The position numbers were made by a program, and so were the translations under genes. Shown in pieces: positions 1 through 64,000 of a stretch of DNA of 64,000 bases. How positions within the stretch are numbered: position 1 is the first letter of the stretch; each line of letters starts with the position of its first letter. Source of the stretch: Sphingomonas sp. 28-66-16. GTDB lineage: Bacteria; Pseudomonadota; Alphaproteobacteria; Sphingomonadales; Sphingomonadaceae. The DNA lies in the NCBI GenBank assembly GCA_002281485.1, contig NCGF01000006.1:1-64000 (forward strand). Reading direction: 5' to 3'. The notes beneath the pieces were generated by a model, which was not told the DNA's origin, searched no databases, and was given only the letters and a program-made list of their open reading frames with translations.

Positions 1-204
1 CGCATGGCGCGTGAGAATGTCCTGCAGCGTGTTGTCGAGCGCGTGGCCGATATGCAGCGATCCCGTCACATTGGGCGGCGGGTTGACGATCGTCCAGGGT
101 TCGGCACCGGGGCGATCAGGATGGAACAGCCCCTGCTCCTCCCAATGCGCATACCAGCGGCGTTCGATGTCGGCGGGGTCGAAGGTCTTGGGGAGTTCGC
201 TCAT
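1..204 (-). CDS. valS: Valyl-tRNA synthetase, N-terminal part (cut by window edge)
   Basis: Only the first 68 residues lie in the window; the gene runs off the left edge. The reading starts [17 protein letters not shown] and contains [16 protein letters not shown], which includes the class I HIGH signature in the form typical of ValS. The enzyme charges tRNA-Val in the cytoplasm. The start ATG is at 202-204. A REP-like inverted repeat lies just upstream at 235-325. Identification is firm although most of the protein is not visible. Confidence 0.95.
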
Positions 205-234
205 GGTTAGCCCATAGCCAAGCAAAACCCCCTT

Positions 235-325
235 CGTCACCCCGGGCTTGACGCTGGGTCCCGCTTTTTCGACGCGCGACGGGAGAAAAAGGGTAGCAGC
301 ACCCCGGCTCACGGCCGGGGTGACG
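235..325. repeat. REP-like intergenic inverted repeat
   Basis: The element has matching ends CGTCACCCC (235-243) and GGGGTGACG (317-325) as a 9-bp terminal inverted repeat. Inside, a pyrimidine run near 261-270 faces a GAGAAAAAGGG run near 283-293, so a long imperfect hairpin can form. A second hairpin, CACCCCGGC/GCCGGGGTG with a 5-nt loop, sits at the right end. It lies between the valS start and the end of the S9 peptidase gene. The GTCACCCC-type ends resemble repetitive extragenic elements common in sphingomonads. It could also end transcription of the peptidase gene. No second copy was seen in this window. Confidence 0.5.
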
Positions 326-333
326 GTTTGAGG

Positions 334-2382
334 CTAACGGGTACGACCCGTCCACTTGTCGAGCCAGCCGAGCACTTCGTGGTACCATTGCCGGCTGTTG
401 CGGGGTTTCAGCACCCAGTGATTCTCGTTGGGGTTGACGATCAGCCGCGACGGGATGCCCTTGCGCTGGAGCTCGGTGAAGGTCGCCAGCCCCTGGGTAT
501 AGGGAATCCGGAAATCCTTCTCGCCGGCGATGACGAGCATCGGCGTCTTCCATTTGTCGACGTAGTTGACCGGGTTCCATTTCTCGAACGCGGCGGGGTC
601 TTCATAATAGGCCTTGCCGCCATGCTCCCATTCGTCGAACCACAGTTCCTCGGTTTCATACGCCATCGCGCGGGCATCGAAGACGCCATCATGCTCGACG
701 ATGCACTTGAAGCGATCGGGCCACTGCCCCTCGATCCAGTTCATCATATAGCCGCCATAGGAGGCGCCGAGCGCGCAGGCATTGTCGGCATCGAGCCAGC
801 CGAATTTGTCGGTTGCCGCCTTGAGTCCCTTTTGCAGATCCTCGAGCGGCCAGCCGCCCCAATTGTTTCGGATCGCATCGGTGAAGGCCTGACCATAGCC
901 TGTCGAGCCGTGGAAATCGACCGCGACGAGACCATAGCCGGCGCCCGCGAACACTGCCGGGTTCCAGCGATACGACCAGCTGTTGTTGCTCGATCCCTGC
1001 GGCCCGCCATGGACCATGAACGCGATCGGCGCCTTGGCGCCCGTGGCGAGGCCCGCCGGCTTCACGACATAGCCCCATACCGTGTCGCCATTGGCACCGG
1101 CGAAGCTGAAGCGGGTGACGCCCGGCATGTCGATGCCCGCGAGCTTGTCGGCGTTGACCGAAGTGAGCCGCACCGTCGTCTTGCCGCGCACCGCGTAGAA
1201 ATCATCGGGCGCGGTCAGCGAGTTCATCGCGATGATCGCCCCGCCCGCGACCGGCACGACGGCGGAGACATTGCCCTGCCCGGTCAGCCGGGTGACCTTG
1301 CCGGTCGCGGCATCGACCGCCCAAAGCGGGTTTTCCTGGGTGTCTTCGGCAGTGACGAGGAGCGTCTTGCTGTCGGGCGCCCACGCGATCGAGCCGACCG
1401 AGCGATCCCACTCCTTGGTCAGCGCGGTCACTTTGCCGCTGGCGAGATCGCGGACCATCAGCACCTGACGATCGGCCTCATAGCCGGGCCGCGCCATCGC
1501 GAACCAGGCGAGCGACTTGCCGTCGGGGGAGACGGTCGGCAGATTATCCATCGCCTTGTTGTCGGCGGTGAGGTTGACCGGCTTCGCCGATCCATCGGCG
1601 GGGGCGGCGAAGATATCCAGATTGACCGACAGCGGCTCGATGCGGCCCGCCTCGCGCAGCGCGAAATAGACGGTCTTGCCGTCGGCGCTCCAGTCGACTT
1701 CCTCGCCCCCGCCGAACGGCTTGGATGGGGTATCCCCGATCAGCCCGCCTTCGATCGCGATGCCGTTGCCCGTCGCGACGCCGCCCTCGATCGGCAGAAC
1801 GAACAATTGCGAGCGGGTGCCATCGGCCCATGTGTCCCAATGGCGCACGAACATCTGGTCATAGACCCGCGCCTCGCCGGCATTGGGGTCCTTCTTGATC
1901 ATCGGCGCCGCAAGGCTCGGCGCGCCCGGCAGGCGATCGGCCCAGACGAGCAATTTGTCCCCGGTCGGCGCAAGCTTGAAACCGCTGATTCCGCCGGCGA
2001 CGTTGGTCACCTGGCGCGGCGTGCCGCCGGCGATGGTGACCGCCCAGACATTGTCGTCGCCGCCCTTGTTGGCCTGGAAATAGACCGTCGTGCCATCTGG
2101 GGCGAATTGCGGCGCGGTTTCGTTGATATCGGCTTCGGCAGCGAGCTTTTCGGGCTTGGCACCCCTGGTCTTCAGGTCGAGCCGCCACAGATCATAGCGC
2201 CCCTTGTTGGCGGCGAGATCGGTCTCGCGCTGCTGCCAGACCAGCCAGCGGCCGTCGGCCGACACCGTCGGCGCGCTCGCCCGCGACAGCGTCGACACAT
2301 CGTCGATCGTGAGTTGACGGGCGACGGCGGGCGTCGCGGCGAAAGCGAGCGACGCGGCGCTCGCGAACAGCATGATTTTCAT
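334..2382 (-). CDS. S9 family (prolyl oligopeptidase-like) exported peptidase
   Basis: A 682-residue protein with an N-terminal signal peptide (MKIMLFASAASLAFAATPAVA), then a WD40/TolB-like beta-propeller and a C-terminal alpha/beta-hydrolase domain. The catalytic triad is visible: Ser541 in GASYGGYM, Asp623 in GEKDFRIP and His655 in ENHWVL. This arrangement is typical of dipeptidyl or acylaminoacyl peptidases that trim peptides in the periplasm. The ATG at 2380-2382 was chosen because the signal peptide begins there; an open extension upstream to 2529 has no export signal and overlaps the next gene. Substrate specificity cannot be read from the sequence. Confidence 0.92.
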   Translation of the reverse strand: MKIMLFASAASLAFAATPAVARQLTIDDVSTLSRASAPTVSADGRWLVWQQRETDLAANKGRYDLWRLDLKTRGAKPEKLAAEADINETAPQFAPDGTTVYFQANKGGDDNVWAVTIAGGTPRQVTNVAGGISGFKLAPTGDKLLVWADRLPGAPSLAAPMIKKDPNAGEARVYDQMFVRHWDTWADGTRSQLFVLPIEGGVATGNGIAIEGGLIGDTPSKPFGGGEEVDWSADGKTVYFALREAGRIEPLSVNLDIFAAPADGSAKPVNLTADNKAMDNLPTVSPDGKSLAWFAMARPGYEADRQVLMVRDLASGKVTALTKEWDRSVGSIAWAPDSKTLLVTAEDTQENPLWAVDAATGKVTRLTGQGNVSAVVPVAGGAIIAMNSLTAPDDFYAVRGKTTVRLTSVNADKLAGIDMPGVTRFSFAGANGDTVWGYVVKPAGLATGAKAPIAFMVHGGPQGSSNNSWSYRWNPAVFAGAGYGLVAVDFHGSTGYGQAFTDAIRNNWGGWPLEDLQKGLKAATDKFGWLDADNACALGASYGGYMMNWIEGQWPDRFKCIVEHDGVFDARAMAYETEELWFDEWEHGGKAYYEDPAAFEKWNPVNYVDKWKTPMLVIAGEKDFRIPYTQGLATFTELQRKGIPSRLIVNPNENHWVLKPRNSRQWYHEVLGWLDKWTGRTR

Positions 2383-2450
2383 GGGGCGCGGTAAAGCAGA
2401 TGTGCCTCGTTCCCGCAACCGGGGCAGGGCGAGCGGCTGGCTGACGCCGC

Positions 2451-2912
2451 TCAGCGCCCCTGGGTGATCCGGGCGATTTCGCGGGCCACCAGAGTCTCGA
2501 TGATGCCCGGCAATCGCGCGTCGAGCCACTCGCGCAGCATCGGCCGCAGCATCTCGCGCACCAGCCCCTCGAGCGTTTCGGGGCCGGCGGCGACCTCGGG
2601 CTTGACGATCAGCCGTGACAGCGTGTCGAGCGCGCCACGGCTTGCCTCGGTCGCCGAATCGGAAAGGATCGGTTCAACCGGCGCTTCCTCCGCGTCGACG
2701 GGATCGGCGGTCGGCGCGGGATCGGCGGGCACGCGGTTGCTCAATTCGAGAATTTCGCTGACGTCGGGCCGATCGCGCGGCGCTGAAGACGGCGACGGGC
2801 GGGCCGTGCGGCGCGGGCGCGGCGCACTGCCACCATCGCCCTCCTCGGCGATGATCCGCTTGATCGAGGAAAGGATGTCCTCCATCGACGGTTCGGCGCT
2901 GATGTCCCCCAT
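2451..2912 (-). CDS. DUF2497 / PopZ-like polar organising protein
   Basis: This 153-residue protein has the two conserved ends of the DUF2497/PopZ family: an N-terminal helix with SMEDILSSIKRIIAEE and a C-terminal helical region with LREWLDARLPGIIETLVARE. Between them is a variable stretch rich in Pro, Ala, Asp and Glu. In Caulobacter, PopZ self-assembles at cell poles and anchors the ParB-centromere complex; that role is inferred here by family. The start at 2910-2912 gives the usual N-terminus directly before the conserved helix. It is shorter than Caulobacter PopZ. Confidence 0.85.
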   Translation of the reverse strand: MGDISAEPSMEDILSSIKRIIAEEGDGGSAPRPRRTARPSPSSAPRDRPDVSEILELSNRVPADPAPTADPVDAEEAPVEPILSDSATEASRGALDTLSRLIVKPEVAAGPETLEGLVREMLRPMLREWLDARLPGIIETLVAREIARITQGR

Positions 2913-2946
2913 GTGCCGGTCCTCGTCCGCTGATCGCGAAACGCGA

Positions 2947-4455
2947 TCACTTCTGCCTTGGCGTGACTCCTGCGGGATTCGGGGCGTTGCTGTCAACCGG
3001 CACGTCGGGAATCCGGGTGACATCGGCATTCTGAGCGGGCGTCTGGGCGGTGCTCGTCGAAACTGCGGCGGGCGCCGGATCATTGCCCCAATCCCAGATC
3101 GTGTTGCGCACCCGCTTGTAGTTGGCGACCGGATCGTAGAGCGGGCCGCCGTCGAGCCCGAGGTCCTTGGCCTCGGCATGCCCCATCGCCGCCAGCAACG
3201 CGAATCCGGCGACATAGGCGTCGCGCTGGGCGGTCACCAAGGTGACCTTCGAATTGAGCAATTCCTGTTCGGCGTTGAGGATTTCGAGGATCGTCCGGTT
3301 GCCGACGCTGTTCTCGGCCTTGACGCCCTCGAGCGCGAGCGCGTTGGCGCTGACCGCGACCTGCGCCGACTGGATCACCTCGAGCGAAGACCGCCACACC
3401 GCATAGGCCGATCGCGCCTGGGCGATGATCGCGCGTTCGGTTTCGGTAACCTGTTCGAGCGCCTGGCTGCGTCGCGCCTGCGCCTGGCGCACCCGCGCGG
3501 TCGGCCCGCCACCCTGATAGAGCGGCAGCGTCAGCCGCAGGCCGAGCTGCGCGGATCGATCATATTGCGGCGGATTGAGGCCGGTGCCGAAGCCGCCCAG
3601 CGTCCCGAAGTAATTCGTGTAGCTGCCCGCCGCCACGGCATCGAGCTTGGGCAGGCGCGTCGCCCGCGCGACGCCGATATCGAACTTGGTGGCGTCGCGG
3701 TTCTTTTCCGCCGCCAGCAAGGTGGGATTCTCCTCGAGCGCGATCGCGACCGCCGTATCGGGATCGCGCGGCAGATTGGGCAGCGGCGGCGGCGTCTCGA
3801 GCGTCGCCGGCGGCGAGCCGACCAGGCGGACATAGCTTTCGCGGCTGGTGATCAGCCGCGATTGGGCCGTTTCGAGCTGGCTCTGGGCGAGCGCCAACCG
3901 GGCATCGGACTGGGCGACATCGGTCCGCGTCAGATCGCCGACCTGAAACCGGTCCTTGGATGCCTGCAGATTGACGTCGAGCACCTTCACATTCTGGCGA
4001 TTGAGCGCGACGATCGCTTCATCTCGGATCACGTCCATATATGCCCCGACCACCGCCGAGAACAGATCGGCCTCGGTGCCGCGCAACGACGCCCTGCCCG
4101 CCTCGACGCGGGTTTCGGCGGCGGCGATCGAATTCTTCACTGCGCCCCCCGCATAGAGCGGAAACGTCAGGCTCGCCTGCGTCTGCGAGGTGCGCGCCGG
4201 CGCCGTGAAGGCCGTCACCGGCAGCACGACATTTTCGTTATAGGTGCTTTGCAGCTGGACCCCGGGCAGCGCGCTGGCACGGGCGATGGGAACGTTCTCG
4301 TCGATCGCGCGGACATTCGCGCGCTGCGCGTTGAGCGTCGGGTTGGTCGCATAGGCCTTGACCAGCGCCTCGCGCAGCGTTTCCGCCGATGCCGGCACCG
4401 CCAAGGCCGCCAGCGCGGCGCCGACCAGCCATTTGTTCCTCAGTCTGGACATCAT
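2947..4455 (-). CDS. TolC family outer-membrane efflux channel
   Basis: A 502-residue protein with signal peptide (LVGAALAALAVPASA) followed by a duplicated alpha-helical-barrel/beta-barrel architecture of the TolC type (type I secretion outer-membrane protein). Such trimers form the outer-membrane exit duct for type I secretion or RND efflux. The MetMet start at 4450-4455 follows a GAGG-type ribosome site. Its start is 8 nt after the stop of the upstream methyltransferase, so the two are co-transcribed. No inner-membrane partner is adjacent, so it probably serves several export systems. Confidence 0.9.
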   Translation of the reverse strand: MMSRLRNKWLVGAALAALAVPASAETLREALVKAYATNPTLNAQRANVRAIDENVPIARASALPGVQLQSTYNENVVLPVTAFTAPARTSQTQASLTFPLYAGGAVKNSIAAAETRVEAGRASLRGTEADLFSAVVGAYMDVIRDEAIVALNRQNVKVLDVNLQASKDRFQVGDLTRTDVAQSDARLALAQSQLETAQSRLITSRESYVRLVGSPPATLETPPPLPNLPRDPDTAVAIALEENPTLLAAEKNRDATKFDIGVARATRLPKLDAVAAGSYTNYFGTLGGFGTGLNPPQYDRSAQLGLRLTLPLYQGGGPTARVRQAQARRSQALEQVTETERAIIAQARSAYAVWRSSLEVIQSAQVAVSANALALEGVKAENSVGNRTILEILNAEQELLNSKVTLVTAQRDAYVAGFALLAAMGHAEAKDLGLDGGPLYDPVANYKRVRNTIWDWGNDPAPAAVSTSTAQTPAQNADVTRIPDVPVDSNAPNPAGVTPRQK

Positions 4456-4463
4456 CCCCACCC

Positions 4464-5129
4464 TCAAAAGACAAAAGCCGGCGGCACGGCAAATCCGGGC
4501 AGCGGCACGCAATCGAGGTCGGCGAAAGGCACCAGCCCGAAGCCGCCCGCCGTGCGGGCGCCGGCGGCAAGTCGTGTCACCCCCCGATCGATCAGCCCGC
4601 TCACCGCCCGACCACCGATCCTCAGCTGATCGATCAGCGTCGGCGGCACCCGCTGGACCGCCCCATCGACAACCAGTACATCGAACGGGGCCTCGCCCGG
4701 CGCGCCGGCCTCGAGCGGGCCATCGACCAATGTCACACCCGGCGTCGATGCCAGCGCCCGCGTGGCCAGCGCCAGCAGGGCCGGATCGCTCTCGACCGCG
4801 ACGACCTGCGCGCCCAGCGCGACGATCAGCGCCGCCGCATAGCCCCCGGCCGCGCCGATCAGCAGCACCTTCTCACCCCGGCGAATGCCTGCCTCGGTCA
4901 GCAACCGGCCGGTTGCGACAGGCAAATTGGCCTCGCGGCCGCCACCCAACGGCAAAGCGGTGTCGCGATAGGCAAGACCGGCGACCCCGGCTGGCAGATA
5001 ATGCTCGCGCGGAATCCGCGCCATCGCGGCTACGACGCCTGAATCATTGACGGAATTGGTGCGCAGCTGGCTGGCGACCATCGCGTGGCGCATCTTCTCG
5101 TAGCGAGCCGGGTCTGCGTAGCTTTCCAT
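4464..5129 (-). CDS. Protein-L-isoaspartate O-methyltransferase family protein
   Basis: A 221-residue SAM-dependent methyltransferase of the PIMT family. Visible features are the N-terminal RHAMVASQLRTNSVND segment, the REHYLP motif, and a SAM motif I with VLLIGAAGGYAAAL. The usual glycine-rich motif EIGTGSGY is altered to IGAAGGY, so repair of isoaspartyl proteins is uncertain. The ATG at 5127-5129 follows AAGGGG. It is the first gene of a two-gene unit with the TolC-type channel, a neighbourhood often seen in alphaproteobacteria. Confidence 0.8.
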   Translation of the reverse strand: MESYADPARYEKMRHAMVASQLRTNSVNDSGVVAAMARIPREHYLPAGVAGLAYRDTALPLGGGREANLPVATGRLLTEAGIRRGEKVLLIGAAGGYAAALIVALGAQVVAVESDPALLALATRALASTPGVTLVDGPLEAGAPGEAPFDVLVVDGAVQRVPPTLIDQLRIGGRAVSGLIDRGVTRLAAGARTAGGFGLVPFADLDCVPLPGFAVPPAFVF

Positions 5130-5279
5130 GAAATCCCCTTGGCACAACTGTTTTAGCTATGCAATACACTAGATCGATTTCCGGCTTGTATCGCGCCGGG
5201 TGGCCAACGCCAAGCAGCCGGGCGATTTTATCTGGGAACGGTTGACAGCCACGACCCGCCCGCGCATTGGCGCACGTCC

Positions 5280-5353
5280 GGCCCGATGGCGGAGTGGTGA
5301 CGCAGAGGACTGCAAATCCTTGCACCCGGGTTCGATTCCCGGTCGGGCCTCCA
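5280..5353 (+). tRNA. tRNA-Cys (anticodon GCA)
   Basis: A full cloverleaf can be drawn: acceptor arms GGCCCGA (5280-5286) and TCGGGCC (5343-5349), an anticodon arm with CTGCAAA giving anticodon GCA, and a T arm CCGGG-TTCGATT-CCCGG. The discriminator base is T (U73), the hallmark of tRNA-Cys, and CCA is encoded at 5351-5353. No integrase or direct repeat of the 3' end is visible nearby, so it is not evidently an attachment site. Confidence 0.95.
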
Positions 5354-5422
5354 CCCTATAGCGACGTTGGCGTTGACGGCTTACGCTGCGGCGCGACGGC
5401 AGATGGCAGCCACGCCGACAAA

Positions 5423-6421
5423 TCAGGCGGCGGCGTTCGGCGCGTGGCCGTTGGGGCGGGTCTCTCGCTGGCCGGGCAGTGGCGATGCGGTTCCGACGTC
5501 GCATTGCTGGGCGTGACGGCGGTACGAACTCGGATCGTCGCCATAACTGTCGCGGAAGGCGCGACTGAAATGGCTACGGCTCGAAAAGCCGATGCTCGCG
5601 GCGATCACCTTGACCGGCAGGCTGGTCGACCGAAGCAATTCGGCGGCATTGTGGAGCCGGGTGCGGGCAACGAACTCCATCGGGCTCATCGCGAATGCGT
5701 GCGAAAATTCACGCGCAAACGCGGATCGGCTCATCCCTGCGGTGGATGCCAGCGCAGCCACGCTATGCCGTGCCGAGGGCTTGTCGAGCACGGCGGTCAC
5801 CGCCTTGCCCAGGCGGGGATCGCGGAGCGTGCTGAGCAGGCTCGTTTCATGCTCGCTTCGGCTGAAATGTCGGCGCAGTAGCAGCAGCAGACAGGCTTTC
5901 ATCAGCGCTCCGGTCAGGGCGCGCGAGCCGAGCTCGGGCTGATTGATCTCGCGCAGCATCAGGTCGTAACTCGCGCGGATGAAGGCCTCCTCGCCGAGTT
6001 CCTCGACAAGCGGTCGGCGCACCGCGTCGAGCAGGCCGAACGATCCCGAGATATTGGCGGTTATGAGACCGCAGACGAACCGCAGATCCCCCTTGCCGTC
6101 ACGACTGGCGTCGAAGCGCGTCATGCCGTTGGGCGCCCGCGAACAATTTTCGATCGCAATCATCTCGACGGCGTCGCGGTCGTCCGCACCGATCGACTGC
6201 TGCAGATTGGGCGGGATGACCACGATACTGCCCGGGCCGCAGATGATCGGGTGGTGGCCGGGAATCGCCAGATGCATCTGCCCCGACAGGACATAATGGA
6301 CCTCGATCTCGTTGGCGCCGTTGGCGATCAGCCGGCGGCCGTGATCGACCTCGCAAATCGCAAACGCATCGAGTGCGACCTCGAGCGTCATCAACAACCG
6401 GTCCAGAATCTGCTCGTTCAT
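5423..6421 (-). CDS. AraC family transcriptional regulator with cupin sensor domain
   Basis: A 332-residue protein. The N-terminal half (about 1-170) is a cupin-like AraC-binding domain (VHYVLSGQMHLAIPGHH, GPGSIVVIPP). The C-terminal part (about 215-305) has two helix-turn-helix motifs, including SVAALASTAGMSRSAFAREF and the AraC signature VKVIAASIGFSSRSHFSRAF. The final 25 residues look unstructured. It is a single gene between tRNA-Cys and the response regulator. The ligand and the targets are not apparent. Confidence 0.9.
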   Translation of the reverse strand: MNEQILDRLLMTLEVALDAFAICEVDHGRRLIANGANEIEVHYVLSGQMHLAIPGHHPIICGPGSIVVIPPNLQQSIGADDRDAVEMIAIENCSRAPNGMTRFDASRDGKGDLRFVCGLITANISGSFGLLDAVRRPLVEELGEEAFIRASYDLMLREINQPELGSRALTGALMKACLLLLLRRHFSRSEHETSLLSTLRDPRLGKAVTAVLDKPSARHSVAALASTAGMSRSAFAREFSHAFAMSPMEFVARTRLHNAAELLRSTSLPVKVIAASIGFSSRSHFSRAFRDSYGDDPSSYRRHAQQCDVGTASPLPGQRETRPNGHAPNAAA

Positions 6422-6570
6422 CGCCGCTCCACGTCAGTTCGGTATCGTGGACGCCATTCTACGCGCGGGATCGTCGCGTTGCCATTGGCCGGGGACGATC
6501 AGCGACCTTGCCGGGACGCAGGCGCACGGCCGATCCCGAAAAGCCGCAAGAATAGGAAAAGAGCCCGGCG

Positions 6571-6963
6571 CTAGCTGATCATACCGCCCTGGCTTGCGCC
6601 GCGTGCCATCAATCGCCCGATCGCGTCGAACAGCGAGTCCATCGCCACCGGTTTGAACAGCACCTCGTCCGCGCCGTCGCGCAGGCAACGGTCGCGCAGG
6701 TCGATCGCGGTATCCGCCGTGACCACGATCACGGGCACGGCCGCCTTGGCGTCGCCGCGCGCCCGGATTTGCCGGATCGCCTCGAAACCGTCCATCCCCG
6801 GCATGCGCAAATCCATCAGAACGATGTCGAAATCCTGCTCGTCGATCAGTTGCAGGCCGCGTTCGGCACTTTCGGCGCCGATCATCACCGCGCCGGCAAC
6901 GTCGAGCATATCCTTCACCACGCGCCGATTCATCGGATCGTCTTCGACAAAGAGGACGTTCAT
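6571..6963 (-). CDS. Single-domain response regulator (CheY-like)
   Basis: A 130-residue receiver domain with the acidic pair in FVEDDP, the phospho-acceptor Asp in IVLMDLRMPGMDG, Thr in VVTAD and Lys in LFKP. There is no output domain, so it acts as a phospho-shuttle or by protein interaction. It lies 61 nt downstream of the large TPR histidine kinase on the same strand, which is its likely phosphodonor. The start at 6961-6963 gives the usual MNVLFVEDD N-terminus. Confidence 0.9.
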   Translation of the reverse strand: MNVLFVEDDPMNRRVVKDMLDVAGAVMIGAESAERGLQLIDEQDFDIVLMDLRMPGMDGFEAIRQIRARGDAKAAVPVIVVTADTAIDLRDRCLRDGADEVLFKPVAMDSLFDAIGRLMARGASQGGMIS

Positions 6964-7024
6964 GGGCGTTTGCTCAGGGCTTTGGCGGGCCACGATTGCG
7001 CTGTCATAATGATTGCCTATCGCG

Positions 7025-9514
7025 TCAAGCAGCCCGCGACACAAGCGAATCTGCGGTTTTCGCCTGATCTCCGTTGGTTGCGGGATAAAGTAGATCAAGC
7101 AGTGCCGGCCCGGCAATCGGCTTCGTAACGATTCGCAGATTTTCGATCGTCGCCAGCACCTCCTGCTCTTCGGAGTCGGCGGTGGCCGCGAGCATCAAGA
7201 CCAGGCACGTCGTCGCGGGCCGCGCCGCGACGATGGCAGAAAGCGCCGCCGTCAACGCCCCGGTCGCGCGCAGCGTCGCGTCGTCGATCAGGACGATTCT
7301 CGCCGGCGCCTCGGCCAGGCTGTCGACCACCTCCGCAACCGTGCTCGCGAAGTTGACCGTGCCCGCCCGGCTCTCGACCAATGCCCGCAGCATGCTGCGC
7401 GAGATCGGGTTGCGATCGACGATCAACATCCCCGGCGCCGCGCCGGCCAGATCGGAATCCGCCGAGACCGCCGGATCGACGATCTTGAGCGGCAGCATCA
7501 CCGCAAAGGTCGATCCCTCTCCCGGAACGCTCGTCACCTCGATATCGCCGCCCATCGCCCGGGCGAGATTGCGACAGATGGACAGGCCGAGCCCGGTACC
7601 GCCGAATTTGCGCGTGGTACCGGCGTCGACCTGCTTGAAGGATTCGAAGATCTCCTCCTGTTTGTCACGCGGAATACCGATGCCGGTGTCGGAGACCGCG
7701 ATCCGCAATCGATCGGTGCCGATCGCTTCGACACGGATCGTTACGGCCCCCTTTTCGGTGAATTTGAGCGCATTCGAGAGCAGATTGAACACGATCTGCC
7801 GCAACCGCGCCGGATCGCCCTCGATCACTGCCGGGCAATCGTCGAGTTCCAGCGCGAACACGATTCCTCTCGCCCGCGCCTGCTCTTCCCAGAGCCGCGA
7901 AACTTCATGCAACGTCGCGCACACATCCATCGGGACGTTTTCCAGAGTCAGATTGCCCGTCTCCATCTTCGCCACGTCGAGGATATCGTCGACCAGCGCG
8001 CGCATCGTCACGCCGGCGCCGTGCACGACGCTGAGCCGATCGCGGGTCGCGTCGGGCAAACCGCGATCGGCCAACATGACCTGGGTCATTCCGAGGATGC
8101 CATTGAGCGGCGTCCTGATCTCGTGGCTGGTGGTTGCGAGGAATTCGGTCTTCGCCGCCAGCGCCTTTTCGAGCGCGACATTGGTGCCCGCCAGATCGCG
8201 GTTGGCGGCGCGCACCTGATTGCGACTGCGCCGGATCGTAACCAGGCCGAACAGAAGCATGGATACCCCGATTACCGTCGCCCCGGCGATTCCCAGGAAC
8301 AGCAGTCGCTGCTGTTCCGCACGGGCACGTTCGAATGCGACAGTGCGCTGCAGTTCGTCGGCCTTAAGCTTGGCGATCTTCAGATCTTGGTTGGCGTAAT
8401 CGAACCGGGCGGCCATCAGCGCGGTGTTGACCGACGCAGCGAGGCTCGCCTTGTTGTCATCGAGCCGCTTGAGCGCCTTGAGATGCGCAAGCGCGAGTTC
8501 GGTGTTGCCGAGCTTGCTGAAGGTGGCATAGGCAGTGCCATGGGCCTCGCTATAGGCGAGACTGGTCGTTTCGAGATCGACGCCGGCGAAGCTGCGCGAG
8601 ATCAGGTCGGCCGCGCGGCGCAGATTGCCGCGTTGCAACGCGGCCTGCGCCGCGATCGCGAGCAGTTGCGGACGCCAGCCGCGCGCCTCGCTGCTCTCGG
8701 CGATCCGCAATCCCTCCGCGATCGTCTTGTCGGCGGCGTCGATCCGATCGGATTCGAGCTGGCCGCGGGCGATATTACCGAGGATGCGCGCTTCGAGCAG
8801 CGGACTCTGCAGCTGGCGCGCCACGGCGAGTGCCTTGCGATAGGCGGCTTCGGCGTCGATCGGCCGTTTCATCTGGCGCAGCGCGTTGCCGCGATTGTTG
8901 TAACTGGAGATGTCGAGGCCGGGATCGCCACGATAGATTTCGGACGATTGGGTGTCATACTTGATCGCGGTCTCGAAATCGCCGGCTTCGCGATACAGCG
9001 ACGCAATCTGTTGGAGCGCGACCGCCTGGCTTCGCGTTTCGCCCAGTTCACGGAAGATATTGTGAGCGGTTTGGAAATCGTTGAGCGCGCCCGACACATC
9101 AGCGCGGACCGTTTCGAGTTCGCCCCGCGACATCAGAAGATCGCCCTTCAGTTTGGAGGGGCCAGGGCGCTTCTTGAGTGCCGCGATCCCCCGCTCGATC
9201 AAGGGAGCTGCCTTGGTGGCATCGTTAAGCCGAAGATAAGCCGCACCCTGCAGCCACTGCGTCTCGGCAATCGCAGTCCGCGCCCCCCCCGGCCCTGGCA
9301 GGTCGAGCAGAAGCTTCTCAGCCTTTTGAGCCATTTTCAGGGCTGACTCGGGATCGGCGCGCATTGCCGCCTTGGCGTCTTCGACAAGCTTTGCCGCCTC
9401 CTCTGTCGCGCGGGCTGCCGGGGCAGTCGCTTGCATCGGTGCCGCAGCAGCGGCAAAAGTCGGTAGCCATACCAACGCCAGAACCGTCGCCGCTCGCAGG
9501 CCAATCAGCCGCAT
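7025..9514 (-). CDS. TPR-containing hybrid sensor histidine kinase
   Basis: About 829 residues. Order: signal peptide or first membrane segment (TVLALVWLPTFAAAAAP), a periplasmic array of tetratricopeptide-like helices, a transmembrane segment (FLGIAGATVIGVSMLLFGLV), a HisKA domain with the phospho-acceptor in TSHEIRTPLNG, an HATPase domain (NLLSNALKF, DTGIGIP, GGTGLGLSI) and a C-terminal receiver-like domain. In the last domain the acidic pocket is altered (LIVDRNP) though IVLIDDA remains, so phosphorylation there is doubtful. The ATG at 9512-9514 follows GGAGG by 9 nt; an ATG nine codons earlier is possible. It probably works with the response regulator at 6571. Confidence 0.88.
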   Translation of the reverse strand: MRLIGLRAATVLALVWLPTFAAAAAPMQATAPAARATEEAAKLVEDAKAAMRADPESALKMAQKAEKLLLDLPGPGGARTAIAETQWLQGAAYLRLNDATKAAPLIERGIAALKKRPGPSKLKGDLLMSRGELETVRADVSGALNDFQTAHNIFRELGETRSQAVALQQIASLYREAGDFETAIKYDTQSSEIYRGDPGLDISSYNNRGNALRQMKRPIDAEAAYRKALAVARQLQSPLLEARILGNIARGQLESDRIDAADKTIAEGLRIAESSEARGWRPQLLAIAAQAALQRGNLRRAADLISRSFAGVDLETTSLAYSEAHGTAYATFSKLGNTELALAHLKALKRLDDNKASLAASVNTALMAARFDYANQDLKIAKLKADELQRTVAFERARAEQQRLLFLGIAGATVIGVSMLLFGLVTIRRSRNQVRAANRDLAGTNVALEKALAAKTEFLATTSHEIRTPLNGILGMTQVMLADRGLPDATRDRLSVVHGAGVTMRALVDDILDVAKMETGNLTLENVPMDVCATLHEVSRLWEEQARARGIVFALELDDCPAVIEGDPARLRQIVFNLLSNALKFTEKGAVTIRVEAIGTDRLRIAVSDTGIGIPRDKQEEIFESFKQVDAGTTRKFGGTGLGLSICRNLARAMGGDIEVTSVPGEGSTFAVMLPLKIVDPAVSADSDLAGAAPGMLIVDRNPISRSMLRALVESRAGTVNFASTVAEVVDSLAEAPARIVLIDDATLRATGALTAALSAIVAARPATTCLVLMLAATADSEEQEVLATIENLRIVTKPIAGPALLDLLYPATNGDQAKTADSLVSRAA

Positions 9515-9583
9515 GTTATCGATCCTCCATCCGTCCTTCATGGTCAGCCAGCGATTAACGGCACGCTATGGCGGCCTTGCCAA

Positions 9584-11011
9584 TCAGGCGCTCTTCCAGA
9601 AACTGGCCGGGCGGCTGAACGAGGCGCGCGGGTCGGTCGCTGGCGCCAGATGGCGCTGATCCTCGAGAAACTGCACCAGCGCAGCGATCGAGATCGGCCG
9701 GCTGATCAGAAAGCCCTGCACCATATCGCAGCCCATCACGCTCAACAGCGCCAGTGCCGACTGGGTCTCGACGCCTTCGGCCGTCACTTCCATTTCGAGG
9801 GCATGGGCAAGATCGATCGTCGACCGCACGATCAGCGGATCGCGATTGCTGCTCGTCAATTGCATCACGAACATCTTGTCGATCTTGAGTTCGCGCGCCG
9901 GCAATTGCTTTAGATAGGCGAGCGAGGAAAGGCCGGCGCCGTAATCATCGATCGCCAACGGGATTCCCATTTCGGCGAAAACCTGGAGATGGGCAATCGC
10001 AGTATCGGGATCATGGATGACCGACGTCTCGGTAATCTCGAAGCCGATTTTGGCGCCGCCGTCGCGCACGATCTGGCACGCGCGCGCGACAAAGGGCGCG
10101 TCGCCGAGCAGCCGGCCCGAAATATTGACGAAGATCGTCAGGTCATGGCCCTGCGCTGCCAGCAGTTTCTGATCGATGATGACCTGTTCGAGCGTCCAGA
10201 GCGTCAGCGGGCGAATTGCCCGCGAATCCTCGGCCGCGGGAATGAAATCATTGGGTAATACCAGCCCCCGGGTGGGGTGTTGCCAGCGGATCAGCGCCTC
10301 GACGCTGCACACCTCCTGCCGCCGGAGGTGCACCTTCGGCTGATATTGCAGGAACATCTCGCCGCGATCGAGCGCCTTGTCGAGATCGCGCATAAGCGAC
10401 AGCCGGTCGAATGCCGGCGCCCCGACCGAGAGATCGCGGACAATGAAGCGGTGCTCGTGACGCGCCTGCAGCAGGGCGTGCTCGGCCTCTTCGGCGAGCC
10501 TGACGTCATCGGTCGTCGCGATCGGTGCCCCCGCCCCGCCGATCGCCAGCTCGAGGGCATGCGGCTCGCCGTCGAGGTCGACGGGCTCTTCGAACAGCGC
10601 CTGCAGCCCGGCCAGAGCGGCATCGAGATCGTCGATCGCGTGCCCTTCGAAGGAAAGCTCGATCATCGTCCGCCCGATCACCGCCATGCGCGCATCGGGC
10701 AGCACATCGGCGATCCGGTTGGCGACGTCGATCACCAGGCAATCCGCGCGTGGCGCGCCGAGATGGCGACGTAGCGGCGCAAAATTGGTGATCTCCACCA
10801 GGCAAAGAAAGCGCCAGAGTTTGACAAGCTGCCGATCGTCGTCGGCCGGCGCGTCGACATCCTCCTGGAATGCCATCCCCGGATCGAAAGCAAAGGGCAT
10901 TTCGAGCCATGCCGGAATCGGCCACGCGAGCGGGGAAGCCGAAGCAAACAGATTGCGTCGACGATGGCCGCTGATCGGCTGGCCGAAGCCTGTCTCTGGT
11001 GCGCGCATCAT
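9584..11011 (-). CDS. EAL-domain cyclic-di-GMP phosphodiesterase with degenerate GGDEF
   Basis: A 475-residue cytoplasmic protein with no membrane segment. The first half (about 50-210) has the shape of a GGDEF domain without the GGDEF signature. The second half is an EAL domain with the key residues in place: SVEALIRWQHP, NISGRLL, FEITET, AIDDYGAGLSSL, ELKIDKMFV and AEGVET. It is therefore expected to hydrolyse c-di-GMP. The start is uncertain because Met1, Met2 and Met38 are all possible. It lies 69 nt upstream of the TPR kinase start on the same strand, so phosphorelay and c-di-GMP signalling may be coupled. Confidence 0.88.
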   Translation of the reverse strand: MMRAPETGFGQPISGHRRRNLFASASPLAWPIPAWLEMPFAFDPGMAFQEDVDAPADDDRQLVKLWRFLCLVEITNFAPLRRHLGAPRADCLVIDVANRIADVLPDARMAVIGRTMIELSFEGHAIDDLDAALAGLQALFEEPVDLDGEPHALELAIGGAGAPIATTDDVRLAEEAEHALLQARHEHRFIVRDLSVGAPAFDRLSLMRDLDKALDRGEMFLQYQPKVHLRRQEVCSVEALIRWQHPTRGLVLPNDFIPAAEDSRAIRPLTLWTLEQVIIDQKLLAAQGHDLTIFVNISGRLLGDAPFVARACQIVRDGGAKIGFEITETSVIHDPDTAIAHLQVFAEMGIPLAIDDYGAGLSSLAYLKQLPARELKIDKMFVMQLTSSNRDPLIVRSTIDLAHALEMEVTAEGVETQSALALLSVMGCDMVQGFLISRPISIAALVQFLEDQRHLAPATDPRASFSRPASFWKSA

Positions 11012-11442
11012 TTCGACCGTGCCTAACGCGGCACTCTTGAAGGAAGCGTTAAGTGGCCGTCCGCGTCCGCCGCCCTGCCGGCAATGCCGAGGCGTACCGC
11101 ATTGCTTTATCGTTAAAATCCGGTTAACCAGAAGACGCGCTCGATCTGAGCGTAAACTGGGAGACAGTTCATGATCGCATTCGTGCTTTCGTTCATTTAC
11201 GGCGACGAAATTAAGCCCTGGTAACTCGAGAATCGGCCCGGAGATCTTGGTAAATCTCTGACTTGTCAGAGCAATTTGTCACTCTTCGGGCCGATACCTC
11301 GGTTCTCTCTCCGGTCGGCTCGGCGGTGACCATCGCGCCGTCTCGATTTGGTACAGCTTCGCGAATCGCGGCATCGCCCGAGTCGCATTTCCAACCTTGC
11401 GCTGCCGATGGTGATCGGCTTTGCCAGTCAACTTGATCTACT
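11012..11442. other. 431-bp intergenic region with nested inverted repeats
   Basis: No convincing gene is seen here. The region must hold the argE terminator and the promoter of the EAL gene, both on the minus strand. At 11232-11240 and 11287-11295 lie the arms ATCGGCCCG and CGGGCCGAT. Between them is a second hairpin, CTCTGA (11256-11261) and TCAGAG (11266-11271) with a 4-nt loop. The direct repeat TTGTCA occurs twice in the interior. The stem lacks a following T-run on either strand, so it is not a classical intrinsic terminator. Confidence 0.5.
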
Positions 11443-12609
11443 TTATTCGGCGAGGGACTCGACCAGTCGGGTCATGAAAGACGCCCCACGGTGCAGTTGG
11501 GCGATTTCGAGATATTCGTTGGGTTGGTGCGCCTGCTCGATCGAGCCGGGGCCGCAGATGATCGTCGAAAAACCCGCTTCCTGAAATTGTCCGGCCTCGG
11601 CCGCATAGGACACGACCCGCGCCGGGCCGTTGTCGCCGGCGATCGTGCGCGAAAAGGCCTCGGCGGCGCCGTCTTGCTCGGGCGCAAAGGCCGGTGTGGC
11701 CGATCGTCGTTCGACGGTGACGCCAGCCGCCGGAAAACGGGTCTTCAGCACGGCGTCCTCGTGTGCCGCCAGCGCGAGAAAAGGCGCGATGATCGCGTCG
11801 GCTGACTGATCGGGCGCCGTCCGCAGATCGAAGACGAAGCGACATTCGCGCGCCAGAATGTTGACTGCTGTCCCGCCATTGATCTGCCCGATCGTGAGGG
11901 TGGCATGGGGCGGGATGAAGCGGCTCGCCCGATCGGCCTCGCTTTCGAGCGCGTCGGCGAGATCGGCCAGCGCCTGCATCAGCCGGACGGCGACCATGTT
12001 GGCCGAGACGCCGAGATGCGTCAGACTCGAATGCGCCTCGTGACCATGGACCGTCACGACCCAGCTCGAAATCCCCTTGTGCCCACTGACGACCTGCATG
12101 TCGGTCGGTTCGCCGACGATGACCGCGCGCGGCGGCGGCAGATCGCGGACCAGTTCGCGGATCATCGATGGTGCGCCGAGGCATCCCACCTCCTCGTCAT
12201 AGGAAAAGGCGAGGTGCACGGGTCGGGCGGGCTTGCTGCGAACGATATCGGGCGCCGCCGCCAGCGCCAGCGCGAGAAATCCCTTCATGTCGCAGCTGCC
12301 CCGGCCATAGAGCCGCTCGCCCCTTCGTGCGAGCACGAAGGGGTCGCTGGTCCACGACTGCCCATCGACCGGCACGACATCGGTGTGCCCCGACAGCACG
12401 ACACCGCCGGCCACCGCCGGGCCCAGCGTCGCATAAAGATTGGCTTTGCTGCCTTCCGCATTGGCCACCCGGTGCGCGGCGACACCGAGCGCAGCCAACA
12501 TCTCCTCGACATAGACGATCAGCGCGAGGTTCGACTCCCTTGACGTGGTGTCAAACGCGATCAGTCTTTCGAGGATCATCGTGGCGCGGGCGGCAAGGTC
12601 TGCGGTCAT
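11443..12609 (-). CDS. argE: Acetylornithine deacetylase (M20 family)
   Basis: A 388-residue M20 metallopeptidase-fold enzyme. The metal-binding motifs are visible: SGHTDVVPV (His, Asp), GRGSCDMKGF (Asp), YDEEVGCLGA (Glu pair) and a C-terminal histidine in IEQAHQPNEY. HGHEAHSS is the lid/dimer-domain signature. Together these match ArgE, which removes acetate from N-acetylornithine in arginine synthesis; a related N-acyl amino acid deacylase cannot be fully excluded. No other arg gene is adjacent. Confidence 0.87.
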   Translation of the reverse strand: MTADLAARATMILERLIAFDTTSRESNLALIVYVEEMLAALGVAAHRVANAEGSKANLYATLGPAVAGGVVLSGHTDVVPVDGQSWTSDPFVLARRGERLYGRGSCDMKGFLALALAAAPDIVRSKPARPVHLAFSYDEEVGCLGAPSMIRELVRDLPPPRAVIVGEPTDMQVVSGHKGISSWVVTVHGHEAHSSLTHLGVSANMVAVRLMQALADLADALESEADRASRFIPPHATLTIGQINGGTAVNILARECRFVFDLRTAPDQSADAIIAPFLALAAHEDAVLKTRFPAAGVTVERRSATPAFAPEQDGAAEAFSRTIAGDNGPARVVSYAAEAGQFQEAGFSTIICGPGSIEQAHQPNEYLEIAQLHRGASFMTRLVESLAE

Positions 12610-12646
12610 TCGCCTATCTTAGGCAAACCGGCCCGTTCCGCCAACG

Positions 12647-14131
12647 TCAGGCCGACACCGGTTCGCGTCGGTCGGTCCCGATCTCGGCGCGCGGCACTGG
12701 ATTCGAAAATTCCATTTCGTCATCGACCGAGCCGAAACGCAGCGCCGTCAGGTCCTTCAGATAATTCTGGTGGACCTGCCAGGGCTGCTTGTTGCCCTGT
12801 TTGGGGAAGCGCTCCATCGCGCGCGTCACATAGCCCGAGCTGAAATCGAGGAACGGCGCCGGCTCCAGATCACCGGCGATGCGCGGCGTCGCCTGCCGCA
12901 TCCCGCGCTTCTTCATCGTGTTGAGCAGGCGGCAGACATAGGCGCAGGTCAGGTCTGCCTTCAGCGTCCACGAGGCATTGGTATAGCCGAACGACGACGC
13001 CAGATTGGGGATGTCGCTGTACATCATGCCCTTGTAGTTGAAGGTCTTGGCCATGTCGCGCGCCTCGCCGTCGACGGTCAGCGCGATATCGCTCAGCAAT
13101 TGCAGTTCCAGCCCCGTCGCCGTGACGATGATGTCGGCGTCGAGCCGTTTGCCGGATGTCAGCGCGATCCCGGTATCATCGAAATGCGCGATCGTGTCGG
13201 TCACGACCGAGGCGGTGCCCGCCTTGATCGCATCGAACAGGTCGGCATCGGGGACGAGGCACAGCCGCTGGTCCCATACATTGTAGCGCGGCGTGAAATG
13301 CTCGGCGATCGTCTCGCTCGGCAGATGCTCGCCGAGCATTGCCAGCACGCGTTCCTTGGCTTGCGCGGGATTCTTGCGTGCGGCGTTGAAGAAATACATC
13401 CCGAACAGCACGTTGCGCCATCGCACCAGCGCGTAGGCGAGCTTCGTCGGCAACAGCCCGCGCAGCCGATTGGCCATCGCATCCTCGGAGGGGCGCGAGA
13501 CGACATAGGTCGGCGAGCGCTGCAGCATCGTCACGTGCGCCGCCTTCTTCGCCATTTCGGGCACGATCGTAACCGCGGTCGCGCCCGATCCGATCACGAC
13601 CACCTGCTTGCCCGCATAATCGAGCTGCTCGGGCCAAAATTGCGGATGAATGATCTGCCCGGCGAAGGATTCCTCGCCTTCGAAATGCGGGCGGTGTCCC
13701 TTGGCGTAGTTGTAGTAGCCCGAGCACATAAAGAGGAAATTGCAGCTATACTGGACTTCGCTCCCTTCGTGCAGCGCGGTCACCGTCCAGCGCGCATCCT
13801 CGGTCGACCAGCTCGCAGCCTTCACCTGGTGGTTGAAGCGGATATGCTTGTCGATGCCATATTTGGCGGCCGTGCGCTTGACGTAGTTGAGGATGTTGGG
13901 CCCATCGGCAATCGCCTTGGCCTCGGTCCACGGTTCGAAGATATAGCCGAGGGTGTACATATCCGAATCGGACCGGATACCCGGATAACGAAACAGGTCC
14001 CAGGTGCCGCCCATGTCGGCACGCCCCTCGAGGATCATGTAGCTGCGATCGGGGCTCTTGTCCTGCAGGTGATAGCCCGCGCCGATACCGGAAATCCCGG
14101 CCCCTACAACGATGACGTCGACATGATCCAT
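12647..14131 (-). CDS. Flavin-containing Baeyer-Villiger-type monooxygenase
   Basis: A 494-residue NADPH/FAD monooxygenase. It has the N-terminal FAD Rossmann motif GAGISGIGAG, the GGTWDLFRYPGIRSDSDM segment, a second NADP-type GSGATAVT motif and the Baeyer-Villiger fingerprint FAGQIIHPQFWP (FxGxxxHxxxWP). Such enzymes insert oxygen next to a ketone to give esters or lactones. The ATG at 14129-14131 follows AGGAG by 8 nt; an earlier in-frame ATG is less likely. It stands alone between argE and a two-component pair, so the substrate cannot be inferred. Confidence 0.88.
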   Translation of the reverse strand: MDHVDVIVVGAGISGIGAGYHLQDKSPDRSYMILEGRADMGGTWDLFRYPGIRSDSDMYTLGYIFEPWTEAKAIADGPNILNYVKRTAAKYGIDKHIRFNHQVKAASWSTEDARWTVTALHEGSEVQYSCNFLFMCSGYYNYAKGHRPHFEGEESFAGQIIHPQFWPEQLDYAGKQVVVIGSGATAVTIVPEMAKKAAHVTMLQRSPTYVVSRPSEDAMANRLRGLLPTKLAYALVRWRNVLFGMYFFNAARKNPAQAKERVLAMLGEHLPSETIAEHFTPRYNVWDQRLCLVPDADLFDAIKAGTASVVTDTIAHFDDTGIALTSGKRLDADIIVTATGLELQLLSDIALTVDGEARDMAKTFNYKGMMYSDIPNLASSFGYTNASWTLKADLTCAYVCRLLNTMKKRGMRQATPRIAGDLEPAPFLDFSSGYVTRAMERFPKQGNKQPWQVHQNYLKDLTALRFGSVDDEMEFSNPVPRAEIGTDRREPVSA

Positions 14132-14254
14132 ATTGGCATCTCCTGTGCCCATACCTGATATTCGATTTTGCGTGGCGCGCAAAGGGGCGCTCGCGCGCTA
14201 GCGGTCATTGCCGGCAATGGCCACCCGCAACCATGTTCGAAAGCGCTATGCCGG

Positions 14255-14635
14255 TCAGGAATGTCGACGCGGGCCATCGAGCGATCGGGCCGCCTCGATG
14301 ATGGTGGCCAGGCGATAAGGCTTCATGAACAACAACGACCCTTCGACGGGGCGCGGTTCGCCCCCGCTGAAGCCGGTCGCATAGATCACGGTCAGGTCAG
14401 GCAGCATCTGCCGGGCGCGATGGGCGAGATCCCAGCCGTCGGGCTGGCCGGGCATCCTGATGTCGGTGAACAGCAGGCGGACGTCGGGATGGCGTTCGAG
14501 TGCCTCGATCGCCGATTGCCCATCGGTTGCGACGATCACTTCGTAGCCGGCATCTTCGAACTCGTCCTGCGCGATGTTGAGGATCAGCGGCTCGTCTTCG
14601 ACAATGAGAACCTTGCCCAATTGCTGGTCTTTCAT
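14255..14635 (-). CDS. Response regulator receiver protein (partner of ethylene-receptor-like kinase)
   Basis: A 126-residue single receiver domain. It has the acidic pair in LIVEDEP, the phospho-acceptor Asp in LLFTDIRMPG, a Thr-type residue in YATGFSGG and Lys in FMKPY. The start overlaps the stop of the upstream kinase by 4 nt (ATGA), so the two are translationally coupled and should form one phosphorelay. There is no DNA-binding domain. Confidence 0.9.
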   Translation of the reverse strand: MKDQQLGKVLIVEDEPLILNIAQDEFEDAGYEVIVATDGQSAIEALERHPDVRLLFTDIRMPGQPDGWDLAHRARQMLPDLTVIYATGFSGGEPRPVEGSLLFMKPYRLATIIEAARSLDGPRRHS

Positions 14636-15807
14636 TCGTCCTGTCGCTCCCGCTCAAAAGGCAAGATCAGGCTGATGGTAGTCCCCTCGCCCGGCGCGCT
14701 GTCCACTTCTATGTCACCGCCCGATTGCTTTGTGAATCCGTAAACCTGGCTCAATCCCAATCCGGTACCCTTTCCCAACGGCTTGGTGGTGAAAAACGGT
14801 TCGAAAATGCGATCGCGGACCTCGTCGGTCATGCCGGTCCCGGTGTCGGCGACGGCCAGCACGACTGCATTGGCACCGGCCCTTGTCGTGAAGCGCAGAC
14901 TGCCCCCGTCGGGCATCGCGTCGCGCGCGTTCAGCGCAAGGTTGAGCAGCACATTCTCCGTTTGCAATCGATCGACGACCACCTTGGGCAGATTGGGCGC
15001 CAGATCGAAGACGACGTCGCAGTTCGATCCGATCGTGCGTTCGATCAGGCCGGCCATCTCGCTGACGATGGCGTTCAGATCTTCCCGCGAGGGGCTGAGC
15101 GCCTGGCGCCGCGAAAAGGCGAGCAGTTGTTGCGTCAGCCGCGAGGCACGGTCGGCCCCTTCCATAGCGTTGGCGAGCGAAGCCTGAAGCCGCTGGTCGC
15201 CCGGCGCCAGCCGCTGCGCGCGCTCCAGATTCCCGACGACGATCATCAGCAAATTGTTGAAATCATGCGCTACGCCGCCGGTCAGCTGGCCGACGGCTTC
15301 CATCTTTTGCGCCTGGCGCAGCATGTCCTCGGCCCGCTCGCGCTCGGCCGTCTCGCGTCTCAGCGCGGCAAGCGCCTGATCGCGTTCGAGGATGCGCGCG
15401 ACAAGATCGTCGTTGGCGAGCTTCAACTGGGCGGGCGATGGCAGCGCGATCGCCTTCGGCAGCAGCGGCCAGAGCGCAATCGCCGTCACGACCGACACCA
15501 CCGCCGTCGCGACCTTGATCAGCCCCTCGATGCCATAGGCCGGCACCCATAGCACGAGAATCGACATGAAATGCGTGAGGCCGCAGGCGAGAATGAACCC
15601 AGCGAACAGCCAGAGCATCCAGCCGAACTGCACATCCCGGCGGCGCGCGAGAAAGGTGCCGAGGACAACCGGGATCGAGAAATAGGCAAGCCCGATCAGC
15701 AGGTCCGATACCACATGTGTCCAGATCAGCCCCGGGTCCCACAACAGGCAGTATCCATGCGGGGCGAGGCCCCGCTCGGCGATGAACCGGAATAATGTTT
15801 CGATCAT
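14632..15807 (-). CDS. Sensor histidine kinase with ethylene-receptor-like transmembrane domain
   Basis: A 391-residue membrane kinase. Residues about 28-118 form three hydrophobic helices strikingly similar to the ethylene-binding domain of plant ETR1: [13 protein letters not shown] and ILACGLTHF. Asp35, Tyr42, Cys75 and His79 keep the spacing of ETR1 Asp25, Tyr32, Cys65 and His69; the Cys and His bind copper in ETR1. There is no GAF domain; a short coiled coil leads to HisKA with the phospho-acceptor His181 in GGVAHDFNN and an HATPase domain ([26 protein letters not shown]). The ATG at 15805-15807 was chosen because it begins just before the first helix. Confidence 0.88.
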
Positions 15808-16099
15808 ATCGCATCCTCGGCGAGGCAAACCAGAATCAGTCAGGCTGCCTGATCGTGCAACGAAATGCGGCACGGGCGCTACCGATTTGACGAACGAGAC
15901 GCGCCTGCCGGAACGCCGATGCGCTTCGGCCAGCATCGCTCGATGACCCCTCCTTATAAGCGGCGCCGCCGATCTGGACACCGCCACGCCGACGACGACG
16001 GCTCGCTGTGCGGGTCGCGGCAGTCGAGCATCGTAACTTCGGTTCGCGTCGACCGAGGCCGGCCGCAGCCGCTTCGACCCCGGACGGCGCAGCGGATCG

Positions 16100-18184
16100 T
16101 CAGCGAGCCGACACTGCCTTCGCCTTCGCGCGGTAGGCATGCAACAGCGGCTCGGTGTAGCCGCTGGGCTGGGTGACGCCCTCGAACACCAGCGCACGCG
16201 CTGCCTGTAGGGCGATGCTGTCGGGGTGGCCCGCCATCGGACGGTAGAGCGGATCGCCGGCGTTCTGCGCATCGACCTTGGCCGCCATCCGTTCGAACGC
16301 TGCATCGACATCGGCGTTGGTCGCAACGCCGTGGAGCAGCCAGTTGGCGATATGCTGCGACGAAATGCGCAGCGTCGCCCGGTCTTCCATCAGGCCGATA
16401 TCGTGGATGTCGGGTACCTTGGAACAGCCAATCCCCTGATCGATCCAGCGCACGACATAGCCCAAAATCCCCTGTGCATTATTGTCGAGTTCGCGCGCGA
16501 CTTCCTCCGCCGTCCAGTTGCGCCCGCCGGCGAAGGGCACCGTCAGCAGCCCGTCGAGGCCCGGGATCGCCTCGCCTGCAATTTCCTGCTGCCGGGCAAA
16601 GACATCGACCTGGTGATAGTGCATCGCGTGGAGCGTCGCGGCGGTCGGGCTCGGCACCCAGGCGGTGTTGGCACCGCTCATCGGGTGGCCGATCTTCTGG
16701 TCCATCATGTCCGCCATCCGGTCGGGCGCCGCCCACATCCCCTTGCCGATCTGCGCCTTGCCCGACAGGCCGTGGGCGAGGCCGATGCGGACATTGCGAT
16801 CCTCATAGGATTTGATCCAGGCGCTGGTCTTCATCTCGGCCTTGGGGATCATCGCGCCGCCGTGCATCGCGGTGTGCATCTCGTCCCCGGTGCGATCGAG
16901 GAAGCCGGTGTTGATGAAGACGATGCGGTCCTTCACCGCCTCGATGCAGGCAGCGAGATTGGCCGAGGTGCGCCGCTCCTCGTCCATCACGCCGACCTTG
17001 ATGGTGTGGCGCGCCAAGCCGAGCATATCCTCGACCGCATCGAACAGCCGGTTGGTGAAGCCGCATTCCTCCGGCCCGTGCATCTTCGGCTTGACGATAT
17101 AGACGCTGCCGGTGCGACTGTTGCGCAGTTTGCCAAGCTTCTTCAGGTCATACATCGCGATCGTCGAGGTCATGATCGCATCGAGAATGCCCTCGGGGGC
17201 CTCACCGCCACCCGACAGATGGATCGCGGGCGTCGTCATCAGATGCCCGACATTGCGGACGAACAGCAGCGAGCGGCCGGGGCGCGTCAGGTCGCCCCCA
17301 TTGCTAACATACCCCCGGTCCGTATTTAGCCGCCGGGTCAGTTGCTTGCCGCCCTTCTCGAACGTCTCCTCCAGATCGCCCTTCATCAGACCGAGCCAGT
17401 TGGTATAGGCCGCGACCTTGTCCTCGGCATCGACCGCCGCGATCGAATCCTCGAGATCGCAGATCGTCGTCAGCGCCGATTCGAGGATGACGTCGGATAT
17501 CCCCGCCGGGTCGGTCTTGCCGATGGCCGACTTCCGGTCGATCACAACCTCGATATGCAGACCATTGTGCCGGAACAGCAGCGACTCCCCTGCCCGCCCG
17601 ACCAGCTGCGCCGGATCGGCCAGCACGGGATCACCACCCGCAAAATCCGCCCAGCTGCCCGACGCCAGCGGCACCGCCTCATTGAGAAACGCTCTCGCCG
17701 CCGCAATCACCAGCGCGCCGCGCTCGACATCATAGCCGCCTGGCTTGGCCGCGCCCGGCAGCGCATCGGTGCCGTAGAGCGCATCATACAGGCTCCCCCA
17801 GCGGGCGTTCGCCGCATTCAGCACGAAGCGCGCGTTGAGGATCGGCACCACCAATTGCGGCCCGGCCATCGTCGCGATCTCGGCGTCGACATTTTCGGTG
17901 CCGATCGTGAACGGGGCTGGCTCGGGCACCAGATAGCCGATCTCGCGCAGGAACGCCTCGTCGACCGGATAGCCCGCCTTGTAGCGCGCATCGATTGCGG
18001 CTTGCAGCGTCTCGCGTTTGGCGAGCAGCGCGGCATTCTCCGGCGCGAACTTGGCGAAAATGTCCGCCACGCCCTGCCAGTATCCGTCCGCCGCAATCCC
18101 CAATCCCGGCAGCACCTGTGCCTCGACGAAATCGGCAAGCTCGGCAGCGACCTTCAGGCCGGCGCGATCGACGGTAACGGACAT
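16100..18184 (-). CDS. glcB: Malate synthase G
   Basis: A 694-residue protein of the monomeric malate synthase G class (family length about 720). It condenses glyoxylate with acetyl-CoA to malate in the glyoxylate bypass or glycolate use. Conserved stretches include the N-terminal [13 protein letters not shown], the [14 protein letters not shown] catalytic-base segment, [12 protein letters not shown] and the C-terminal [18 protein letters not shown]. The ATG at 18182-18184 follows a strong AAGGAGG site. No isocitrate lyase is adjacent. The 292-bp gap to the kinase at 15807 shows no other feature. Confidence 0.96.
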
Positions 18185-18257
18185 GATTCCTCCTTGGATA
18201 GGCAAGATGATCAGCCTGGGGAGGCGCGTTTCGCTTAGGCCAACCCCGCGCCCGGCA

Positions 18258-18710
18258 TCAACCCCGCTCGGGTGCCAAACTCGCCGCCGCCGCCTCAATG
18301 CGCTCGAGCATTGCGGCAAACTGCGCCATCTCCTGGCCCGAAAACCCGCCGAACACCGCCGCCTCAAGCGCCAGCGCCTTGGGCGCGACGGCCTCGTAAA
18401 GCGCCTGCCCCTCGGCACTCAACGACAAAAGGTGCGACCGCTGATCATCCGGATTGGCGGCGCGCACCACCAGCCCGCGATCGACCAAGGCGATCGCCGC
18501 GCGGCTGACCGTCACCTTGTCCATCTGCGTCGCCGCGCCCAGCGCCTGTTGCGTCATCGCCTCGCCTTCGGCAATCACCGCGATCAGCCGCCATTCGGGA
18601 ATCTTGAGCGCGAACAGGCTCTGGTAAGCCGTCGCCACCGCCGACGAAACGCGATTCGACGCCATCGACAGGCGGTATGGCAGGAACTTGTCGAGCTTGA
18701 GCTTGGTCAT
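18258..18710 (-). CDS. MarR family transcriptional regulator
   Basis: A 150-residue winged-helix protein: [20 protein letters not shown], the recognition region [20 protein letters not shown] and wing [15 protein letters not shown] are typical of MarR dimers. The start [14 protein letters not shown] at 18708-18710 fits family lengths. It lies 73 nt upstream of glcB and 88 nt downstream of the MetE-like pair on the same strand. It could regulate either; no palindrome clear enough to name as its operator was found. Confidence 0.88.
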
Positions 18711-18798
18711 CGCCACCCAGCCTAGCCAGCCTTGGCGGCCACACAATGCCCAAGTTGGCTGCCGTTGTCCCATCGGCACGGTCAGCGGAGAATGAGGC

Positions 18799-19935
18799 CT
18801 ACCAATAGCGCGCGCTCGCGATCCGCGCGCCTTCGGCCAGCACCGCCATCTTCGCCCAGACGATCTCGCGATCGACCCCGCCCGATCCGACATGCACCGA
18901 AAAGCCGCAATCGACGCCTGCCATCACATTGTCGCGCCCGACCAGATCGGCGTAGCGGCCGATCCGCTGCGCGATCAGCTCGGGGTGCTCGATATAGTTG
19001 GACTGGCATTCGACGACGCCCGGGATCAGCACCTTGCCCTCGGGCAGTGGTGTCGATTCGAACATCTCGAATTCGTGCGCGTGGCGCGGATTGGCAGCTT
19101 CGAACTGGATCGCATGCGGCCGCGCGCGCCAGACCAGGTCGATGATGTCCTTGAACGGCACGTCGCAGTGGTGCGGGCCCGGATAATTGCCCCAGCACAG
19201 ATGCATGCGCAGCTGGCTTTCGGGGATGTTCGCGGTCGCGCGGTTGAGCGCTTCGATATTGAGCATCATCCGGTCGCGGAACTGCGACAGCGTCAGGTCG
19301 CGAAACTGGGTATGGCGGCCCATGGCGAGATCGGGGCAATCGATCTGCAGGGTGATCCCGGCGGCGGCGATCGCTTCATATTCGTGCCGCAGCCCCTCGG
19401 CGAGCGCGAACAGATAGGCCTCGTCGCTGTCATAATAATCATTGGCGAAGAATAGCGCGGTCACCCCCGGCGAGGCAGCGCTCATGAACGCCTGCCGCCC
19501 GTCATGCTTCGACAGGGCGGCATTGAGCGTCCTGGTGTCCTGTTCGACGGCGGTCATGTCCTTCACCGTGATCGGCGCGTTGCACGCCGGGGTCTTGCGG
19601 TGTTTGCGCCCCGCATCGCCCGCGATGCGCGCCTTGACGCCCGGAAAGTCCTCGACATCGGCAAAGACATAGCTGTTGCCGCTGCCGCCAAAGCCGTTGA
19701 GCCGGTCCTTGATATAGGTGGCGTAGCTTGGCTTGGACTGTTCGCCGTCGTTGATGATGTCGATGCCGGCTTCGGCCTGCTTGGTGACGACATGATCGAC
19801 CGCCGCCTCGATCCGCGCCGCGACCGCGACGGGGTCGAGCGGGAGGCCTTCCTCGCGCGCGAACATCAGCGCGATCAGGTCGTCCTCGCGCGGCAGACTG
19901 CCGACATGGGTGGTGAGGAAACGCCCGGCGCTCAT
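18799..19935 (-). CDS. MetE-like (cobalamin-independent methionine synthase family) methyltransferase, first of a pair
   Basis: A 378-residue protein matching only the C-terminal catalytic barrel of MetE (the full enzyme has about 750 residues). The zinc-ligand pattern is present: His-X-Cys in RMHLCWGNYPG and a distal Cys in AGVDCGFSVH. INDGEQSKPSY and LQIDCPDL are family motifs. In this superfamily the barrel binds zinc to activate a thiol for alkyl transfer. Lacking the N-terminal domain, it may act on a small methyl donor rather than polyglutamyl methyl-THF. The start overlaps the stop of its sister gene by 4 nt (ATGA). Confidence 0.85.
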   Translation of the reverse strand: MSAGRFLTTHVGSLPREDDLIALMFAREEGLPLDPVAVAARIEAAVDHVVTKQAEAGIDIINDGEQSKPSYATYIKDRLNGFGGSGNSYVFADVEDFPGVKARIAGDAGRKHRKTPACNAPITVKDMTAVEQDTRTLNAALSKHDGRQAFMSAASPGVTALFFANDYYDSDEAYLFALAEGLRHEYEAIAAAGITLQIDCPDLAMGRHTQFRDLTLSQFRDRMMLNIEALNRATANIPESQLRMHLCWGNYPGPHHCDVPFKDIIDLVWRARPHAIQFEAANPRHAHEFEMFESTPLPEGKVLIPGVVECQSNYIEHPELIAQRIGRYADLVGRDNVMAGVDCGFSVHVGSGGVDREIVWAKMAVLAEGARIASARYW

Positions 19936-20954
19936 GCCAGCTCTGCCCGGACGATCGCGGCCCCCTGCGCCATCGCCTTCATCTTGCCGAAGGCGACCTC
20001 GCGCGGCAGGTATTTCAGCCCGCAATCGGGGGCGATCACCAGCTTTTCGGCAGGCACGTGCGGCAGCGCCCGGCGGATGCGGCTGGCGACCGTCTCGGGC
20101 GTCTCGACGTCATGCGTCGACAGGTCGAGCACCCCGAGGATGATCGTCTTGCCGGTCAGCTTTTCGAGGATGCTGCAATCGAGGTTCGACTGGGCGGTTT
20201 CGATCGAGATGTCGCACAGATCGGTATCGGCGAGTTCGGGCAGGAAATTATAGCCCTCGGGCCGCTCGTGGATAAGGGCGGCATAGCCGAAGCAGATGTG
20301 GAGCGCGGTGCGCCCCGTCACCCCGTCGAGCGCGGTGCGCAGCGCATCGAGCCCGAATTCCCGGGCCTTGGCCGGGCGCGCCTGCATATACGGCTCGTCG
20401 ATCTGGACGATATCGGCGCCGGCCGCGAACAGGTCCTTGATCTCGGCATTGACCGCGACCGCATAGTCATGCGCCATCTCGGCTTCGTCGGCATAGAAAT
20501 CATTCTGCGCCTGCTGCGCCATGGTGAAGGGGCCGGGGACGGTGATCTTGATCATCCGGTCGGTATTGGCGCGCAGGAACGCGACGTCGCCCGTCTCGAC
20601 GGCGTGGCGGCGGCGGATCTTGCCGGTCACGCGTGGCACCGGATTGGGCTCACCGCTGCGGTCGAGCGCGACGCCGGGATTGTCGAGGTCGACGCCCTCC
20701 AGAGCGGTTGCGAAGCGATTCGAATAGCTTTCGCGGCGCATCTCGCCATCGGTTATGATGTCGAGCCCCGCGCGCTCCTGATCGCGGATCGCCAGGATCG
20801 TCGCATCGTCGAACGCCTGTTCGCGCCATTCGGGATCGACCCGCCACAGCTCGGTCGCGCGGACGCGCGGCGGGAAGCGGCCCGCGAGCTTGACCTTGTC
20901 GATCAGCCATTCGGGCTGGGTGTAGGAGCCGACGAGCGAGGTGGGCAGCAGCAT
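19932..20954 (-). CDS. MetE-like methyltransferase, second of a pair
   Basis: A 340-residue barrel of the same superfamily as the downstream gene, only moderately similar to it. Zinc ligands appear in TALHICFGYA (His-X-Cys) and VIAPDCGLKYL (Cys). The N-terminal LLPTSLVGSYTQPEWL matches TTHVGSLPRE of its sister. Tandem, overlapping and divergent copies suggest a heteromer or two successive alkyl transfers. The hydrolase gene upstream ends 16 nt before this start. Besides methionine synthesis, the family includes epoxide:coenzyme M transferases, so a catabolic function is possible. Confidence 0.85.
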   Translation of the reverse strand: MLLPTSLVGSYTQPEWLIDKVKLAGRFPPRVRATELWRVDPEWREQAFDDATILAIRDQERAGLDIITDGEMRRESYSNRFATALEGVDLDNPGVALDRSGEPNPVPRVTGKIRRRHAVETGDVAFLRANTDRMIKITVPGPFTMAQQAQNDFYADEAEMAHDYAVAVNAEIKDLFAAGADIVQIDEPYMQARPAKAREFGLDALRTALDGVTGRTALHICFGYAALIHERPEGYNFLPELADTDLCDISIETAQSNLDCSILEKLTGKTIILGVLDLSTHDVETPETVASRIRRALPHVPAEKLVIAPDCGLKYLPREVAFGKMKAMAQGAAIVRAELA

Positions 20955-20970
20955 GAACCAAAGACCCTTT

Positions 20971-21765
20971 TTAGTGGAGTATCGGGGTGAGAAAGTCGCT
21001 CAGGATCGTGTTAAACGCGTGCGGGTTGTCGAGATTGCAGAGGTGCCCGGCGTCATCGATGATGACGACATGGCCGTGCGGCGCGGTGGCGCCGATGAAC
21101 TGTGCGACCCGCCGCCGCCAGCCGGTATCGCCCGCCCCGGCGATCGCCAGTACGGGCATGGGCAGCGCGGTGATGTCGGCGCCGGTGATCGCGATCGCGC
21201 GCGGCGCCACGGTGAGGTCGCGGCCATCATAGCTCGCCAGCATCGCCTCGAGCAGCGGTCGAGCGTCCGGATTGGTCCGCACGAGCGGATGCGCCGCCCA
21301 TTCGATTTTCATCGCCGCCAGCTCGCCAGCCCCGACCATCGCCGCGTAGCGCGCGCGCGGCAGAATTTCCTCGTCGAGATCATCGACGACGACATTGTGG
21401 AGCGGTGCGCCGACCAGCACGAGCGCCGCCAGCCGCTCGGGCCGATGCCGGGCATAGTCGAGCGCCACGCTTGCGCCCTGCGACAGGCCGATGAGGACGA
21501 AGCGATCTTCGCCGGCGACCCGATCGACATCGCGCCATTCGCGCGCGAGATCGGCCGGCGCGGTCGAGTGCCCAAAGCCGCGCCGGTCGGGCATCACCAT
21601 CCGAAAGCGATCGGCGAGCGTCAGTTGCGGCTGCCAATTGCGATGGTCGAGCGTCCAGCCATGGAGCATGACGAGCTCCGGGCCGGCGCCCGCGACCACC
21701 GCCGCTAGCGCGCCACCATCGACGTCGATCATGATCGCGCTGCCCAAGGGATCGGCGGGGGGCAC
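20971..21765 (-). CDS. Alpha/beta-fold hydrolase
   Basis: A 264-residue hydrolase: oxyanion-hole motif VMLHGWTLDHRNW, nucleophile Ser in IGLSQGASVA and the catalytic His in DDAGHLCNL. The overall pattern resembles esterases or enol-lactone/C-C hydrolases of aromatic catabolism. It sits in one minus-strand run with the VOC gene and the MetE-like pair. It could open a lactone or ester in the pathway. The start Met1 is plausible, but Met12 (MIDVDGG) would also serve. Confidence 0.85.
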   Translation of the reverse strand: MPPADPLGSAIMIDVDGGALAAVVAGAGPELVMLHGWTLDHRNWQPQLTLADRFRMVMPDRRGFGHSTAPADLAREWRDVDRVAGEDRFVLIGLSQGASVALDYARHRPERLAALVLVGAPLHNVVVDDLDEEILPRARYAAMVGAGELAAMKIEWAAHPLVRTNPDARPLLEAMLASYDGRDLTVAPRAIAITGADITALPMPVLAIAGAGDTGWRRRVAQFIGATAPHGHVVIIDDAGHLCNLDNPHAFNTILSDFLTPILH

Positions 21766-21806
21766 GCCTCAGCCTGCCGAAACAGCCTTGCCACCCCATC
21801 TCATCG

Positions 21807-22358
21807 TCAATGCGCCGGCTCGAGCAGATGCCGAACATCATTGTTGGGGCGATGATCGCCCGCCAGCCAGCGCTTGAGCTCGGCGTGCGCGTCCTTGAGC
21901 CGCGCGGCGTTGATCTGATCCGCCCCGGGGGCATCACGCGTAAATTCGACGATCATGCCGTCGGGATCGACGACATAGACCGAACGGCAATAGCCATGTT
22001 CGAGGATATAGGTGCCCGGCGGTTCGATGCCTGCAGCGGTAATGCGGCGCTCGAGCTCGGCCTGCGCCGCCGCATCGACGTTGAGCGCGATGTGGCGAAA
22101 CGGGCTGGGGGCGAGCTCGGGGCCGAACTCGGCCTGGTCTTCGGCATTGGCGAACGAAAAGAACGCCAGCGCGCTGCCGTCGCTCATCCCGAAGAAGCAA
22201 TGGCAATAGGTCCGCTCCTTGCCGAACAATTCCTCCTGCTCGCACCAGGTCGCGACGAGCGGAAACCCAAGGATATCCTCATAGAAATGGCGGGTCGCCT
22301 CGAGGTCCTTCGATACATAGGCGGTATGATGCAGTCGGTTCGGCAGCGAGGCGGTCAT
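21807..22358 (-). CDS. VOC family protein (glyoxalase / extradiol dioxygenase fold)
   Basis: A 183-residue two-module vicinal-oxygen-chelate protein. Candidate metal ligands are a His in RLHHTAYV, a His in PFRHIALNV and a Glu in GMIVEFTRD, the usual H-H-E arrangement. The C-terminal 35 residues are an extra tail. VOC proteins of this type act as dioxygenases, lyases or isomerases. Its location between a TonB receptor and a hydrolase suggests a step in degradation of an imported compound. The specific reaction is not evident. Confidence 0.82.
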   Translation of the reverse strand: MTASLPNRLHHTAYVSKDLEATRHFYEDILGFPLVATWCEQEELFGKERTYCHCFFGMSDGSALAFFSFANAEDQAEFGPELAPSPFRHIALNVDAAAQAELERRITAAGIEPPGTYILEHGYCRSVYVVDPDGMIVEFTRDAPGADQINAARLKDAHAELKRWLAGDHRPNNDVRHLLEPAH

Positions 22359-22438
22359 CTGTCAGCTCCTATCGGTCAGCTCTGCGAATCGGGGGCAATC
22401 ATAGCGCAGGCCCGCCGCCAATCGATCACGGGGCGCGC

Positions 22439-24640
22439 TCAAAACTTCACCGTTCCTTCAAGCCCGTAAACGCGTGGCCGCGCCTTGAACACGAAGCCCC
22501 CGGGCGAGAATTCGGCGTTGTATTTCTTGTCGAACAAATTGCTCGCAAAGGCGGTGATCGACCATTGGCCGCCATCGAGCGCGACGCGCGTGTCGACGAT
22601 GTCGACCGGGTTGCGCGACGTCGAATTCGTCACGTCGAACCAGGTACGGCCCGTGCGGCGATAATCGACCCGAAGCCGCGCCTTCAGATCGCTGCCGTTG
22701 ATCCGCGACTCATATTGTCCGCCGACATTCAGCGTATAGCGCGAGATGAAGGGTGCTTCGTTGCCGATCACCGTCGGATCGGGGAAGCTCTTGATCCGCG
22801 AATAGGTGACGCCCAGGCCGACGTTGAAATCGAGCCCGCGCGCCGGATGGATCGCGGTTTCGAGTTCGAACCCGCGCAACCGCGTTTCGGGAACATTGCC
22901 CAGGTTCTGGGTCGAATTGGCTGCGAGAAACACGAAGAAATAACCGTTCTTCGACTGCGTCGTATAGGCGCTCGCGTTGAAGGTCATCAGATTGTTGAAC
23001 AGCGTGCTCTTCAGGCCAACCTCGAACGTGTCTGCCGTTTCGGCCTGATAGATGTCGCCGACCCCGACGACCCCCGTCCCCGCTGCCACCGCGCCAACAC
23101 CGGTCTGGTTGAACCCGCCCGACCGGAAGCCGCGGCTGTAGCCGCCGTAGAGCGTCAGGTTCTTGGCGGGCTTCCAGGTCAGCGTCACCTTGGGCTGCCA
23201 TGCCGAAAACGAGCGGTTGCGAACCTCGCCGGGCGTGCCGGTCGGAAAGCCCACGACGACCGGAATGAAAGCGGCGGGCGTCAGCGTGGTATTGGCGCGA
23301 CTGTCGCGATCATAGCGCAGCGAGCCATCGATCCGCAGCGACTTCGAAAACTCGTAGCCCAGCGAGCCATAGATCGCCCAGGCAAAGTTGTTCTGGCTGT
23401 CGGCCAGGAAGGTCGCCTGCGGATTGAGCGGATTGGTGCTCGGCGTGCGATAGACCGGGAAGACGCCGTTACCGGTATCCACCAGATTCCCGGTCGAGAT
23501 ATAGCGATCGGTGTGGATCAGATAGGTACCGATCGACCATTCGAACTTCTGATGATCCGGCGACGAAATTCGCAGGTCCTCGCTGATCGCACGGACATCG
23601 AGAAACTGGCTCTGGTTGAGATCGAAGCCGAGGATGTTGAAGAACAACGACTGCGGGATCGGCAGGAAATCGAACGCGTCGCCGGTCAGGATTTCGCTGA
23701 CCTTGTCATAGGAGGTGACCGAGCGGATGTGCCCCCAATCGGCGTCATAATCGATCTTCGCCGAGACGTTGTAGATGTCGCGATTGTCGATGCCGGCATT
23801 GTTGACGCGCACTGGCAGGCTGACGTCGTTCACATCGGCGACGATATTGTAGTAAAAGGCCTGCGTCTTGAGCAGCGACACGAAGCCGCGCAGATCGACG
23901 GAGAAATTGTCGGACGGCTGCCACAACAGCTTGCCCCGGATCGAGAAATCCTTGACCGGATCGGCGTCCTTGCCGAGGAAAGTGTTGGGAATATAGCCTT
24001 GCGTATCGCGCCATGAACCCGACACCCGGAATTTGAGCGTGTCGGTGATCGGGCCGCTGAGCCCGGCGCGCACCGTATAGCCGAAGCCATTGTCGATCCC
24101 CGCCATGACGCGGCCCTCGAGCTGGTCGGTCGGCTCCTTGGTGGTGATGACGATCGCCCCGCCGATCGCGTTGCGACCATAGAGGCCGCCTTGCGGCCCC
24201 TTCAGAATTTCGATCTGCTCGATATCGAACAGTTCCTGGTTGAATTCGGCGGCATTGACCTGCTGCACGCCATCGACGACGACCGCGACCGAAGGCTCGG
24301 AATTGCGGTTCTGGGTGATGCCGCGAATGATGACGAAGGCGTTGCCGACATTCTGCGTCTCGATCAGCTGGACGTTCGAGGTCAGGCCGATGAAATCGGC
24401 GGGCCGATCGATGCCGGCGGCTTCGATCGCCTTGGCGTCGAAGGCGGTGATTGCGGCCGGGGTATCCTGAAGCCTGGTGTCACGGCGCAGCGCGGTGATG
24501 ACGATGTCCCTGGCTTCGCCGTCGGCAGCGGCGGCAGGCGGCGGCGCGTCCTGGGCGAGCGCGGGCACGGCAGCGACCAATGTCGCTCCAGAAATCGACC
24601 CAGCCAGTAAGGCTCTTGTCCAAATCGCTCGCTTCGTCAC
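22439..24640 (-). CDS. TonB-dependent outer-membrane receptor
   Basis: A 733-residue protein with signal peptide ending VPALAQ, a plug domain (DIVITALRRDTRLQDTPAAITAF, VVVDGVQQV, IEILKGPQGGLYGRNAIGGAI) and a C-terminal 22-strand barrel ending in GLEGTVKF with a terminal Phe. It imports a substrate into the periplasm with TonB energy. A paired TTCG-N5-CGAA site sits 87 nt upstream of its start, matching the site before the CoA-transferase gene, so it is likely induced with that pathway through the adjacent IclR regulator. Confidence 0.94.
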   Translation of the reverse strand: MTKRAIWTRALLAGSISGATLVAAVPALAQDAPPPAAAADGEARDIVITALRRDTRLQDTPAAITAFDAKAIEAAGIDRPADFIGLTSNVQLIETQNVGNAFVIIRGITQNRNSEPSVAVVVDGVQQVNAAEFNQELFDIEQIEILKGPQGGLYGRNAIGGAIVITTKEPTDQLEGRVMAGIDNGFGYTVRAGLSGPITDTLKFRVSGSWRDTQGYIPNTFLGKDADPVKDFSIRGKLLWQPSDNFSVDLRGFVSLLKTQAFYYNIVADVNDVSLPVRVNNAGIDNRDIYNVSAKIDYDADWGHIRSVTSYDKVSEILTGDAFDFLPIPQSLFFNILGFDLNQSQFLDVRAISEDLRISSPDHQKFEWSIGTYLIHTDRYISTGNLVDTGNGVFPVYRTPSTNPLNPQATFLADSQNNFAWAIYGSLGYEFSKSLRIDGSLRYDRDSRANTTLTPAAFIPVVVGFPTGTPGEVRNRSFSAWQPKVTLTWKPAKNLTLYGGYSRGFRSGGFNQTGVGAVAAGTGVVGVGDIYQAETADTFEVGLKSTLFNNLMTFNASAYTTQSKNGYFFVFLAANSTQNLGNVPETRLRGFELETAIHPARGLDFNVGLGVTYSRIKSFPDPTVIGNEAPFISRYTLNVGGQYESRINGSDLKARLRVDYRRTGRTWFDVTNSTSRNPVDIVDTRVALDGGQWSITAFASNLFDKKYNAEFSPGGFVFKARPRVYGLEGTVKF

Positions 24641-24726
24641 CGGATGTCCTCCCCCAAACTCGGCACGCGCCCTGGATTTTTCCCCAGGGTCTCCGCGCCG
24701 ATTCTACCCGGGGCAGACTAAAGCTC

Positions 24727-24758
24727 TTCGTAATTCGAAGTCAAGTTCGCTATGCGAA
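24727..24758. promoter_or_regulatory. Putative IclR operator upstream of the TonB receptor
   Basis: Two TTCG-N5-CGAA palindromes, TTCGTAATTCGAA (24727-24739) and TTCGCTATGCGAA (24746-24758), lie with centres 19 bp apart. The same pair with the same spacing occurs at 26841-26872. Paired sites on one helix face suit a tetrameric IclR protein. It is in the gap between the TonB-receptor start (24640) and the IclR stop (24796). Confidence 0.65.
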
Positions 24759-24795
24759 GTTTTTCGGCCGGTTGAGCGCGGCTTGTGCAGGGTCG

Positions 24796-25608
24796 TCAGC
24801 CGACATGGAGCGAGTGGATAAGCGCTGGCCAGCGCTGGAGCGCGCTGCCGATTTCGGCTGCGGCATCGCGCAGCAACGGCAGACGGGTCCGCACGAGTTC
24901 CTCCTGAGAGATCCGAGTCGTCGAGGTCGAGCAGTTTATCGCGGCGACAATCTGGCGCCGCGCATCGAACACCGGCACCGCCACCGAGACGAGCCCATAG
25001 TCGAGCTCATCGAGCGCCGAATCATAGCCGTTCAAGCGCACCGCGCTCAGTCGGTCCTCCAGCGCCTCGCGCGACGTGACGGTGCGTTCGGTGAAGCGGG
25101 TCAGCACCGCGCGATCGAGATAGGCGGCGATCACGCCTTCGCCCTGGAAGGCGAGCAGCACCTTGCCGAGCGAGGTCGCGTGCAACGGGAAGCGCGTGCC
25201 GACCGTCGCGCCGAGCCGGATTCGTCGATTGGTCGAAACATGCGCGACATAGAGAATGTCGTCGCCCGATAGCACGGCCATCGACGAACTGTCGCCGGTA
25301 TCGTCGCGCACCTGCTGTAGCGGCGGCAGCACAACCTGATCGACATTCATCGACGAGAGATAGCTGGTGCCGAAGCTGAGTACCTCGGGCCGCAATAGAA
25401 ACTTGCGGCCATATTGCGCGACATAGCCGAGTTGGACCAGCGTATTGAGGCACCGTCGGGCGACTGCCGGACTTAGCCCGGTCAAGACCGCGACCTCGCT
25501 GAGCGGCATTTCGGGGTGGGTCGCGTCAAACGCACGCAAAACGCGGAGGCCGCGCTCGAGCGTCGAGAGATATTCACTGTCCTTGGGCGGTTTTTCGGTA
25601 TCGGCCAT
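24796..25608 (-). CDS. IclR family regulator (PcaR/PobR-like)
   Basis: A 270-residue regulator: winged-helix DNA-binding domain near the N-terminus (YLSTLERGLRVLRAFD, LSEVAVLTGLSPAVARRCLNTL) and an IclR effector domain (HATSLGKVLLAF, YGLVSVAVPVFD). The N-terminal phrase is typical of the PcaR/PcaU/PobR subgroup, which senses aromatic acids or beta-ketoadipate-type intermediates. It lies 51 nt downstream of the CoA-transferase gene and upstream of the TonB receptor. The two matching operator pairs flanking this block are its probable targets. Confidence 0.9.
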   Translation of the reverse strand: MADTEKPPKDSEYLSTLERGLRVLRAFDATHPEMPLSEVAVLTGLSPAVARRCLNTLVQLGYVAQYGRKFLLRPEVLSFGTSYLSSMNVDQVVLPPLQQVRDDTGDSSSMAVLSGDDILYVAHVSTNRRIRLGATVGTRFPLHATSLGKVLLAFQGEGVIAAYLDRAVLTRFTERTVTSREALEDRLSAVRLNGYDSALDELDYGLVSVAVPVFDARRQIVAAINCSTSTTRISQEELVRTRLPLLRDAAAEIGSALQRWPALIHSLHVG

Positions 25609-25659
25609 GGCCCGCGTTACTGGCGCCGCCGATGCAGGGCAAGCCGGCGCTGCCGCGGG

Positions 25660-26808
25660 TCATTCGGCCGCCGCGACCTTCGCATTCGGGCCGATCAGGT
25701 CGGCGTTATGCTGGCCGAGCGTCGGCGGGGCGCTGACCTCGAGCATCCGCTCTCCATCGAAGCTCACCGGCGACCGGATCGTGCGGAAGGCACCGTGCGG
25801 CCCGGCAGCGTCCTCGACGCAGAGCTGCAAATGGCGCGCCTGATCGGTGTCGATGGCCTCGGGCGCCGAATAGACCGGCGAATGCGGCACTTCGAGCCGT
25901 TCGAGCGCCGCACACCATTCGGCGCGGGGCCGCGTCGCGAAAATCGGCGCGAGGAACGCCGCGACCTTTTCATAATTGGCGATCCGCGCCGTCCGGCTGG
26001 CGAATTCCGCGCGCGCGAGCATGCCGGGTTGCCCCACCGCCTCGGCCAAATTCTCCCAGAATTTCGGCGGCGACGACATATGAAGCGCAATCCAGCCGCC
26101 GTCGGCGCACCGGAAGACATAGGATTGCGAGACGTTAGGGCGGCTATAGGGCCCCATCACCTCGCCCTCGGCGAAATAATGGGTGAAATCGTCGAGGTTG
26201 AAATGCGCCATCGCCTCGAGCATCGAGACTTCGACAAGGCGGCCCTTGCCCGTCCGTTCGCGTTCGTGGAGCGCAGCGAGCACACCGTAGGCACCGTAGA
26301 AGCCAGTGATCGAATCGGCGAGCGCCGGCCCGACCACGCGCGGATTTTCGGGATTGACGAGCAACCGCAAAAAGCCACTCGCCGCCTGCGCGACCGTATC
26401 GAACGCCGGCCGATCGCGATCGGGGCCCGTCGCGCCGAAGCCCGAGATCGACAGATAGATCAGCCGCGGGTTGATCGCGCGCAGCCGATCGGGATCGACG
26501 CCGAGCTTTTCCACCACGCCCGGGCGGAAATTCTGGATGAAGACGTCGGCATCGGCGATCATCCGGTCGAGCGTCGCGAGATCATCGACGGTGCGCGTGT
26601 CGAGCGTGATCGAGCGCTTGTTCCGATTATAGGTCTGGAAATGCGGGCTGTACAAACCGCCCTCGAATGCCCGAAACGGATCGCCACCATCGGGTCGCTC
26701 GATCTTGATCACGTCGGCGCCCATGTCGGCGAGCAGCATGCCGGCTGCGGGCCCGGTAATGAAGGTCCCCATTTCAAGCACGGTGACATCGGCGAGCGGC
26801 TTGGCCAT
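25660..26808 (-). CDS. CaiB/BaiF family (class III) CoA-transferase
   Basis: A 382-residue class III CoA-transferase: VLEMGTFITGPAAGMLLADMGADVIKIERP at the N-terminus (quoted in part: GADVIKIERP), the FQTYNRNKRSITLD segment, FIQNFRPGVVEKLG, and SGFGATGPDRDRPAFD. A catalytic Asp is expected in the SITGFYGAYGVLAAL region. It moves CoA between carboxylic acids and so activates a pathway acid. The start at 26806-26808 follows GAGGAG. It diverges from the citryl-CoA-lyase-like gene across an IclR-type operator, suggesting that the two act in succession. Confidence 0.9.
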   Translation of the reverse strand: MAKPLADVTVLEMGTFITGPAAGMLLADMGADVIKIERPDGGDPFRAFEGGLYSPHFQTYNRNKRSITLDTRTVDDLATLDRMIADADVFIQNFRPGVVEKLGVDPDRLRAINPRLIYLSISGFGATGPDRDRPAFDTVAQAASGFLRLLVNPENPRVVGPALADSITGFYGAYGVLAALHERERTGKGRLVEVSMLEAMAHFNLDDFTHYFAEGEVMGPYSRPNVSQSYVFRCADGGWIALHMSSPPKFWENLAEAVGQPGMLARAEFASRTARIANYEKVAAFLAPIFATRPRAEWCAALERLEVPHSPVYSAPEAIDTDQARHLQLCVEDAAGPHGAFRTIRSPVSFDGERMLEVSAPPTLGQHNADLIGPNAKVAAAE

Positions 26809-26838
26809 GTTGACTACTCCTCGAACAGTGACATAGAA

Positions 26839-26874
26839 AGTTCGATATACGAAATCAACTTCGTAAATCGAACT
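26839..26874. promoter_or_regulatory. Putative IclR operator between divergent CoA-transferase and lyase genes
   Basis: A near-perfect 36-bp inverted repeat: AGTTCGATATACGAA (26839-26853), 6 bp, then TTCGTAAATCGAACT (26860-26874), with one mismatch between the arms. Each arm contains TTCG-N5-CGAA, and the centres are 19 bp apart, as at 24727-24758. The site lies 30 nt before the CoA-transferase start and about 50 nt before the lyase start, so a bound regulator could control both directions. Confidence 0.72.
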
Positions 26875-26925
26875 CGGCGGCGACCGCCGCGATGGGCTGG
26901 GCTGGCGACAGAAAGGTATTGAACG

Positions 26926-27705
26926 ATGCGGATCGGCAAACAGGACGCCCCCTATTCGGCGATCTGCACCTCGGACGCGACCAGCATCACGGTGCGCGGG
27001 CATGATCTGTGCGGCGACATCATCGGCCAGATGGATTTCACCAGCTATTTCTGGCTGCTGGTGACGGGCAGCGCACCCAGCGAGACGCAGCGCTTCTTCG
27101 CCAATGCCGTGCTCGCCGCGATCGCCGAACATGGCCTCGTCCCGAGCGTCGTCGCCGCGCGGATGACCTATGCCGCCGCGCCCGAGGCGTTTCACGGCGC
27201 GGTCGCGGCGGGGCTGCTCGGCTGCGGATCGGTGGTGCTCGGCAGCGCCGAGGTCGCCGGGCGATTCTATGCCGATCTGGTCGCCGAAACCGCCGCCGGC
27301 GCGTCTGCCGCGACCGCGGCCAGCGACGGCATTCGCCGCCTGCGCGCCGACAAGCGGGCGATCCCGGGCTTCGGCCATCCCCAGCATGCCGGCGGCGATC
27401 CGCGCGCGCTGCTGTTGCTCGATCTGGCCGAGCAGCACGGCATCGTCGGCGACCATATCGGCATGCTCTACGCGATCCGAGACGCGCTGCCCGGCACGCT
27501 CGGGCGGGCGCTCCCGATCAACGTCAACGGCGCGATCCCGGCGGTGATGCTCGATGTCGGCTTTCCGGTCGGCGCGCTCAAGGGCATTTCGCTGCTCGCG
27601 CGCACCGCCAGCCTGATCGCGCACCTGCAGGAAGAAACCGAACGCGCGATCGGCTTCATCATGTCGGGCGCTGCGGCAGCGGCGATCGACTATGACGGCA
27701 ATTGA
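26926..27705 (+). CDS. Citryl-CoA lyase-like protein (citrate synthase fold)
   Basis: A 259-residue protein like the small citryl-CoA lyases and the C-terminal domain of ATP-citrate lyase. It has the CoA/citrate histidine motif IPGFGHPQHAGGDPR and the INVNGAIPAVMLDVGFP segment. In ATP-citrate lyase the latter reads NVDG with a catalytic Asp; here that position is Asn. With the divergent CoA-transferase it suggests that a tricarboxylic or hydroxy acid is activated to its CoA ester and split by a retro-Claisen/aldol step. True citryl-CoA as substrate is not assured. Confidence 0.8.
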   Translation: MRIGKQDAPYSAICTSDATSITVRGHDLCGDIIGQMDFTSYFWLLVTGSAPSETQRFFANAVLAAIAEHGLVPSVVAARMTYAAAPEAFHGAVAAGLLGCGSVVLGSAEVAGRFYADLVAETAAGASAATAASDGIRRLRADKRAIPGFGHPQHAGGDPRALLLLDLAEQHGIVGDHIGMLYAIRDALPGTLGRALPINVNGAIPAVMLDVGFPVGALKGISLLARTASLIAHLQEETERAIGFIMSGAAAAAIDYDGN

Positions 27706-27778
27706 CGACGAGGCTGGCCCGGTCGGCCTGCCCCTGACCGCCGACATCCCGTCGCCAAGGCTCGAACCGGCCCGGCGT

Positions 27779-27931
27779 TCAGACACCCCCGGGGCGCTGC
27801 GCCTTTCGCCACCGCGCGAGCGTGCGTTCGGAAATGCCGATGATCCGGCAGCTTTCGCAAACCCCCTTGCCACTGGCGATCAAGCGTTCGACCGCGCGGC
27901 ATTTCTCGTCCTTGTCGGGTATCGCAGTCAT
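27779..27931 (-). CDS. Small helix-turn-helix protein (50 residues)
   Basis: A short frame from ATG 27929-27931 to a TGA at 27779-27781. The sequence includes CRAVERLIASGKGVCESCRI and IGISERTLARWRKAQ, which reads as a helix-turn-helix of the transposase-orfA/Fis-like kind. Three cysteines (11, 25, 28) include a CxxC-like pair. It begins 4 nt after the stop of the TauE-type gene and converges on the lyase gene. Coding character is good, but with only 50 residues the function is open: a DNA-binding accessory protein or a remnant of a larger protein. Confidence 0.6.
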   Translation of the reverse strand: MTAIPDKDEKCRAVERLIASGKGVCESCRIIGISERTLARWRKAQRPGGV

Positions 27932-27935
27932 CCCA

Positions 27936-28703
27936 TCACCCCAGCGCCGCAGCGCTTTTCCAGAGCATGTAGGCGGCGACGGCGAAGATCAGGCATGCGA
28001 ACACCGTGGTCAGCGTGCCCTTGCCCGACAATCGCCTGGAGAGCAGCGTTCCCCCTGCCCCGCCGGCGACGCCGCCAATGATGAAGACGGCGGCGAGCGG
28101 CCAGTCGACCAGCCCCGACCAGGCATAGTTGGCCGCCGTCGTCAGCCCGAAAGCGGTGACCGCGATCAGGCTGGTGCCGACCGCGTTGATGATCGGCATG
28201 CCGGTCGATGCGACCAGTCCGGGCACGATCAGGAAGCCGCCGCCAATGCCGAAGAACCCTGAAAAGATGCCGGTGCCCAGCCCGAAGCCCAGCACCTTGG
28301 GGGCGTTGGTGCGGGTACATACGACGTCCTCGTCGCCCTTGTCGTTGCGGCCGCGCAGCATCACCACGCCGACGACGATCATCACGATCGCGAACAGGAA
28401 GAGCAACCGGTGTCCGTCGATCGCCTTGCCGGCGGTCGATCCGGCGAGCGCGCCGAGGATGCCGGCGGCAGCGTACATCAACCCGCAGCGCCATTTGACG
28501 GTGCCGGCGCGGGCATGGCTGATCAGCCCGGTCGCGGCGTTGACCGCGACCGCCAGCGCGCTGGTGCCGATCGCGACATGCGGGCTGGCCACGCCGACCA
28601 GATAGACCATCAGCGGCACCGCCAGGATCGATCCGCCGCCGCCGACCAGCCCGAGCGTGAAGCCGACCAGCACCCCCGACAGCGCGCCGAGACCATAGTG
28701 CAC
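27936..28703 (-). CDS. TauE/SafE family sulfur-compound exporter
   Basis: About 255 residues with 7-8 membrane segments and the duplicated TauE/SafE motifs GLVGGGGSILAVPLMVYLVG and FFGIGGGFLIVPGLV. The family moves sulfite, sulfoacetate or related anions. The GTG at 28701-28703 is preferred because GAAGG lies about 10 nt before it and the protein then begins VHYGLGALSG as family members do; a GTG at 28715 or an ATG at 28763 (overlapping the upstream gene) are alternatives. Placed directly after a persulfide-dioxygenase-like gene, it probably exports sulfite. Confidence 0.85.
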   Translation of the reverse strand: MHYGLGALSGVLVGFTLGLVGGGGSILAVPLMVYLVGVASPHVAIGTSALAVAVNAATGLISHARAGTVKWRCGLMYAAAGILGALAGSTAGKAIDGHRLLFLFAIVMIVVGVVMLRGRNDKGDEDVVCTRTNAPKVLGFGLGTGIFSGFFGIGGGFLIVPGLVASTGMPIINAVGTSLIAVTAFGLTTAANYAWSGLVDWPLAAVFIIGGVAGGAGGTLLSRRLSGKGTLTTVFACLIFAVAAYMLWKSAAALG

Positions 28704-28722
28704 GGTATCGATCACCTTCGCG

Positions 28723-29682
28723 TCAGACCGTATCGAGCGGGATTTTGAGATAGCGGGTGCCATTGGCCTCGGGCTCGGGCAGATGCCCGCCGCGCATGTT
28801 GACCTGGATCGCGGGCAGAATCAGCCGCGGCATGTCGAGCGTCGCATCGCGCGCGGTGCGCATGGCGACGAAATCGTCCTCGCCGATGCCGTCATGGACA
28901 TGGACGTTACCGTCGCGCTCGGCCCCGATCGTGGTCTCCCAGACGAACGCCTCACGACCCGGCGCCTTGTAATCATGGCAGAGGAACAGCCGCGCCGCAG
29001 GCGGGAGCGAGAGCAGGCGGCGGATCGACCGGTAGAGCTGGCGCGCGTCGCCGCCGGGGAAATCCGCGCGGGCGGTGCCGAAATCGGGCATGAAGATCGT
29101 GTCGCCGGGGAACACCGCATCGCCGATCGCATAAGCGAGATCGGCCGGGGTGTGGCCGGGGACGTGGAGGACGATCGCCGCGACCTCGCCGATCATGAAG
29201 GTATCGCCGTCGTCGAACAAATGATCGAACTGCGATCCGTTCCGTGCAAAGTCATCGGGTTCGTTGAACAAGGTGCCGAAGGTCCGCTGGACGGTGGTGA
29301 TGGCGCGGCCGATCGCGATCTTGCCGCCGAGCCGTTCCTGCAGATAGGGCGCTGCCGAAAAATGATCGGCATGCGCGTGGGTTTCGAGCAACCAGGCAAT
29401 GTCGAGATTTTCGGCGCGGACATAAGCGACGATCGCATCGGCGCTGTGGTGCGCGGTCCGCGCCGAAGCGGGATCGAAATCGAGCACCGAATCGATGATC
29501 GCGGCGATCCGGGTCGCGGGATCATGGACGACATGGCTGGCGGTGAAGGTCGCCGCGTCGAAAAAGCTGCGGACCACCGCGCGCGGCGCCGCGCCGATCA
29601 GGCTTTGACTGATCTGCGCCGCGGCGCGCTCGATCACCGGGTCGAGAGGGGTTGCGATCATGGCACGGTCCGATATTTTCAT
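28723..29682 (-). CDS. MBL-fold persulfide dioxygenase-like hydrolase
   Basis: A 319-residue metallo-beta-lactamase-fold protein. Metal ligands appear in ETHAHADHFSAAPYL, VPGHTPADLAY and LFLCHDYKAPG. THAHADH together with the GDTIFMPDFGTAR stretch is typical of the ETHE1/Blh persulfide dioxygenase group, which oxidises glutathione persulfide to sulfite. It shares a divergent control region with a peroxiredoxin gene and is followed by the TauE-type exporter. Hydrolytic glyoxalase II activity is less likely in this context. Confidence 0.85.
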   Translation of the reverse strand: MKISDRAMIATPLDPVIERAAAQISQSLIGAAPRAVVRSFFDAATFTASHVVHDPATRIAAIIDSVLDFDPASARTAHHSADAIVAYVRAENLDIAWLLETHAHADHFSAAPYLQERLGGKIAIGRAITTVQRTFGTLFNEPDDFARNGSQFDHLFDDGDTFMIGEVAAIVLHVPGHTPADLAYAIGDAVFPGDTIFMPDFGTARADFPGGDARQLYRSIRRLLSLPPAARLFLCHDYKAPGREAFVWETTIGAERDGNVHVHDGIGEDDFVAMRTARDATLDMPRLILPAIQVNMRGGHLPEPEANGTRYLKIPLDTV

Positions 29683-29753
29683 GATTACGTGTATGATATA
29701 ATCGTGTAATCGATTTGCGTCAATTGCGCGAGCGTGTAATATATTGGCGCAAT
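29683..29753. promoter_or_regulatory. Divergent control region with BigR/SqrR-like inverted repeats
   Basis: This AT-rich stretch in a GC-rich genome holds two inverted repeats: GATTAC (29683-29688) with GTAATC (29706-29711), and ATTGCGC (29723-29729) with GCGCAAT (29747-29753). Both contain CGTGTAAT, which recurs in the control region before the sulfide:quinone oxidoreductase gene (36491-36498). The site separates the persulfide-dioxygenase-like and peroxiredoxin genes. Two ArsR-type regulators nearby are candidates to bind it. Confidence 0.6.
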
Positions 29754-29772
29754 CGGACGGAAAGGCCCGGAA

Positions 29773-30423
29773 TTGGACGATTATACGAAGCGACCGACGC
29801 CGTGCGGGCCGGCGACGCTCGGCGACCTGCTACCGAATTTCACCGCACGCACGACCCAGGGGGTCAAGTCGCTTACTGACTTTCGAGGACAGTGGCTGAT
29901 CCTGTTCTCGCATCCGGCTGATTTCACGCCGGTCTGCACCAGCGAATTCGTCGCCATCGCCCGCGCGGCGGACCGCTTCGCCGCGCTGGGGTGCAACCTG
30001 ATGGCGCTCTCGGTCGACAGCCTGTTTTCGCACTTCGCCTGGATCAAGGCGATCCACCAGAAATTCGACGTCAAGATCGGCTTCCCGCTGATCGAGGATC
30101 CGACGCTGGAGATCGCCCGTGCCTATGGCATGGTCGATGCCGATGCGCTCGATGCCGCGTCGGTACGCACGACCTATTTCATCGATCCGGAGGGACGGCT
30201 GCGCGCCTCGACCTGCTATCCCGCCACCGTCGGCCGATCGGTCGAGGAGATGTTGCGGCTGCTTGCCGCGCTCCAGCGCACCGACGCGCAAGCGGCTCTG
30301 GTCCCGGCCGAATGGATGCCGGGCGACGATCTGCTCGCGGTGCCGAGCCTCGCACTCGCCGACGTGCTCGCCGCCGACAGCGCGACCGACTGGTTCTATG
30401 CGCCCGTCAAGGATGGAGGCTGA
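29773..30423 (+). CDS. Peroxiredoxin (Prx6 / 1-Cys type)
   Basis: A 216-residue peroxiredoxin with the peroxidatic Cys55 in PADFTPVCTSEF and the Prx6-type C-terminal half (STCYPATVGRSVEEMLRLL, WMPGDD). It reduces peroxides and possibly organic persulfides. A TTG start at 29773 is used; no better in-frame ATG precedes the conserved core. The gene is followed after 2 nt by an ArsR regulator, so it is probably part of the sulfide/peroxide response controlled from the divergent region. Confidence 0.88.
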   Translation: MDDYTKRPTPCGPATLGDLLPNFTARTTQGVKSLTDFRGQWLILFSHPADFTPVCTSEFVAIARAADRFAALGCNLMALSVDSLFSHFAWIKAIHQKFDVKIGFPLIEDPTLEIARAYGMVDADALDAASVRTTYFIDPEGRLRASTCYPATVGRSVEEMLRLLAALQRTDAQAALVPAEWMPGDDLLAVPSLALADVLAADSATDWFYAPVKDGG

Positions 30424-30425
30424 CC

Positions 30426-30797
30426 ATGCCCGTCAATCTCAGTGCCCTCGACATCGAAGCCCATGCCGAGCTGCTCCGAGCGATCGCGCACGCGGTGCGG
30501 CTCGACCTGCTCCGCACGCTGAGCGACGGCGAGCGCAGCGTCGGCGATCTGGAAAGCGCGACCGGCATCGTCCAGCCTGGCCTGTCGCAGCAGCTCGGCA
30601 TCCTGCGCAAAGCCGATCTCGTCCTCACGCGGCGCGAGGCGAAACAGGTGTTCTACCGGATCAATCACGCGCGCTTCGCCGAGCTGAGCAGGCTGCTCGA
30701 CGCATTTGCCGACACGGTCGCGGTGCCGCGGAGCGAGGCGGTCGCGGCAAGGCTGGCGAGCGGCGGCGGCGCGGCGATGTTTGCGCGGATGGAGTGA
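30426..30797 (+). CDS. ArsR family regulator, BigR-like but without cysteine
   Basis: A 123-residue winged-helix repressor: AHAELLRAIAHAVRLDLLRTL, SVGDLESATGIVQPGLSQQL and REAKQVFYRI closely follow the BigR/SqrR pattern. In those proteins two cysteines form a disulfide or tetrasulfide bridge to sense persulfide. This protein has no cysteine at all: the first sensor position reads LLRTLSDGE. It may be constitutive, sense another signal or form heterodimers. ATG 30426 lies 2 nt after the peroxiredoxin stop. Confidence 0.85.
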   Translation: MPVNLSALDIEAHAELLRAIAHAVRLDLLRTLSDGERSVGDLESATGIVQPGLSQQLGILRKADLVLTRREAKQVFYRINHARFAELSRLLDAFADTVAVPRSEAVAARLASGGGAAMFARME

Positions 30798-31357
30798 CGA
30801 ATTCGCGCGACGCCACGCGCGCCTCCGCGGCGCGCGGCATCGCGTTCGAGCAGCGTTGGTTCGGGCCGCTCAATCAGATCGTCCAGCACGGCCCGCTGGC
30901 GATCGGCGAGATCGCCGAACGGTTGCGCATTACCCATGTGTCGGTCAGCCAGGCGGCGCGGTCGCTGGAGGCTGCCAGCCTTGTGGCGTCGCAGCCCGAC
31001 GCGGCGGACGGACGGCGGCGAGTCCTGTCGCTGACGCTCGCGGGCGAGGCTCTGGTTCGGACATGGGCGCCGATGTGGGCAGGGTTCGACAGCGCTGCGG
31101 CTGCGCTGGCCGCAGAAGCGGGCGGCGTGGTCGCGATCCTCGATCGGTTCGATACGGCCCTGGCAGAAAAGTCGCCGTTCGATCGCATCGCCGACCATCT
31201 CGATCGATCGGATGTCGCAGCCGATCGACGATCGACGCCCGCTTTCCGGGTCGCTCGACTTACCCGCCGCTGGCGCCGCCGACCGCTGCTACCCAGCGCA
31301 AAATCCCGCCCTTGTCCATCGCGCCGGCCTGCCGCGCGACTTCGCGCCCGCCCTTGA
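30794..31357 (+). CDS. MarR-like winged-helix protein overlapping trxC on the other strand
   Basis: The frame begins with a GTG at 30794-30796 that overlaps the ArsR stop (GTGA). The first 125 residues look like a MarR winged helix: FEQRWFGPLNQIVQHGPLAI, IAERLRITHVSVSQAARSLE and DAADGRRRVLSLTLAGE. The last 60 residues are rich in Arg and Pro and have no family character. The frame ends inside the opposite-strand thioredoxin gene, a 98-nt convergent overlap. The functional protein may be a fragment of a MarR-GNAT fusion that lost its acetyltransferase part. Confidence 0.6.
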   Translation: MTNSRDATRASAARGIAFEQRWFGPLNQIVQHGPLAIGEIAERLRITHVSVSQAARSLEAASLVASQPDAADGRRRVLSLTLAGEALVRTWAPMWAGFDSAAAALAAEAGGVVAILDRFDTALAEKSPFDRIADHLDRSDVAADRRSTPAFRVARLTRRWRRRPLLPSAKSRPCPSRRPAARLRARP

Positions 31358-31706
31358 ACAGCACGAGCGTCGGGATCGACCGGATCGCGTAGCGCGCCGC
31401 GAGCGCCGGCTCGGTCTCGGTCTCGACCTTGAGCAGCCGGACCCTCGGATCGAGCTCGGCCGCCGCTGCCGCGAAGGCGGGGGCCATCATGCGGCACGGG
31501 CCGCACCAGCTCGCCCAGAAATCGACGAGCACCAGCCCGCTGCTCCGCGCGACCATCTTGTCGAACAACGCCTGACCGGCCTCGATCGGCGCGCCCGTGG
31601 TCAGCGGGCGGTGGCAGGTGCCGCAGTTGGGATGGTCACCCAGCCGCGCCTCGGGCACGCGGTTGAGCGCCTGGCAGTGCGGGCAGACGACGATATCCGT
31701 GCTCAT
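31260..31706 (-). CDS. trxC: Thioredoxin 2 (TrxC type) with N-terminal zinc finger
   Basis: A 148-residue protein. Cys8/Cys11 and Cys28/Cys31 form the N-terminal zinc ribbon of thioredoxin 2, followed by a thioredoxin domain with WCGPC (Cys68, Cys71) and SIPTLVLFKGG. It reduces disulfides or persulfides in the cytoplasm. The start overlaps the stop of the upstream ArsR gene by 4 nt (ATGA), so both are made together. The context fits reductive release of protein persulfides. Confidence 0.93.
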   Translation of the reverse strand: MSTDIVVCPHCQALNRVPEARLGDHPNCGTCHRPLTTGAPIEAGQALFDKMVARSSGLVLVDFWASWCGPCRMMAPAFAAAAAELDPRVRLLKVETETEPALAARYAIRSIPTLVLFKGGREVARQAGAMDKGGILRWVAAVGGASGG

Positions 31707-32026
31707 GCGGGGTCTCCGGCGATACGGGTGCTGTAGTCACACAGCGCGGCGATGATCCCGGCGACCTGGGCGTCGATCAGCCGGTAGAAGCGCGACTGCG
31801 CCTCGGCACGCACGCCGACGGTGCCGGCCTCGCGCAGGACGGCGAGATGCTGCGACACGCTCGATTGCGGCAGGCCGGTAAGCGTCACCAGCTCGCCGAC
31901 CGATACCTCGCCGTCGGTCATCCGGCACAGCATCACCAGCCGGTCGCGGTGCGCGAGCAACCGCAGCCGTTGGGCGACATGCGCGGCATTGTCGTGCAGC
32001 GCGGCGATGGGTCCGGTGAAGCTCAT
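31703..32026 (-). CDS. ArsR family regulator, SqrR/BigR-like persulfide sensor candidate
   Basis: A 107-residue winged-helix protein with the BigR/SqrR-like core VMLCRMTDGEVSVGELVTLTG (quoted in part: CRMTDGEVSVGEL), SVSQHLAVLREAG and FYRL. It carries just two cysteines, Cys34 and Cys96. In BigR and SqrR the paired cysteines lie about 66 residues apart; here they are 62 apart, about one helical turn earlier in the last helix. It is coupled to trxC by an ATGA overlap, and its own start overlaps the end of the broken RND pump gene. It probably represses the sulfide genes until persulfide appears. Confidence 0.85.
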   Translation of the reverse strand: MSFTGPIAALHDNAAHVAQRLRLLAHRDRLVMLCRMTDGEVSVGELVTLTGLPQSSVSQHLAVLREAGTVGVRAEAQSRFYRLIDAQVAGIIAALCDYSTRIAGDPA

Positions 32027-35000
32027 GACCCCAAGGTGGCGGGGCGGCCGTCATCGCGCAAGACGACAGCAGCGTCGACGACGCGAGCCCGAACAGCAGC
32101 GAGATGGCGAGGCCCTGGAAGATCGGATCGGTGAGGATCACGGCCGCGCCGATCATCGCCGCCGCTGCGGTCAGCGCGATCGGCTTAAAGCGGATCATCC
32201 CCGCTTCGAGCAGGGTGTCGCGGAGGGATTTGTCGGGCGCGCGGGCGTGGTTGATGAAGTCGACGAGCAGGATCGAATTGCGCACGATGATACCGGCCAG
32301 CGCGATGAAGCCGATCATCGAGGTCGCGGTGAAGGGCGCCGCGAAGAGCATGTGCCCGATGACGATGCCGACCAGGGTCAGCGGGATCGGGGTGAGGATC
32401 ACCAGCGGCAGCTTGAAGTTGCGGAACTGGCCGACGACCAGCACATAGATGGCGAGCAATGCCACCCCGAACGCCGCGCCCATGTCGCGGAAGGTGACCC
32501 AGGTGATCTCCCACTCGCCGTCCCACAGGAGCGAGGGCTTGCTCTCGTCGTCGGGCTGGCCGTTCAGCCGGATCTCGGGCTTGATCAGCCCGTGCGCCTT
32601 CCAGTCGAACTTGCTGACCGCGTCATCGACCGCGAGCATGCCGTAGATCGGCGCTTCATAGCGCCCGGCGAGTTCGGCGGTGACCATCGTCGCGCCGCGC
32701 CCGTCGCGGCGGTACATGCTCTGCCCGCCCGGCTGCATCTTGGCCTCGACCAGTTCGCCGAGCTGGATCAGTTGCGGGCCGCCCGGCCCTTGCGTCACCG
32801 CGACCGGGGTGGCGGCGAGCGCCTGGCTCCAGCTGCGCTGCGACTGATCGAGCGCGATCTGGATCGGCAGCGGATCGCGCCCGCCGCCGCGCGGGGCATA
32901 GCCGACGGCTGGTGTCGACATCGACGATGTACGGCACCGATCTGAAGATCGCCTCGAGCTGGGTCGCGGTCGCGCGGCGGACGGCTTCATCGGGGCCATA
33001 GATTTCGGCGAGCAGGGTGGCGAGCACCGGCGGCCCCGGCGGGGTCTCGACCACCTTGATCGAGCTGCCCACGGGGAGCGGCACGGCCTTCAGCTTTTCG
33101 CGCAGCTCGACCGCGATGGCGTGGCTGGCCCGCGCGCGATCTTCCTTCGGGGCGAGCGTGACCATCAGATCGCCCATCTCGGGTCGCGCCCGCAGGAAAT
33201 AGTGGCGGACGAGGCCGTTGAAATTGAACGGCGCCGAGGTGCCGGCATAGGCCTCCATCGCCTCGACCTCGGGTACCGTTCGCGCAATGGCGGCGGCCTG
33301 TTCGAGCGTGCGCGACGTCGCCTCGAGGCTGCTGCCTTCGGGCAGGTCGATGACGAGCTGGACCTCGCTCTTGTTGTCGAAGGGCAGGAGCTTGACCGTC
33401 ACCGCCTTGAAATAGAACATCGAGCAGGCCACCAGCGTGGCGATGCCGACCGCGATCAGGAACAGCCGCGCGCTCTGCCGGGTCGCGATCACCCGGCTCG
33501 CGACGCGGGCATAGAGCAGACCGAGCTTGCCGCCATGCGCGTCCTCATGTTCGTGCCCGCTGACCAGCGTCGAGCGCGCGAAGCGGATCATCAGCCACGG
33601 CGCGATGATCACCGCGACGAAAAAGCTGAACACCATCGCTGCGGACGCATTGACCGGGATCGGGGCCATATAGGGCCCCATCAGCCCGGAGACGAACAGC
33701 ATCGGCAGCAGCGCGGCGACGACGGTCAGCGTGGCGACGATCGTCGGATTGCCGACTTCCGACACCGCATCGACCGCCGCGTCGATCCGGCGGCGGTCAT
33801 CCGGCATCGCCCAGTGGCGCGCGATATTCTCGATCATCACGATCGCATCATCGACCAGGATGCCGATCGAGAAGATCAGCGCGAACAGGCTCACCCGGTT
33901 GATCGTGAAGCCCATCAATTTCGACGCGAACATCGTCAGCAGGATCGTCGTCGGGATGACGATCGCGGTGACGCCGGCCTCGCGCCAGCCGATCGCGAAA
34001 CCGATCAGGATGACGATCGAGACCGTCGCGAGCGCCAGATGAAACAGCAGCTCGTTCGCCTTGTCATTGGCGCTTGCGCCGTAGTTGCGGGTGACGGCGA
34101 CATCGACGCTGGCGGGGATCAGGGTGCCCTTCAGCGCTGCCACCCGCGCGACGACGCCGGTCGAGACGTCGACGGCATTCGCCCCGGCACGCTTGGCGAT
34201 GGCGATGCTGACGGCAGGCGCGCGGTGCCAGCCCTTGCCCGCGCTGCGCGACCAGCGCCAGGCGCGCGCCTGATCCTGCGTCGCGGCCTGTTCGACGCTT
34301 GCGACATCGCGCAGATAGACGGGCGCGCCGCTGACCGAGCGCACGATCAGCGCGCCGACATCGGCGGCACTGCCCAAGGTTCGCCCGGCGATGACGCTCG
34401 CCGCCTGCCCATTTTCGCGGACCGTGCCAGCGGGAAAGGAGCGATTGGCCTGCGAGGCGGCGTCGATCACATTGCCGAGCGGCACCTGATGCAGCGCCAG
34501 TTTCGCCGGGTCGGGTGCGATCCGGATCGCCTCGCGCTGGCCGCCGACGATGAAGCTCAGGCCGACATTGTCGACCTTGGCGATTTCGGTGCGCAACCGG
34601 CCCGCGAGCTCGAGCAGCGCCTGATCGGTCCATGCCCCTGGCGCGCCGGGCTTGGGCGACAGCGTCAGGACGACGATCGGCACGTCGCTGATGCCGCGCA
34701 CCGTCACCTGCGGCGGGGGGATGCCGACCGGAATGCGATCGATATTGGCGTTGAGTTTCTCGTCGATCCGAGTGGCGGCATCCTCGGGGTTCGAACCCAC
34801 CAGGAAGCGCGCGGTGACGAGCACGCCATTGTCTTCGGCCTGGGCATAGACATGCTCGACGCCATCGACCGACTTGACGATCGTCTCGAGCGGCTTGGCG
34901 ACGAGTTCGACGGCATCGGCAGCCGACAGGCCGGGCGCCAGCACGCGGATGTCGACCATCGGCACGCTGATCTGCGGCTCTTCCTCGCGCGCGATCGTGA

Positions 35001-35103
35001 AGGTCGCGAGCAGCCCGACCAGGATCGCGGCGAGCAGGAACAAGGGCGTCAGCGGCGACTGGATCGTCGCGCGGGTGAGCCGACCCGAGATGCCGAGGCT
35101 CAT
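32023..35103 (-). pseudogene. RND efflux pump inner-membrane subunit, disrupted by two internal deletions
   Basis: The first 720 or so codons are a normal RND transporter: first membrane helix FLLAAILVGLLATFTIA, porter domain, DDAIVMIENIARHWA and GNPTIVATLTVVAALLPM. At about 32908-32920 the frame breaks after PYIVDVDTS and resumes in another frame at VGYAPRGGGRDPLPI, losing roughly 40 codons of the porter domain. At about 32065-32075 it breaks again inside the last membrane helix, going from LLFGLASSTLL to VVLRDDGRPATLGS and the original stop. That stop overlaps the ArsR start by 4 nt. The product cannot be a working pump unless the breaks are assembly errors. Confidence 0.85.
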
Positions 35104-36110
35104 TTGCCGGGTGCCGCGATCAGCGTATCGCCGGGGGTGACGCCCGACAATATCTCGACCTTGCCCGGATCGCCCGACGGCGCGGTCTGGACGGGGACGC
35201 TGACGACACTGCCATCGGCGGCGAGGATCGTGACGGTATCGATGCCATAGGCGCTGGTGACAAAGCTCGTTGGGGCGATCAGCGCGCGGCGCGTGCCGGT
35301 TTCGACCTCGGCAGCGATGCGGCGACCGATCAGGCTGTTGTCGATGCCGCTCATCGTGGCATCGGCGGTGATCTGGCCGGCCTCGACCGAGGGATAAACG
35401 CGGGTGACCGAGCCGGTGAGGCCATCGGCGCGGACGCGCGACCCGATGTGAACCTGATTTGCGAGCGATTCGGGGAGGGTCAGGCGGAGGACCGTGGCAC
35501 CGGCGGTTATGGTGGCAATTGCCATGCCGGGGGCGACTGCGGAGCCCGCTGGAATATCTGCCTTGAGCACCCGGCCCGATGCCGGGGCGATGACGACGCC
35601 TTGCCCGGCGACCGCGCCGACCGCCGATTGCTGCGCTTTTGCTGCGCGGATCTGGGCGTTGGCGGCGCTCGCGGCAGCCTGCGCCTGATCGAGCCGTGCC
35701 TTGGCATAGACGCCGTTCTCATAGAGGAACCGCACGCGCGCCAGATCGGCCTGTGCCTGCACGGCCTGCGCCTGGGCGGCGGCGGCCTGCGCGCCGAACG
35801 CCGCCGATTGGGGGCCAAGCTGGCTATCGACGATTCGGCCGATCGCCTGCCCTCTGGTCACCAGATCACCAGCGCGAACGTTGAGCGTCGCCAAGATACC
35901 GGGAATGCGCGCGATCGCCTGCGCCTGATCGACGGTGGCGATTTCGGCGCTGACCGATTGCCAGGCACTGGTCTCGGTCGCGGCGAGCCTCAGTCGGGCC
36001 CCGGCGGGCGCGGTGGGCTTGGCAGCGGGGGTTTCCTGCGGACTGCTACAGGCTGCCAGCGGCAGCGCGGCGAGGAGGGCCGCTGCAAGTCCGGGCTGAA
36101 ATCGGCTCAT
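35100..36110 (-). CDS. RND efflux periplasmic adaptor lipoprotein
   Basis: A 336-residue membrane-fusion protein with a lipoprotein signal (lipobox LAAC at about residues 18-21). It has a barrel-sandwich lipoyl half (ATLNVRAGDLVTRGQAIGRI), a coiled-coil hairpin rich in Ala and Gln, and a beta-barrel/membrane-proximal end (GDTLIAAPGK). It links an inner-membrane pump to a TolC channel. The stop overlaps the pump start by 4 nt (ATGA), so the two formed one unit; the pump is now broken. ATG at 36108-36110. Confidence 0.9.
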   Translation of the reverse strand: MSRFQPGLAAALLAALPLAACSSPQETPAAKPTAPAGARLRLAATETSAWQSVSAEIATVDQAQAIARIPGILATLNVRAGDLVTRGQAIGRIVDSQLGPQSAAFGAQAAAAQAQAVQAQADLARVRFLYENGVYAKARLDQAQAAASAANAQIRAAKAQQSAVGAVAGQGVVIAPASGRVLKADIPAGSAVAPGMAIATITAGATVLRLTLPESLANQVHIGSRVRADGLTGSVTRVYPSVEAGQITADATMSGIDNSLIGRRIAAEVETGTRRALIAPTSFVTSAYGIDTVTILAADGSVVSVPVQTAPSGDPGKVEILSGVTPGDTLIAAPGK

Positions 36111-36120
36111 GCGATGCTCC

Positions 36121-36456
36121 CTATTTCTCGACCGGCAAGCCGGCGGCTTTCCACGCACCGAGCCCGCCGGCGAGATGCGTATCGACCGCCACTTGCGCGG
36201 CCGCGCAGCGATCGAGCGCCATCGCGGATCGCCTGCCCCCCGCGCAGCTCAGCACCAGCGTCTTGCCTTCGGCCGCCGGGAGGCTTGCCGGATCGAAGCG
36301 CGACAACGGCAGATTGCGCGCGCCGGGGACATGGCCCGCCGCGAACTCATCGGGCTCGCGCACGTCGACCACGATCGCCGTGTCGTCGCGCAGCATGGCC
36401 TGAAGGGCGGTCGGGGTGAGCTCGTGGGTCGCGGGTTTGCGGGAAAATCCAAACAT
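36121..36456 (-). CDS. Rhodanese-like sulfurtransferase
   Basis: A 111-residue single rhodanese domain: VVDVREPDEFAAGHVPGARN is the entry motif and Cys71 in LVLSCAGGRRSA is the persulfide-carrying catalytic residue. It transfers sulfane sulfur between small thiols and cyanide or proteins. It starts 84 nt from the divergent sulfide:quinone oxidoreductase gene and lies 10 nt upstream of the efflux adaptor. ATG at 36454-36456. Confidence 0.92.
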   Translation of the reverse strand: MFGFSRKPATHELTPTALQAMLRDDTAIVVDVREPDEFAAGHVPGARNLPLSRFDPASLPAAEGKTLVLSCAGGRRSAMALDRCAAAQVAVDTHLAGGLGAWKAAGLPVEK

Positions 36457-36484
36457 GGCAGCGGCTCCTAAATTTCTCGATTGC

Positions 36485-36502
36485 ACATATCGTGTAATAT
36501 GT
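36485..36502. promoter_or_regulatory. Putative ArsR/BigR-type operator between rhodanese and SQR genes
   Basis: A perfect inverted repeat ACATAT-cgtgta-ATATGT (36485-36502) lies in an AT-rich island between divergent genes. The core CGTGTAAT is shared with the control region at 29683-29753. The position, 38 nt before the SQR start and 28 nt before the rhodanese start, suits a repressor such as the SqrR/BigR-like protein encoded at 31703. Confidence 0.62.
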
Positions 36503-36539
36503 ATATGCGTCAAGGCCTATCGAGTGAGAGGAGCCGGAA

Positions 36540-37823
36540 ATGTCCGAATCGCATATCGTCATTCTGGGGGCTGGTCTCGGCGGGACCATCGCCGCTTATG
36601 AAATTCGCGCCGCACTGAAGGGCAAGGCGCGCGTCACGGTGATCAACAAGGGTGAAGATTACTGGTTCGTTCCCTCGAATCCGTGGGTCGCAGTCGGCTG
36701 GCGCGAACCCGAATCGATCCGCGTCCACCTGCCCCCGGTGATGGCCAAACACGGCATCGCCTATTCGAGTGTCGGTGCACGCAAGGTCCACCCCGAGTCG
36801 AACCGCATCGAATTGAGCGATAACTCATTTATCGATTATGATTATCTTGTAATTGCCACTGGCCCCGAACTCGCCTTTGACGAGATCGAGGGGTTCGGTC
36901 CCGATCGGCATACCGTCTCGATCTGCGAAACGGCGCATGCCGAAGCCGCTTATGCCAAATTCGAAGAACTTTGCGCCAACCCCCGCCCGATCGTCGTCGG
37001 CGCGGCGCAGGGCGCGTCCTGCTATGGCCCGGCCTATGAGATGGCGATGACGCTCGATACCGAGCTCAAGAAGCGCCAGATCCGCGACAAGGTGCCGATG
37101 ACCTTCGTCACGCCCGAACCCTATATCGGCCATCTCGGGCTCGACGGCGTGGGCGATACCAAGGGCCTGCTCGAAAGCGAGATGCGCAACCGACACATCA
37201 AGTGGATCACCAACGCCAAGGTTTCGAGCGTCGAGGACGGCATGATGCACGTCATCGAGGTCAATGACGACGGCAGCGACAAGAAGACCCACGACCTGCC
37301 GTTCGGCTGGGGCATGCTGATGCCGCCGTTTCGCGGCATCGATGCGGTGATGGCGGTCCCGGGCCTCAGCAACCCGCGGGGGTTCATCCTGACCGACAAG
37401 CACCAGCGCAATCCGACGCATCGCAACGTCTTCGCGGTCGGCGTCTGCATCGCCATCCCTCCGGTCGGGCCGACGCCGGTGCCGGTCGGCGTGCCCAAGA
37501 CCGGCTTCATGATCGAGAGCATGGTCAGCGCGGTCGCCGCCAACCTGAAGCAGCTCCATGACGGGCAGGAGCCCACCCATGAGGCGACCTGGAACGCGAT
37601 CTGCCTCGCCGATTTCGGTGACGGCGGCGTCGCCTTCGTCGCCAAGCCGCAGATTCCGCCACGCAACGTCAACTGGTCGTCCGAAGGCAAATGGGTGCAT
37701 TTGGCCAAGATCGGCTTCGAAAAATACTTCCTCGGCAAAGTCCGCCGCGGCGAGAGCGAGCCCTTCTACGAAAAGCTCGCGCTCCACGTGCTCGGCATCA
37801 AGAAACTCCAATTCAAGGATTAG
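36540..37823 (+). CDS. sqr: Sulfide:quinone oxidoreductase
   Basis: A 427-residue flavoprotein with the N-terminal FAD motif ILGAGLGGTIAAYEI and a C-terminal amphipathic tail for membrane attachment. The three redox cysteines are present: Cys129 in SICETAHA, Cys161 in GAAQGASCYGPAYEM and Cys355 in NAICLADFG, matching the spacing of Acidithiobacillus SQR Cys128, Cys160 and Cys356. It oxidises H2S to polysulfide and passes electrons to the quinone pool. It heads an operon with a DUF2892 protein and a TolC-type channel and has a SqrR-like operator upstream. Confidence 0.93.
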   Translation: MSESHIVILGAGLGGTIAAYEIRAALKGKARVTVINKGEDYWFVPSNPWVAVGWREPESIRVHLPPVMAKHGIAYSSVGARKVHPESNRIELSDNSFIDYDYLVIATGPELAFDEIEGFGPDRHTVSICETAHAEAAYAKFEELCANPRPIVVGAAQGASCYGPAYEMAMTLDTELKKRQIRDKVPMTFVTPEPYIGHLGLDGVGDTKGLLESEMRNRHIKWITNAKVSSVEDGMMHVIEVNDDGSDKKTHDLPFGWGMLMPPFRGIDAVMAVPGLSNPRGFILTDKHQRNPTHRNVFAVGVCIAIPPVGPTPVPVGVPKTGFMIESMVSAVAANLKQLHDGQEPTHEATWNAICLADFGDGGVAFVAKPQIPPRNVNWSSEGKWVHLAKIGFEKYFLGKVRRGESEPFYEKLALHVLGIKKLQFKD

Positions 37824-37833
37824 GAGAATGCGC

Positions 37834-38037
37834 ATGAATATCGATCGGGCCGTGCTGGCCTTTGCCGGCGTCATCGTGCTCGCCAGCGCGACGCTCGCCG
37901 TCACGGTTTCGCCCTGCTGGATCGCGCTGACGTTGTTCGCGGGCGCCAATATGCTGCAGGCGAGCATATCGGGCTGGTGCCCGGCGGCGATGGTGTTCAA
38001 GGCGCTTGGCGTGCGCGCCGGGACGGCGTTTCGCTGA
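37834..38037 (+). CDS. DUF2892 (YgaP-type) inner-membrane protein
   Basis: A 67-residue protein with two membrane helices (VLAFAGVIVLASATLAV and WIALTLFAGANMLQASI) and the family ending WCPAAMVFKALGVR. The ATG at 37834 lies 7 nt after GGAG and 10 nt after the SQR stop; an ATG at 37828 is too close to the ribosome site. DUF2892 domains are often fused to, or lie beside, rhodaneses and sulfur-handling proteins, as here. Confidence 0.85.
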   Translation: MNIDRAVLAFAGVIVLASATLAVTVSPCWIALTLFAGANMLQASISGWCPAAMVFKALGVRAGTAFR

Positions 38038-38039
38038 TC

Positions 38040-39293
38040 ATGCGCGCGCCCTGGCTCGTCCCGCCGGCATTGATCGCGCTCGCTGCCCCGGCATCGGCGC
38101 AGAGCCTCGATACCGTCATTGCCGAGGCGCTGGCGCACGCGCCGTCGCTAGCGGCGGCGCAGGCGCGCGCCGACTCCGCGCGTGCCGGTATCAGCGGCGC
38201 GCGCGCCGCGCGCGCGCCGTCCGCCGCGCTCGACGGCCAGATCGGCGTCGGCCGGATCGATCCGCAGGGCTTTTTCGGGCTGACGGCGGACAATGTCACG
38301 CCGCGATCGGCGCGCGCGACGGTCGAACTGCCACTGTTCACCGGTGGCCGCATCGGCGCCGCGATCCGGCAGGCCACCAGCGGCGCGGAGGCCGCAGACC
38401 AGCAGATGCGGATGGCGATGCTCGAGCTGCGCGTTCAGGTGGTGCAGGCCTATGCCGGCGCGGTCGCGGCGCGGCAGTTGATCGCGCGCTACGAGACTCT
38501 CAATCGCGCGCTCGACGAGGCGCTGCGCCAGGCGCGGCTCAAATTCCAGGCCGGCGACGGCACCTCGACCGAAACCGCGCAAGCCGAGGCCCGCCGGGCC
38601 GAGGCCGAGGCCGGGCTGGCCGGCGCGCGCGGCCAGCTCGCCGGCGCGCACGCCCAACTGGCGGCGCTGGCCGGGCACCCCGTGACGATCGACGCCGACC
38701 TGCCCGCCACCCCCGCCCTCCCGCCCTCGGGCGACGCGGCGGTGGCGCTGGCGATGAAGGATAACCCGATGCTGCTCGCCGCCGCGCGCCAGATCGATGC
38801 CGCGCGCGCCAGGCTCGACGGCGTCCGCGCCGAGCGGCTGCCGACCGTCGGCGCTTATGCCGAGGCCGCCAGCGTGCGCGACCAGTTCTTCCCCGGTTAC
38901 AAGGCCGACAGCGCCTCGGTGGGGCTGCGCGCCAGCTGGACGATCTTCAGCGGTGGCCGGATCAGTGCCCAGACCCGGGGCGCGGCCGCCGACCTGCGCG
39001 CGGCCGAAGCCGATGCCGCCAACGCCCGGCTGATCGCCGAGCAACAGGCGATCGTCGCGTTCGACGACGTCGCCACCGCCCGCGCGGTGCTCGCCGCCAG
39101 CGAGGCGCGATTGACCGCGAGCGAAGCCGCGCTCCGCGGCACGACGCTCGAGGTGAAGGCCGGGGTCAAGCCCTTGCTCGCGCAACTCGACGCCGAACGC
39201 GAAGCGATCGGCGCGCAGGCCGCGCGGGCTCAGGCGAACGGACAATTGCTGGTGGCAGCCTACCGGCTGCGGGCGATCGCGGGAATGGATTAA
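38040..39293 (+). CDS. TolC family outer-membrane channel of the sulfide/efflux cluster
   Basis: A 417-residue outer-membrane efflux protein: signal peptide (PPALIALAAPASAQS), two long Ala-rich helical hairpins and repeated VELPLFTGGRIGAAI / WTIFSGGRISAQT strands. It begins 2 nt after the DUF2892 stop and would complete the tripartite system with the adaptor at 35100 and the pump at 32023 encoded divergently. It is a paralogue of the TolC-type gene at 2947 but shorter. Confidence 0.88.
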   Translation: MRAPWLVPPALIALAAPASAQSLDTVIAEALAHAPSLAAAQARADSARAGISGARAARAPSAALDGQIGVGRIDPQGFFGLTADNVTPRSARATVELPLFTGGRIGAAIRQATSGAEAADQQMRMAMLELRVQVVQAYAGAVAARQLIARYETLNRALDEALRQARLKFQAGDGTSTETAQAEARRAEAEAGLAGARGQLAGAHAQLAALAGHPVTIDADLPATPALPPSGDAAVALAMKDNPMLLAAARQIDAARARLDGVRAERLPTVGAYAEAASVRDQFFPGYKADSASVGLRASWTIFSGGRISAQTRGAAADLRAAEADAANARLIAEQQAIVAFDDVATARAVLAASEARLTASEAALRGTTLEVKAGVKPLLAQLDAEREAIGAQAARAQANGQLLVAAYRLRAIAGMD

Positions 39294-39494
39294 GCGTGGG
39301 CGCGTCCATCACATCGACCGTGGATTACGGATCGGCTTTTAGCCTTTGCCGACCACGGCGCGATCCGCTTCGCTCGCCCGGTTGACTGCAGGCGAAGCCG
39401 GTACAAGGCGATCCGGGACCGCGCTTTCGCTATGGTGCGCGCAAGCGGCCCCCGGGGCGGCGCGCCGGGCCTACCGGTCACCCCCGGCCCGCCC

Positions 39495-40334
39495 TCACCG
39501 CCCCCCGCGCACCAGATGCACCCGCGCCGGAAGGCGGACCGCGCCGTTGGCCCAATGCGCTTCGAAGCGCTCGGCCAGCAGCGCGGTGGCGCGCTCGACC
39601 AGGGCGGGGCCCTGGTCCGCGAGCGCCTGCGCCACCGACATGCCGGCGATCGCGAAGCGCGCCGCCGCCTCGGGCGCAAGCCCGCCGCCGATCGCGAGAT
39701 CGTCGCGCCAGTCGGTCACCGTCAGGTCGCTGAGGCCGGCGTCGCGGAGCAGCGCGAGCAGCACGCCCACCTCGCCGTAGCGCATCGGCCCCGGCGCATC
39801 GACGGGGGTTGGCGGCAGATCGATCAACGCGCCCACGGTGTCGCGGACGATCGCCATCCAGCGATTGTCGGCGGGCGGGCCCCAGACGGCGAAGGCGAAT
39901 CGCCCGCCCGGCGCGAGCAGCGCGGCGATGTTGGCGAAGGCCGCAGCAGGATCGGCGAAGAACATCGTCCCGAAGCGCGAGACGATCCGGTCGAACGGCG
40001 GATCGACCGCCAGCGTCGCGCAATCGCCGACCGCAAAGACCGGTGCGGGGCCGGTGCGCGCCGCGCGCGCCTGCGCCGCCGCCACCAGCGCCGGCGAGAT
40101 ATCATAGCCGAACACCGCCGCGCCTGGATCGGCGGCGGCCGCGACCGCCAGCGTCGTCCCGCCGCCGCCACACGCCAGATCGGCGATCCGCCGCGCGCCA
40201 TTGAGCGACAGCAGATCGATCAGCGGCGCATCGACCGGCGCGAGCATCGCCTCCATCCGGGCAAGCTGCGCGACCCAGGTTTCGCCGCGCGCGCCGGCCC
40301 AATCGGCGCTGGAGGGGTGTTCGCTTCGGGTCAT
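39495..40334 (-). CDS. Class I SAM-dependent methyltransferase
   Basis: A 279-residue methyltransferase with motif I IADLACGGGGTTLAVA, the acidic residue in GYDISPALV and the post-motif FDRIVSRFGTMFFADP. It resembles the Ubi/Coq or Menaquinone-type class I fold, but nothing identifies the substrate. The start overlaps the cydC stop by 4 nt (ATGA), so it is co-translated with the bd-oxidase assembly transporter. The 201-bp gap to the TolC gene shows no feature. Confidence 0.82.
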   Translation of the reverse strand: MTRSEHPSSADWAGARGETWVAQLARMEAMLAPVDAPLIDLLSLNGARRIADLACGGGGTTLAVAAAADPGAAVFGYDISPALVAAAQARAARTGPAPVFAVGDCATLAVDPPFDRIVSRFGTMFFADPAAAFANIAALLAPGGRFAFAVWGPPADNRWMAIVRDTVGALIDLPPTPVDAPGPMRYGEVGVLLALLRDAGLSDLTVTDWRDDLAIGGGLAPEAAARFAIAGMSVAQALADQGPALVERATALLAERFEAHWANGAVRLPARVHLVRGGR

Positions 40335-41953
40335 TGCGTCGTTCCTTGATCGGCGGGGAGAATTGGGCGGTCGATCGCCTCGATCGCGATGCGGCGGCCG
40401 GCGAGCGCGAGTGGCGCCGGCCGGTGCGAGACGAGGATCAGCCCGCTGCCGGTCGTATCGAGCCACGCGCCGAGCCGAGCGATCAGCGCAGCCTCGGTCG
40501 CCGGATCGAGCCCCTCGGTCGGCTCGTCGAGCACCAGCCAGGGCCGCCCGGCGAGCAGCGCGCGGGCGAGTGACAGCCGCTTGCGCTCGCCGCCCGACAG
40601 CGTGCCGCCATCCTCGCCGATCCGCGTGTCGAGGCCGTCGGGCATCGCCGTGATGCGTTCGTCGAGACAGGCGGTGGCGAGCGCGGCGTGCATCTGCGCT
40701 TCGGTCACGCGCGGGCGCGCGAGGCGGAGATTGTCGGCGATCGACCCGGCGATCAGCATCGCCTCCTGCGGTGACAGCGCGAACTGCCCGCGCAGCTGAT
40801 CCGGCGTGCAACCGGCGACGGGGACGCCATCGAGCGCGAGCGCATGGACGGCGGGATGGAGCCCGGCCAGCGCCTCGACCAGCCGCGTCTTGCCCGATCC
40901 CGACACGCCCGTGATCGCGATGCGCGAGCCCGGCGGCATGCGGTCATCGCCGATCGTCACGCTCGCGCCCGCTTGATCCGGTCGCGCGATCGGTGGGGGC
41001 ATCTCGGGCAGCGCCTGCAGCGCCGCCAGCCGCGCCAGCGATTCATCGACGCTCGCCTGCCGCAGTGCGGTGCGGGCAAAGGCGGCCATCGCCTCGACCG
41101 ACGCCGACGCGGCGAGCAGCGCGAGCGCGATCTCCGCCGCCGGCCCGGTTGCGAGCGCCAGCACCAGCGCCGCCGTCACCGCGCCATAGGCGAGCATCAA
41201 CGCGGCGATCACCCCTTCGCCGCGAAACAACCGCGCGCGGGCATCGTCGAGCCGGGTGGCGGGGCCGTCGAGATCGGCGATCACCCGGTCGGCGAGGCCA
41301 TAGGCGATGATCTCGGGCCGGGCGGCGGCGAAGTCGACGAAGCGGGTGCGGAGGTCACCCAGCGCCTCGGCGGCCTCGCGGGCGGGCGCCGCGGTGATCC
41401 GCCGCGCCGTGACTGCCAGCACCAGCGGCAAGGCCGCCAGCAGCAGCGCGAGCGCCAGCGCCGACGGCCACCCGGCAAACAATGTCAGCCCGACCGCGAA
41501 CAGCGCGGCGATCAGGCTCGCCGGGCGGGTCGGCCGGCGGACCACCAGATCCTCGAGCGCGGCGATGTCACCGATCAACCGCGCGCTGGCATCGCCGCCC
41601 GACAGGTCAGCCGCCACCCGGCCGTCCTGCGCGGCGAGCTTGCCGAACAATCGCGCGCGCAAGCTTGCCATGCCGAGCAGCGCCGCGCGGTGCGCGAGCA
41701 GGCGCTCGCCATAGCGGCTGCCGGTTCGAAGGATGGCGAGCCCGCGGATCGCCGCGCTCGGGAGCAGATAGTTGAACGCCTGCACCGCCGCGAGTCCGCC
41801 CGCGCCAGCCACCGCCGCAGCGGTCAGGAACCAGCCCGACAGCGCGAGCAGCATGATCGACGACAGCCCGGCGAGCAGCGCGCAGACGAGCGCCCAGCGC
41901 AACGTGCGGCGCTCGCCGAGGCCGAAGTCGATCGGGGCCGGCGGCCGCTTCAC
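40331..41953 (-). CDS. cydC: Thiol reductant ABC exporter subunit CydC
   Basis: A 540-residue half-transporter: six membrane helices (LLALSGWFLTAAAVAGAG is the CydC-type first loop), Walker A GVSGSGKT, signature LSGGERKRLSLARA and Walker B WLVLDEPTEGLD. With CydD it exports cysteine or glutathione, or loads heme, for assembly of cytochrome bd. Its ATG overlaps the cydD stop by 4 nt. The cluster with cydABX confirms the assignment. Confidence 0.92.
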   Translation of the reverse strand: MKRPPAPIDFGLGERRTLRWALVCALLAGLSSIMLLALSGWFLTAAAVAGAGGLAAVQAFNYLLPSAAIRGLAILRTGSRYGERLLAHRAALLGMASLRARLFGKLAAQDGRVAADLSGGDASARLIGDIAALEDLVVRRPTRPASLIAALFAVGLTLFAGWPSALALALLLAALPLVLAVTARRITAAPAREAAEALGDLRTRFVDFAAARPEIIAYGLADRVIADLDGPATRLDDARARLFRGEGVIAALMLAYGAVTAALVLALATGPAAEIALALLAASASVEAMAAFARTALRQASVDESLARLAALQALPEMPPPIARPDQAGASVTIGDDRMPPGSRIAITGVSGSGKTRLVEALAGLHPAVHALALDGVPVAGCTPDQLRGQFALSPQEAMLIAGSIADNLRLARPRVTEAQMHAALATACLDERITAMPDGLDTRIGEDGGTLSGGERKRLSLARALLAGRPWLVLDEPTEGLDPATEAALIARLGAWLDTTGSGLILVSHRPAPLALAGRRIAIEAIDRPILPADQGTTQ

Positions 41954-43488
41954 AGCTGCACCGCCGCGTCGCAGGCATCGATCAGCCGCGCGTCATGGGT
42001 GGCGACGATCACCGCGCGGTCGCGGGCAATGCCGCGCAGCAGCGCGACGATCGAAGAAGCGCTGGCCGCGTCGAGATCGGCGGTGGGCTCGTCGCACAGC
42101 AGCAAGGGTCGCCCCGACAGCAGCGCGCGCGCCAGCCCGATGCGGCGGCGCTCGCCCCCCGACAGCCCCGAACCGCGATGGTCGAGCGCGAGGTCGAGCC
42201 CCGCGCTTCGCCCCGCCAGCAAGGGCGTCAGGCCGACCTGCGCCGCGACCCTCAGGACGTCGGCATCGCTGGCCCCCGGGCGCGCGAGCGCGAGATTGTC
42301 GCGCAGGCTGCCCGGCAGGATCAGCGGTCGTTGCGCGGCCCAGGCGATGTCGTCCGGCGCAATCGCGGTCACCGATCCGGTCGATGGCACGATCTGCCCG
42401 GCGATCACCGCCAGCATGCTGGTCTTGCCGCTGCCGGTCGGCCCGGTCAGCGCGACCAAGCCGGTCGCGCCCAGCGCCAGGTCGACCGGGCCGATCCGCC
42501 GCCCCGGCCAGGCGATCGTCACGCCGCGCGTCGCCACGCCATCATAGCGGGCCGCAGGCGGGGCCGGCGGTTGAGTGTCCGTGATTGGCTTGAGTTCTGC
42601 CGTCGCCGCCTCGCCCAGCTGCTTTTCGTGATAGGCCGCCGCCAGCCGCCGCATCGGCAGATAGAATTCGGGTGCCATCGCCAGCGCGAAAAAGGCTTCG
42701 CGCAGCGTCAGCGTCTCGGGCGACGGAAAGGGCAGCAGCCCGAGCAGGCTGAAGCCGCAATAGACCGCGACGAGCGCCACCGACAGCGCCGAGAAGAACT
42801 CCATCACCGCGCTCGACAGGAACGCCGCGCGCAGCACGGTGATGGTGCGACCGGCGACATCGCGCGTCGCCGCCTCGACCTGCCGCGCGATCCGGTCCTC
42901 GGCGCCGAAATGACGGATGATCGGCAAGGTGCGGACCCGATCGACGAACAGACCGGAGAGCCGGCCGAGCGCCGCCAGCTGACGCTCCGATGCAATGCGC
43001 GCGGCCGATCCGGTCAGGATCATGCCGATGATGAAGGGGATCAGCGTGCCGAGCAGGATGCCCGCCGCGACCAGACTGGCGCAGGCGACGATCGCCAGCA
43101 CCACCAGCGGCGCAACCGTCGCGGCCATCCGCGCGGGGACGAAGCGCGCTTCATATTGCTCGATCGTCTCGGGATGGTCGATCGCCAGCACCGCCGCCTG
43201 CCCGATCAGCGGCGCGGCGGGCAGCGGCGCGGTCAGCAGGCGGCGCAGCAGGGTCTGGCGCAGCGCCGCCGACGTCGTCTGCGCCCCGGCGATCGCCAGC
43301 GCGTGCACCAGCCGAACCGCCCCTGCCCGGACCAGCCCGCCCGCCACCATCGCCACCAGCGCCCCCCATGGCAGCGCCCGCCCGGCCGCGAGCGCGCTGA
43401 TCGCATCGGCAATGCCAAGGGCGAACAGCGCGGCCCCGGCAACATCGACCAGCCAGGCGAGGCCCGCATTTTTTTGTTTACGCATCAT
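41950..43488 (-). CDS. cydD: Thiol reductant ABC exporter subunit CydD
   Basis: A 512-residue half-transporter with an N-terminal membrane domain, Walker A GPTGSGKTSMLAV, signature LSGGERRRIGLARA and Walker B LLLCDEPTADLD. LRDNLALARPGASDADVLRVA is a typical CydD linker (quoted in part: LRDNLALARP). Met1 or Met2 (43483-43488) begins the protein. It diverges from cydA across 90 nt that include an FNR/FixK-like box. Confidence 0.92.
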   Translation of the reverse strand: MMRKQKNAGLAWLVDVAGAALFALGIADAISALAAGRALPWGALVAMVAGGLVRAGAVRLVHALAIAGAQTTSAALRQTLLRRLLTAPLPAAPLIGQAAVLAIDHPETIEQYEARFVPARMAATVAPLVVLAIVACASLVAAGILLGTLIPFIIGMILTGSAARIASERQLAALGRLSGLFVDRVRTLPIIRHFGAEDRIARQVEAATRDVAGRTITVLRAAFLSSAVMEFFSALSVALVAVYCGFSLLGLLPFPSPETLTLREAFFALAMAPEFYLPMRRLAAAYHEKQLGEAATAELKPITDTQPPAPPAARYDGVATRGVTIAWPGRRIGPVDLALGATGLVALTGPTGSGKTSMLAVIAGQIVPSTGSVTAIAPDDIAWAAQRPLILPGSLRDNLALARPGASDADVLRVAAQVGLTPLLAGRSAGLDLALDHRGSGLSGGERRRIGLARALLSGRPLLLCDEPTADLDAASASSIVALLRGIARDRAVIVATHDARLIDACDAAVQL

Positions 43489-43502
43489 GCGAAATTGAGT
43501 AA

Positions 43503-43516
43503 TTGATTACGGTCAA
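43503..43516. promoter_or_regulatory. FNR/FixK-like box between cydDC and cydABX
   Basis: TTGAT-tacg-GTCAA (43503-43516) matches the FNR/FixK consensus TTGAT-N4-ATCAA at 9 of 10 positions. It is centred about 70 nt before cydA and 21 nt before cydD. This agrees with low-oxygen activation of cytochrome bd, as in many proteobacteria. Confidence 0.65.
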
Positions 43517-43578
43517 AGCGCCAAGTCGCTTTTCCGCTCATGAGCGGCCAGCGGCGATTCGTATCGAGGAAAATCAGA

Positions 43579-45168
43579 ATGGACATGGCTGTCGTCGAGC
43601 TGTCGAGGCTCCAGTTTGCACTCACCGCGCTGTATCACTTCCTGTTCGTGCCGCTCACCCTCGGGCTTTCGTTCATTCTGGTGATCATGGAAAGCGTCTA
43701 TGTGATGACCGATCGCCCGATCTGGCGTGACGTGACGCGTTTCTGGGCCAAGCTGTTCGGCATCAATTTCGTGCTCGGCGTCGCGACCGGGCTGACGATG
43801 GAGTTCGAATTCGGCACCAACTGGTCCTATTTCTCGCAATATGTCGGCGATATTTTCGGCGCGCCGCTGGCGATCGAAGGGCTGATGGCCTTCTTCCTCG
43901 AGGCGACCTTCGTCGGCGTGATGTTCTTCGGCTGGGATCGGCTGACCAAGCGCCAGCATCTCTTCACCACCTTCATGGTCGCGCTCGGCTCGAACATCTC
44001 GGCGCTGTGGATCCTCGTCGCCAATGGCTGGATGCAGCATCCCGCCGGCTCGACCTTCAACCCGCTCACGATGCGGATGGAAGTCACCGATTTCATGGCG
44101 GTGATCTTCAACCCCGTCGCGCAGGCCAAGTTCGTCCATACCGTCAGCGCGGGTTATGTCACCGCATCGGTATTCGTGCTCGGCGTGTCGGCCTTTTACC
44201 TGCTCAAGGGCCGCCACCTCGAACTCGCCAAGCGCAGTTTCGTCGTCGCCGCCGCTTTCGGGCTGGCCTCCTCGCTATCGGTCGTCGTGCTCGGGGACGA
44301 GAGCGGCTACGCACTTACCGATAACCAGAAAATGAAGCTCGCCGCGATCGAGGCGGAATGGCACACCGAACCTGCGCCGGCCGGGATCACCGTATTCGGC
44401 CTGCCCTCCAATGGCGGGCGCGAGACGCTCTACGCGATCAAAATCCCCTATGTGCTCGGCCTGATCGGCACGCGCAGCCTGACCGGCCAGGTCGAGGGCA
44501 TCTATCCGCTGGTCGCAGACGCCCGGCGGCATATCGTCAACGGCCTGCCCGCCTATGACGCGGTCGAGCGGCTGAAGGTTAATCCGAACGACCCGGCGGC
44601 GCGCGAAGCATTTGAGCGGAACAAGGCCGATCTTGGCTACGCGATGCTGTTGAAACGCTATGTCGCCGATCCGCGCACTGCTGATGCCACTATGATCGAC
44701 AAGGCCGCCTGGTCGACCGTCCCCAATGTGCCCGTCCTGTTCTGGCTGTTCCGCGGGATGGCGGGAATCGGCTTCTTCCTGATCGCGTTTTTCGTGACAG
44801 CGATCTATTTCGCCAATGCGCGACTTTTCGATCGCAAATGGTTTCTCCGCACGGCGCTGATCATCATGCCGCTGCCGTGGATCGCGATCGAATCGGGCTG
44901 GATGGTGGCGGAGATCGGGCGGCAACCCTGGGCGGTCGACGGCGTGCTGCCGACCTTCCTCGGCGCGTCGAGCCTCAGCGTCCCGGCGATCTGGACGACG
45001 ATCATCGGCTTCACCCTGCTCTATGGCACGCTGGCGGTGATCGAGGTCCGGCTGATGCTGGCGATGATCAAGAAGGGGCCGGAGACCTACACCCCCTGGC
45101 AGCCCCGCCACGATGCCGTACCGCGCACCCCCGAACCTAGCCCGGCCTTCGCCGTGCCCGCCGAATGA
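43579..45168 (+). CDS. cydA: Cytochrome bd ubiquinol oxidase subunit I
   Basis: A 529-residue membrane protein (family about 520). Heme ligand His appears in ALYHFLFVPLTLGLS; EFEFGTNWSYFSQYVGDIFG and the quinol-loop segment GRETLYAIKIPY are conserved. It reduces O2 with quinol electrons without proton pumping. The ATG at 43579 follows GAGGA; an earlier ATG at 43540 would overlap the promoter. Next comes cydB after 26 nt. Confidence 0.96.
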   Translation: MDMAVVELSRLQFALTALYHFLFVPLTLGLSFILVIMESVYVMTDRPIWRDVTRFWAKLFGINFVLGVATGLTMEFEFGTNWSYFSQYVGDIFGAPLAIEGLMAFFLEATFVGVMFFGWDRLTKRQHLFTTFMVALGSNISALWILVANGWMQHPAGSTFNPLTMRMEVTDFMAVIFNPVAQAKFVHTVSAGYVTASVFVLGVSAFYLLKGRHLELAKRSFVVAAAFGLASSLSVVVLGDESGYALTDNQKMKLAAIEAEWHTEPAPAGITVFGLPSNGGRETLYAIKIPYVLGLIGTRSLTGQVEGIYPLVADARRHIVNGLPAYDAVERLKVNPNDPAAREAFERNKADLGYAMLLKRYVADPRTADATMIDKAAWSTVPNVPVLFWLFRGMAGIGFFLIAFFVTAIYFANARLFDRKWFLRTALIIMPLPWIAIESGWMVAEIGRQPWAVDGVLPTFLGASSLSVPAIWTTIIGFTLLYGTLAVIEVRLMLAMIKKGPETYTPWQPRHDAVPRTPEPSPAFAVPAE

Positions 45169-45194
45169 CCGCCTGACCGTACCGGAGACAGACC

Positions 45195-46337
45195 ATGCCG
45201 CTTGATTACGAAACGCTGCGGATCATCTGGTGGGCGCTGATGGGCGTCCTGCTGATCGGGTTCGCGCTCACCGATGGCTTCGATCTCGGCGCTGCCGCGC
45301 TGCTGCCTTTCGTCGGGCGGAACGACGAGGAACGCCGGCTGGTGATCAACACCATCGGCGCGACCTGGGAGGGCAACCAGGTCTGGTTCATCCTCGGCGG
45401 CGGCGCGATCTTCGCGGCCTGGCCTCTGGTCTATGCCGTCAGCTTTTCGGGCTTCTATCTCGCCATGTTCCTGGTGCTCGCCGCGCTGATCCTGCGCCCG
45501 GTCGGCTTCAAATACCGCTCGAAGCATGACGACCCGAAATGGCGCGCCCGCTGGGACTGGGCGCTGTTCGTCGGCGGCTTCGTCCCCGCGCTCGTGTTCG
45601 GCGTCGCAGTCGGCAATGTCCTGCTCGGCGCGCCGTTCCGGCTCGATGGCGATCTGCGCTCGGTCTATGACGGCGGCCTGCTCGGGCTGTTCACGCCGTT
45701 CAGCCTGCTGACCGGGCTGTTGTCGGTGGCGATGCTGGTGCTGCACGGCGCGGGCTGGCTCAGCCTCAAGCTCGAGGACGGGCCGGTGCTCGATCGGGCG
45801 CGTCGCTATGGGCGGATCGCCGCCATACTCGCGGTCGTGCTGTTCCTTGCCGGTGGGGCGTTCGTCGCCTGGGGCGGGATGGGCTATCGCCTCGAAGGAT
45901 TGGTCGATGCCAACGGACCGTCGAACCCGCATATGGTCAAGGCGGTTGCCGCACCCGGTGCCTGGCTCGACAATTTTGCTGCACAGCCTTGGATGCTGAT
46001 CGCGCCCTTGCTCGGGCTGCTTGGGCCGATCGTGGCGTTCGTCGGAATCAGCGCGCGGCGCGACGGGTTCGTGTTTGCCGGGTCGTCGCTCGCCAATGTC
46101 GGGATCATCTCGACGGTCGGGCTGTCGATGTTTCCCTTCATCCTGCCGAGCTCGATCGATCCGGCGTCGAGCCTCACCGCCTGGAACGCCTCGTCGAGCC
46201 ATCTGACGCTGTTCATCATGCTGATCGTGACCGTGATCTTCCTGCCGATCGTGCTCGCCTATACCAGCTGGGTGTACCGGGTGATGTTCGGGCGGGTGAC
46301 GACCGAGCAGGTCCGCTTCAACCCCGATTATTATTGA
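45195..46337 (+). CDS. cydB: Cytochrome bd ubiquinol oxidase subunit II
   Basis: A 380-residue membrane protein typical of CydB (E. coli 379). It begins MPLDYETLRIIWWALMGVLL and carries FALTDGFDLGAAALLPFVGR and TIGATWEGNQVWFILGGGAIFA (quoted in part: GATWEGNQVWFI). It forms the oxidase core with CydA. A GGAG-type site precedes the ATG. Confidence 0.96.
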   Translation: MPLDYETLRIIWWALMGVLLIGFALTDGFDLGAAALLPFVGRNDEERRLVINTIGATWEGNQVWFILGGGAIFAAWPLVYAVSFSGFYLAMFLVLAALILRPVGFKYRSKHDDPKWRARWDWALFVGGFVPALVFGVAVGNVLLGAPFRLDGDLRSVYDGGLLGLFTPFSLLTGLLSVAMLVLHGAGWLSLKLEDGPVLDRARRYGRIAAILAVVLFLAGGAFVAWGGMGYRLEGLVDANGPSNPHMVKAVAAPGAWLDNFAAQPWMLIAPLLGLLGPIVAFVGISARRDGFVFAGSSLANVGIISTVGLSMFPFILPSSIDPASSLTAWNASSSHLTLFIMLIVTVIFLPIVLAYTSWVYRVMFGRVTTEQVRFNPDYY

Positions 46338-46360
46338 TCGCCCGCGAAAGGATTGATCTC

Positions 46361-46477
46361 ATGTGGTATTTTGCGTGGATATTGGGCACCGGCCTCGCCG
46401 TCGGGCTCGCGGTGCTCAACGGGGTATGGCACGAATTCCATATCGACCCGGCCAGCGACCGCACCGTCGTCGACTGA
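46361..46477 (+). CDS. cydX: Cytochrome bd oxidase small subunit CydX
   Basis: A 38-residue single-helix membrane protein, MWYFAWILGTGLAVGLAVLN followed by GVWHEFH and a polar tail. This MWYFxWxLG start is the hallmark of CydX, which stabilises the heme region of the oxidase. It lies 23 nt after cydB and ends the operon; the convergent hydrolase gene ends 36 nt further on. Confidence 0.92.
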   Translation: MWYFAWILGTGLAVGLAVLNGVWHEFHIDPASDRTVVD

Positions 46478-46513
46478 ACGGAGGCGGATGGGGCGGCGCG
46501 CCGGCCGCTCCGG

Positions 46514-47509
46514 TCAGCCCAGCCCTTGCGTCCGCGCCCAGGCGAGGAACAGCTCGGGCCAGCGCTCGACCGGCTTGCCGGCGGCGCGGCGCAGACCGAA
46601 GCCGTGGCCGCCATCGGCGAACAGATGGGTCTCGACCGTAACGCCCTTCGCCTTCAGCGCCGCCCGCAGGCGGAGGCTGTTTTCGACCGGGACCGTCGGG
46701 TCATCCTCGGCATGGACGAGAAAGGTCGGCGGTGTCGCTGCGGTGACATTGTCCTCGGGCGAATGGGCTGCCTCGAGCGCCGCATCGGGGCTGGCACCGA
46801 GCAGCAGCGCGCGCGAACCGGTATGGGCAAGCGGCGCCCGCATCGACTGGACCGGATAGATCGGCGCGGCAATGTCGGGCCGCGCGGCGAGCCGGTCGGC
46901 CGCCTCGATCGCGGTGTAGACGGGCGCATCGAAGCGGGTCGCCAGATCGCCGCAGACATGCCCTCCCGCCGAGAATCCCATCGCCGCGACCCGATCGGGC
47001 ATGATGCCAAAGTCGCGGGCGCGCTGGCGGATCAGCCGCATCGCGCGTTGCGCATCGCAGAGCGCGACGTCGGGGCCAGCCGCCCAGCCCTCGCCCGGCA
47101 ACCGGTAGAACAGCACGAAACAGGTCCAGCCGCGCGCCGCCAGCCAGCGCGCGATCTCATAGCCCTCCTTGTCGATGACGATCCAGCGATAGCCGCCGCC
47201 AGGGGTGATCAGCGCTGCGCTGCCATTGGGGATGGCGGGCCGGAACACGACCAGGCGCGGGCGGCTGATTCCGTAAACCGCACGGTCGGTGAGCGCCCGG
47301 TCCTTGCTGCGTTCTTCGACGGTTTCGATGAGCGGTCTGGCGGGCGCGCCGGGGGCGCCCTTCGGCCAGAGATCGATCGTCTCGTCGGGTTCGGGCAGGC
47401 CGGCGACGGGCGCCTTGCTGCCGATCCGCGGCGGGGGCGTCTGGGCGCCGGCGCGGTGCGCCAGCCCGAGCGCCAATGTCCCTAGCAACGCCTGGCGACG
47501 ATCGATCAA
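46514..47509 (-). CDS. Exported alpha/beta hydrolase (acetyl-esterase-like, BD-FAE type)
   Basis: About 331 residues. A Tat/Sec signal (DRRQALLGTLALGLAHRAGA) is followed by an esterase domain: GGGYRWIVIDKEGYE, nucleophile Ser in MGFSAGGHVCGDLA, Asp in HAEDDPTVPVE and His in GGHGFG. Proteins of this type remove acetyl or aryl esters from plant polysaccharides. A TTG at 47507-47509 is taken as start: it lies 2 nt after the upstream stop with GGGGAG 6 nt before it, and directly precedes the signal peptide. It is the last gene of the kduI-kduD-kdgK run. Confidence 0.82.
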   Translation of the reverse strand: MIDRRQALLGTLALGLAHRAGAQTPPPRIGSKAPVAGLPEPDETIDLWPKGAPGAPARPLIETVEERSKDRALTDRAVYGISRPRLVVFRPAIPNGSAALITPGGGYRWIVIDKEGYEIARWLAARGWTCFVLFYRLPGEGWAAGPDVALCDAQRAMRLIRQRARDFGIMPDRVAAMGFSAGGHVCGDLATRFDAPVYTAIEAADRLAARPDIAAPIYPVQSMRAPLAHTGSRALLLGASPDAALEAAHSPEDNVTAATPPTFLVHAEDDPTVPVENSLRLRAALKAKGVTVETHLFADGGHGFGLRRAAGKPVERWPELFLAWARTQGLG

Positions 47510-47511
47510 GG

Positions 47512-49071
47512 TCAGCTCCCCGGCTGGATATAGGGCACGCGCGCGAACAACGCGCGCTGCCACGCGCGTGGATCGTTTTCGAGGTGCGACTGGGCGTCGA
47601 AGACCATCGTCGCGCGGCGGCCGAGGTCGTATTGCGGCCACGGCGCCAGCCCGACAAGGTTGGGATCGCCCGACCTGGTGAAGGCGGCGAAGCTGTTCTG
47701 CATCGCCGTCGAGGCCGCCCTGGCGTCAGGCCCGGTGCCGGTCTGCGACCCCGCTGCGCCGAGCGTGCCGAACACCAGCGGGATATCCATGGTGTGCATC
47801 GCGCGGCGGCGCGGATCGACGCGGGCGGCGAAATCGACCTGATAGACCCAGGTCGGCGCCCGGGCAGCGGCACGCGCCTCGGCCTCGATCACCTGCCCGC
47901 GCCAGCTCCGCCCGCACGTCGTCGCGTCGTAAAAAATGTCGGTCGGCGACCAATTGGGGAAGCGCGCGCGGTACTGCGCGACGACCCATTCGGGGAGGAT
48001 ATCGATACGCAGTTCGGGCGCGAGCCGCTCGGCGAGATTGTCCCACGCGAGCGTCTTCACCCGGTCCGAATCGGGCGAGATGAACGCGCGCGTCTCGTCA
48101 TGCGTGTTGCCGAGCAGCATCGGGATGCCGTTCGATTGCGGCGCAGCGTCGGGCCAGAACGGATGGCGGCCGAGCCAGGTCATGTCGAGCACCGGCCCGA
48201 AATAGACCCCGCCGCCGAGGATCGGATCGATCGCCGCCAGCCCGTCGATCAATTTCTCGACGGGCATCGCCAGCAGCGGCGACAGATCGCGCTCGCTGAC
48301 GCCGAGCTTCGCCAGATAGGCGCGGGCGCGGACGGTCGCGTTGAGCGGGCCGGAGGCGGTGACCTGCTGCCCGCTCATCGTCGCGGCGCGCTGAAAGAGC
48401 CCCTTCGCCGCAGGCATCGCCATCATCGTCGCGATCTTGGCGCCGCCGCCCGACTGGCCAAACACCATCACGCGATCCGGATCGCCGCCGAATGCGGCGA
48501 TGTTGCGCTTCACCCAGTTGAGCGCGAGGATCAGATCGAGCTGGCCCGCATTGCCGCTATCGGGAAAGCGCGGGTCGAGCCGCGCGAGGTAGAGATACCC
48601 GAGCGCGTTGAGACGGTGATTGACGGTCACGACGACGCAATCGCCGCGTGCTGCCAGCGCCGCGCCGTCATTGAGCGGATCGGTGACGCTGCCGCCCGAA
48701 TAGGCGCCGCCATGGATGTAGAGCATCACCGGCTTGCGCGCGCGCGGGCCGGCGTCTGCAGTCCAGACGTTGAGGAACAGACAGTCCTCGGATTGCGCGC
48801 CGTAGCGGCTGCCCTGCTGCGGCGCGACCGGACCGAACGTGAGCGCCGACACCGCTTCACCCGGCGTCGACACGGCAATCGGCGCCCGGAAACGCGCCGC
48901 GCGGCCATAGCGGATGCCCCGCGCGACGGCGACCCCGTTTTCGACACCAGCGACGAAGATGCCATCGCGCGCCGTTACCGATACCGACGCGGCGCGCGCC
49001 GTGCGCGGCAGCAACGCCAGCGTCGCGCCGCCGACGATCAGGGCGCGGCGATCGATCTCACCGGCGGACAT
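47512..49071 (-). CDS. Exported type B carboxylesterase
   Basis: A 519-residue carboxylesterase with a twin-arginine-like leader (DRRALIVGGATLALLPRTARA) and the family landmarks SEDCLFLNVWT, YIHGGAYSGGS, nucleophile Ser in VFGQSGGGAKI and Glu/His elements (GNTHDETRAF, HTMDIPLVF). Lying in the uronate operon it may remove methyl, acetyl or feruloyl esters from acidic polysaccharide fragments. The ATG at 49069-49071 overlaps the kdgK end by 14 nt. Confidence 0.85.
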   Translation of the reverse strand: MSAGEIDRRALIVGGATLALLPRTARAASVSVTARDGIFVAGVENGVAVARGIRYGRAARFRAPIAVSTPGEAVSALTFGPVAPQQGSRYGAQSEDCLFLNVWTADAGPRARKPVMLYIHGGAYSGGSVTDPLNDGAALAARGDCVVVTVNHRLNALGYLYLARLDPRFPDSGNAGQLDLILALNWVKRNIAAFGGDPDRVMVFGQSGGGAKIATMMAMPAAKGLFQRAATMSGQQVTASGPLNATVRARAYLAKLGVSERDLSPLLAMPVEKLIDGLAAIDPILGGGVYFGPVLDMTWLGRHPFWPDAAPQSNGIPMLLGNTHDETRAFISPDSDRVKTLAWDNLAERLAPELRIDILPEWVVAQYRARFPNWSPTDIFYDATTCGRSWRGQVIEAEARAAARAPTWVYQVDFAARVDPRRRAMHTMDIPLVFGTLGAAGSQTGTGPDARAASTAMQNSFAAFTRSGDPNLVGLAPWPQYDLGRRATMVFDAQSHLENDPRAWQRALFARVPYIQPGS

Positions 49072-50065
49072 CGAGCCCGCCGGCCAGATAGGCGTCGATA
49101 TCGACCTGACGAAACAGGCTGGCATCGCCCGGCAGCGAGTGCTTCAGCGCGGCAAGCGCGAGCCCGGTACGCGCCGCCTCCTCGGGTCCGCCGCCACTGC
49201 GCAGGGCATGGAGTACGCCCGCCGCAAAGGCATCGCCGCCGCCGATCCGGTCGACGATTCCGGCGAGCACGACTTCTTCGGTCTGCGCGGTGCCCGCCCG
49301 CGTGTCGATCCGTGCCGACAGCCGGTGGCGATCGGCATCCTCGACATGCCGCGCGGTCGAGGCAATCGTCGCGAGCCCGGGAAAGGCAGCGAACGCCGCA
49401 TCGGCTGCCTCTCGCCGACGCCCCTCGCCCTCCGACGAAAAATCGCGGCCCAGCAGCAGCGCGATGTCGCGGTGGTTGCCGAACAGCAGATCGGCATGCG
49501 CCACCATCTCATGCAGGATCGCGCGCGGATTCGAATCCCAACGCTCCCAAAGCTTCGCCCGAAAATTGCCGTCGAATGACACCGCGACGCCTCGCGCGCT
49601 GGCGGCTTGGGCGGCGATCAGCGCGGCTTCGGCGGAAATCGGGCCGAGCGCCGGCGTGATGCCCGACAAATGGAGGCGATCGACATTCGTCAGCAGCGTA
49701 TCCCAGTCCCAATCGGCGGCAGGCGTCTGCGCGAACGACGAATGGGCGCGATCATAGATGACTTCGGTCGCGCGCATCCCCGCGCCCGAGGTGACGAAAT
49801 ACAGCCCCATCCGCTCGCCGCGACGCTGGATGCCGCTCGTATCGATGCCGTGGCCGCGAAGCGTGGCGATGGCCGATCGGCCCAGATCATTGTCGGGCAC
49901 CGCGCTGGCGAAACCGACATCGTGACCGAGCCGGGCGAGTGCGGTGGCGACATTGGCCTCCGCCCCCGCCACCCAGACATCGAGCTTGGGCGTCTGCATC
50001 AGCAGTTCGCGCCCCGGTGGCGAGAGCCGGAGCATGATTTCGCCGAAAGCGAGGAACCTGCTCAC
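49058..50065 (-). CDS. kdgK: 2-keto-3-deoxygluconate kinase (PfkB family)
   Basis: About 335 residues. PfkB signatures: GGAEANVATALARLG-like GAEANVATALARLG at the N-terminus and the catalytic GGGDAFAAGVLHAL near the C-terminus; FDGNFRAKLW is typical of KdgK. It phosphorylates 2-keto-3-deoxygluconate before aldol cleavage. The GTG at 50063-50065 overlaps the kduD stop as GTGA, so coupled translation is likely; an ATG at 50077 is possible. The matching aldolase (kdgA/eda) is not in the window. Confidence 0.88.
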   Translation of the reverse strand: MSRFLAFGEIMLRLSPPGRELLMQTPKLDVWVAGAEANVATALARLGHDVGFASAVPDNDLGRSAIATLRGHGIDTSGIQRRGERMGLYFVTSGAGMRATEVIYDRAHSSFAQTPAADWDWDTLLTNVDRLHLSGITPALGPISAEAALIAAQAASARGVAVSFDGNFRAKLWERWDSNPRAILHEMVAHADLLFGNHRDIALLLGRDFSSEGEGRRREAADAAFAAFPGLATIASTARHVEDADRHRLSARIDTRAGTAQTEEVVLAGIVDRIGGGDAFAAGVLHALRSGGGPEEAARTGLALAALKHSLPGDASLFRQVDIDAYLAGGLDVRR

Positions 50066-50832
50066 CGCGCAAGCCATCCGCCATCGACCGCCAGGATATG
50101 GCCCTGGACATAATCCGCTGCCGACGAGGCCAGGAACACCGCCGCGCCGCCCAGATCGCTCGCATCACCCCAGCGGCCGGCGGGGATGCGATCGAGGATC
50201 GATTTGTTGCGCACCGCATCGGCCTGCAGCGCCGCCGTGTTGTTGGTCGCGATATAGCCCGGCGCGATCGCGTTGACGTTGATGCCCTTCGCCGCCCATT
50301 CATTGGCGAGCAGCTTGGTCAGGCCGCCGATGCCCGATTTGGACGCGGTATAGCTCGGCACGCGGATGCCGCCCTGAAAGGTGAGCATCGAGGCGATGTT
50401 GATGATCTTGCCCGAGCCCCCCTCCCTCTCAATGCGCGCAATCATGTGCTTCCCCGCCGCCTGGCAGAGGAAAAACACGCTCTTCAAATTGGTGTCGATC
50501 ACCGCGTCCCAGTCTTCCTCGGAAAAATCGACCGCGTCGGCGCGGCGGATGATGCCGGCATTGTTGACGAGGATGTCGAGCGCGCCGAGCCTATCCACAG
50601 CTTCGTCCACGATTCGGCCCACAGGCTCGATCGTCGACAGATCGGCGGCGATGATGGTGGCACGCCGTCCCAGCGCTTCAACATGCGCGACCGTGTCGTT
50701 GGCCGGGGTGCGCCCGACACAGGCGACATCGGCACCCGCTTGCGCCAGCGCGACCGCGATCGCCTGGCCAATGCCGGTATTGGCGCCGGTAACGACCGCG
50801 ACCTTGCCCGTCAGATCGAACAGCGCCGACAT
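50062..50832 (-). CDS. kduD: 2-deoxy-D-gluconate 3-dehydrogenase / 2-dehydro-3-deoxy-D-gluconate 5-dehydrogenase
   Basis: A 256-residue short-chain dehydrogenase: TGANTGIG cofactor motif, NNAGI, and catalytic Tyr-X3-Lys in YTASKSG. SLFDLTGKVAVVTG-type start and KSVFFLCQAAGKHM fit KduD. It interconverts 2,5-diketo-3-deoxygluconate and 2-keto-3-deoxygluconate. A 1-nt TGATG overlap joins it to kduI. The neighbours fix the assignment. Confidence 0.92.
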   Translation of the reverse strand: MSALFDLTGKVAVVTGANTGIGQAIAVALAQAGADVACVGRTPANDTVAHVEALGRRATIIAADLSTIEPVGRIVDEAVDRLGALDILVNNAGIIRRADAVDFSEEDWDAVIDTNLKSVFFLCQAAGKHMIARIEREGGSGKIINIASMLTFQGGIRVPSYTASKSGIGGLTKLLANEWAAKGINVNAIAPGYIATNNTAALQADAVRNKSILDRIPAGRWGDASDLGGAAVFLASSAADYVQGHILAVDGGWLAR

Positions 50833-51671
50833 CAGGCGAGCTGGCAGATGTCGAGGACATTCATGTCGGTATAGTCCTGATTCTCGCCCGCCATCGCCCA
50901 GATGAAGGCATAGGCGCGCGTGCCCGATCCCATGTGGATCGACCAGGGCGGGCTGATCACCGCTTCCTCGTTACCGACCACGATATGCCGCATCGCCTCG
51001 CCCTCGCCCATGTAATGGAACACGCGGTCATTGGGGTTGGGGAGCTCGAAGTAGAAATAGATTTCGCTGCGGCGCTCATGGATGTGCGGCGGCATCGTGT
51101 TCCAGACCGAACCGGGCTTGAGCACCGTCAGCCCCATGACGAGCTGCGCACTGTCGCACACGCCGGGAATGACGAGCTGGAAGATCGTCCGCTCGTTCGA
51201 TTCCTCCAGGCTGCCGCGCTCGAGCGCATTGGCATCGGCGATCGAGAGCTTGCGGGTGGTGAAGCCTTTGTGCGCGGGGCATGACGCGAGATAAAAGCGT
51301 GCGCCGGTCCCCGAGAACACGACATCCTTCGCACCCATCGTCACATAGAGGCAATCCTTGTTGCCGAGCGTGAACGCCTCACCGTCGACCGTCACCACGC
51401 CCTCGACCGCGCCGATATTGACGACCGCCAGTTCACGCCGTTCGAGGAACGGGTGACCTGCCGCCGATGCCGGCTCGGTCTGGGCTGGCAGCGCGACGGG
51501 CGCATCGGCCACCGCGACACCGCCGATCACGAAGCGATCGGCATGGGTGTAGTTGAGCACGCATTCGCCCTCGCGGAACAGGTCCTGGATCAGATAGCGA
51601 TCACGCAATTCATCGTTGGAGACGCATTCCATCATGTCGGGATGGGTGGCGTAATAGGTGCGGTCGAACAT
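50832..51671 (-). CDS. kduI: 5-keto-4-deoxyuronate isomerase
   Basis: A 279-residue cupin enzyme (family 278). Zinc ligands are seen in [19 protein letters not shown] (His-X-His, Glu) and a later His in SIHMGSG-type region. It isomerises the unsaturated uronate product of polysaccharide lyases (4-deoxy-L-threo-5-hexosulose uronate), so its presence implies that the host makes or receives lyase products. It lies 18 nt after uxaC and overlaps kduD. Confidence 0.95.
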
Positions 51672-51689
51672 GGTCGGTCTCCGAAAGAA

Positions 51690-53135
51690 TCAGGCGGCGA
51701 GGGCAGCCGGCGGGGGTTGGTCGATGCGGTAGGCGCGGCGGACGAGGCCGCTGGTGAGTTCATGCGCGAGCTCGGCGGCTTCCCAGTCGGCAAGCCGGTG
51801 CTCGGCGACGAGGCGCGCAAGGAAGCCGCAATCGACCCGCCGCGCGACATCGTGCCGCGCCGGAATCGACAGAAAAGCGCGGGTATCGTCGTTGAAGCCG
51901 ACGGTGTTGTAGAAACCCGCCGTCTCGGTGACGTTCTCGCGAAAGCGGCGCATCCCTTCGGGGCTGTCGTGGAACCACCAGGCCGGGCCCAGTTTCAGGC
52001 AGGGATAATGGCCCGCGAGCGGCGCGAGTTCACGCGCATAGACGCTCTCGTCGAGGGTGAAGAGAATGATCGACAGGGCGCGCTCATTGCCGAAGCGATC
52101 GAGCAGCGGCTTGAGCGCGCGGACATAATCGGTGCGTACCGGCATGTCGGCGCCCTTGTCGCGTCCGTGGCTGCCGAACAGCCCGGCATTGTGATTGCGA
52201 TAAGCGCCCGGATGGATTTGCATCACCATCCCGTCCTCGACGCTCATCGCCGCCATTTCGGTGAGCATCTGCGCGCGGAACAGCTCGGCATCGGCCGCCG
52301 TCCAATTGTCCGAGACGATGCGACCGAACAGCGCCTTGCACTCGGCGGCCGACAGATTGGCCGTTGCGGCGGTCGGGTGGCCATGATCGGTCGCGGTCGC
52401 CCCCGCCGCGCGGAAATCGGCGCGGCGCTTGCGGTGGGCGTCGAGATATCCGCGCCAGTCATGGACGTCCTCGCCGGTCAGCTCGGCAAAACGCGCCATC
52501 GCCGGCTTGAACGCCTCGTGCTCGACGTCGATCACGCCATCGGGGCGATAGGTGGTGACGACCCGCCCGCCCCAACCGCTCGCCTTGATCCGGTGATGCG
52601 CCGAAAGATCGTCCTGTGCGCCCTCGGTGGTCGCCAGGAAATCGATGCGGAACCGATCGAACAGCGCGCGCGGGCGGAAGGCATTTGTCGCGAGCCGATC
52701 GGTGATCAGATCGAAATATTGATCGGCCGTGCCGGCATCGAGCGCGACATCGATTCCGAACACCTCGGCAAACACATGGTCGAGCCACAACCGCGACGGC
52801 GTGCCGCGAAAAAGATGGTAATTCGCGGCGAACAACGCCCAGGCCGCGCGCGGATCGGTCAACGGCACGCCATCGCGGCGCGGGATCGCCAGCGCGTCGA
52901 GATCGATGCCCTGGCTGTAGAGCATGCGGAACACATAGTGATCGGGTGCGAGCAACAGGCTGGATGCATCGGTCCAGGGCTGATTGTCCGCGAACCAGTT
53001 GGGATCGGTGTGACCGTGCGGGCTGACGATCGGCAAGTCGGCGATCCCGGCATACAGCGCGCGCGCAATCGCCCGGGTCGAGGGATCGGCCGGGAAGAGC
53101 CGATCGGGATCGAGTCGAAGCGGGCGAGCGGTCAT
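51690..53135 (-). CDS. uxaC: Glucuronate (uronate) isomerase
   Basis: A 481-residue amidohydrolase-fold isomerase (family about 470). It has SPHGHTDPNWFADN, the metal-site HxH in that segment, MQIHPGAYRNHN and KLGPAWWFHDSPEGM, all typical of UxaC. It converts glucuronate to fructuronate and galacturonate to tagaturonate. It heads the minus-strand operon uxaC-kduI-kduD-kdgK-esterases and has a GGTAACCGGT operator 40 nt upstream. Confidence 0.95.
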   Translation of the reverse strand: MTARPLRLDPDRLFPADPSTRAIARALYAGIADLPIVSPHGHTDPNWFADNQPWTDASSLLLAPDHYVFRMLYSQGIDLDALAIPRRDGVPLTDPRAAWALFAANYHLFRGTPSRLWLDHVFAEVFGIDVALDAGTADQYFDLITDRLATNAFRPRALFDRFRIDFLATTEGAQDDLSAHHRIKASGWGGRVVTTYRPDGVIDVEHEAFKPAMARFAELTGEDVHDWRGYLDAHRKRRADFRAAGATATDHGHPTAATANLSAAECKALFGRIVSDNWTAADAELFRAQMLTEMAAMSVEDGMVMQIHPGAYRNHNAGLFGSHGRDKGADMPVRTDYVRALKPLLDRFGNERALSIILFTLDESVYARELAPLAGHYPCLKLGPAWWFHDSPEGMRRFRENVTETAGFYNTVGFNDDTRAFLSIPARHDVARRVDCGFLARLVAEHRLADWEAAELAHELTSGLVRRAYRIDQPPPAALAA

Positions 53136-53174
53136 TTCATCTCCTACGATCGCATCTGGCGCGCTTTACGTCAC

Positions 53175-53189
53175 TGGTAACCGGTGTCA
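53175..53189. promoter_or_regulatory. Putative LacI-family operator upstream of uxaC
   Basis: TGGTAACCGGTGTCA, with core GGTAACCGGT at 53176-53185 and a central ACCGGT palindrome. The same 13-bp pattern GGWAACCGGTRTC is found in the lacI-uxaA gap (54335-54347, opposite strand) and before the hydratase gene (57305-57317). A CG-centred palindrome is typical of LacI-family binding sites. Confidence 0.7.
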
Positions 53190-53210
53190 AATCCGATCGC
53201 AAGCGCCTGC

Positions 53211-54236
53211 TCATGGCATCGGCGCCGCGACCGACGCGCGGCGGATCAATGTCGACAGGAATTGCGACGGCTCCTCGACCGTCTCACCGCCATCGACGCC
53301 GGCGAGCAATTTCAGCGCCGCCGATCGCGCCATCGAGACGATCGGCCAGCGCACCGTGGTCATCGGCGGCCAGACATGCGCCGCCACCGGGGTATCGTCA
53401 AAACCGATGATCGACAGGTCGCGCGGGATCTGCAGGCCGCGCTCCATCGCTGCATGCATCACCCCTGCCGCCATCTCGTCGTTCGACGAGAAAATCGCGG
53501 TCGGGCGCGGCACGACATCGAGCAGTCGATCGGCAGCGACGCGCCCCGAGTCGAACGTATAGTTGCCGTCTGCGACCATCGATCGCGGCAAGGAGATCCC
53601 CGCAGCCTCGAGCGCTTCCTCGAACCCCTCGCGACGCTCGCGCGCCGAGCGGAACCCGTGCGGCCCGGCAACGAGGCCGATCCGGCGATGGCCCTGCTCG
53701 ATCAGATAGTCGACCGCGGTGCGCACCGCCTCGCGATCGTTCGAGGCGACCATGTGCGCGGCATCGTCGAGCATCGCCGACCCCATCCGCACATAGCGGC
53801 AGCCGATTTCGTCGCACAGCCGCGCGATCGAATCATTCTCGCTGATCGGCGGCATCAGCAGCACGCCGAACAGCCGCTGGCGTTCGAGGAAATGCCGCAG
53901 ATCGTCGAGCATCGTCGCCGAGCCGCGATCGAGCGGGCGCACCACCATCTCGAATTCGGTGCCGTGCAGCGCCTCGAGCATGCCCTGCTGCACGTTCATG
54001 ACGGTTTGCGCATTCGGGTTGTCGTGGACCAGCCCGATCAGGAAATTGCGTCGCAGCGCCAGCGCGCGCGCCTGCGGATTGGGAATGTAACCCAGATCGC
54101 CGATCACATCCTCGACCTTGCGGCGGGTATCCTCGTTGAGCAGCGGCGACCGGTTGATGACCCGGCTGACGGTCTTCTTGGATACCCCGGCAATCCGGGC
54201 GACGTCGTTGATCGTTGGCTGACCGCTACTCTTCAT
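53211..54236 (-). CDS. LacI family transcriptional regulator of uronate genes
   Basis: A 341-residue repressor with the LacI DNA-binding helix TINDVARIAGVSKKTVSRVI near the N-terminus and a periplasmic-binding-protein-like effector domain (FLIGLVHDNPNAQ, IFSSNDEMAAG, IIGFDDTPVAAHVWPP). It sits between the divergent uxaC and uxaA operons and is flanked by matching operators, so it most likely represses both until a uronate intermediate binds. The ATG at 54234-54236 begins directly before the helix. Confidence 0.9.
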   Translation of the reverse strand: MKSSGQPTINDVARIAGVSKKTVSRVINRSPLLNEDTRRKVEDVIGDLGYIPNPQARALALRRNFLIGLVHDNPNAQTVMNVQQGMLEALHGTEFEMVVRPLDRGSATMLDDLRHFLERQRLFGVLLMPPISENDSIARLCDEIGCRYVRMGSAMLDDAAHMVASNDREAVRTAVDYLIEQGHRRIGLVAGPHGFRSARERREGFEEALEAAGISLPRSMVADGNYTFDSGRVAADRLLDVVPRPTAIFSSNDEMAAGVMHAAMERGLQIPRDLSIIGFDDTPVAAHVWPPMTTVRWPIVSMARSAALKLLAGVDGGETVEEPSQFLSTLIRRASVAAPMP

Positions 54237-54334
54237 CGGGCGGGTCTTACTGCGATTGACCACGGGCGAACAGCCCCACCCGGCGGCGGCGGGTTGCACC
54301 GGCGCAACCGCTGCGCCTAAAGCGGCGCGATCGG

Positions 54335-54347
54335 GATACCGGTTACC
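54335..54347. promoter_or_regulatory. Putative LacI-family operator between lacI and uxaA
   Basis: GATACCGGTTACC is the reverse complement of GGTAACCGGTATC and shares the 10-bp core GGTAACCGGT with the site before uxaC. It lies 21 nt before uxaA, where a bound repressor would block transcription, and about 100 nt before the regulator gene itself, allowing autoregulation. Confidence 0.7.
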
Positions 54348-54367
54348 CTGCTATCGGAGAATGCCCC

Positions 54368-55849
54368 ATGGCCGATGCCTGGCAAGTCGATCCCGCCGAC
54401 AATGTGGCGACATTGCTCCGCAATGTCGTCTCGGGGGAAGCAATTGCGCTGGCGGCAGCCCCGCCGGTAACCGCCGCCGCCGATATCGCGCGCGGCCACA
54501 AGATCGCCCTGGCGCCGATTGCCGAGGGCGCCGCAGTGATCAAGTTCGGCTTCCCGATCGGCCGCGCGCGCCGGGCGATCTCGCCCGGCGACCATGTCCA
54601 CAGCGACAATCTCGCCACCGCGCTCGCCGGCACGCTCGACTATCGTCCGGGCACGACAAGGTCTGCGGCTGCGGTCGTCGCGAGCGATGCCTCGTTCGAC
54701 GGCTATCTTCGCGCCGATGGCCGGGTCGGCACGCGCAACGAGATCTGGGTTTTGCCGACCGTCGGTTGTGTCGCACGCACCGCCCGGCGGATCGCCGCGC
54801 GGGCCCATGCGCGCTATGTCGGCATGGTCGACGGCGTCCACGCGCTCGTCCATCCGTTCGGCTGCTCGCAACTCGGCGACGACCTGGCGGGGACACGGCG
54901 GATCCTGGCGGCGCTGGCGCGCCATCCCAATGCCGGCGGGGTGCTGATCATCGGGCTCGGCTGCGAATCGAACCAGCTCGAGACGCTGCTGGCCGAGGTG
55001 CCAAAAGCACGGCGCGGCGCGATCCGCACGATGATCGCGCAGACGTCACCCGACGAAATCGCCGAGGGCGAGGCCTTGGTGGACCAACTGGTCGCACAGG
55101 CGGCGCAGCCGCGCGTGCCGGTCGGGCTCGACAAGCTGGTGCTCGGCGTCAAATGCGGCGGCTCCGATGGCTTTTCGGGCCTCACCGCCAACCCGTTGGT
55201 CGGGCGGATGAGCGACCGCATCGCCAAGGCGGGCGGCAAGGTGATCCTCACCGAAATCCCCGAAATCTTCGGCGCCGAGCAATTGCTGATGGCGCGCGCC
55301 GCCAGCGCCGATGTGTTCGATCGGATCGGCACCATGGTCAATGATTTCAAACGCTATTTCCTGGCCCATGGCGAGCCGGTGTCGGAGAATCCCTCCCCCG
55401 GCAACATCGCCGGGGGCATCACCACGCTCGAGGAAAAATCGCTGGGCGCGGTGCAGAAGGGTGGCAGCGCGGCCGTCGTCGACGCGATCGGCTATGGTGC
55501 GCAGGCGACGGTGCCGGGGCTGACTTTGCTGGAAGCGCCCGGCAACGACGCGGTGTCGTCGACGGCGCTCGCCGCTGCAGGCGCTACGATGATCCTGTTC
55601 ACCACCGGGCGCGGCACCCCTCTCGGCGCGCCGGTGCCGACGCTCAAGATCGCCTCGAACAGCGCGCTCGCAGCCGCCAAGCCCGGCTGGATCGATTTCG
55701 ATGCGGGGATGGCATTGGCGGACGGCATGGAAATCAGCGCCGACGCCTTGCTCGCCCGCATCCTTGCCATCGCCTCGGGCGAGGAAACCGCCGCCGAGCG
55801 CAACGACGAGCGCGAGATGGCGATCTGGAAACGGGGGGTGACGCTGTGA
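54368..55849 (+). CDS. uxaA: Altronate dehydratase family protein
   Basis: A 493-residue protein (E. coli UxaA 495) with an N-terminal SAF domain (about 1-95) and the large C-terminal UxaA/GarD domain: YLRADGRVGTRNEIWVLPTV, GCSQLGDD, GLGCESNQ and KCGGSDGFSGLTANPLVG. It dehydrates altronate to 2-keto-3-deoxygluconate and needs a divalent metal. The next gene starts with a 4-nt overlap. Confidence 0.93.
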   Translation: MADAWQVDPADNVATLLRNVVSGEAIALAAAPPVTAAADIARGHKIALAPIAEGAAVIKFGFPIGRARRAISPGDHVHSDNLATALAGTLDYRPGTTRSAAAVVASDASFDGYLRADGRVGTRNEIWVLPTVGCVARTARRIAARAHARYVGMVDGVHALVHPFGCSQLGDDLAGTRRILAALARHPNAGGVLIIGLGCESNQLETLLAEVPKARRGAIRTMIAQTSPDEIAEGEALVDQLVAQAAQPRVPVGLDKLVLGVKCGGSDGFSGLTANPLVGRMSDRIAKAGGKVILTEIPEIFGAEQLLMARAASADVFDRIGTMVNDFKRYFLAHGEPVSENPSPGNIAGGITTLEEKSLGAVQKGGSAAVVDAIGYGAQATVPGLTLLEAPGNDAVSSTALAAAGATMILFTTGRGTPLGAPVPTLKIASNSALAAAKPGWIDFDAGMALADGMEISADALLARILAIASGEETAAERNDEREMAIWKRGVTL

Positions 55850-57306
55850 AACGGCTCGATTATGCGGCATTGCCCGGTCTACCCGAAGCCATCCAGCGGC
55901 CGCCCCGCACGGCGCCGCCGCGCCTCGGCATCGTCCATTTTGGCCCCGGCGCGTTCCACCGTGCGCATCAGGCGAGCTATGTCGACACGCTGCTCGATCA
56001 TGACCCGCGCTGGGGGATTGCGGCGGTCGCGCTGCGCAGCGCCGAGACGATCGAGGCGCTCGCCGCACAGCAGGGGCTCTACACGATCGCGGTGCGCGAT
56101 GCGGCGTCGTCGAACCGCGTCGTCGGCGCCCACGGCGCGTGGCTCGGGCCGGATGACGGCGATGCCACCGCTGCCTTGCTGGGCGATCCCGCGATCGCGC
56201 TCGTGACGACGACGGTGACCGAAAAGGGCTATTGCCTCGCTGCGGACGGGACGCTCGACCTCGACCACCGCGACATCGTCCACGACCTTCGCGCCGGCGG
56301 CCACCCGCGCAGCGTGATCGGCTGGATCGTCGCGGGGCTTGCCGCGCGGCGAGATCGCGGCATCGCCCCGTTCGTGCCGATGCCGTGCGACAATCTCGCC
56401 AGCAACGGCACCAAGCTGAAGGCGGCGCTGACGGCATTTGCCGTGCAGCGCGACGCGGCTTTGGCGGCATGGATCGCCGGCGAAGTGCGCGTTCCCTGCA
56501 CGATGGTCGATTCGATCACCCCGGCGAGCAATGCAGCGCTGCTCGCCGATGTCGAGGCAGCACTCGGGCGCACCGACGGCATTCCCGTCCAGCGCGAATC
56601 GTTCGTTCAGTGGGTGATCGAGGATATCGGGCCCAATGCCGGCCCCGATCTCGCCTCGGCCGGCGCGATCGTCACGAGCGACGTCGCGGGCTATGAACGC
56701 GCCAAGCTGCGCATCCTCAACGGCGCGCATTCGACCCTTGCCTATGCCGGGCTGCTGCGCGGCCATGCGAGCGTCGCCGAAGCGATGGCCGATCCGCCAC
56801 TCGCGGCGTTCGTCGAGGCCCTCCTCCGGACCGATGTCGCGCCTGCCCTGCCCCGCGTCGCCGGGCTCGATCTCGACGCCTATCGCGCCGCGATCCTCGA
56901 CCGGTTCCGCAACCCGGCGATCGTCCACCGGCTCGACCAGATCGCGCAGGATGGCTCGCTGAAGCTGCCCTACCGCCTTGCCGACACGATCGATGCCAAT
57001 CGGCAGACGGGCAGGATGCCGGCGCTCGCGGTCGCCGCTGTGGCATGTTGGGTCGCGTTCGTGCGCGACAGGGTGCGACGCGGGAACCCGGTGATCGATC
57101 CGGCGGCCGACGCCCTCGCCATCGCTGCCTCCGGCGCCGATGCGCGGGCCGTCGTCGACGCCCTGATCGAGGCCGGCCTCGGGCTCGCCCGGCACTGGCG
57201 GGATGATCATGCGCTCGTCAAAGCGATTGCCGTCACCACCCAGCGTGCCTGTGACGGCGACTGGGACACCATCCTTTCGACGCAGCATTGGGGAACGGAG
57301 GATTGA
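55846..57306 (+). CDS. Mannitol dehydrogenase family uronate reductase (fructuronate/tagaturonate reductase)
   Basis: A 486-residue NAD-dependent long-chain dehydrogenase: IVHFGPGAFHRAHQASYVD cofactor motif, TTTVTEKGYC, and the catalytic K-x5-N-x2-H site in RAKLRILNGAHSTLAY. Members reduce fructuronate (UxuB) or tagaturonate. Sequence alone favours the UxuB type, but the neighbouring altronate dehydratase would need the tagaturonate-to-altronate activity, so the symbol is left open. A GTG start at 55846 overlaps the uxaA stop (GTGA). Confidence 0.88.
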   Translation: MKRLDYAALPGLPEAIQRPPRTAPPRLGIVHFGPGAFHRAHQASYVDTLLDHDPRWGIAAVALRSAETIEALAAQQGLYTIAVRDAASSNRVVGAHGAWLGPDDGDATAALLGDPAIALVTTTVTEKGYCLAADGTLDLDHRDIVHDLRAGGHPRSVIGWIVAGLAARRDRGIAPFVPMPCDNLASNGTKLKAALTAFAVQRDAALAAWIAGEVRVPCTMVDSITPASNAALLADVEAALGRTDGIPVQRESFVQWVIEDIGPNAGPDLASAGAIVTSDVAGYERAKLRILNGAHSTLAYAGLLRGHASVAEAMADPPLAAFVEALLRTDVAPALPRVAGLDLDAYRAAILDRFRNPAIVHRLDQIAQDGSLKLPYRLADTIDANRQTGRMPALAVAAVACWVAFVRDRVRRGNPVIDPAADALAIAASGADARAVVDALIEAGLGLARHWRDDHALVKAIAVTTQRACDGDWDTILSTQHWGTED

Positions 57307-57317
57307 CACCGGTTTCC
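57305..57317. promoter_or_regulatory. Putative third LacI-family operator before the hydratase gene
   Basis: GACACCGGTTTCC is the reverse complement of GGAAACCGGTGTC, one base from the uxaC site GGTAACCGGTGTC. It begins at the stop codon of the reductase gene and lies about 65 nt before the hydratase start, suggesting a second promoter inside the plus-strand cluster under the same regulator. Confidence 0.6.
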
Positions 57318-57382
57318 GTGCGCCCCACTGTGCCGCAAAACAGACCATAGGCATGGACATGAACAGGGAGCAGGGTGAGCCG

Positions 57383-58174
57383 ATGCGGCGCGATCTAGAA
57401 GAGCAAATTACGCAGATCGCCAGCCGCTTCGTCGATGCGCGCCGCACCGCCACCGTGCTCACCGATTACCCGGGCGCGCTTCCCGACGGTCTGTCCGATG
57501 CCTATGCCGTGCAGGATGCGGCGATCGCGCTGAGTGCCGGTGAGATCGTCGGCTGGAAGGTTGGCCGGATCAATCCGCCGATCGGCGACGTCGATCGCCT
57601 GGCGGGGCCGATTTTCGCCAGCGTCGCCGCGTCTGCGGACGATCCGGTGGAAATGCCGGTATTCGCCGGTGGCTTTGCGGCCGCCGAGGCCGAATATCTG
57701 CTGCGGATCGGCACCGCGCCCGATCCCGCCAAACGCCATTATACGCTCGCCGAGGCAACCGCACTGATCGATGCCGTGCATGTCGGCATCGAGATCGCCA
57801 GTTCGCCGTTCGGCGGCATCAACGACCTCGGCGCGGGCGTGACCATTTCCGATTTCGGCAACAATAATGGCCTGGTGATCGGCCCTGCCATTGCCGACTG
57901 GCGCAGCATCGACGTGCTCGACTGGCCGGTCGAGCTGATGATCAACGAAACGCCGATCGGCACCGGGAAGGCGTCGACGATGCTCGATGGCCCGTTCGGC
58001 GCCGCGCGGTTCCTGTTCGAACTGATGGCCGAGCGCGCCATCGCGCTGGCGCCCGGCCAGTGGATTTCGAGCGGGGCGGTCACCGGGGTCCATCCGGTTG
58101 TCGTCGGAGACCGGGTGGTCGCGCGATTCGACTCGCGGTTGTCAGTGGCGTGCATGATCAAGGCGGCAGGATAA
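57383..58174 (+). CDS. 2-keto-4-pentenoate hydratase (MhpD) family protein
   Basis: About 263 residues of the FAH/MhpD fold: SDAYAVQDAAIALSAGEIVGWKVGR, EAEYLLRIG (acidic metal ligands) and GGINDLGAGVTISDFGNNNG. Family members add water to 2-keto-4-enoic acids or cleave acylpyruvates. In this locus it may handle a dehydrated uronate by-product or 2-keto-3-deoxy acid. The ATG at 57383 follows AGGGTGA; in-frame ATGs at 57353 and 57359 are alternatives. The exact substrate is unknown. Confidence 0.82.
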   Translation: MRRDLEEQITQIASRFVDARRTATVLTDYPGALPDGLSDAYAVQDAAIALSAGEIVGWKVGRINPPIGDVDRLAGPIFASVAASADDPVEMPVFAGGFAAAEAEYLLRIGTAPDPAKRHYTLAEATALIDAVHVGIEIASSPFGGINDLGAGVTISDFGNNNGLVIGPAIADWRSIDVLDWPVELMINETPIGTGKASTMLDGPFGAARFLFELMAERAIALAPGQWISSGAVTGVHPVVVGDRVVARFDSRLSVACMIKAAG

Positions 58175-58207
58175 GCCCGAAAATCGGGCAGGTTGGGAGA
58201 GCGAGCG

Positions 58208-59497
58208 ATGGCAACGGCAGAGATGCCCGGGGTGACGGCGGCAGCCGACCGGGTCGGGCGGTATCGCTGGGTCATTTGCGCGCTATTGTTCGCCGCGACC
58301 GCGATCAACTACGTCGATCGCCAGATGATCGGCGTACTCAAGCCCACGCTGACCCGGGAATTCAGCTGGACCGAGAGCGATTTCGCGACGATCATCTTCT
58401 GGTTCCAGGTCGCCTATGCGATCGGCTATATCAGCTTCGGCAGGATCGTCGACATGGTCGGCGCGCGGCTCGGCTACACGATCGCGATCGTCATCTGGAC
58501 GATCAGCCATATGGCCCATGGCCTCGCCACTGGCGTGACGACCTTTGCGATGGCGCGCTTCGGGCTCGGCATCGGGGAATCCGGCAATTTCCCGGCAGGC
58601 ATCCGCGCCGTGACCGACTGGTTCCCGCAACGCGAGCGCGCCTTCGCGATCGGGCTGTTCAATGCCGGCGCCAATATCGGCGCGATCATCACGCCGTTGC
58701 TGGTGCCCGCGCTGGTGCTGGCGTTCGACTGGCGCGTCGCCTTCTACGTCACCGGCATTCTCGGCATCCTGTGGCTCGTCGCGTGGTGGCTGGTCTATCG
58801 CCACCCGCGCGAGCATGGCCGCGTCCGCCCCGCCGAGCTCGCCTGGATCGAGCAGGACCCCGCCGATCCGGTCGAGCCGATCGCCTGGCGCAAGCTGGTC
58901 ACCGTGCGCGAGACCTGGGCCTATGCGCTCGGCAAATTCTGCATCGATCCGGTCTGGTGGTTCTTCCTGTTCTGGCTACCGGGCTATCTTTACGAACGCT
59001 ATCATCTCGATCTGAAAACCTTCGGGCTGCCCCTCGCTGCGATCTATCTGATTTCCGATTTTGGCAGCATTGCCGGCGGCTGGATGTCGTCGCGGATGAT
59101 CAAGGCGGGCTATACGCCCAACATGGCGCGCAAGCTGACGATGCTGCTCTGCGCCTTCTGCGTGACGCCGATATATTTTGCGCAGTCGATCGACGGGCTG
59201 TGGAGCGCGGTGCTGGTGATCGGGCTTGCGACCGCCGCGCATCAGGCGTTCTCGGCCAATCTCTACACCCTGCCATCGGACATTTTCCCGCGCGGTGCGG
59301 TGGGGTCGGTGGTCGGGATCGGCGGGATGATCGGCGCGATCGGTGGCATGGGGATGGCGCAGTTCACCGGCTATATCCTCGACACCACCGGCAAGAATTA
59401 CTCGATCCTGTTCGCAATCTGCGCCAGCGCCTATTTCGTGGCTTTGCTGCTGATCCATCTGCTCTCGCCGCGCCTGGCCCGCGTCGACGTCGCATGA
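58208..59497 (+). CDS. MFS transporter, hexuronate (ExuT) type
   Basis: A 429-residue protein with 12 membrane helices. The family motif of hexuronate/anion:cation symporters is present: INYVDRQMIGVLKPTL, GRIVDMVGARLGY and LGIGESGNFPAGIRAVTDWFP. It imports glucuronate or galacturonate with protons. The ATG at 58208 follows GGGAG. Its stop overlaps the start of the next gene by 4 nt (ATGA), so import and depolymerisation proteins are coupled. Confidence 0.9.
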   Translation: MATAEMPGVTAAADRVGRYRWVICALLFAATAINYVDRQMIGVLKPTLTREFSWTESDFATIIFWFQVAYAIGYISFGRIVDMVGARLGYTIAIVIWTISHMAHGLATGVTTFAMARFGLGIGESGNFPAGIRAVTDWFPQRERAFAIGLFNAGANIGAIITPLLVPALVLAFDWRVAFYVTGILGILWLVAWWLVYRHPREHGRVRPAELAWIEQDPADPVEPIAWRKLVTVRETWAYALGKFCIDPVWWFFLFWLPGYLYERYHLDLKTFGLPLAAIYLISDFGSIAGGWMSSRMIKAGYTPNMARKLTMLLCAFCVTPIYFAQSIDGLWSAVLVIGLATAAHQAFSANLYTLPSDIFPRGAVGSVVGIGGMIGAIGGMGMAQFTGYILDTTGKNYSILFAICASAYFVALLLIHLLSPRLARVDVA

Positions 59498-62400
59498 GCT
59501 GGCGCTGGGCGATCACGACGGCGGTGCTCGCGGTGCTGCCCGGGCAGGCGCTGGCCGAGCCGACCGGGCTGTTATTCCGCGTCTCCGCCGACAAGAGCCT
59601 CGATGCCGATGTCGCGGGCGGCGATCCGGTGCCCAATTTCCGCAGCGGCGTCGAAGTGGTGCCCGACGGCGCGATCGGCGGCGCGGCGCGCTGGAGCGAC
59701 GACGGGTATGTCGCGTGGAAGGCACCGGGCAACATCCGCGCCGAGCGCGGCACGCTGAGCTTCTTCTGGCGGCCGCGCGAACCGCTCGGCGAAGCGCCGT
59801 TTGCGATCTTCCGTGTCGGGTTTGCCGATCACAGCAGCTGGGACATGGCGTTCCTGCGGATCGACTGGAACGGCCATGGTTTCGACGCCTTCGTCACCGA
59901 CGCGAACCTCTCGCGGGTGCGGGTCTCGTGGACGATCGATGCCGTGCCCGCCGCCGATGCATGGCGGCACATCGCCTTCGCCTGGGACGAGACAGAGGGC
60001 GTGCGCCTGTTCATCGACGGCAAGATGGTTGCGGCCAAGCAGCAAAAGGCCGATCTCGATTCGGGGCTCGACCAGCTCGGCATGGCCGGGCGGGTGCTCT
60101 CGCCGCATCAGGTCCAGAGCCGCTACAATTTCATGCGCGGCAGCGATCTCGACGAGATCAGCGTCTATGATCGCGCGCTGGGCCAGGCCGATGTCGCAAG
60201 CCTCGCCGCCAAGCAGGACGTGGCCCCTGCCCCCGCCCCCGACATTGCGGCGCGCTGGCAGGCATGGCGCCACCGCCGCGGCTGGGACCGCGCATCGCCC
60301 CCGCTGCTCGACGCCCCCGCCACCACCATTCGCAAAGTCGAATTCGCCGACGCGAAGGACCACAAGCAATGGATGTGGAAGGGCGTCGACGGTATCGCCG
60401 AGACGACCTGGCCCGGCGTCTACAACCGATCGCGGCTGCCCGGCCGCGACGATTATTTCGAGCTGCCCGACTGGAACACCTATGTCGAAGGCGGCAAGCG
60501 CTACGACCTGACGATCCCGCCGGACGCGCGCGTCAACCGGATCGAGATTCGCGGCGCGGCCTATGGGGCAATCGGCTGGCAGGGCGCTGGAAAGGCGCTG
60601 ACACTGGCGACGCGCCCGGCCGGCGTGGAGCGCTCGGTCGATAGCGTCGCGCCCGTCACCGGCGGCACGATCAGCGTCACCAATGTGATGCAGGAACAGC
60701 CCATCCAGGAAATCTGGGCCTATGACGTGCATCCCGGTGCCGAGCCCGACGGCAGCTTCAAGCTCTCCTTCACGGTGGACGCCGCCGCTTCGACCCGGGT
60801 CGCAGCGCTCGACCCGCTCAACGCCTTCATCGCTGGCCGCTATGCACCGGACGAGCGCGCCACCGTCATCGCGCTTCCCTCGTCGGGCATACGTGCAGCG
60901 GTGGGTGCGGGTGCGGCCGCCGGCGGCAAGGCAGCGGCGCGCAACAAGGGTCTGCCGATCGTCCATATCCTGATCCCCGCGACGCTGGGCGATGCGTATC
61001 CCGACAAACCGATCGCGCGCGCGTTCGATTATGGCTGGCAGAATCTGCATGCCGGGCTCGACGGTATCGCGATCGATCTGCCGGCAATGACGGCGACGCC
61101 CGGCACCGACGGCCTGATTCCGCTCGAGATCCGGGTGAAGGACCCGCTCTGGCCGGCGCGCGACATGATCGACGTGTCGGTCAGCGTCCATCCGGGCGAG
61201 GCACGCACCCTATGGCTGGACCTGCGCGACCGCATCCTGCCCGATGCCAGCCTGTACCTGACGATCGAATCGGGCGCGGCGGATTTCGATGCCGAGGCGC
61301 TCGACGGCGCGCGCATCCGGCTGATCTTCAAGGACCGCGCCGAGGCGCTGAAGGAGCATATCGCCGACCGCTTCAACCAGGTGAAGGACAATTGGGGATT
61401 CCTGGTCGAGGAGCATACCGCCTCGAAGCGCGAGGCGCTCTATGCGCGGCTGTTCGGCGATATCAGCGATCTGCTCCGCGTCGATCCCGACAATGTCGAG
61501 GCGCGACGCTATTGGGCGGACATCAATTATCGCCCCGAAAACCTGCCGGCCTTCGTCCAGACCGAAGCGCCCAAGGACGTGCCGCTCTGGGCCTATCGCC
61601 AGCTCGAGGATCTCAAGATCACCGCGCGCTTCGTCGATTGGTGGATCGACCATCGCCAGGTGCCCTATGGCGATTTCGGCGGCGGTATTTCGGACGATAC
61701 CGATCTGACCCAGCAATGGCCCGGCCTCGCGCTGATGGGGGTCGCGCCCGACAAGATCAACGCCTCTCTGCGCGCACTCTCCGATGCCGCGTACAAGAAC
61801 GGCATGGTCGTGAACGGCCTTGGCTACATCACCACCGACGAGCTTCATGCCTATGAGGAAGGGCTGAATTCCGACGCCGAGCGGCTCTATCTCAACTGGG
61901 GTGAGCCACGCGCGGTCGAGCGGCTGATGGCAACGGCCAAGGCACTGAGCGGGGTGATTCTGAAGAATCCCGCCGGGCACCTGCACTTCGCCAGCAACTG
62001 GTACGGCGCGCGCAAGATGTACCGCGAGGGTGCGTGGGAATGGCAGAAACCGTACAGCTTCACCGTCATGCATGCCCCCATTCTAATCGGGCTCTATAAT
62101 GGCAATCCGGCGGCACGCGCGCTGGTGACCGGCGTCATCGATGGCTGGATGGCGCATGGCAAGCAAGCCGCCGATGGCAGCTGGAGCTATCCCAACGAGA
62201 TCAACTGGCGCAGCGATGCCGAGCGCGCGGGCGATGGCGGCGGGGTCTCCACACCGCTGCAATCGGCCTGGGCGGCGTGGCGCTTTACCGGTGACGCAAC
62301 CTATCTGCGACCGATCGAGGCGCGGCTGGGTCGCGGCGGCGGGGGCCTGTTCGAGTTCAACGAGAATGGATTTGCTGCACTCCCCAATGGTGCAGCATGG

Positions 62401-63252
62401 CTCGCCAAGACAGCGCGCAAGGGCGACGATGCGGCGAGCCGTTTCGCCCGTTGGCAGGCGACCGGCGACACCAGCGCGCTTGCCGATCTCCACGGCGATG
62501 CGATCGCCGACAAGAACCAGCGTTTCTACATGCTGACCGAAGGTCATTGGTGGTCCGACCGCGTCGAGATGGCGACCGACTGGCTCCAGCGCGAACGGCT
62601 CGGCGGCATCGCGCTCAGGCGCAACCAGACCTGGCCGGGCAACATGGTGAGCTGGCGCTTTGCCGAACCGGGCGCGGCCGAGCAGGTGGCGATCCTGATG
62701 CCCAATGCGACGCCCGAGCATTTCCGGGTGATCGCGTTCAACACCACCGACCACGCTCAACCGGTGACGATGACCGGGTGGAATGTCACGGCGGGGCGCT
62801 GGCAGGTCAAGGCAGCAGACGGGACGACCCGCGAGGTCAAGCTCGAGCGCAGCGCGAGCACCGAGCTGGCGCTTGCCCCGGGCCTGTCCGAACTCGACTT
62901 CACCCTCATCACCCCCGGTGAGCCGGTCGATCAGCGCGCCGATCTCGGCATCGGTGGCGACGATGTCCGGCTGGCGGGGCGGACGGTGACGCTGACCGTC
63001 CACAGTCTCGGCGCGAAACCGGCGGCGAATGGCACCGCGATGCTGGTCGATCGGGCGGGCAAGACCGTCGCCCAAACGCCGATCCCGGCAATGGCGGCAC
63101 CGCTCGACCTGATCCCGGTAAAACGCGACATCGCGCTACGGATACCCAACGGCGTCGATCCCGCCACCTTGACCGTCCGCGTCGCCCTGCCCGGCGGCAG
63201 GGCCGAGGTGACGCTGCGCAACAACAGCGTGGCGTTGGCATCGCGGCCATGA
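59494..63252 (+). CDS. Large secreted LamG-domain protein, candidate polysaccharide lyase or hydrolase
   Basis: A 1252-residue protein with signal peptide (AITTAVLAVLPGQALA). Residues about 30-250 form a LamG/concanavalin-like jelly roll (GTLSFFWRPREPLGE, WRHIAFAWDETEGVRLFIDG). A beta-rich middle part (about 280-620) follows, then an alpha-helical region (about 620-1050) with GDFGGGISDDTDLTQQWPGL and repeated amphipathic helices like an alpha/alpha toroid, and a beta-sandwich end. This layout is seen in polysaccharide lyases and glycoside hydrolases. I do not recognise an assigned family. The ATG overlaps the transporter stop. Confidence 0.75.
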   Translation: MSWRWAITTAVLAVLPGQALAEPTGLLFRVSADKSLDADVAGGDPVPNFRSGVEVVPDGAIGGAARWSDDGYVAWKAPGNIRAERGTLSFFWRPREPLGEAPFAIFRVGFADHSSWDMAFLRIDWNGHGFDAFVTDANLSRVRVSWTIDAVPAADAWRHIAFAWDETEGVRLFIDGKMVAAKQQKADLDSGLDQLGMAGRVLSPHQVQSRYNFMRGSDLDEISVYDRALGQADVASLAAKQDVAPAPAPDIAARWQAWRHRRGWDRASPPLLDAPATTIRKVEFADAKDHKQWMWKGVDGIAETTWPGVYNRSRLPGRDDYFELPDWNTYVEGGKRYDLTIPPDARVNRIEIRGAAYGAIGWQGAGKALTLATRPAGVERSVDSVAPVTGGTISVTNVMQEQPIQEIWAYDVHPGAEPDGSFKLSFTVDAAASTRVAALDPLNAFIAGRYAPDERATVIALPSSGIRAAVGAGAAAGGKAAARNKGLPIVHILIPATLGDAYPDKPIARAFDYGWQNLHAGLDGIAIDLPAMTATPGTDGLIPLEIRVKDPLWPARDMIDVSVSVHPGEARTLWLDLRDRILPDASLYLTIESGAADFDAEALDGARIRLIFKDRAEALKEHIADRFNQVKDNWGFLVEEHTASKREALYARLFGDISDLLRVDPDNVEARRYWADINYRPENLPAFVQTEAPKDVPLWAYRQLEDLKITARFVDWWIDHRQVPYGDFGGGISDDTDLTQQWPGLALMGVAPDKINASLRALSDAAYKNGMVVNGLGYITTDELHAYEEGLNSDAERLYLNWGEPRAVERLMATAKALSGVILKNPAGHLHFASNWYGARKMYREGAWEWQKPYSFTVMHAPILIGLYNGNPAARALVTGVIDGWMAHGKQAADGSWSYPNEINWRSDAERAGDGGGVSTPLQSAWAAWRFTGDATYLRPIEARLGRGGGGLFEFNENGFAALPNGAAWLAKTARKGDDAASRFARWQATGDTSALADLHGDAIADKNQRFYMLTEGHWWSDRVEMATDWLQRERLGGIALRRNQTWPGNMVSWRFAEPGAAEQVAILMPNATPEHFRVIAFNTTDHAQPVTMTGWNVTAGRWQVKAADGTTREVKLERSASTELALAPGLSELDFTLITPGEPVDQRADLGIGGDDVRLAGRTVTLTVHSLGAKPAANGTAMLVDRAGKTVAQTPIPAMAAPLDLIPVKRDIALRIPNGVDPATLTVRVALPGGRAEVTLRNNSVALASRP

Positions 63253-64000
63253 TCTCGCGCCGCGCGCTCGTGGCTGGCGGCGCGGCCTTGGCCCTGGCGA
63301 GACCGGCAATCGCGGCGCAGCCCGATCTCGCCGCCCTGCTCGACGCCGCAGCAGCCGAACGCGACCCTGCTCGCGCGCTCACCCTGCTCACACCCTTGCG
63401 CGCCGATCGGCTGGCGGGAGCAGCGCGACTCGACCTGATCACCGCGCGCGATGGTCTTGCGGTCGATGTTGCGCTGGCCCGGCACGGGGTCGAGCCGCGG
63501 GCGAAAACCGCTCCCGCCCGGAATGCGGCGATCTTCGCGCTGCTGCTGCGTCGCAAGGTCGGCTTCGCACCCAGCCTTGCGGCGATCGACCGGCGCTTGA
63601 TCGCCGAACAACGGCTGATCGACACCAGGGCGCAGCAGCTGTTCGACAAGCTCGGCATCGACGGCGCGAGCACCGGCGCGCGCTTTGCCCGGCTATTTGC
63701 CGATCCTGCGGGCCACTATCCCGATACCGACGCCGGGCGCGACGCGGCGGTGGCCGACATGAATGCGCTTCTCCCCCGCCTCGCCGCGATCATCCCGACG
63801 CTGATCGGCCCCGTGCCCACCTATTGCCTGAACGTCGCCGCCTCGCGCGGGTCGTCGGCCGAACAGGCAGCGGGCAAGGTCGGCACGCGCACGCTGCCGA
63901 CGCCCAACAGCCCCGGAAGCTACGTCATCGACCTGACGCGTATCGCCGATCGCCCCAGCTGGAGCCTGCCGAGCGTTACAGCGCACGAACTGTTGCCCGG
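63249..64000 (+). CDS. DUF885 family protein, N-terminal part (cut by window edge)
   Basis: The gene begins with ATG 63249-63251, overlapping the stop of the LamG gene (ATGA), and runs off the right edge with about 250 codons visible. A short Tat-like leader (SRRALVAGGAALALARPAIA) shows export. The last visible residues are THELLPG-like SVTAHELLPG, the start of the HExxPGH metal motif of DUF885. The family is thought to be zinc-dependent peptidases. Co-translation with the LamG protein and the transporter suggests a role in the same process. Confidence 0.7.
   Translation, partial: MISRRALVAGGAALALARPAIAAQPDLAALLDAAAAERDPARALTLLTPLRADRLAGAARLDLITARDGLAVDVALARHGVEPRAKTAPARNAAIFALLLRRKVGFAPSLAAIDRRLIAEQRLIDTRAQQLFDKLGIDGASTGARFARLFADPAGHYPDTDAGRDAAVADMNALLPRLAAIIPTLIGPVPTYCLNVAASRGSSAEQAAGKVGTRTLPTPNSPGSYVIDLTRIADRPSWSLPSVTAHELLP

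Follow-up and report, generated by a model that had tools for sequence, protein, structure and literature searches.

Genes encoding the ethylene-binding domain are predicted in many proteobacteria and cyanobacteria (PMC7700396), and putative receptors occur in many plant-associated, non-pathogenic proteobacteria (PMC11819568). The second paper describes AzoEtr1 of Azospirillum brasilense: its residues 1-130 bind 14C-ethylene, its regulator gene overlaps the kinase gene, and the receptor affects biofilm formation and root colonization (PMC11819568). A search of the open-licence PubMed Central literature found no report of such receptors in Sphingomonas or Sphingomonadales.

The window (the whole 64,000-nucleotide stretch of Sphingomonas DNA analyzed here) encodes a histidine kinase and a response regulator that probably form a bacterial ethylene-receptor two-component system; their predicted features are best read as serving to sense ethylene by means of copper. 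The preliminary description placed them in an alphaproteobacterium, an assignment that is supported. It also considered that ethylene sensing in a non-photosynthetic, possibly plant-associated alphaproteobacterium would be notable, a view that is not supported. AzoEtr1 has the same layout of a kinase and an overlapping regulator, with measured ethylene binding (PMC11819568), and earlier publications describe putative domains of this kind in many proteobacteria.

The kinase-regulator pair and its predicted copper site

The open reading frame of the kinase has exactly the span first described; it lies on the minus strand and encodes 391 residues (Table 1). An alternative TTG start lies in frame upstream of its ATG; if translation starts from the ATG at 15807, PHGYC occupies residues 16-20, near its place in an annotated Novosphingobium relative. 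The N-terminus scores 130.7 bits with Pfam ETR1_N (E 2.4e-38), over the family's cut-off of 27, and the H-box, N-box, G1, F and G2 motifs of the kinase are all intact. A Pfam scan of the kinase at E <= 0.001 returned no GAF, PAS or fused receiver domain, which bears out the earlier description of a GAF-less kinase. The scan thus found in the protein neither the PAS domain of AzoEtr1-type receptors nor the GAF domain of plant-type ETR1, nor any other extra sensor domain.

The regulator ATG overlaps the kinase TGA by four bases (ATGA), and the receiver keeps its acidic pair, Asp58, Thr and Lys. Domains and gene layout point to signaling by a histidine kinase through its partner regulator, in line with the coupling to a single-domain regulator proposed before. 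The best NCBIfam model for both proteins is PRK13557, of which the kinase part scores 249.5 bits and the receiver part 71.9 bits; neither reaches the 631 bits set as cut-off for a whole protein.

Table 1. Features of the kinase-regulator pair and of two other loci in the window
Feature	Position	Strand	Basis or remark
ETR1_N sensor histidine kinase, 391 aa	14632..15807	-	ORF and Pfam scan
PHGYC motif, residues 16-20	15748..15762	-	Outside the Pfam match, on its N-terminal side; conserved among bacterial ETR1_N proteins
ETR1_N domain, residues 27-122	15442..15729	-	Pfam, structure model, hydrophobic stretches
Cys75 codon, putative Cu(I) ligand (ETR1 Cys65)	15583..15585	-	MAFFT alignment
His79 codon, putative Cu(I) ligand (ETR1 His69)	15571..15573	-	MAFFT alignment
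HisKA domain, residues 173-236; H-box HDFNN from His181	15100..15291	-	Pfam and motif
HATPase_c domain, residues 279-385; N, G1, F and G2 box matches	14653..14973	-	Pfam and motif
Single-domain response regulator, 126 aa; probable phospho-acceptor Asp58	14255-14635	-	Pfam Response_reg, 3.1e-14
EAL-domain gene	9584-11011	-	Three genes downstream of the pair
Tandem MetE-catalytic-domain genes, 340 and about 378 aa	18799-20954	-	Upstream of MarR and malate synthase G

Three hydrophobic stretches in the sensor, and three helices predicted by a structure model at residues 25-55, 62-87 and 91-121, indicate three N-terminal transmembrane helices; the model is a three-helix fold (mean pLDDT 93.4, pTM 0.78). 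A MAFFT alignment with ETR1 pairs Asp35, Tyr42, Pro46, Ile72, Cys75 and His79 with D25, Y32, P36, I62, C65 and H69, confirming the preliminary claim that these six residues keep the ETR1 spacing. Ile45 (ETR1 Ile35) matches too, which gives seven of seven ethylene-binding residues (D35, Y42, I45, P46, I72, C75 and H79), so the copper/ethylene site is predicted to be intact, as had been proposed. Both the ETR1 sequence in the alignments and the list of seven AtETR1 ethylene-binding residues are as we take them to be. The sensor is 59.3% identical over 113 residues to a protein of A. brasilense Sp7 (L025), which we take to be AzoEtr1 from its 525 residues, the prfC and asd genes upstream and the regulator downstream, as given in PMC11819568.

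Distribution, ancestry and neighborhood

One ETR1_N match is present in the window's own genome. At genus level 23 of 151 genomes have a match, at family level 46 of 397, at class level 28 of 385, and in the phylum sample 29 of 398 (28 of these above the cut-off). Relatives occur in 19 of 72,556 plasmid records, seven of the 19 from Azospirillum; none was found among phages at E 1e-3. In a scan of named organisms, the best 80 of 341 relatives are by title largely from Sphingomonadales, Azospirillum and Acetobacteraceae, the genera being assigned to families partly on our own assumption. Since these 80 loci were gathered with motif patterns that included PHGxCLxW and FILAC, conservation was counted in the set found by HMM, with the matches G344:C139, G1046:C233 and the third of G1154 outside every count. 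All seven residues are kept in 95 of 129 distinct sensors of that set, and Cys75 and His79 together in 112 of the 128 spanning the site. The genus contributes 24 distinct sensors, of which 20 retain both ligands and 17 all seven residues.

The window kinase was placed in a tree that holds 64 of the 103 PAS-less loci. Duplicates and rows lacking a G[TS]GLGL match had been dropped, most fused genus members among them, and the PAS-less, fused and split classes were set by motif rules rather than domain scans. The window kinase belongs to a clade of 27 rows (100/97), 24 of them with a regulator gene downstream on the same strand. Every one of the tree's 27 split rows lies within one 30-row clade (98/92) that holds zero fused rows. 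Judged from these sequences, the supported clade of the pair is one of mostly sphingomonad, compact, PAS-less kinases with a separate regulator. Its nearest neighbors in the tree are a Sphingomonadales metagenome-assembled genome and Polymorphobacter multimanifer, with weak support (87/69). By the same motif rules, 18 of the 23 other genus sensors are PAS-less hybrids with a fused receiver, four have a separate regulator with a different kinase arrangement and one has no regulator. As the other genus sensors are mostly fused and the window's own clade is split, the pair probably either came from outside the genus lineage or belongs to an old lineage retained here. Its composition does not mark it as foreign.

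Another arrangement is found at four loci where ETR1_N stands alone on a gene (L056:1423-1839, L060:1429-1851, L111:7914-8351 and L121:4015-4725, encoding 138, 140, 145 and 236 residues). A separate histidine kinase gene adjoins each, and the two products may constitute a two-subunit receptor.

The pair is flanked by malate synthase G and an FMO-like gene. A search of 40 relatives yielded four fetched sites (G021, G004, G022 and G010) where the flanking genes are on one contig less than 8 kb apart, and at each of them MarR, malate synthase G and the FMO-like gene keep their order while the kinase pair is missing. In four other genomes (G008, G011, G018 and G020) the flanking genes are on one contig at least 0.4 Mb apart. 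The gap in G021 is filled by two large genes that we take to be TamA/TamB-like; the window's own genome has two TamB-like genes elsewhere. The tandem MetE-domain genes of the window (Table 1) both score under the NCBIfam methionine synthase cut-offs.

The neighborhood table of the loci was built on a home-made codon-usage gene caller. A conserved neighborhood was sought and discarded: nine window genes compared by tblastn with 23 genus loci (14 kb, one of 8.6 kb) matched only the kinase, the regulator (two loci) and, weakly and once, an EAL gene. At named loci, the EAL gene of the window has weak homologs (26-33%) in L100, L112, L118, L132, L134 and L138, a recurrence that may be due to chance since EAL domains are common. 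Two further neighbors gave 25-32% matches in L115, L123 and L128, all of common domain types. No neighbor recurring with the window pair at genus or named loci supports a use of ethylene. ACC deaminase was not found in the window's own genome (86% complete), which therefore yielded no independent ethylene biology.

A possible link to methionine salvage appears elsewhere in the genus. Sphingomonas sp. AR_OL41 (L087) carries an operon of mtnB, an ARD gene, mtnC and mtnA, and a hybrid kinase with an ETR1_N domain begins 160 bp further on in the same orientation; L030:3871-8551 has the same ORF pattern, and the mtn and ARD labels come from a scan of L030. In the genus sample, mtnB is found in 17 of 23 ETR1_N genomes versus 19 of 128 others (Fisher 3e-8, kinship ignored), and in 6 of 12 versus 14 of 123 after removal of 16 genomes with nadE-linked mtnB (p 0.0026, kinship again ignored). 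The nadE-LDT-mtn neighborhood was considered as a tie to ethylene and rejected. Five of the 16 nadE-mtnB genomes (G045, G077, G103, G108 and G125) have the same linkage and no ETR1_N gene, so this neighborhood is probably for the most part shared synteny. In the window's own genome the mtn genes (contig C19) lie apart from the receptor (C33).

Ligand and state of the receptor

Under copper-dependent ethylene sensing, the three N-terminal membrane helices would act as a dimer, on the model of ETR1, with Cu(I) held by Cys75 and His79. Ethylene or a close small alkene would bind the copper and shift the helix bundle, most likely lowering the autophosphorylation of His181, as proposed for ETR1, SynEtr1 and AzoEtr1. 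Altered kinase activity would in turn alter the flow of phosphate to Asp58 of the co-encoded regulator which, having no output domain, would have to work via protein contacts or a further relay.

The seven residues define a Cu(I) site rather than its ligand. The site could bind copper with another small molecule, such as CO or another olefin, as its natural ligand, or the sensor could report copper or redox state; we regard this as unlikely, as ethylene is bound by AzoEtr1 (PMC11819568), whose sensor is 59% identical. A copper-centered role would fit L060, where the stand-alone ETR1_N gene directly follows a SCO1/SenC copper chaperone gene. However, linkage to copper genes was not borne out across the window and the fetched loci: a search with the SCO protein of L060 matched just L060 and L111, the latter more than 6 kb from its ETR1_N gene, although this test is weak because many fetched loci span about 3 kb. 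A search with the DUF3299 protein of L056 matched just L056, and the CPC-ATPase motif was found among the searched loci in L142 only.

Covariation of Cys20, in the PHGYC motif, with the copper site also favors a role centered on copper. Ranked by co-loss with the site, Cys20 is fourth of 25 conserved columns: Pro46, Ile38 and Ile72 rank above it, Asp35 and Tyr42 below. The cysteine is present in 107 of 110 copper-intact sensors versus 4 of 13 non-intact ones, a lead only, since the rows are related. PHGxC is found in the cyanobacterial loci L268 and L270 and is absent from Deinococcus (L271); L269 (Acaryochloris) fell outside the motif pattern used for this survey. The alignment of the PHGxC region with the N-terminal cysteines of ETR1 shifts between two alignments.

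It is highly unlikely that the window receptor is degenerate or vestigial, with a kinase running free of ligand control, since this copy retains the seven residues, Lys98, PHGxC and intact kinase and receiver residues. Such decay may have precedents in four genus ETR1_N kinases that have lost the copper cysteine (L016, Gly; L018, Asp; L019, Gly; L023, Gly). Their 14-kb loci (L042, L044, L045 and L049) all lie beside nadE, as do intact genus sensors (e.g. L033-L039), from which we infer that the cysteine was lost in place. As these cysteine-less relatives retain the kinase, ETR1_N need not always sense ethylene. Finally, a convergent match by helices of some other membrane sensor family has next to no chance of being right: nothing found supports it, and the Pfam score and the identity to the L025 protein, neither of which depends on the ETR1 sequence we assumed, exclude a match by chance. 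Searches of the PDB with the sensor gave no sequence relatives at E <= 1 and no significant fold relatives, a second look giving common helical arrangements only.

A wider conjecture, to which we give little chance, is that sphingomonads have a gaseous-alkene receptor family partly tied to methionine salvage, and that some of these bacteria may sense ethylene arising in their own methylthio metabolism. According to lineage, the copper site would have been kept, lost (its cysteine in place at the nadE locus) or split off with the sensor onto a separate gene, and PHGxC would be an unrecognized element of bacterial receptors that helps to load copper or to lock the dimer.

Comparison with known systems

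With copper-dependent ethylene sensing as the preferred reading, well-supported ethylene-receptor candidates now extend to a compact, PAS-less, mostly sphingomonad clade. The 391-residue protein and its cognate regulator offer a convenient in-vitro system, and the cysteine-less relatives at the same chromosomal place could be null controls.

A similar pair is found on plasmid p2 of Novosphingobium sp. ES2-1 (L026), with a 384-residue kinase, no PAS match, an overlapping regulator and a sensor 69.8% identical over 129 residues. Unlike the window pair, it is carried by a plasmid that was typed as conjugative, where its neighbors are a type II cas9 and a short ORF with a cas1 annotation. Its kinase is annotated merely as an ATP-binding protein, and we know of no function for the pair.

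Plant ETR1 has the seven binding residues at equivalent positions, by the ETR1 sequence that we assumed, whereas the window kinase is without its GAF domain and fused receiver. In plants, signaling is mainly via a Ser/Thr kinase (PMC11819568). SynEtr1 (slr1212) of Synechocystis, set beside the window protein by its description there, has the same type of sensor and a kinase that signals to a regulator; it doubles as a light receptor, and its regulator activates transcription of an sRNA (PMC11819568). AzoEtr1 and AzoRR-etr1 share with the window pair an ETR1_N domain with all seven residues, HisKA and HATPase_c domains and an overlapping single-domain regulator, and A. brasilense is likewise a non-photosynthetic alphaproteobacterium. 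AzoEtr1 differs in the PAS domain between sensor and kinase (PAS_4 in L025), and its kinase module is more distant (36% over 235 residues). What the window pair adds to this known, experimentally founded receptor family is a compact, split layout.
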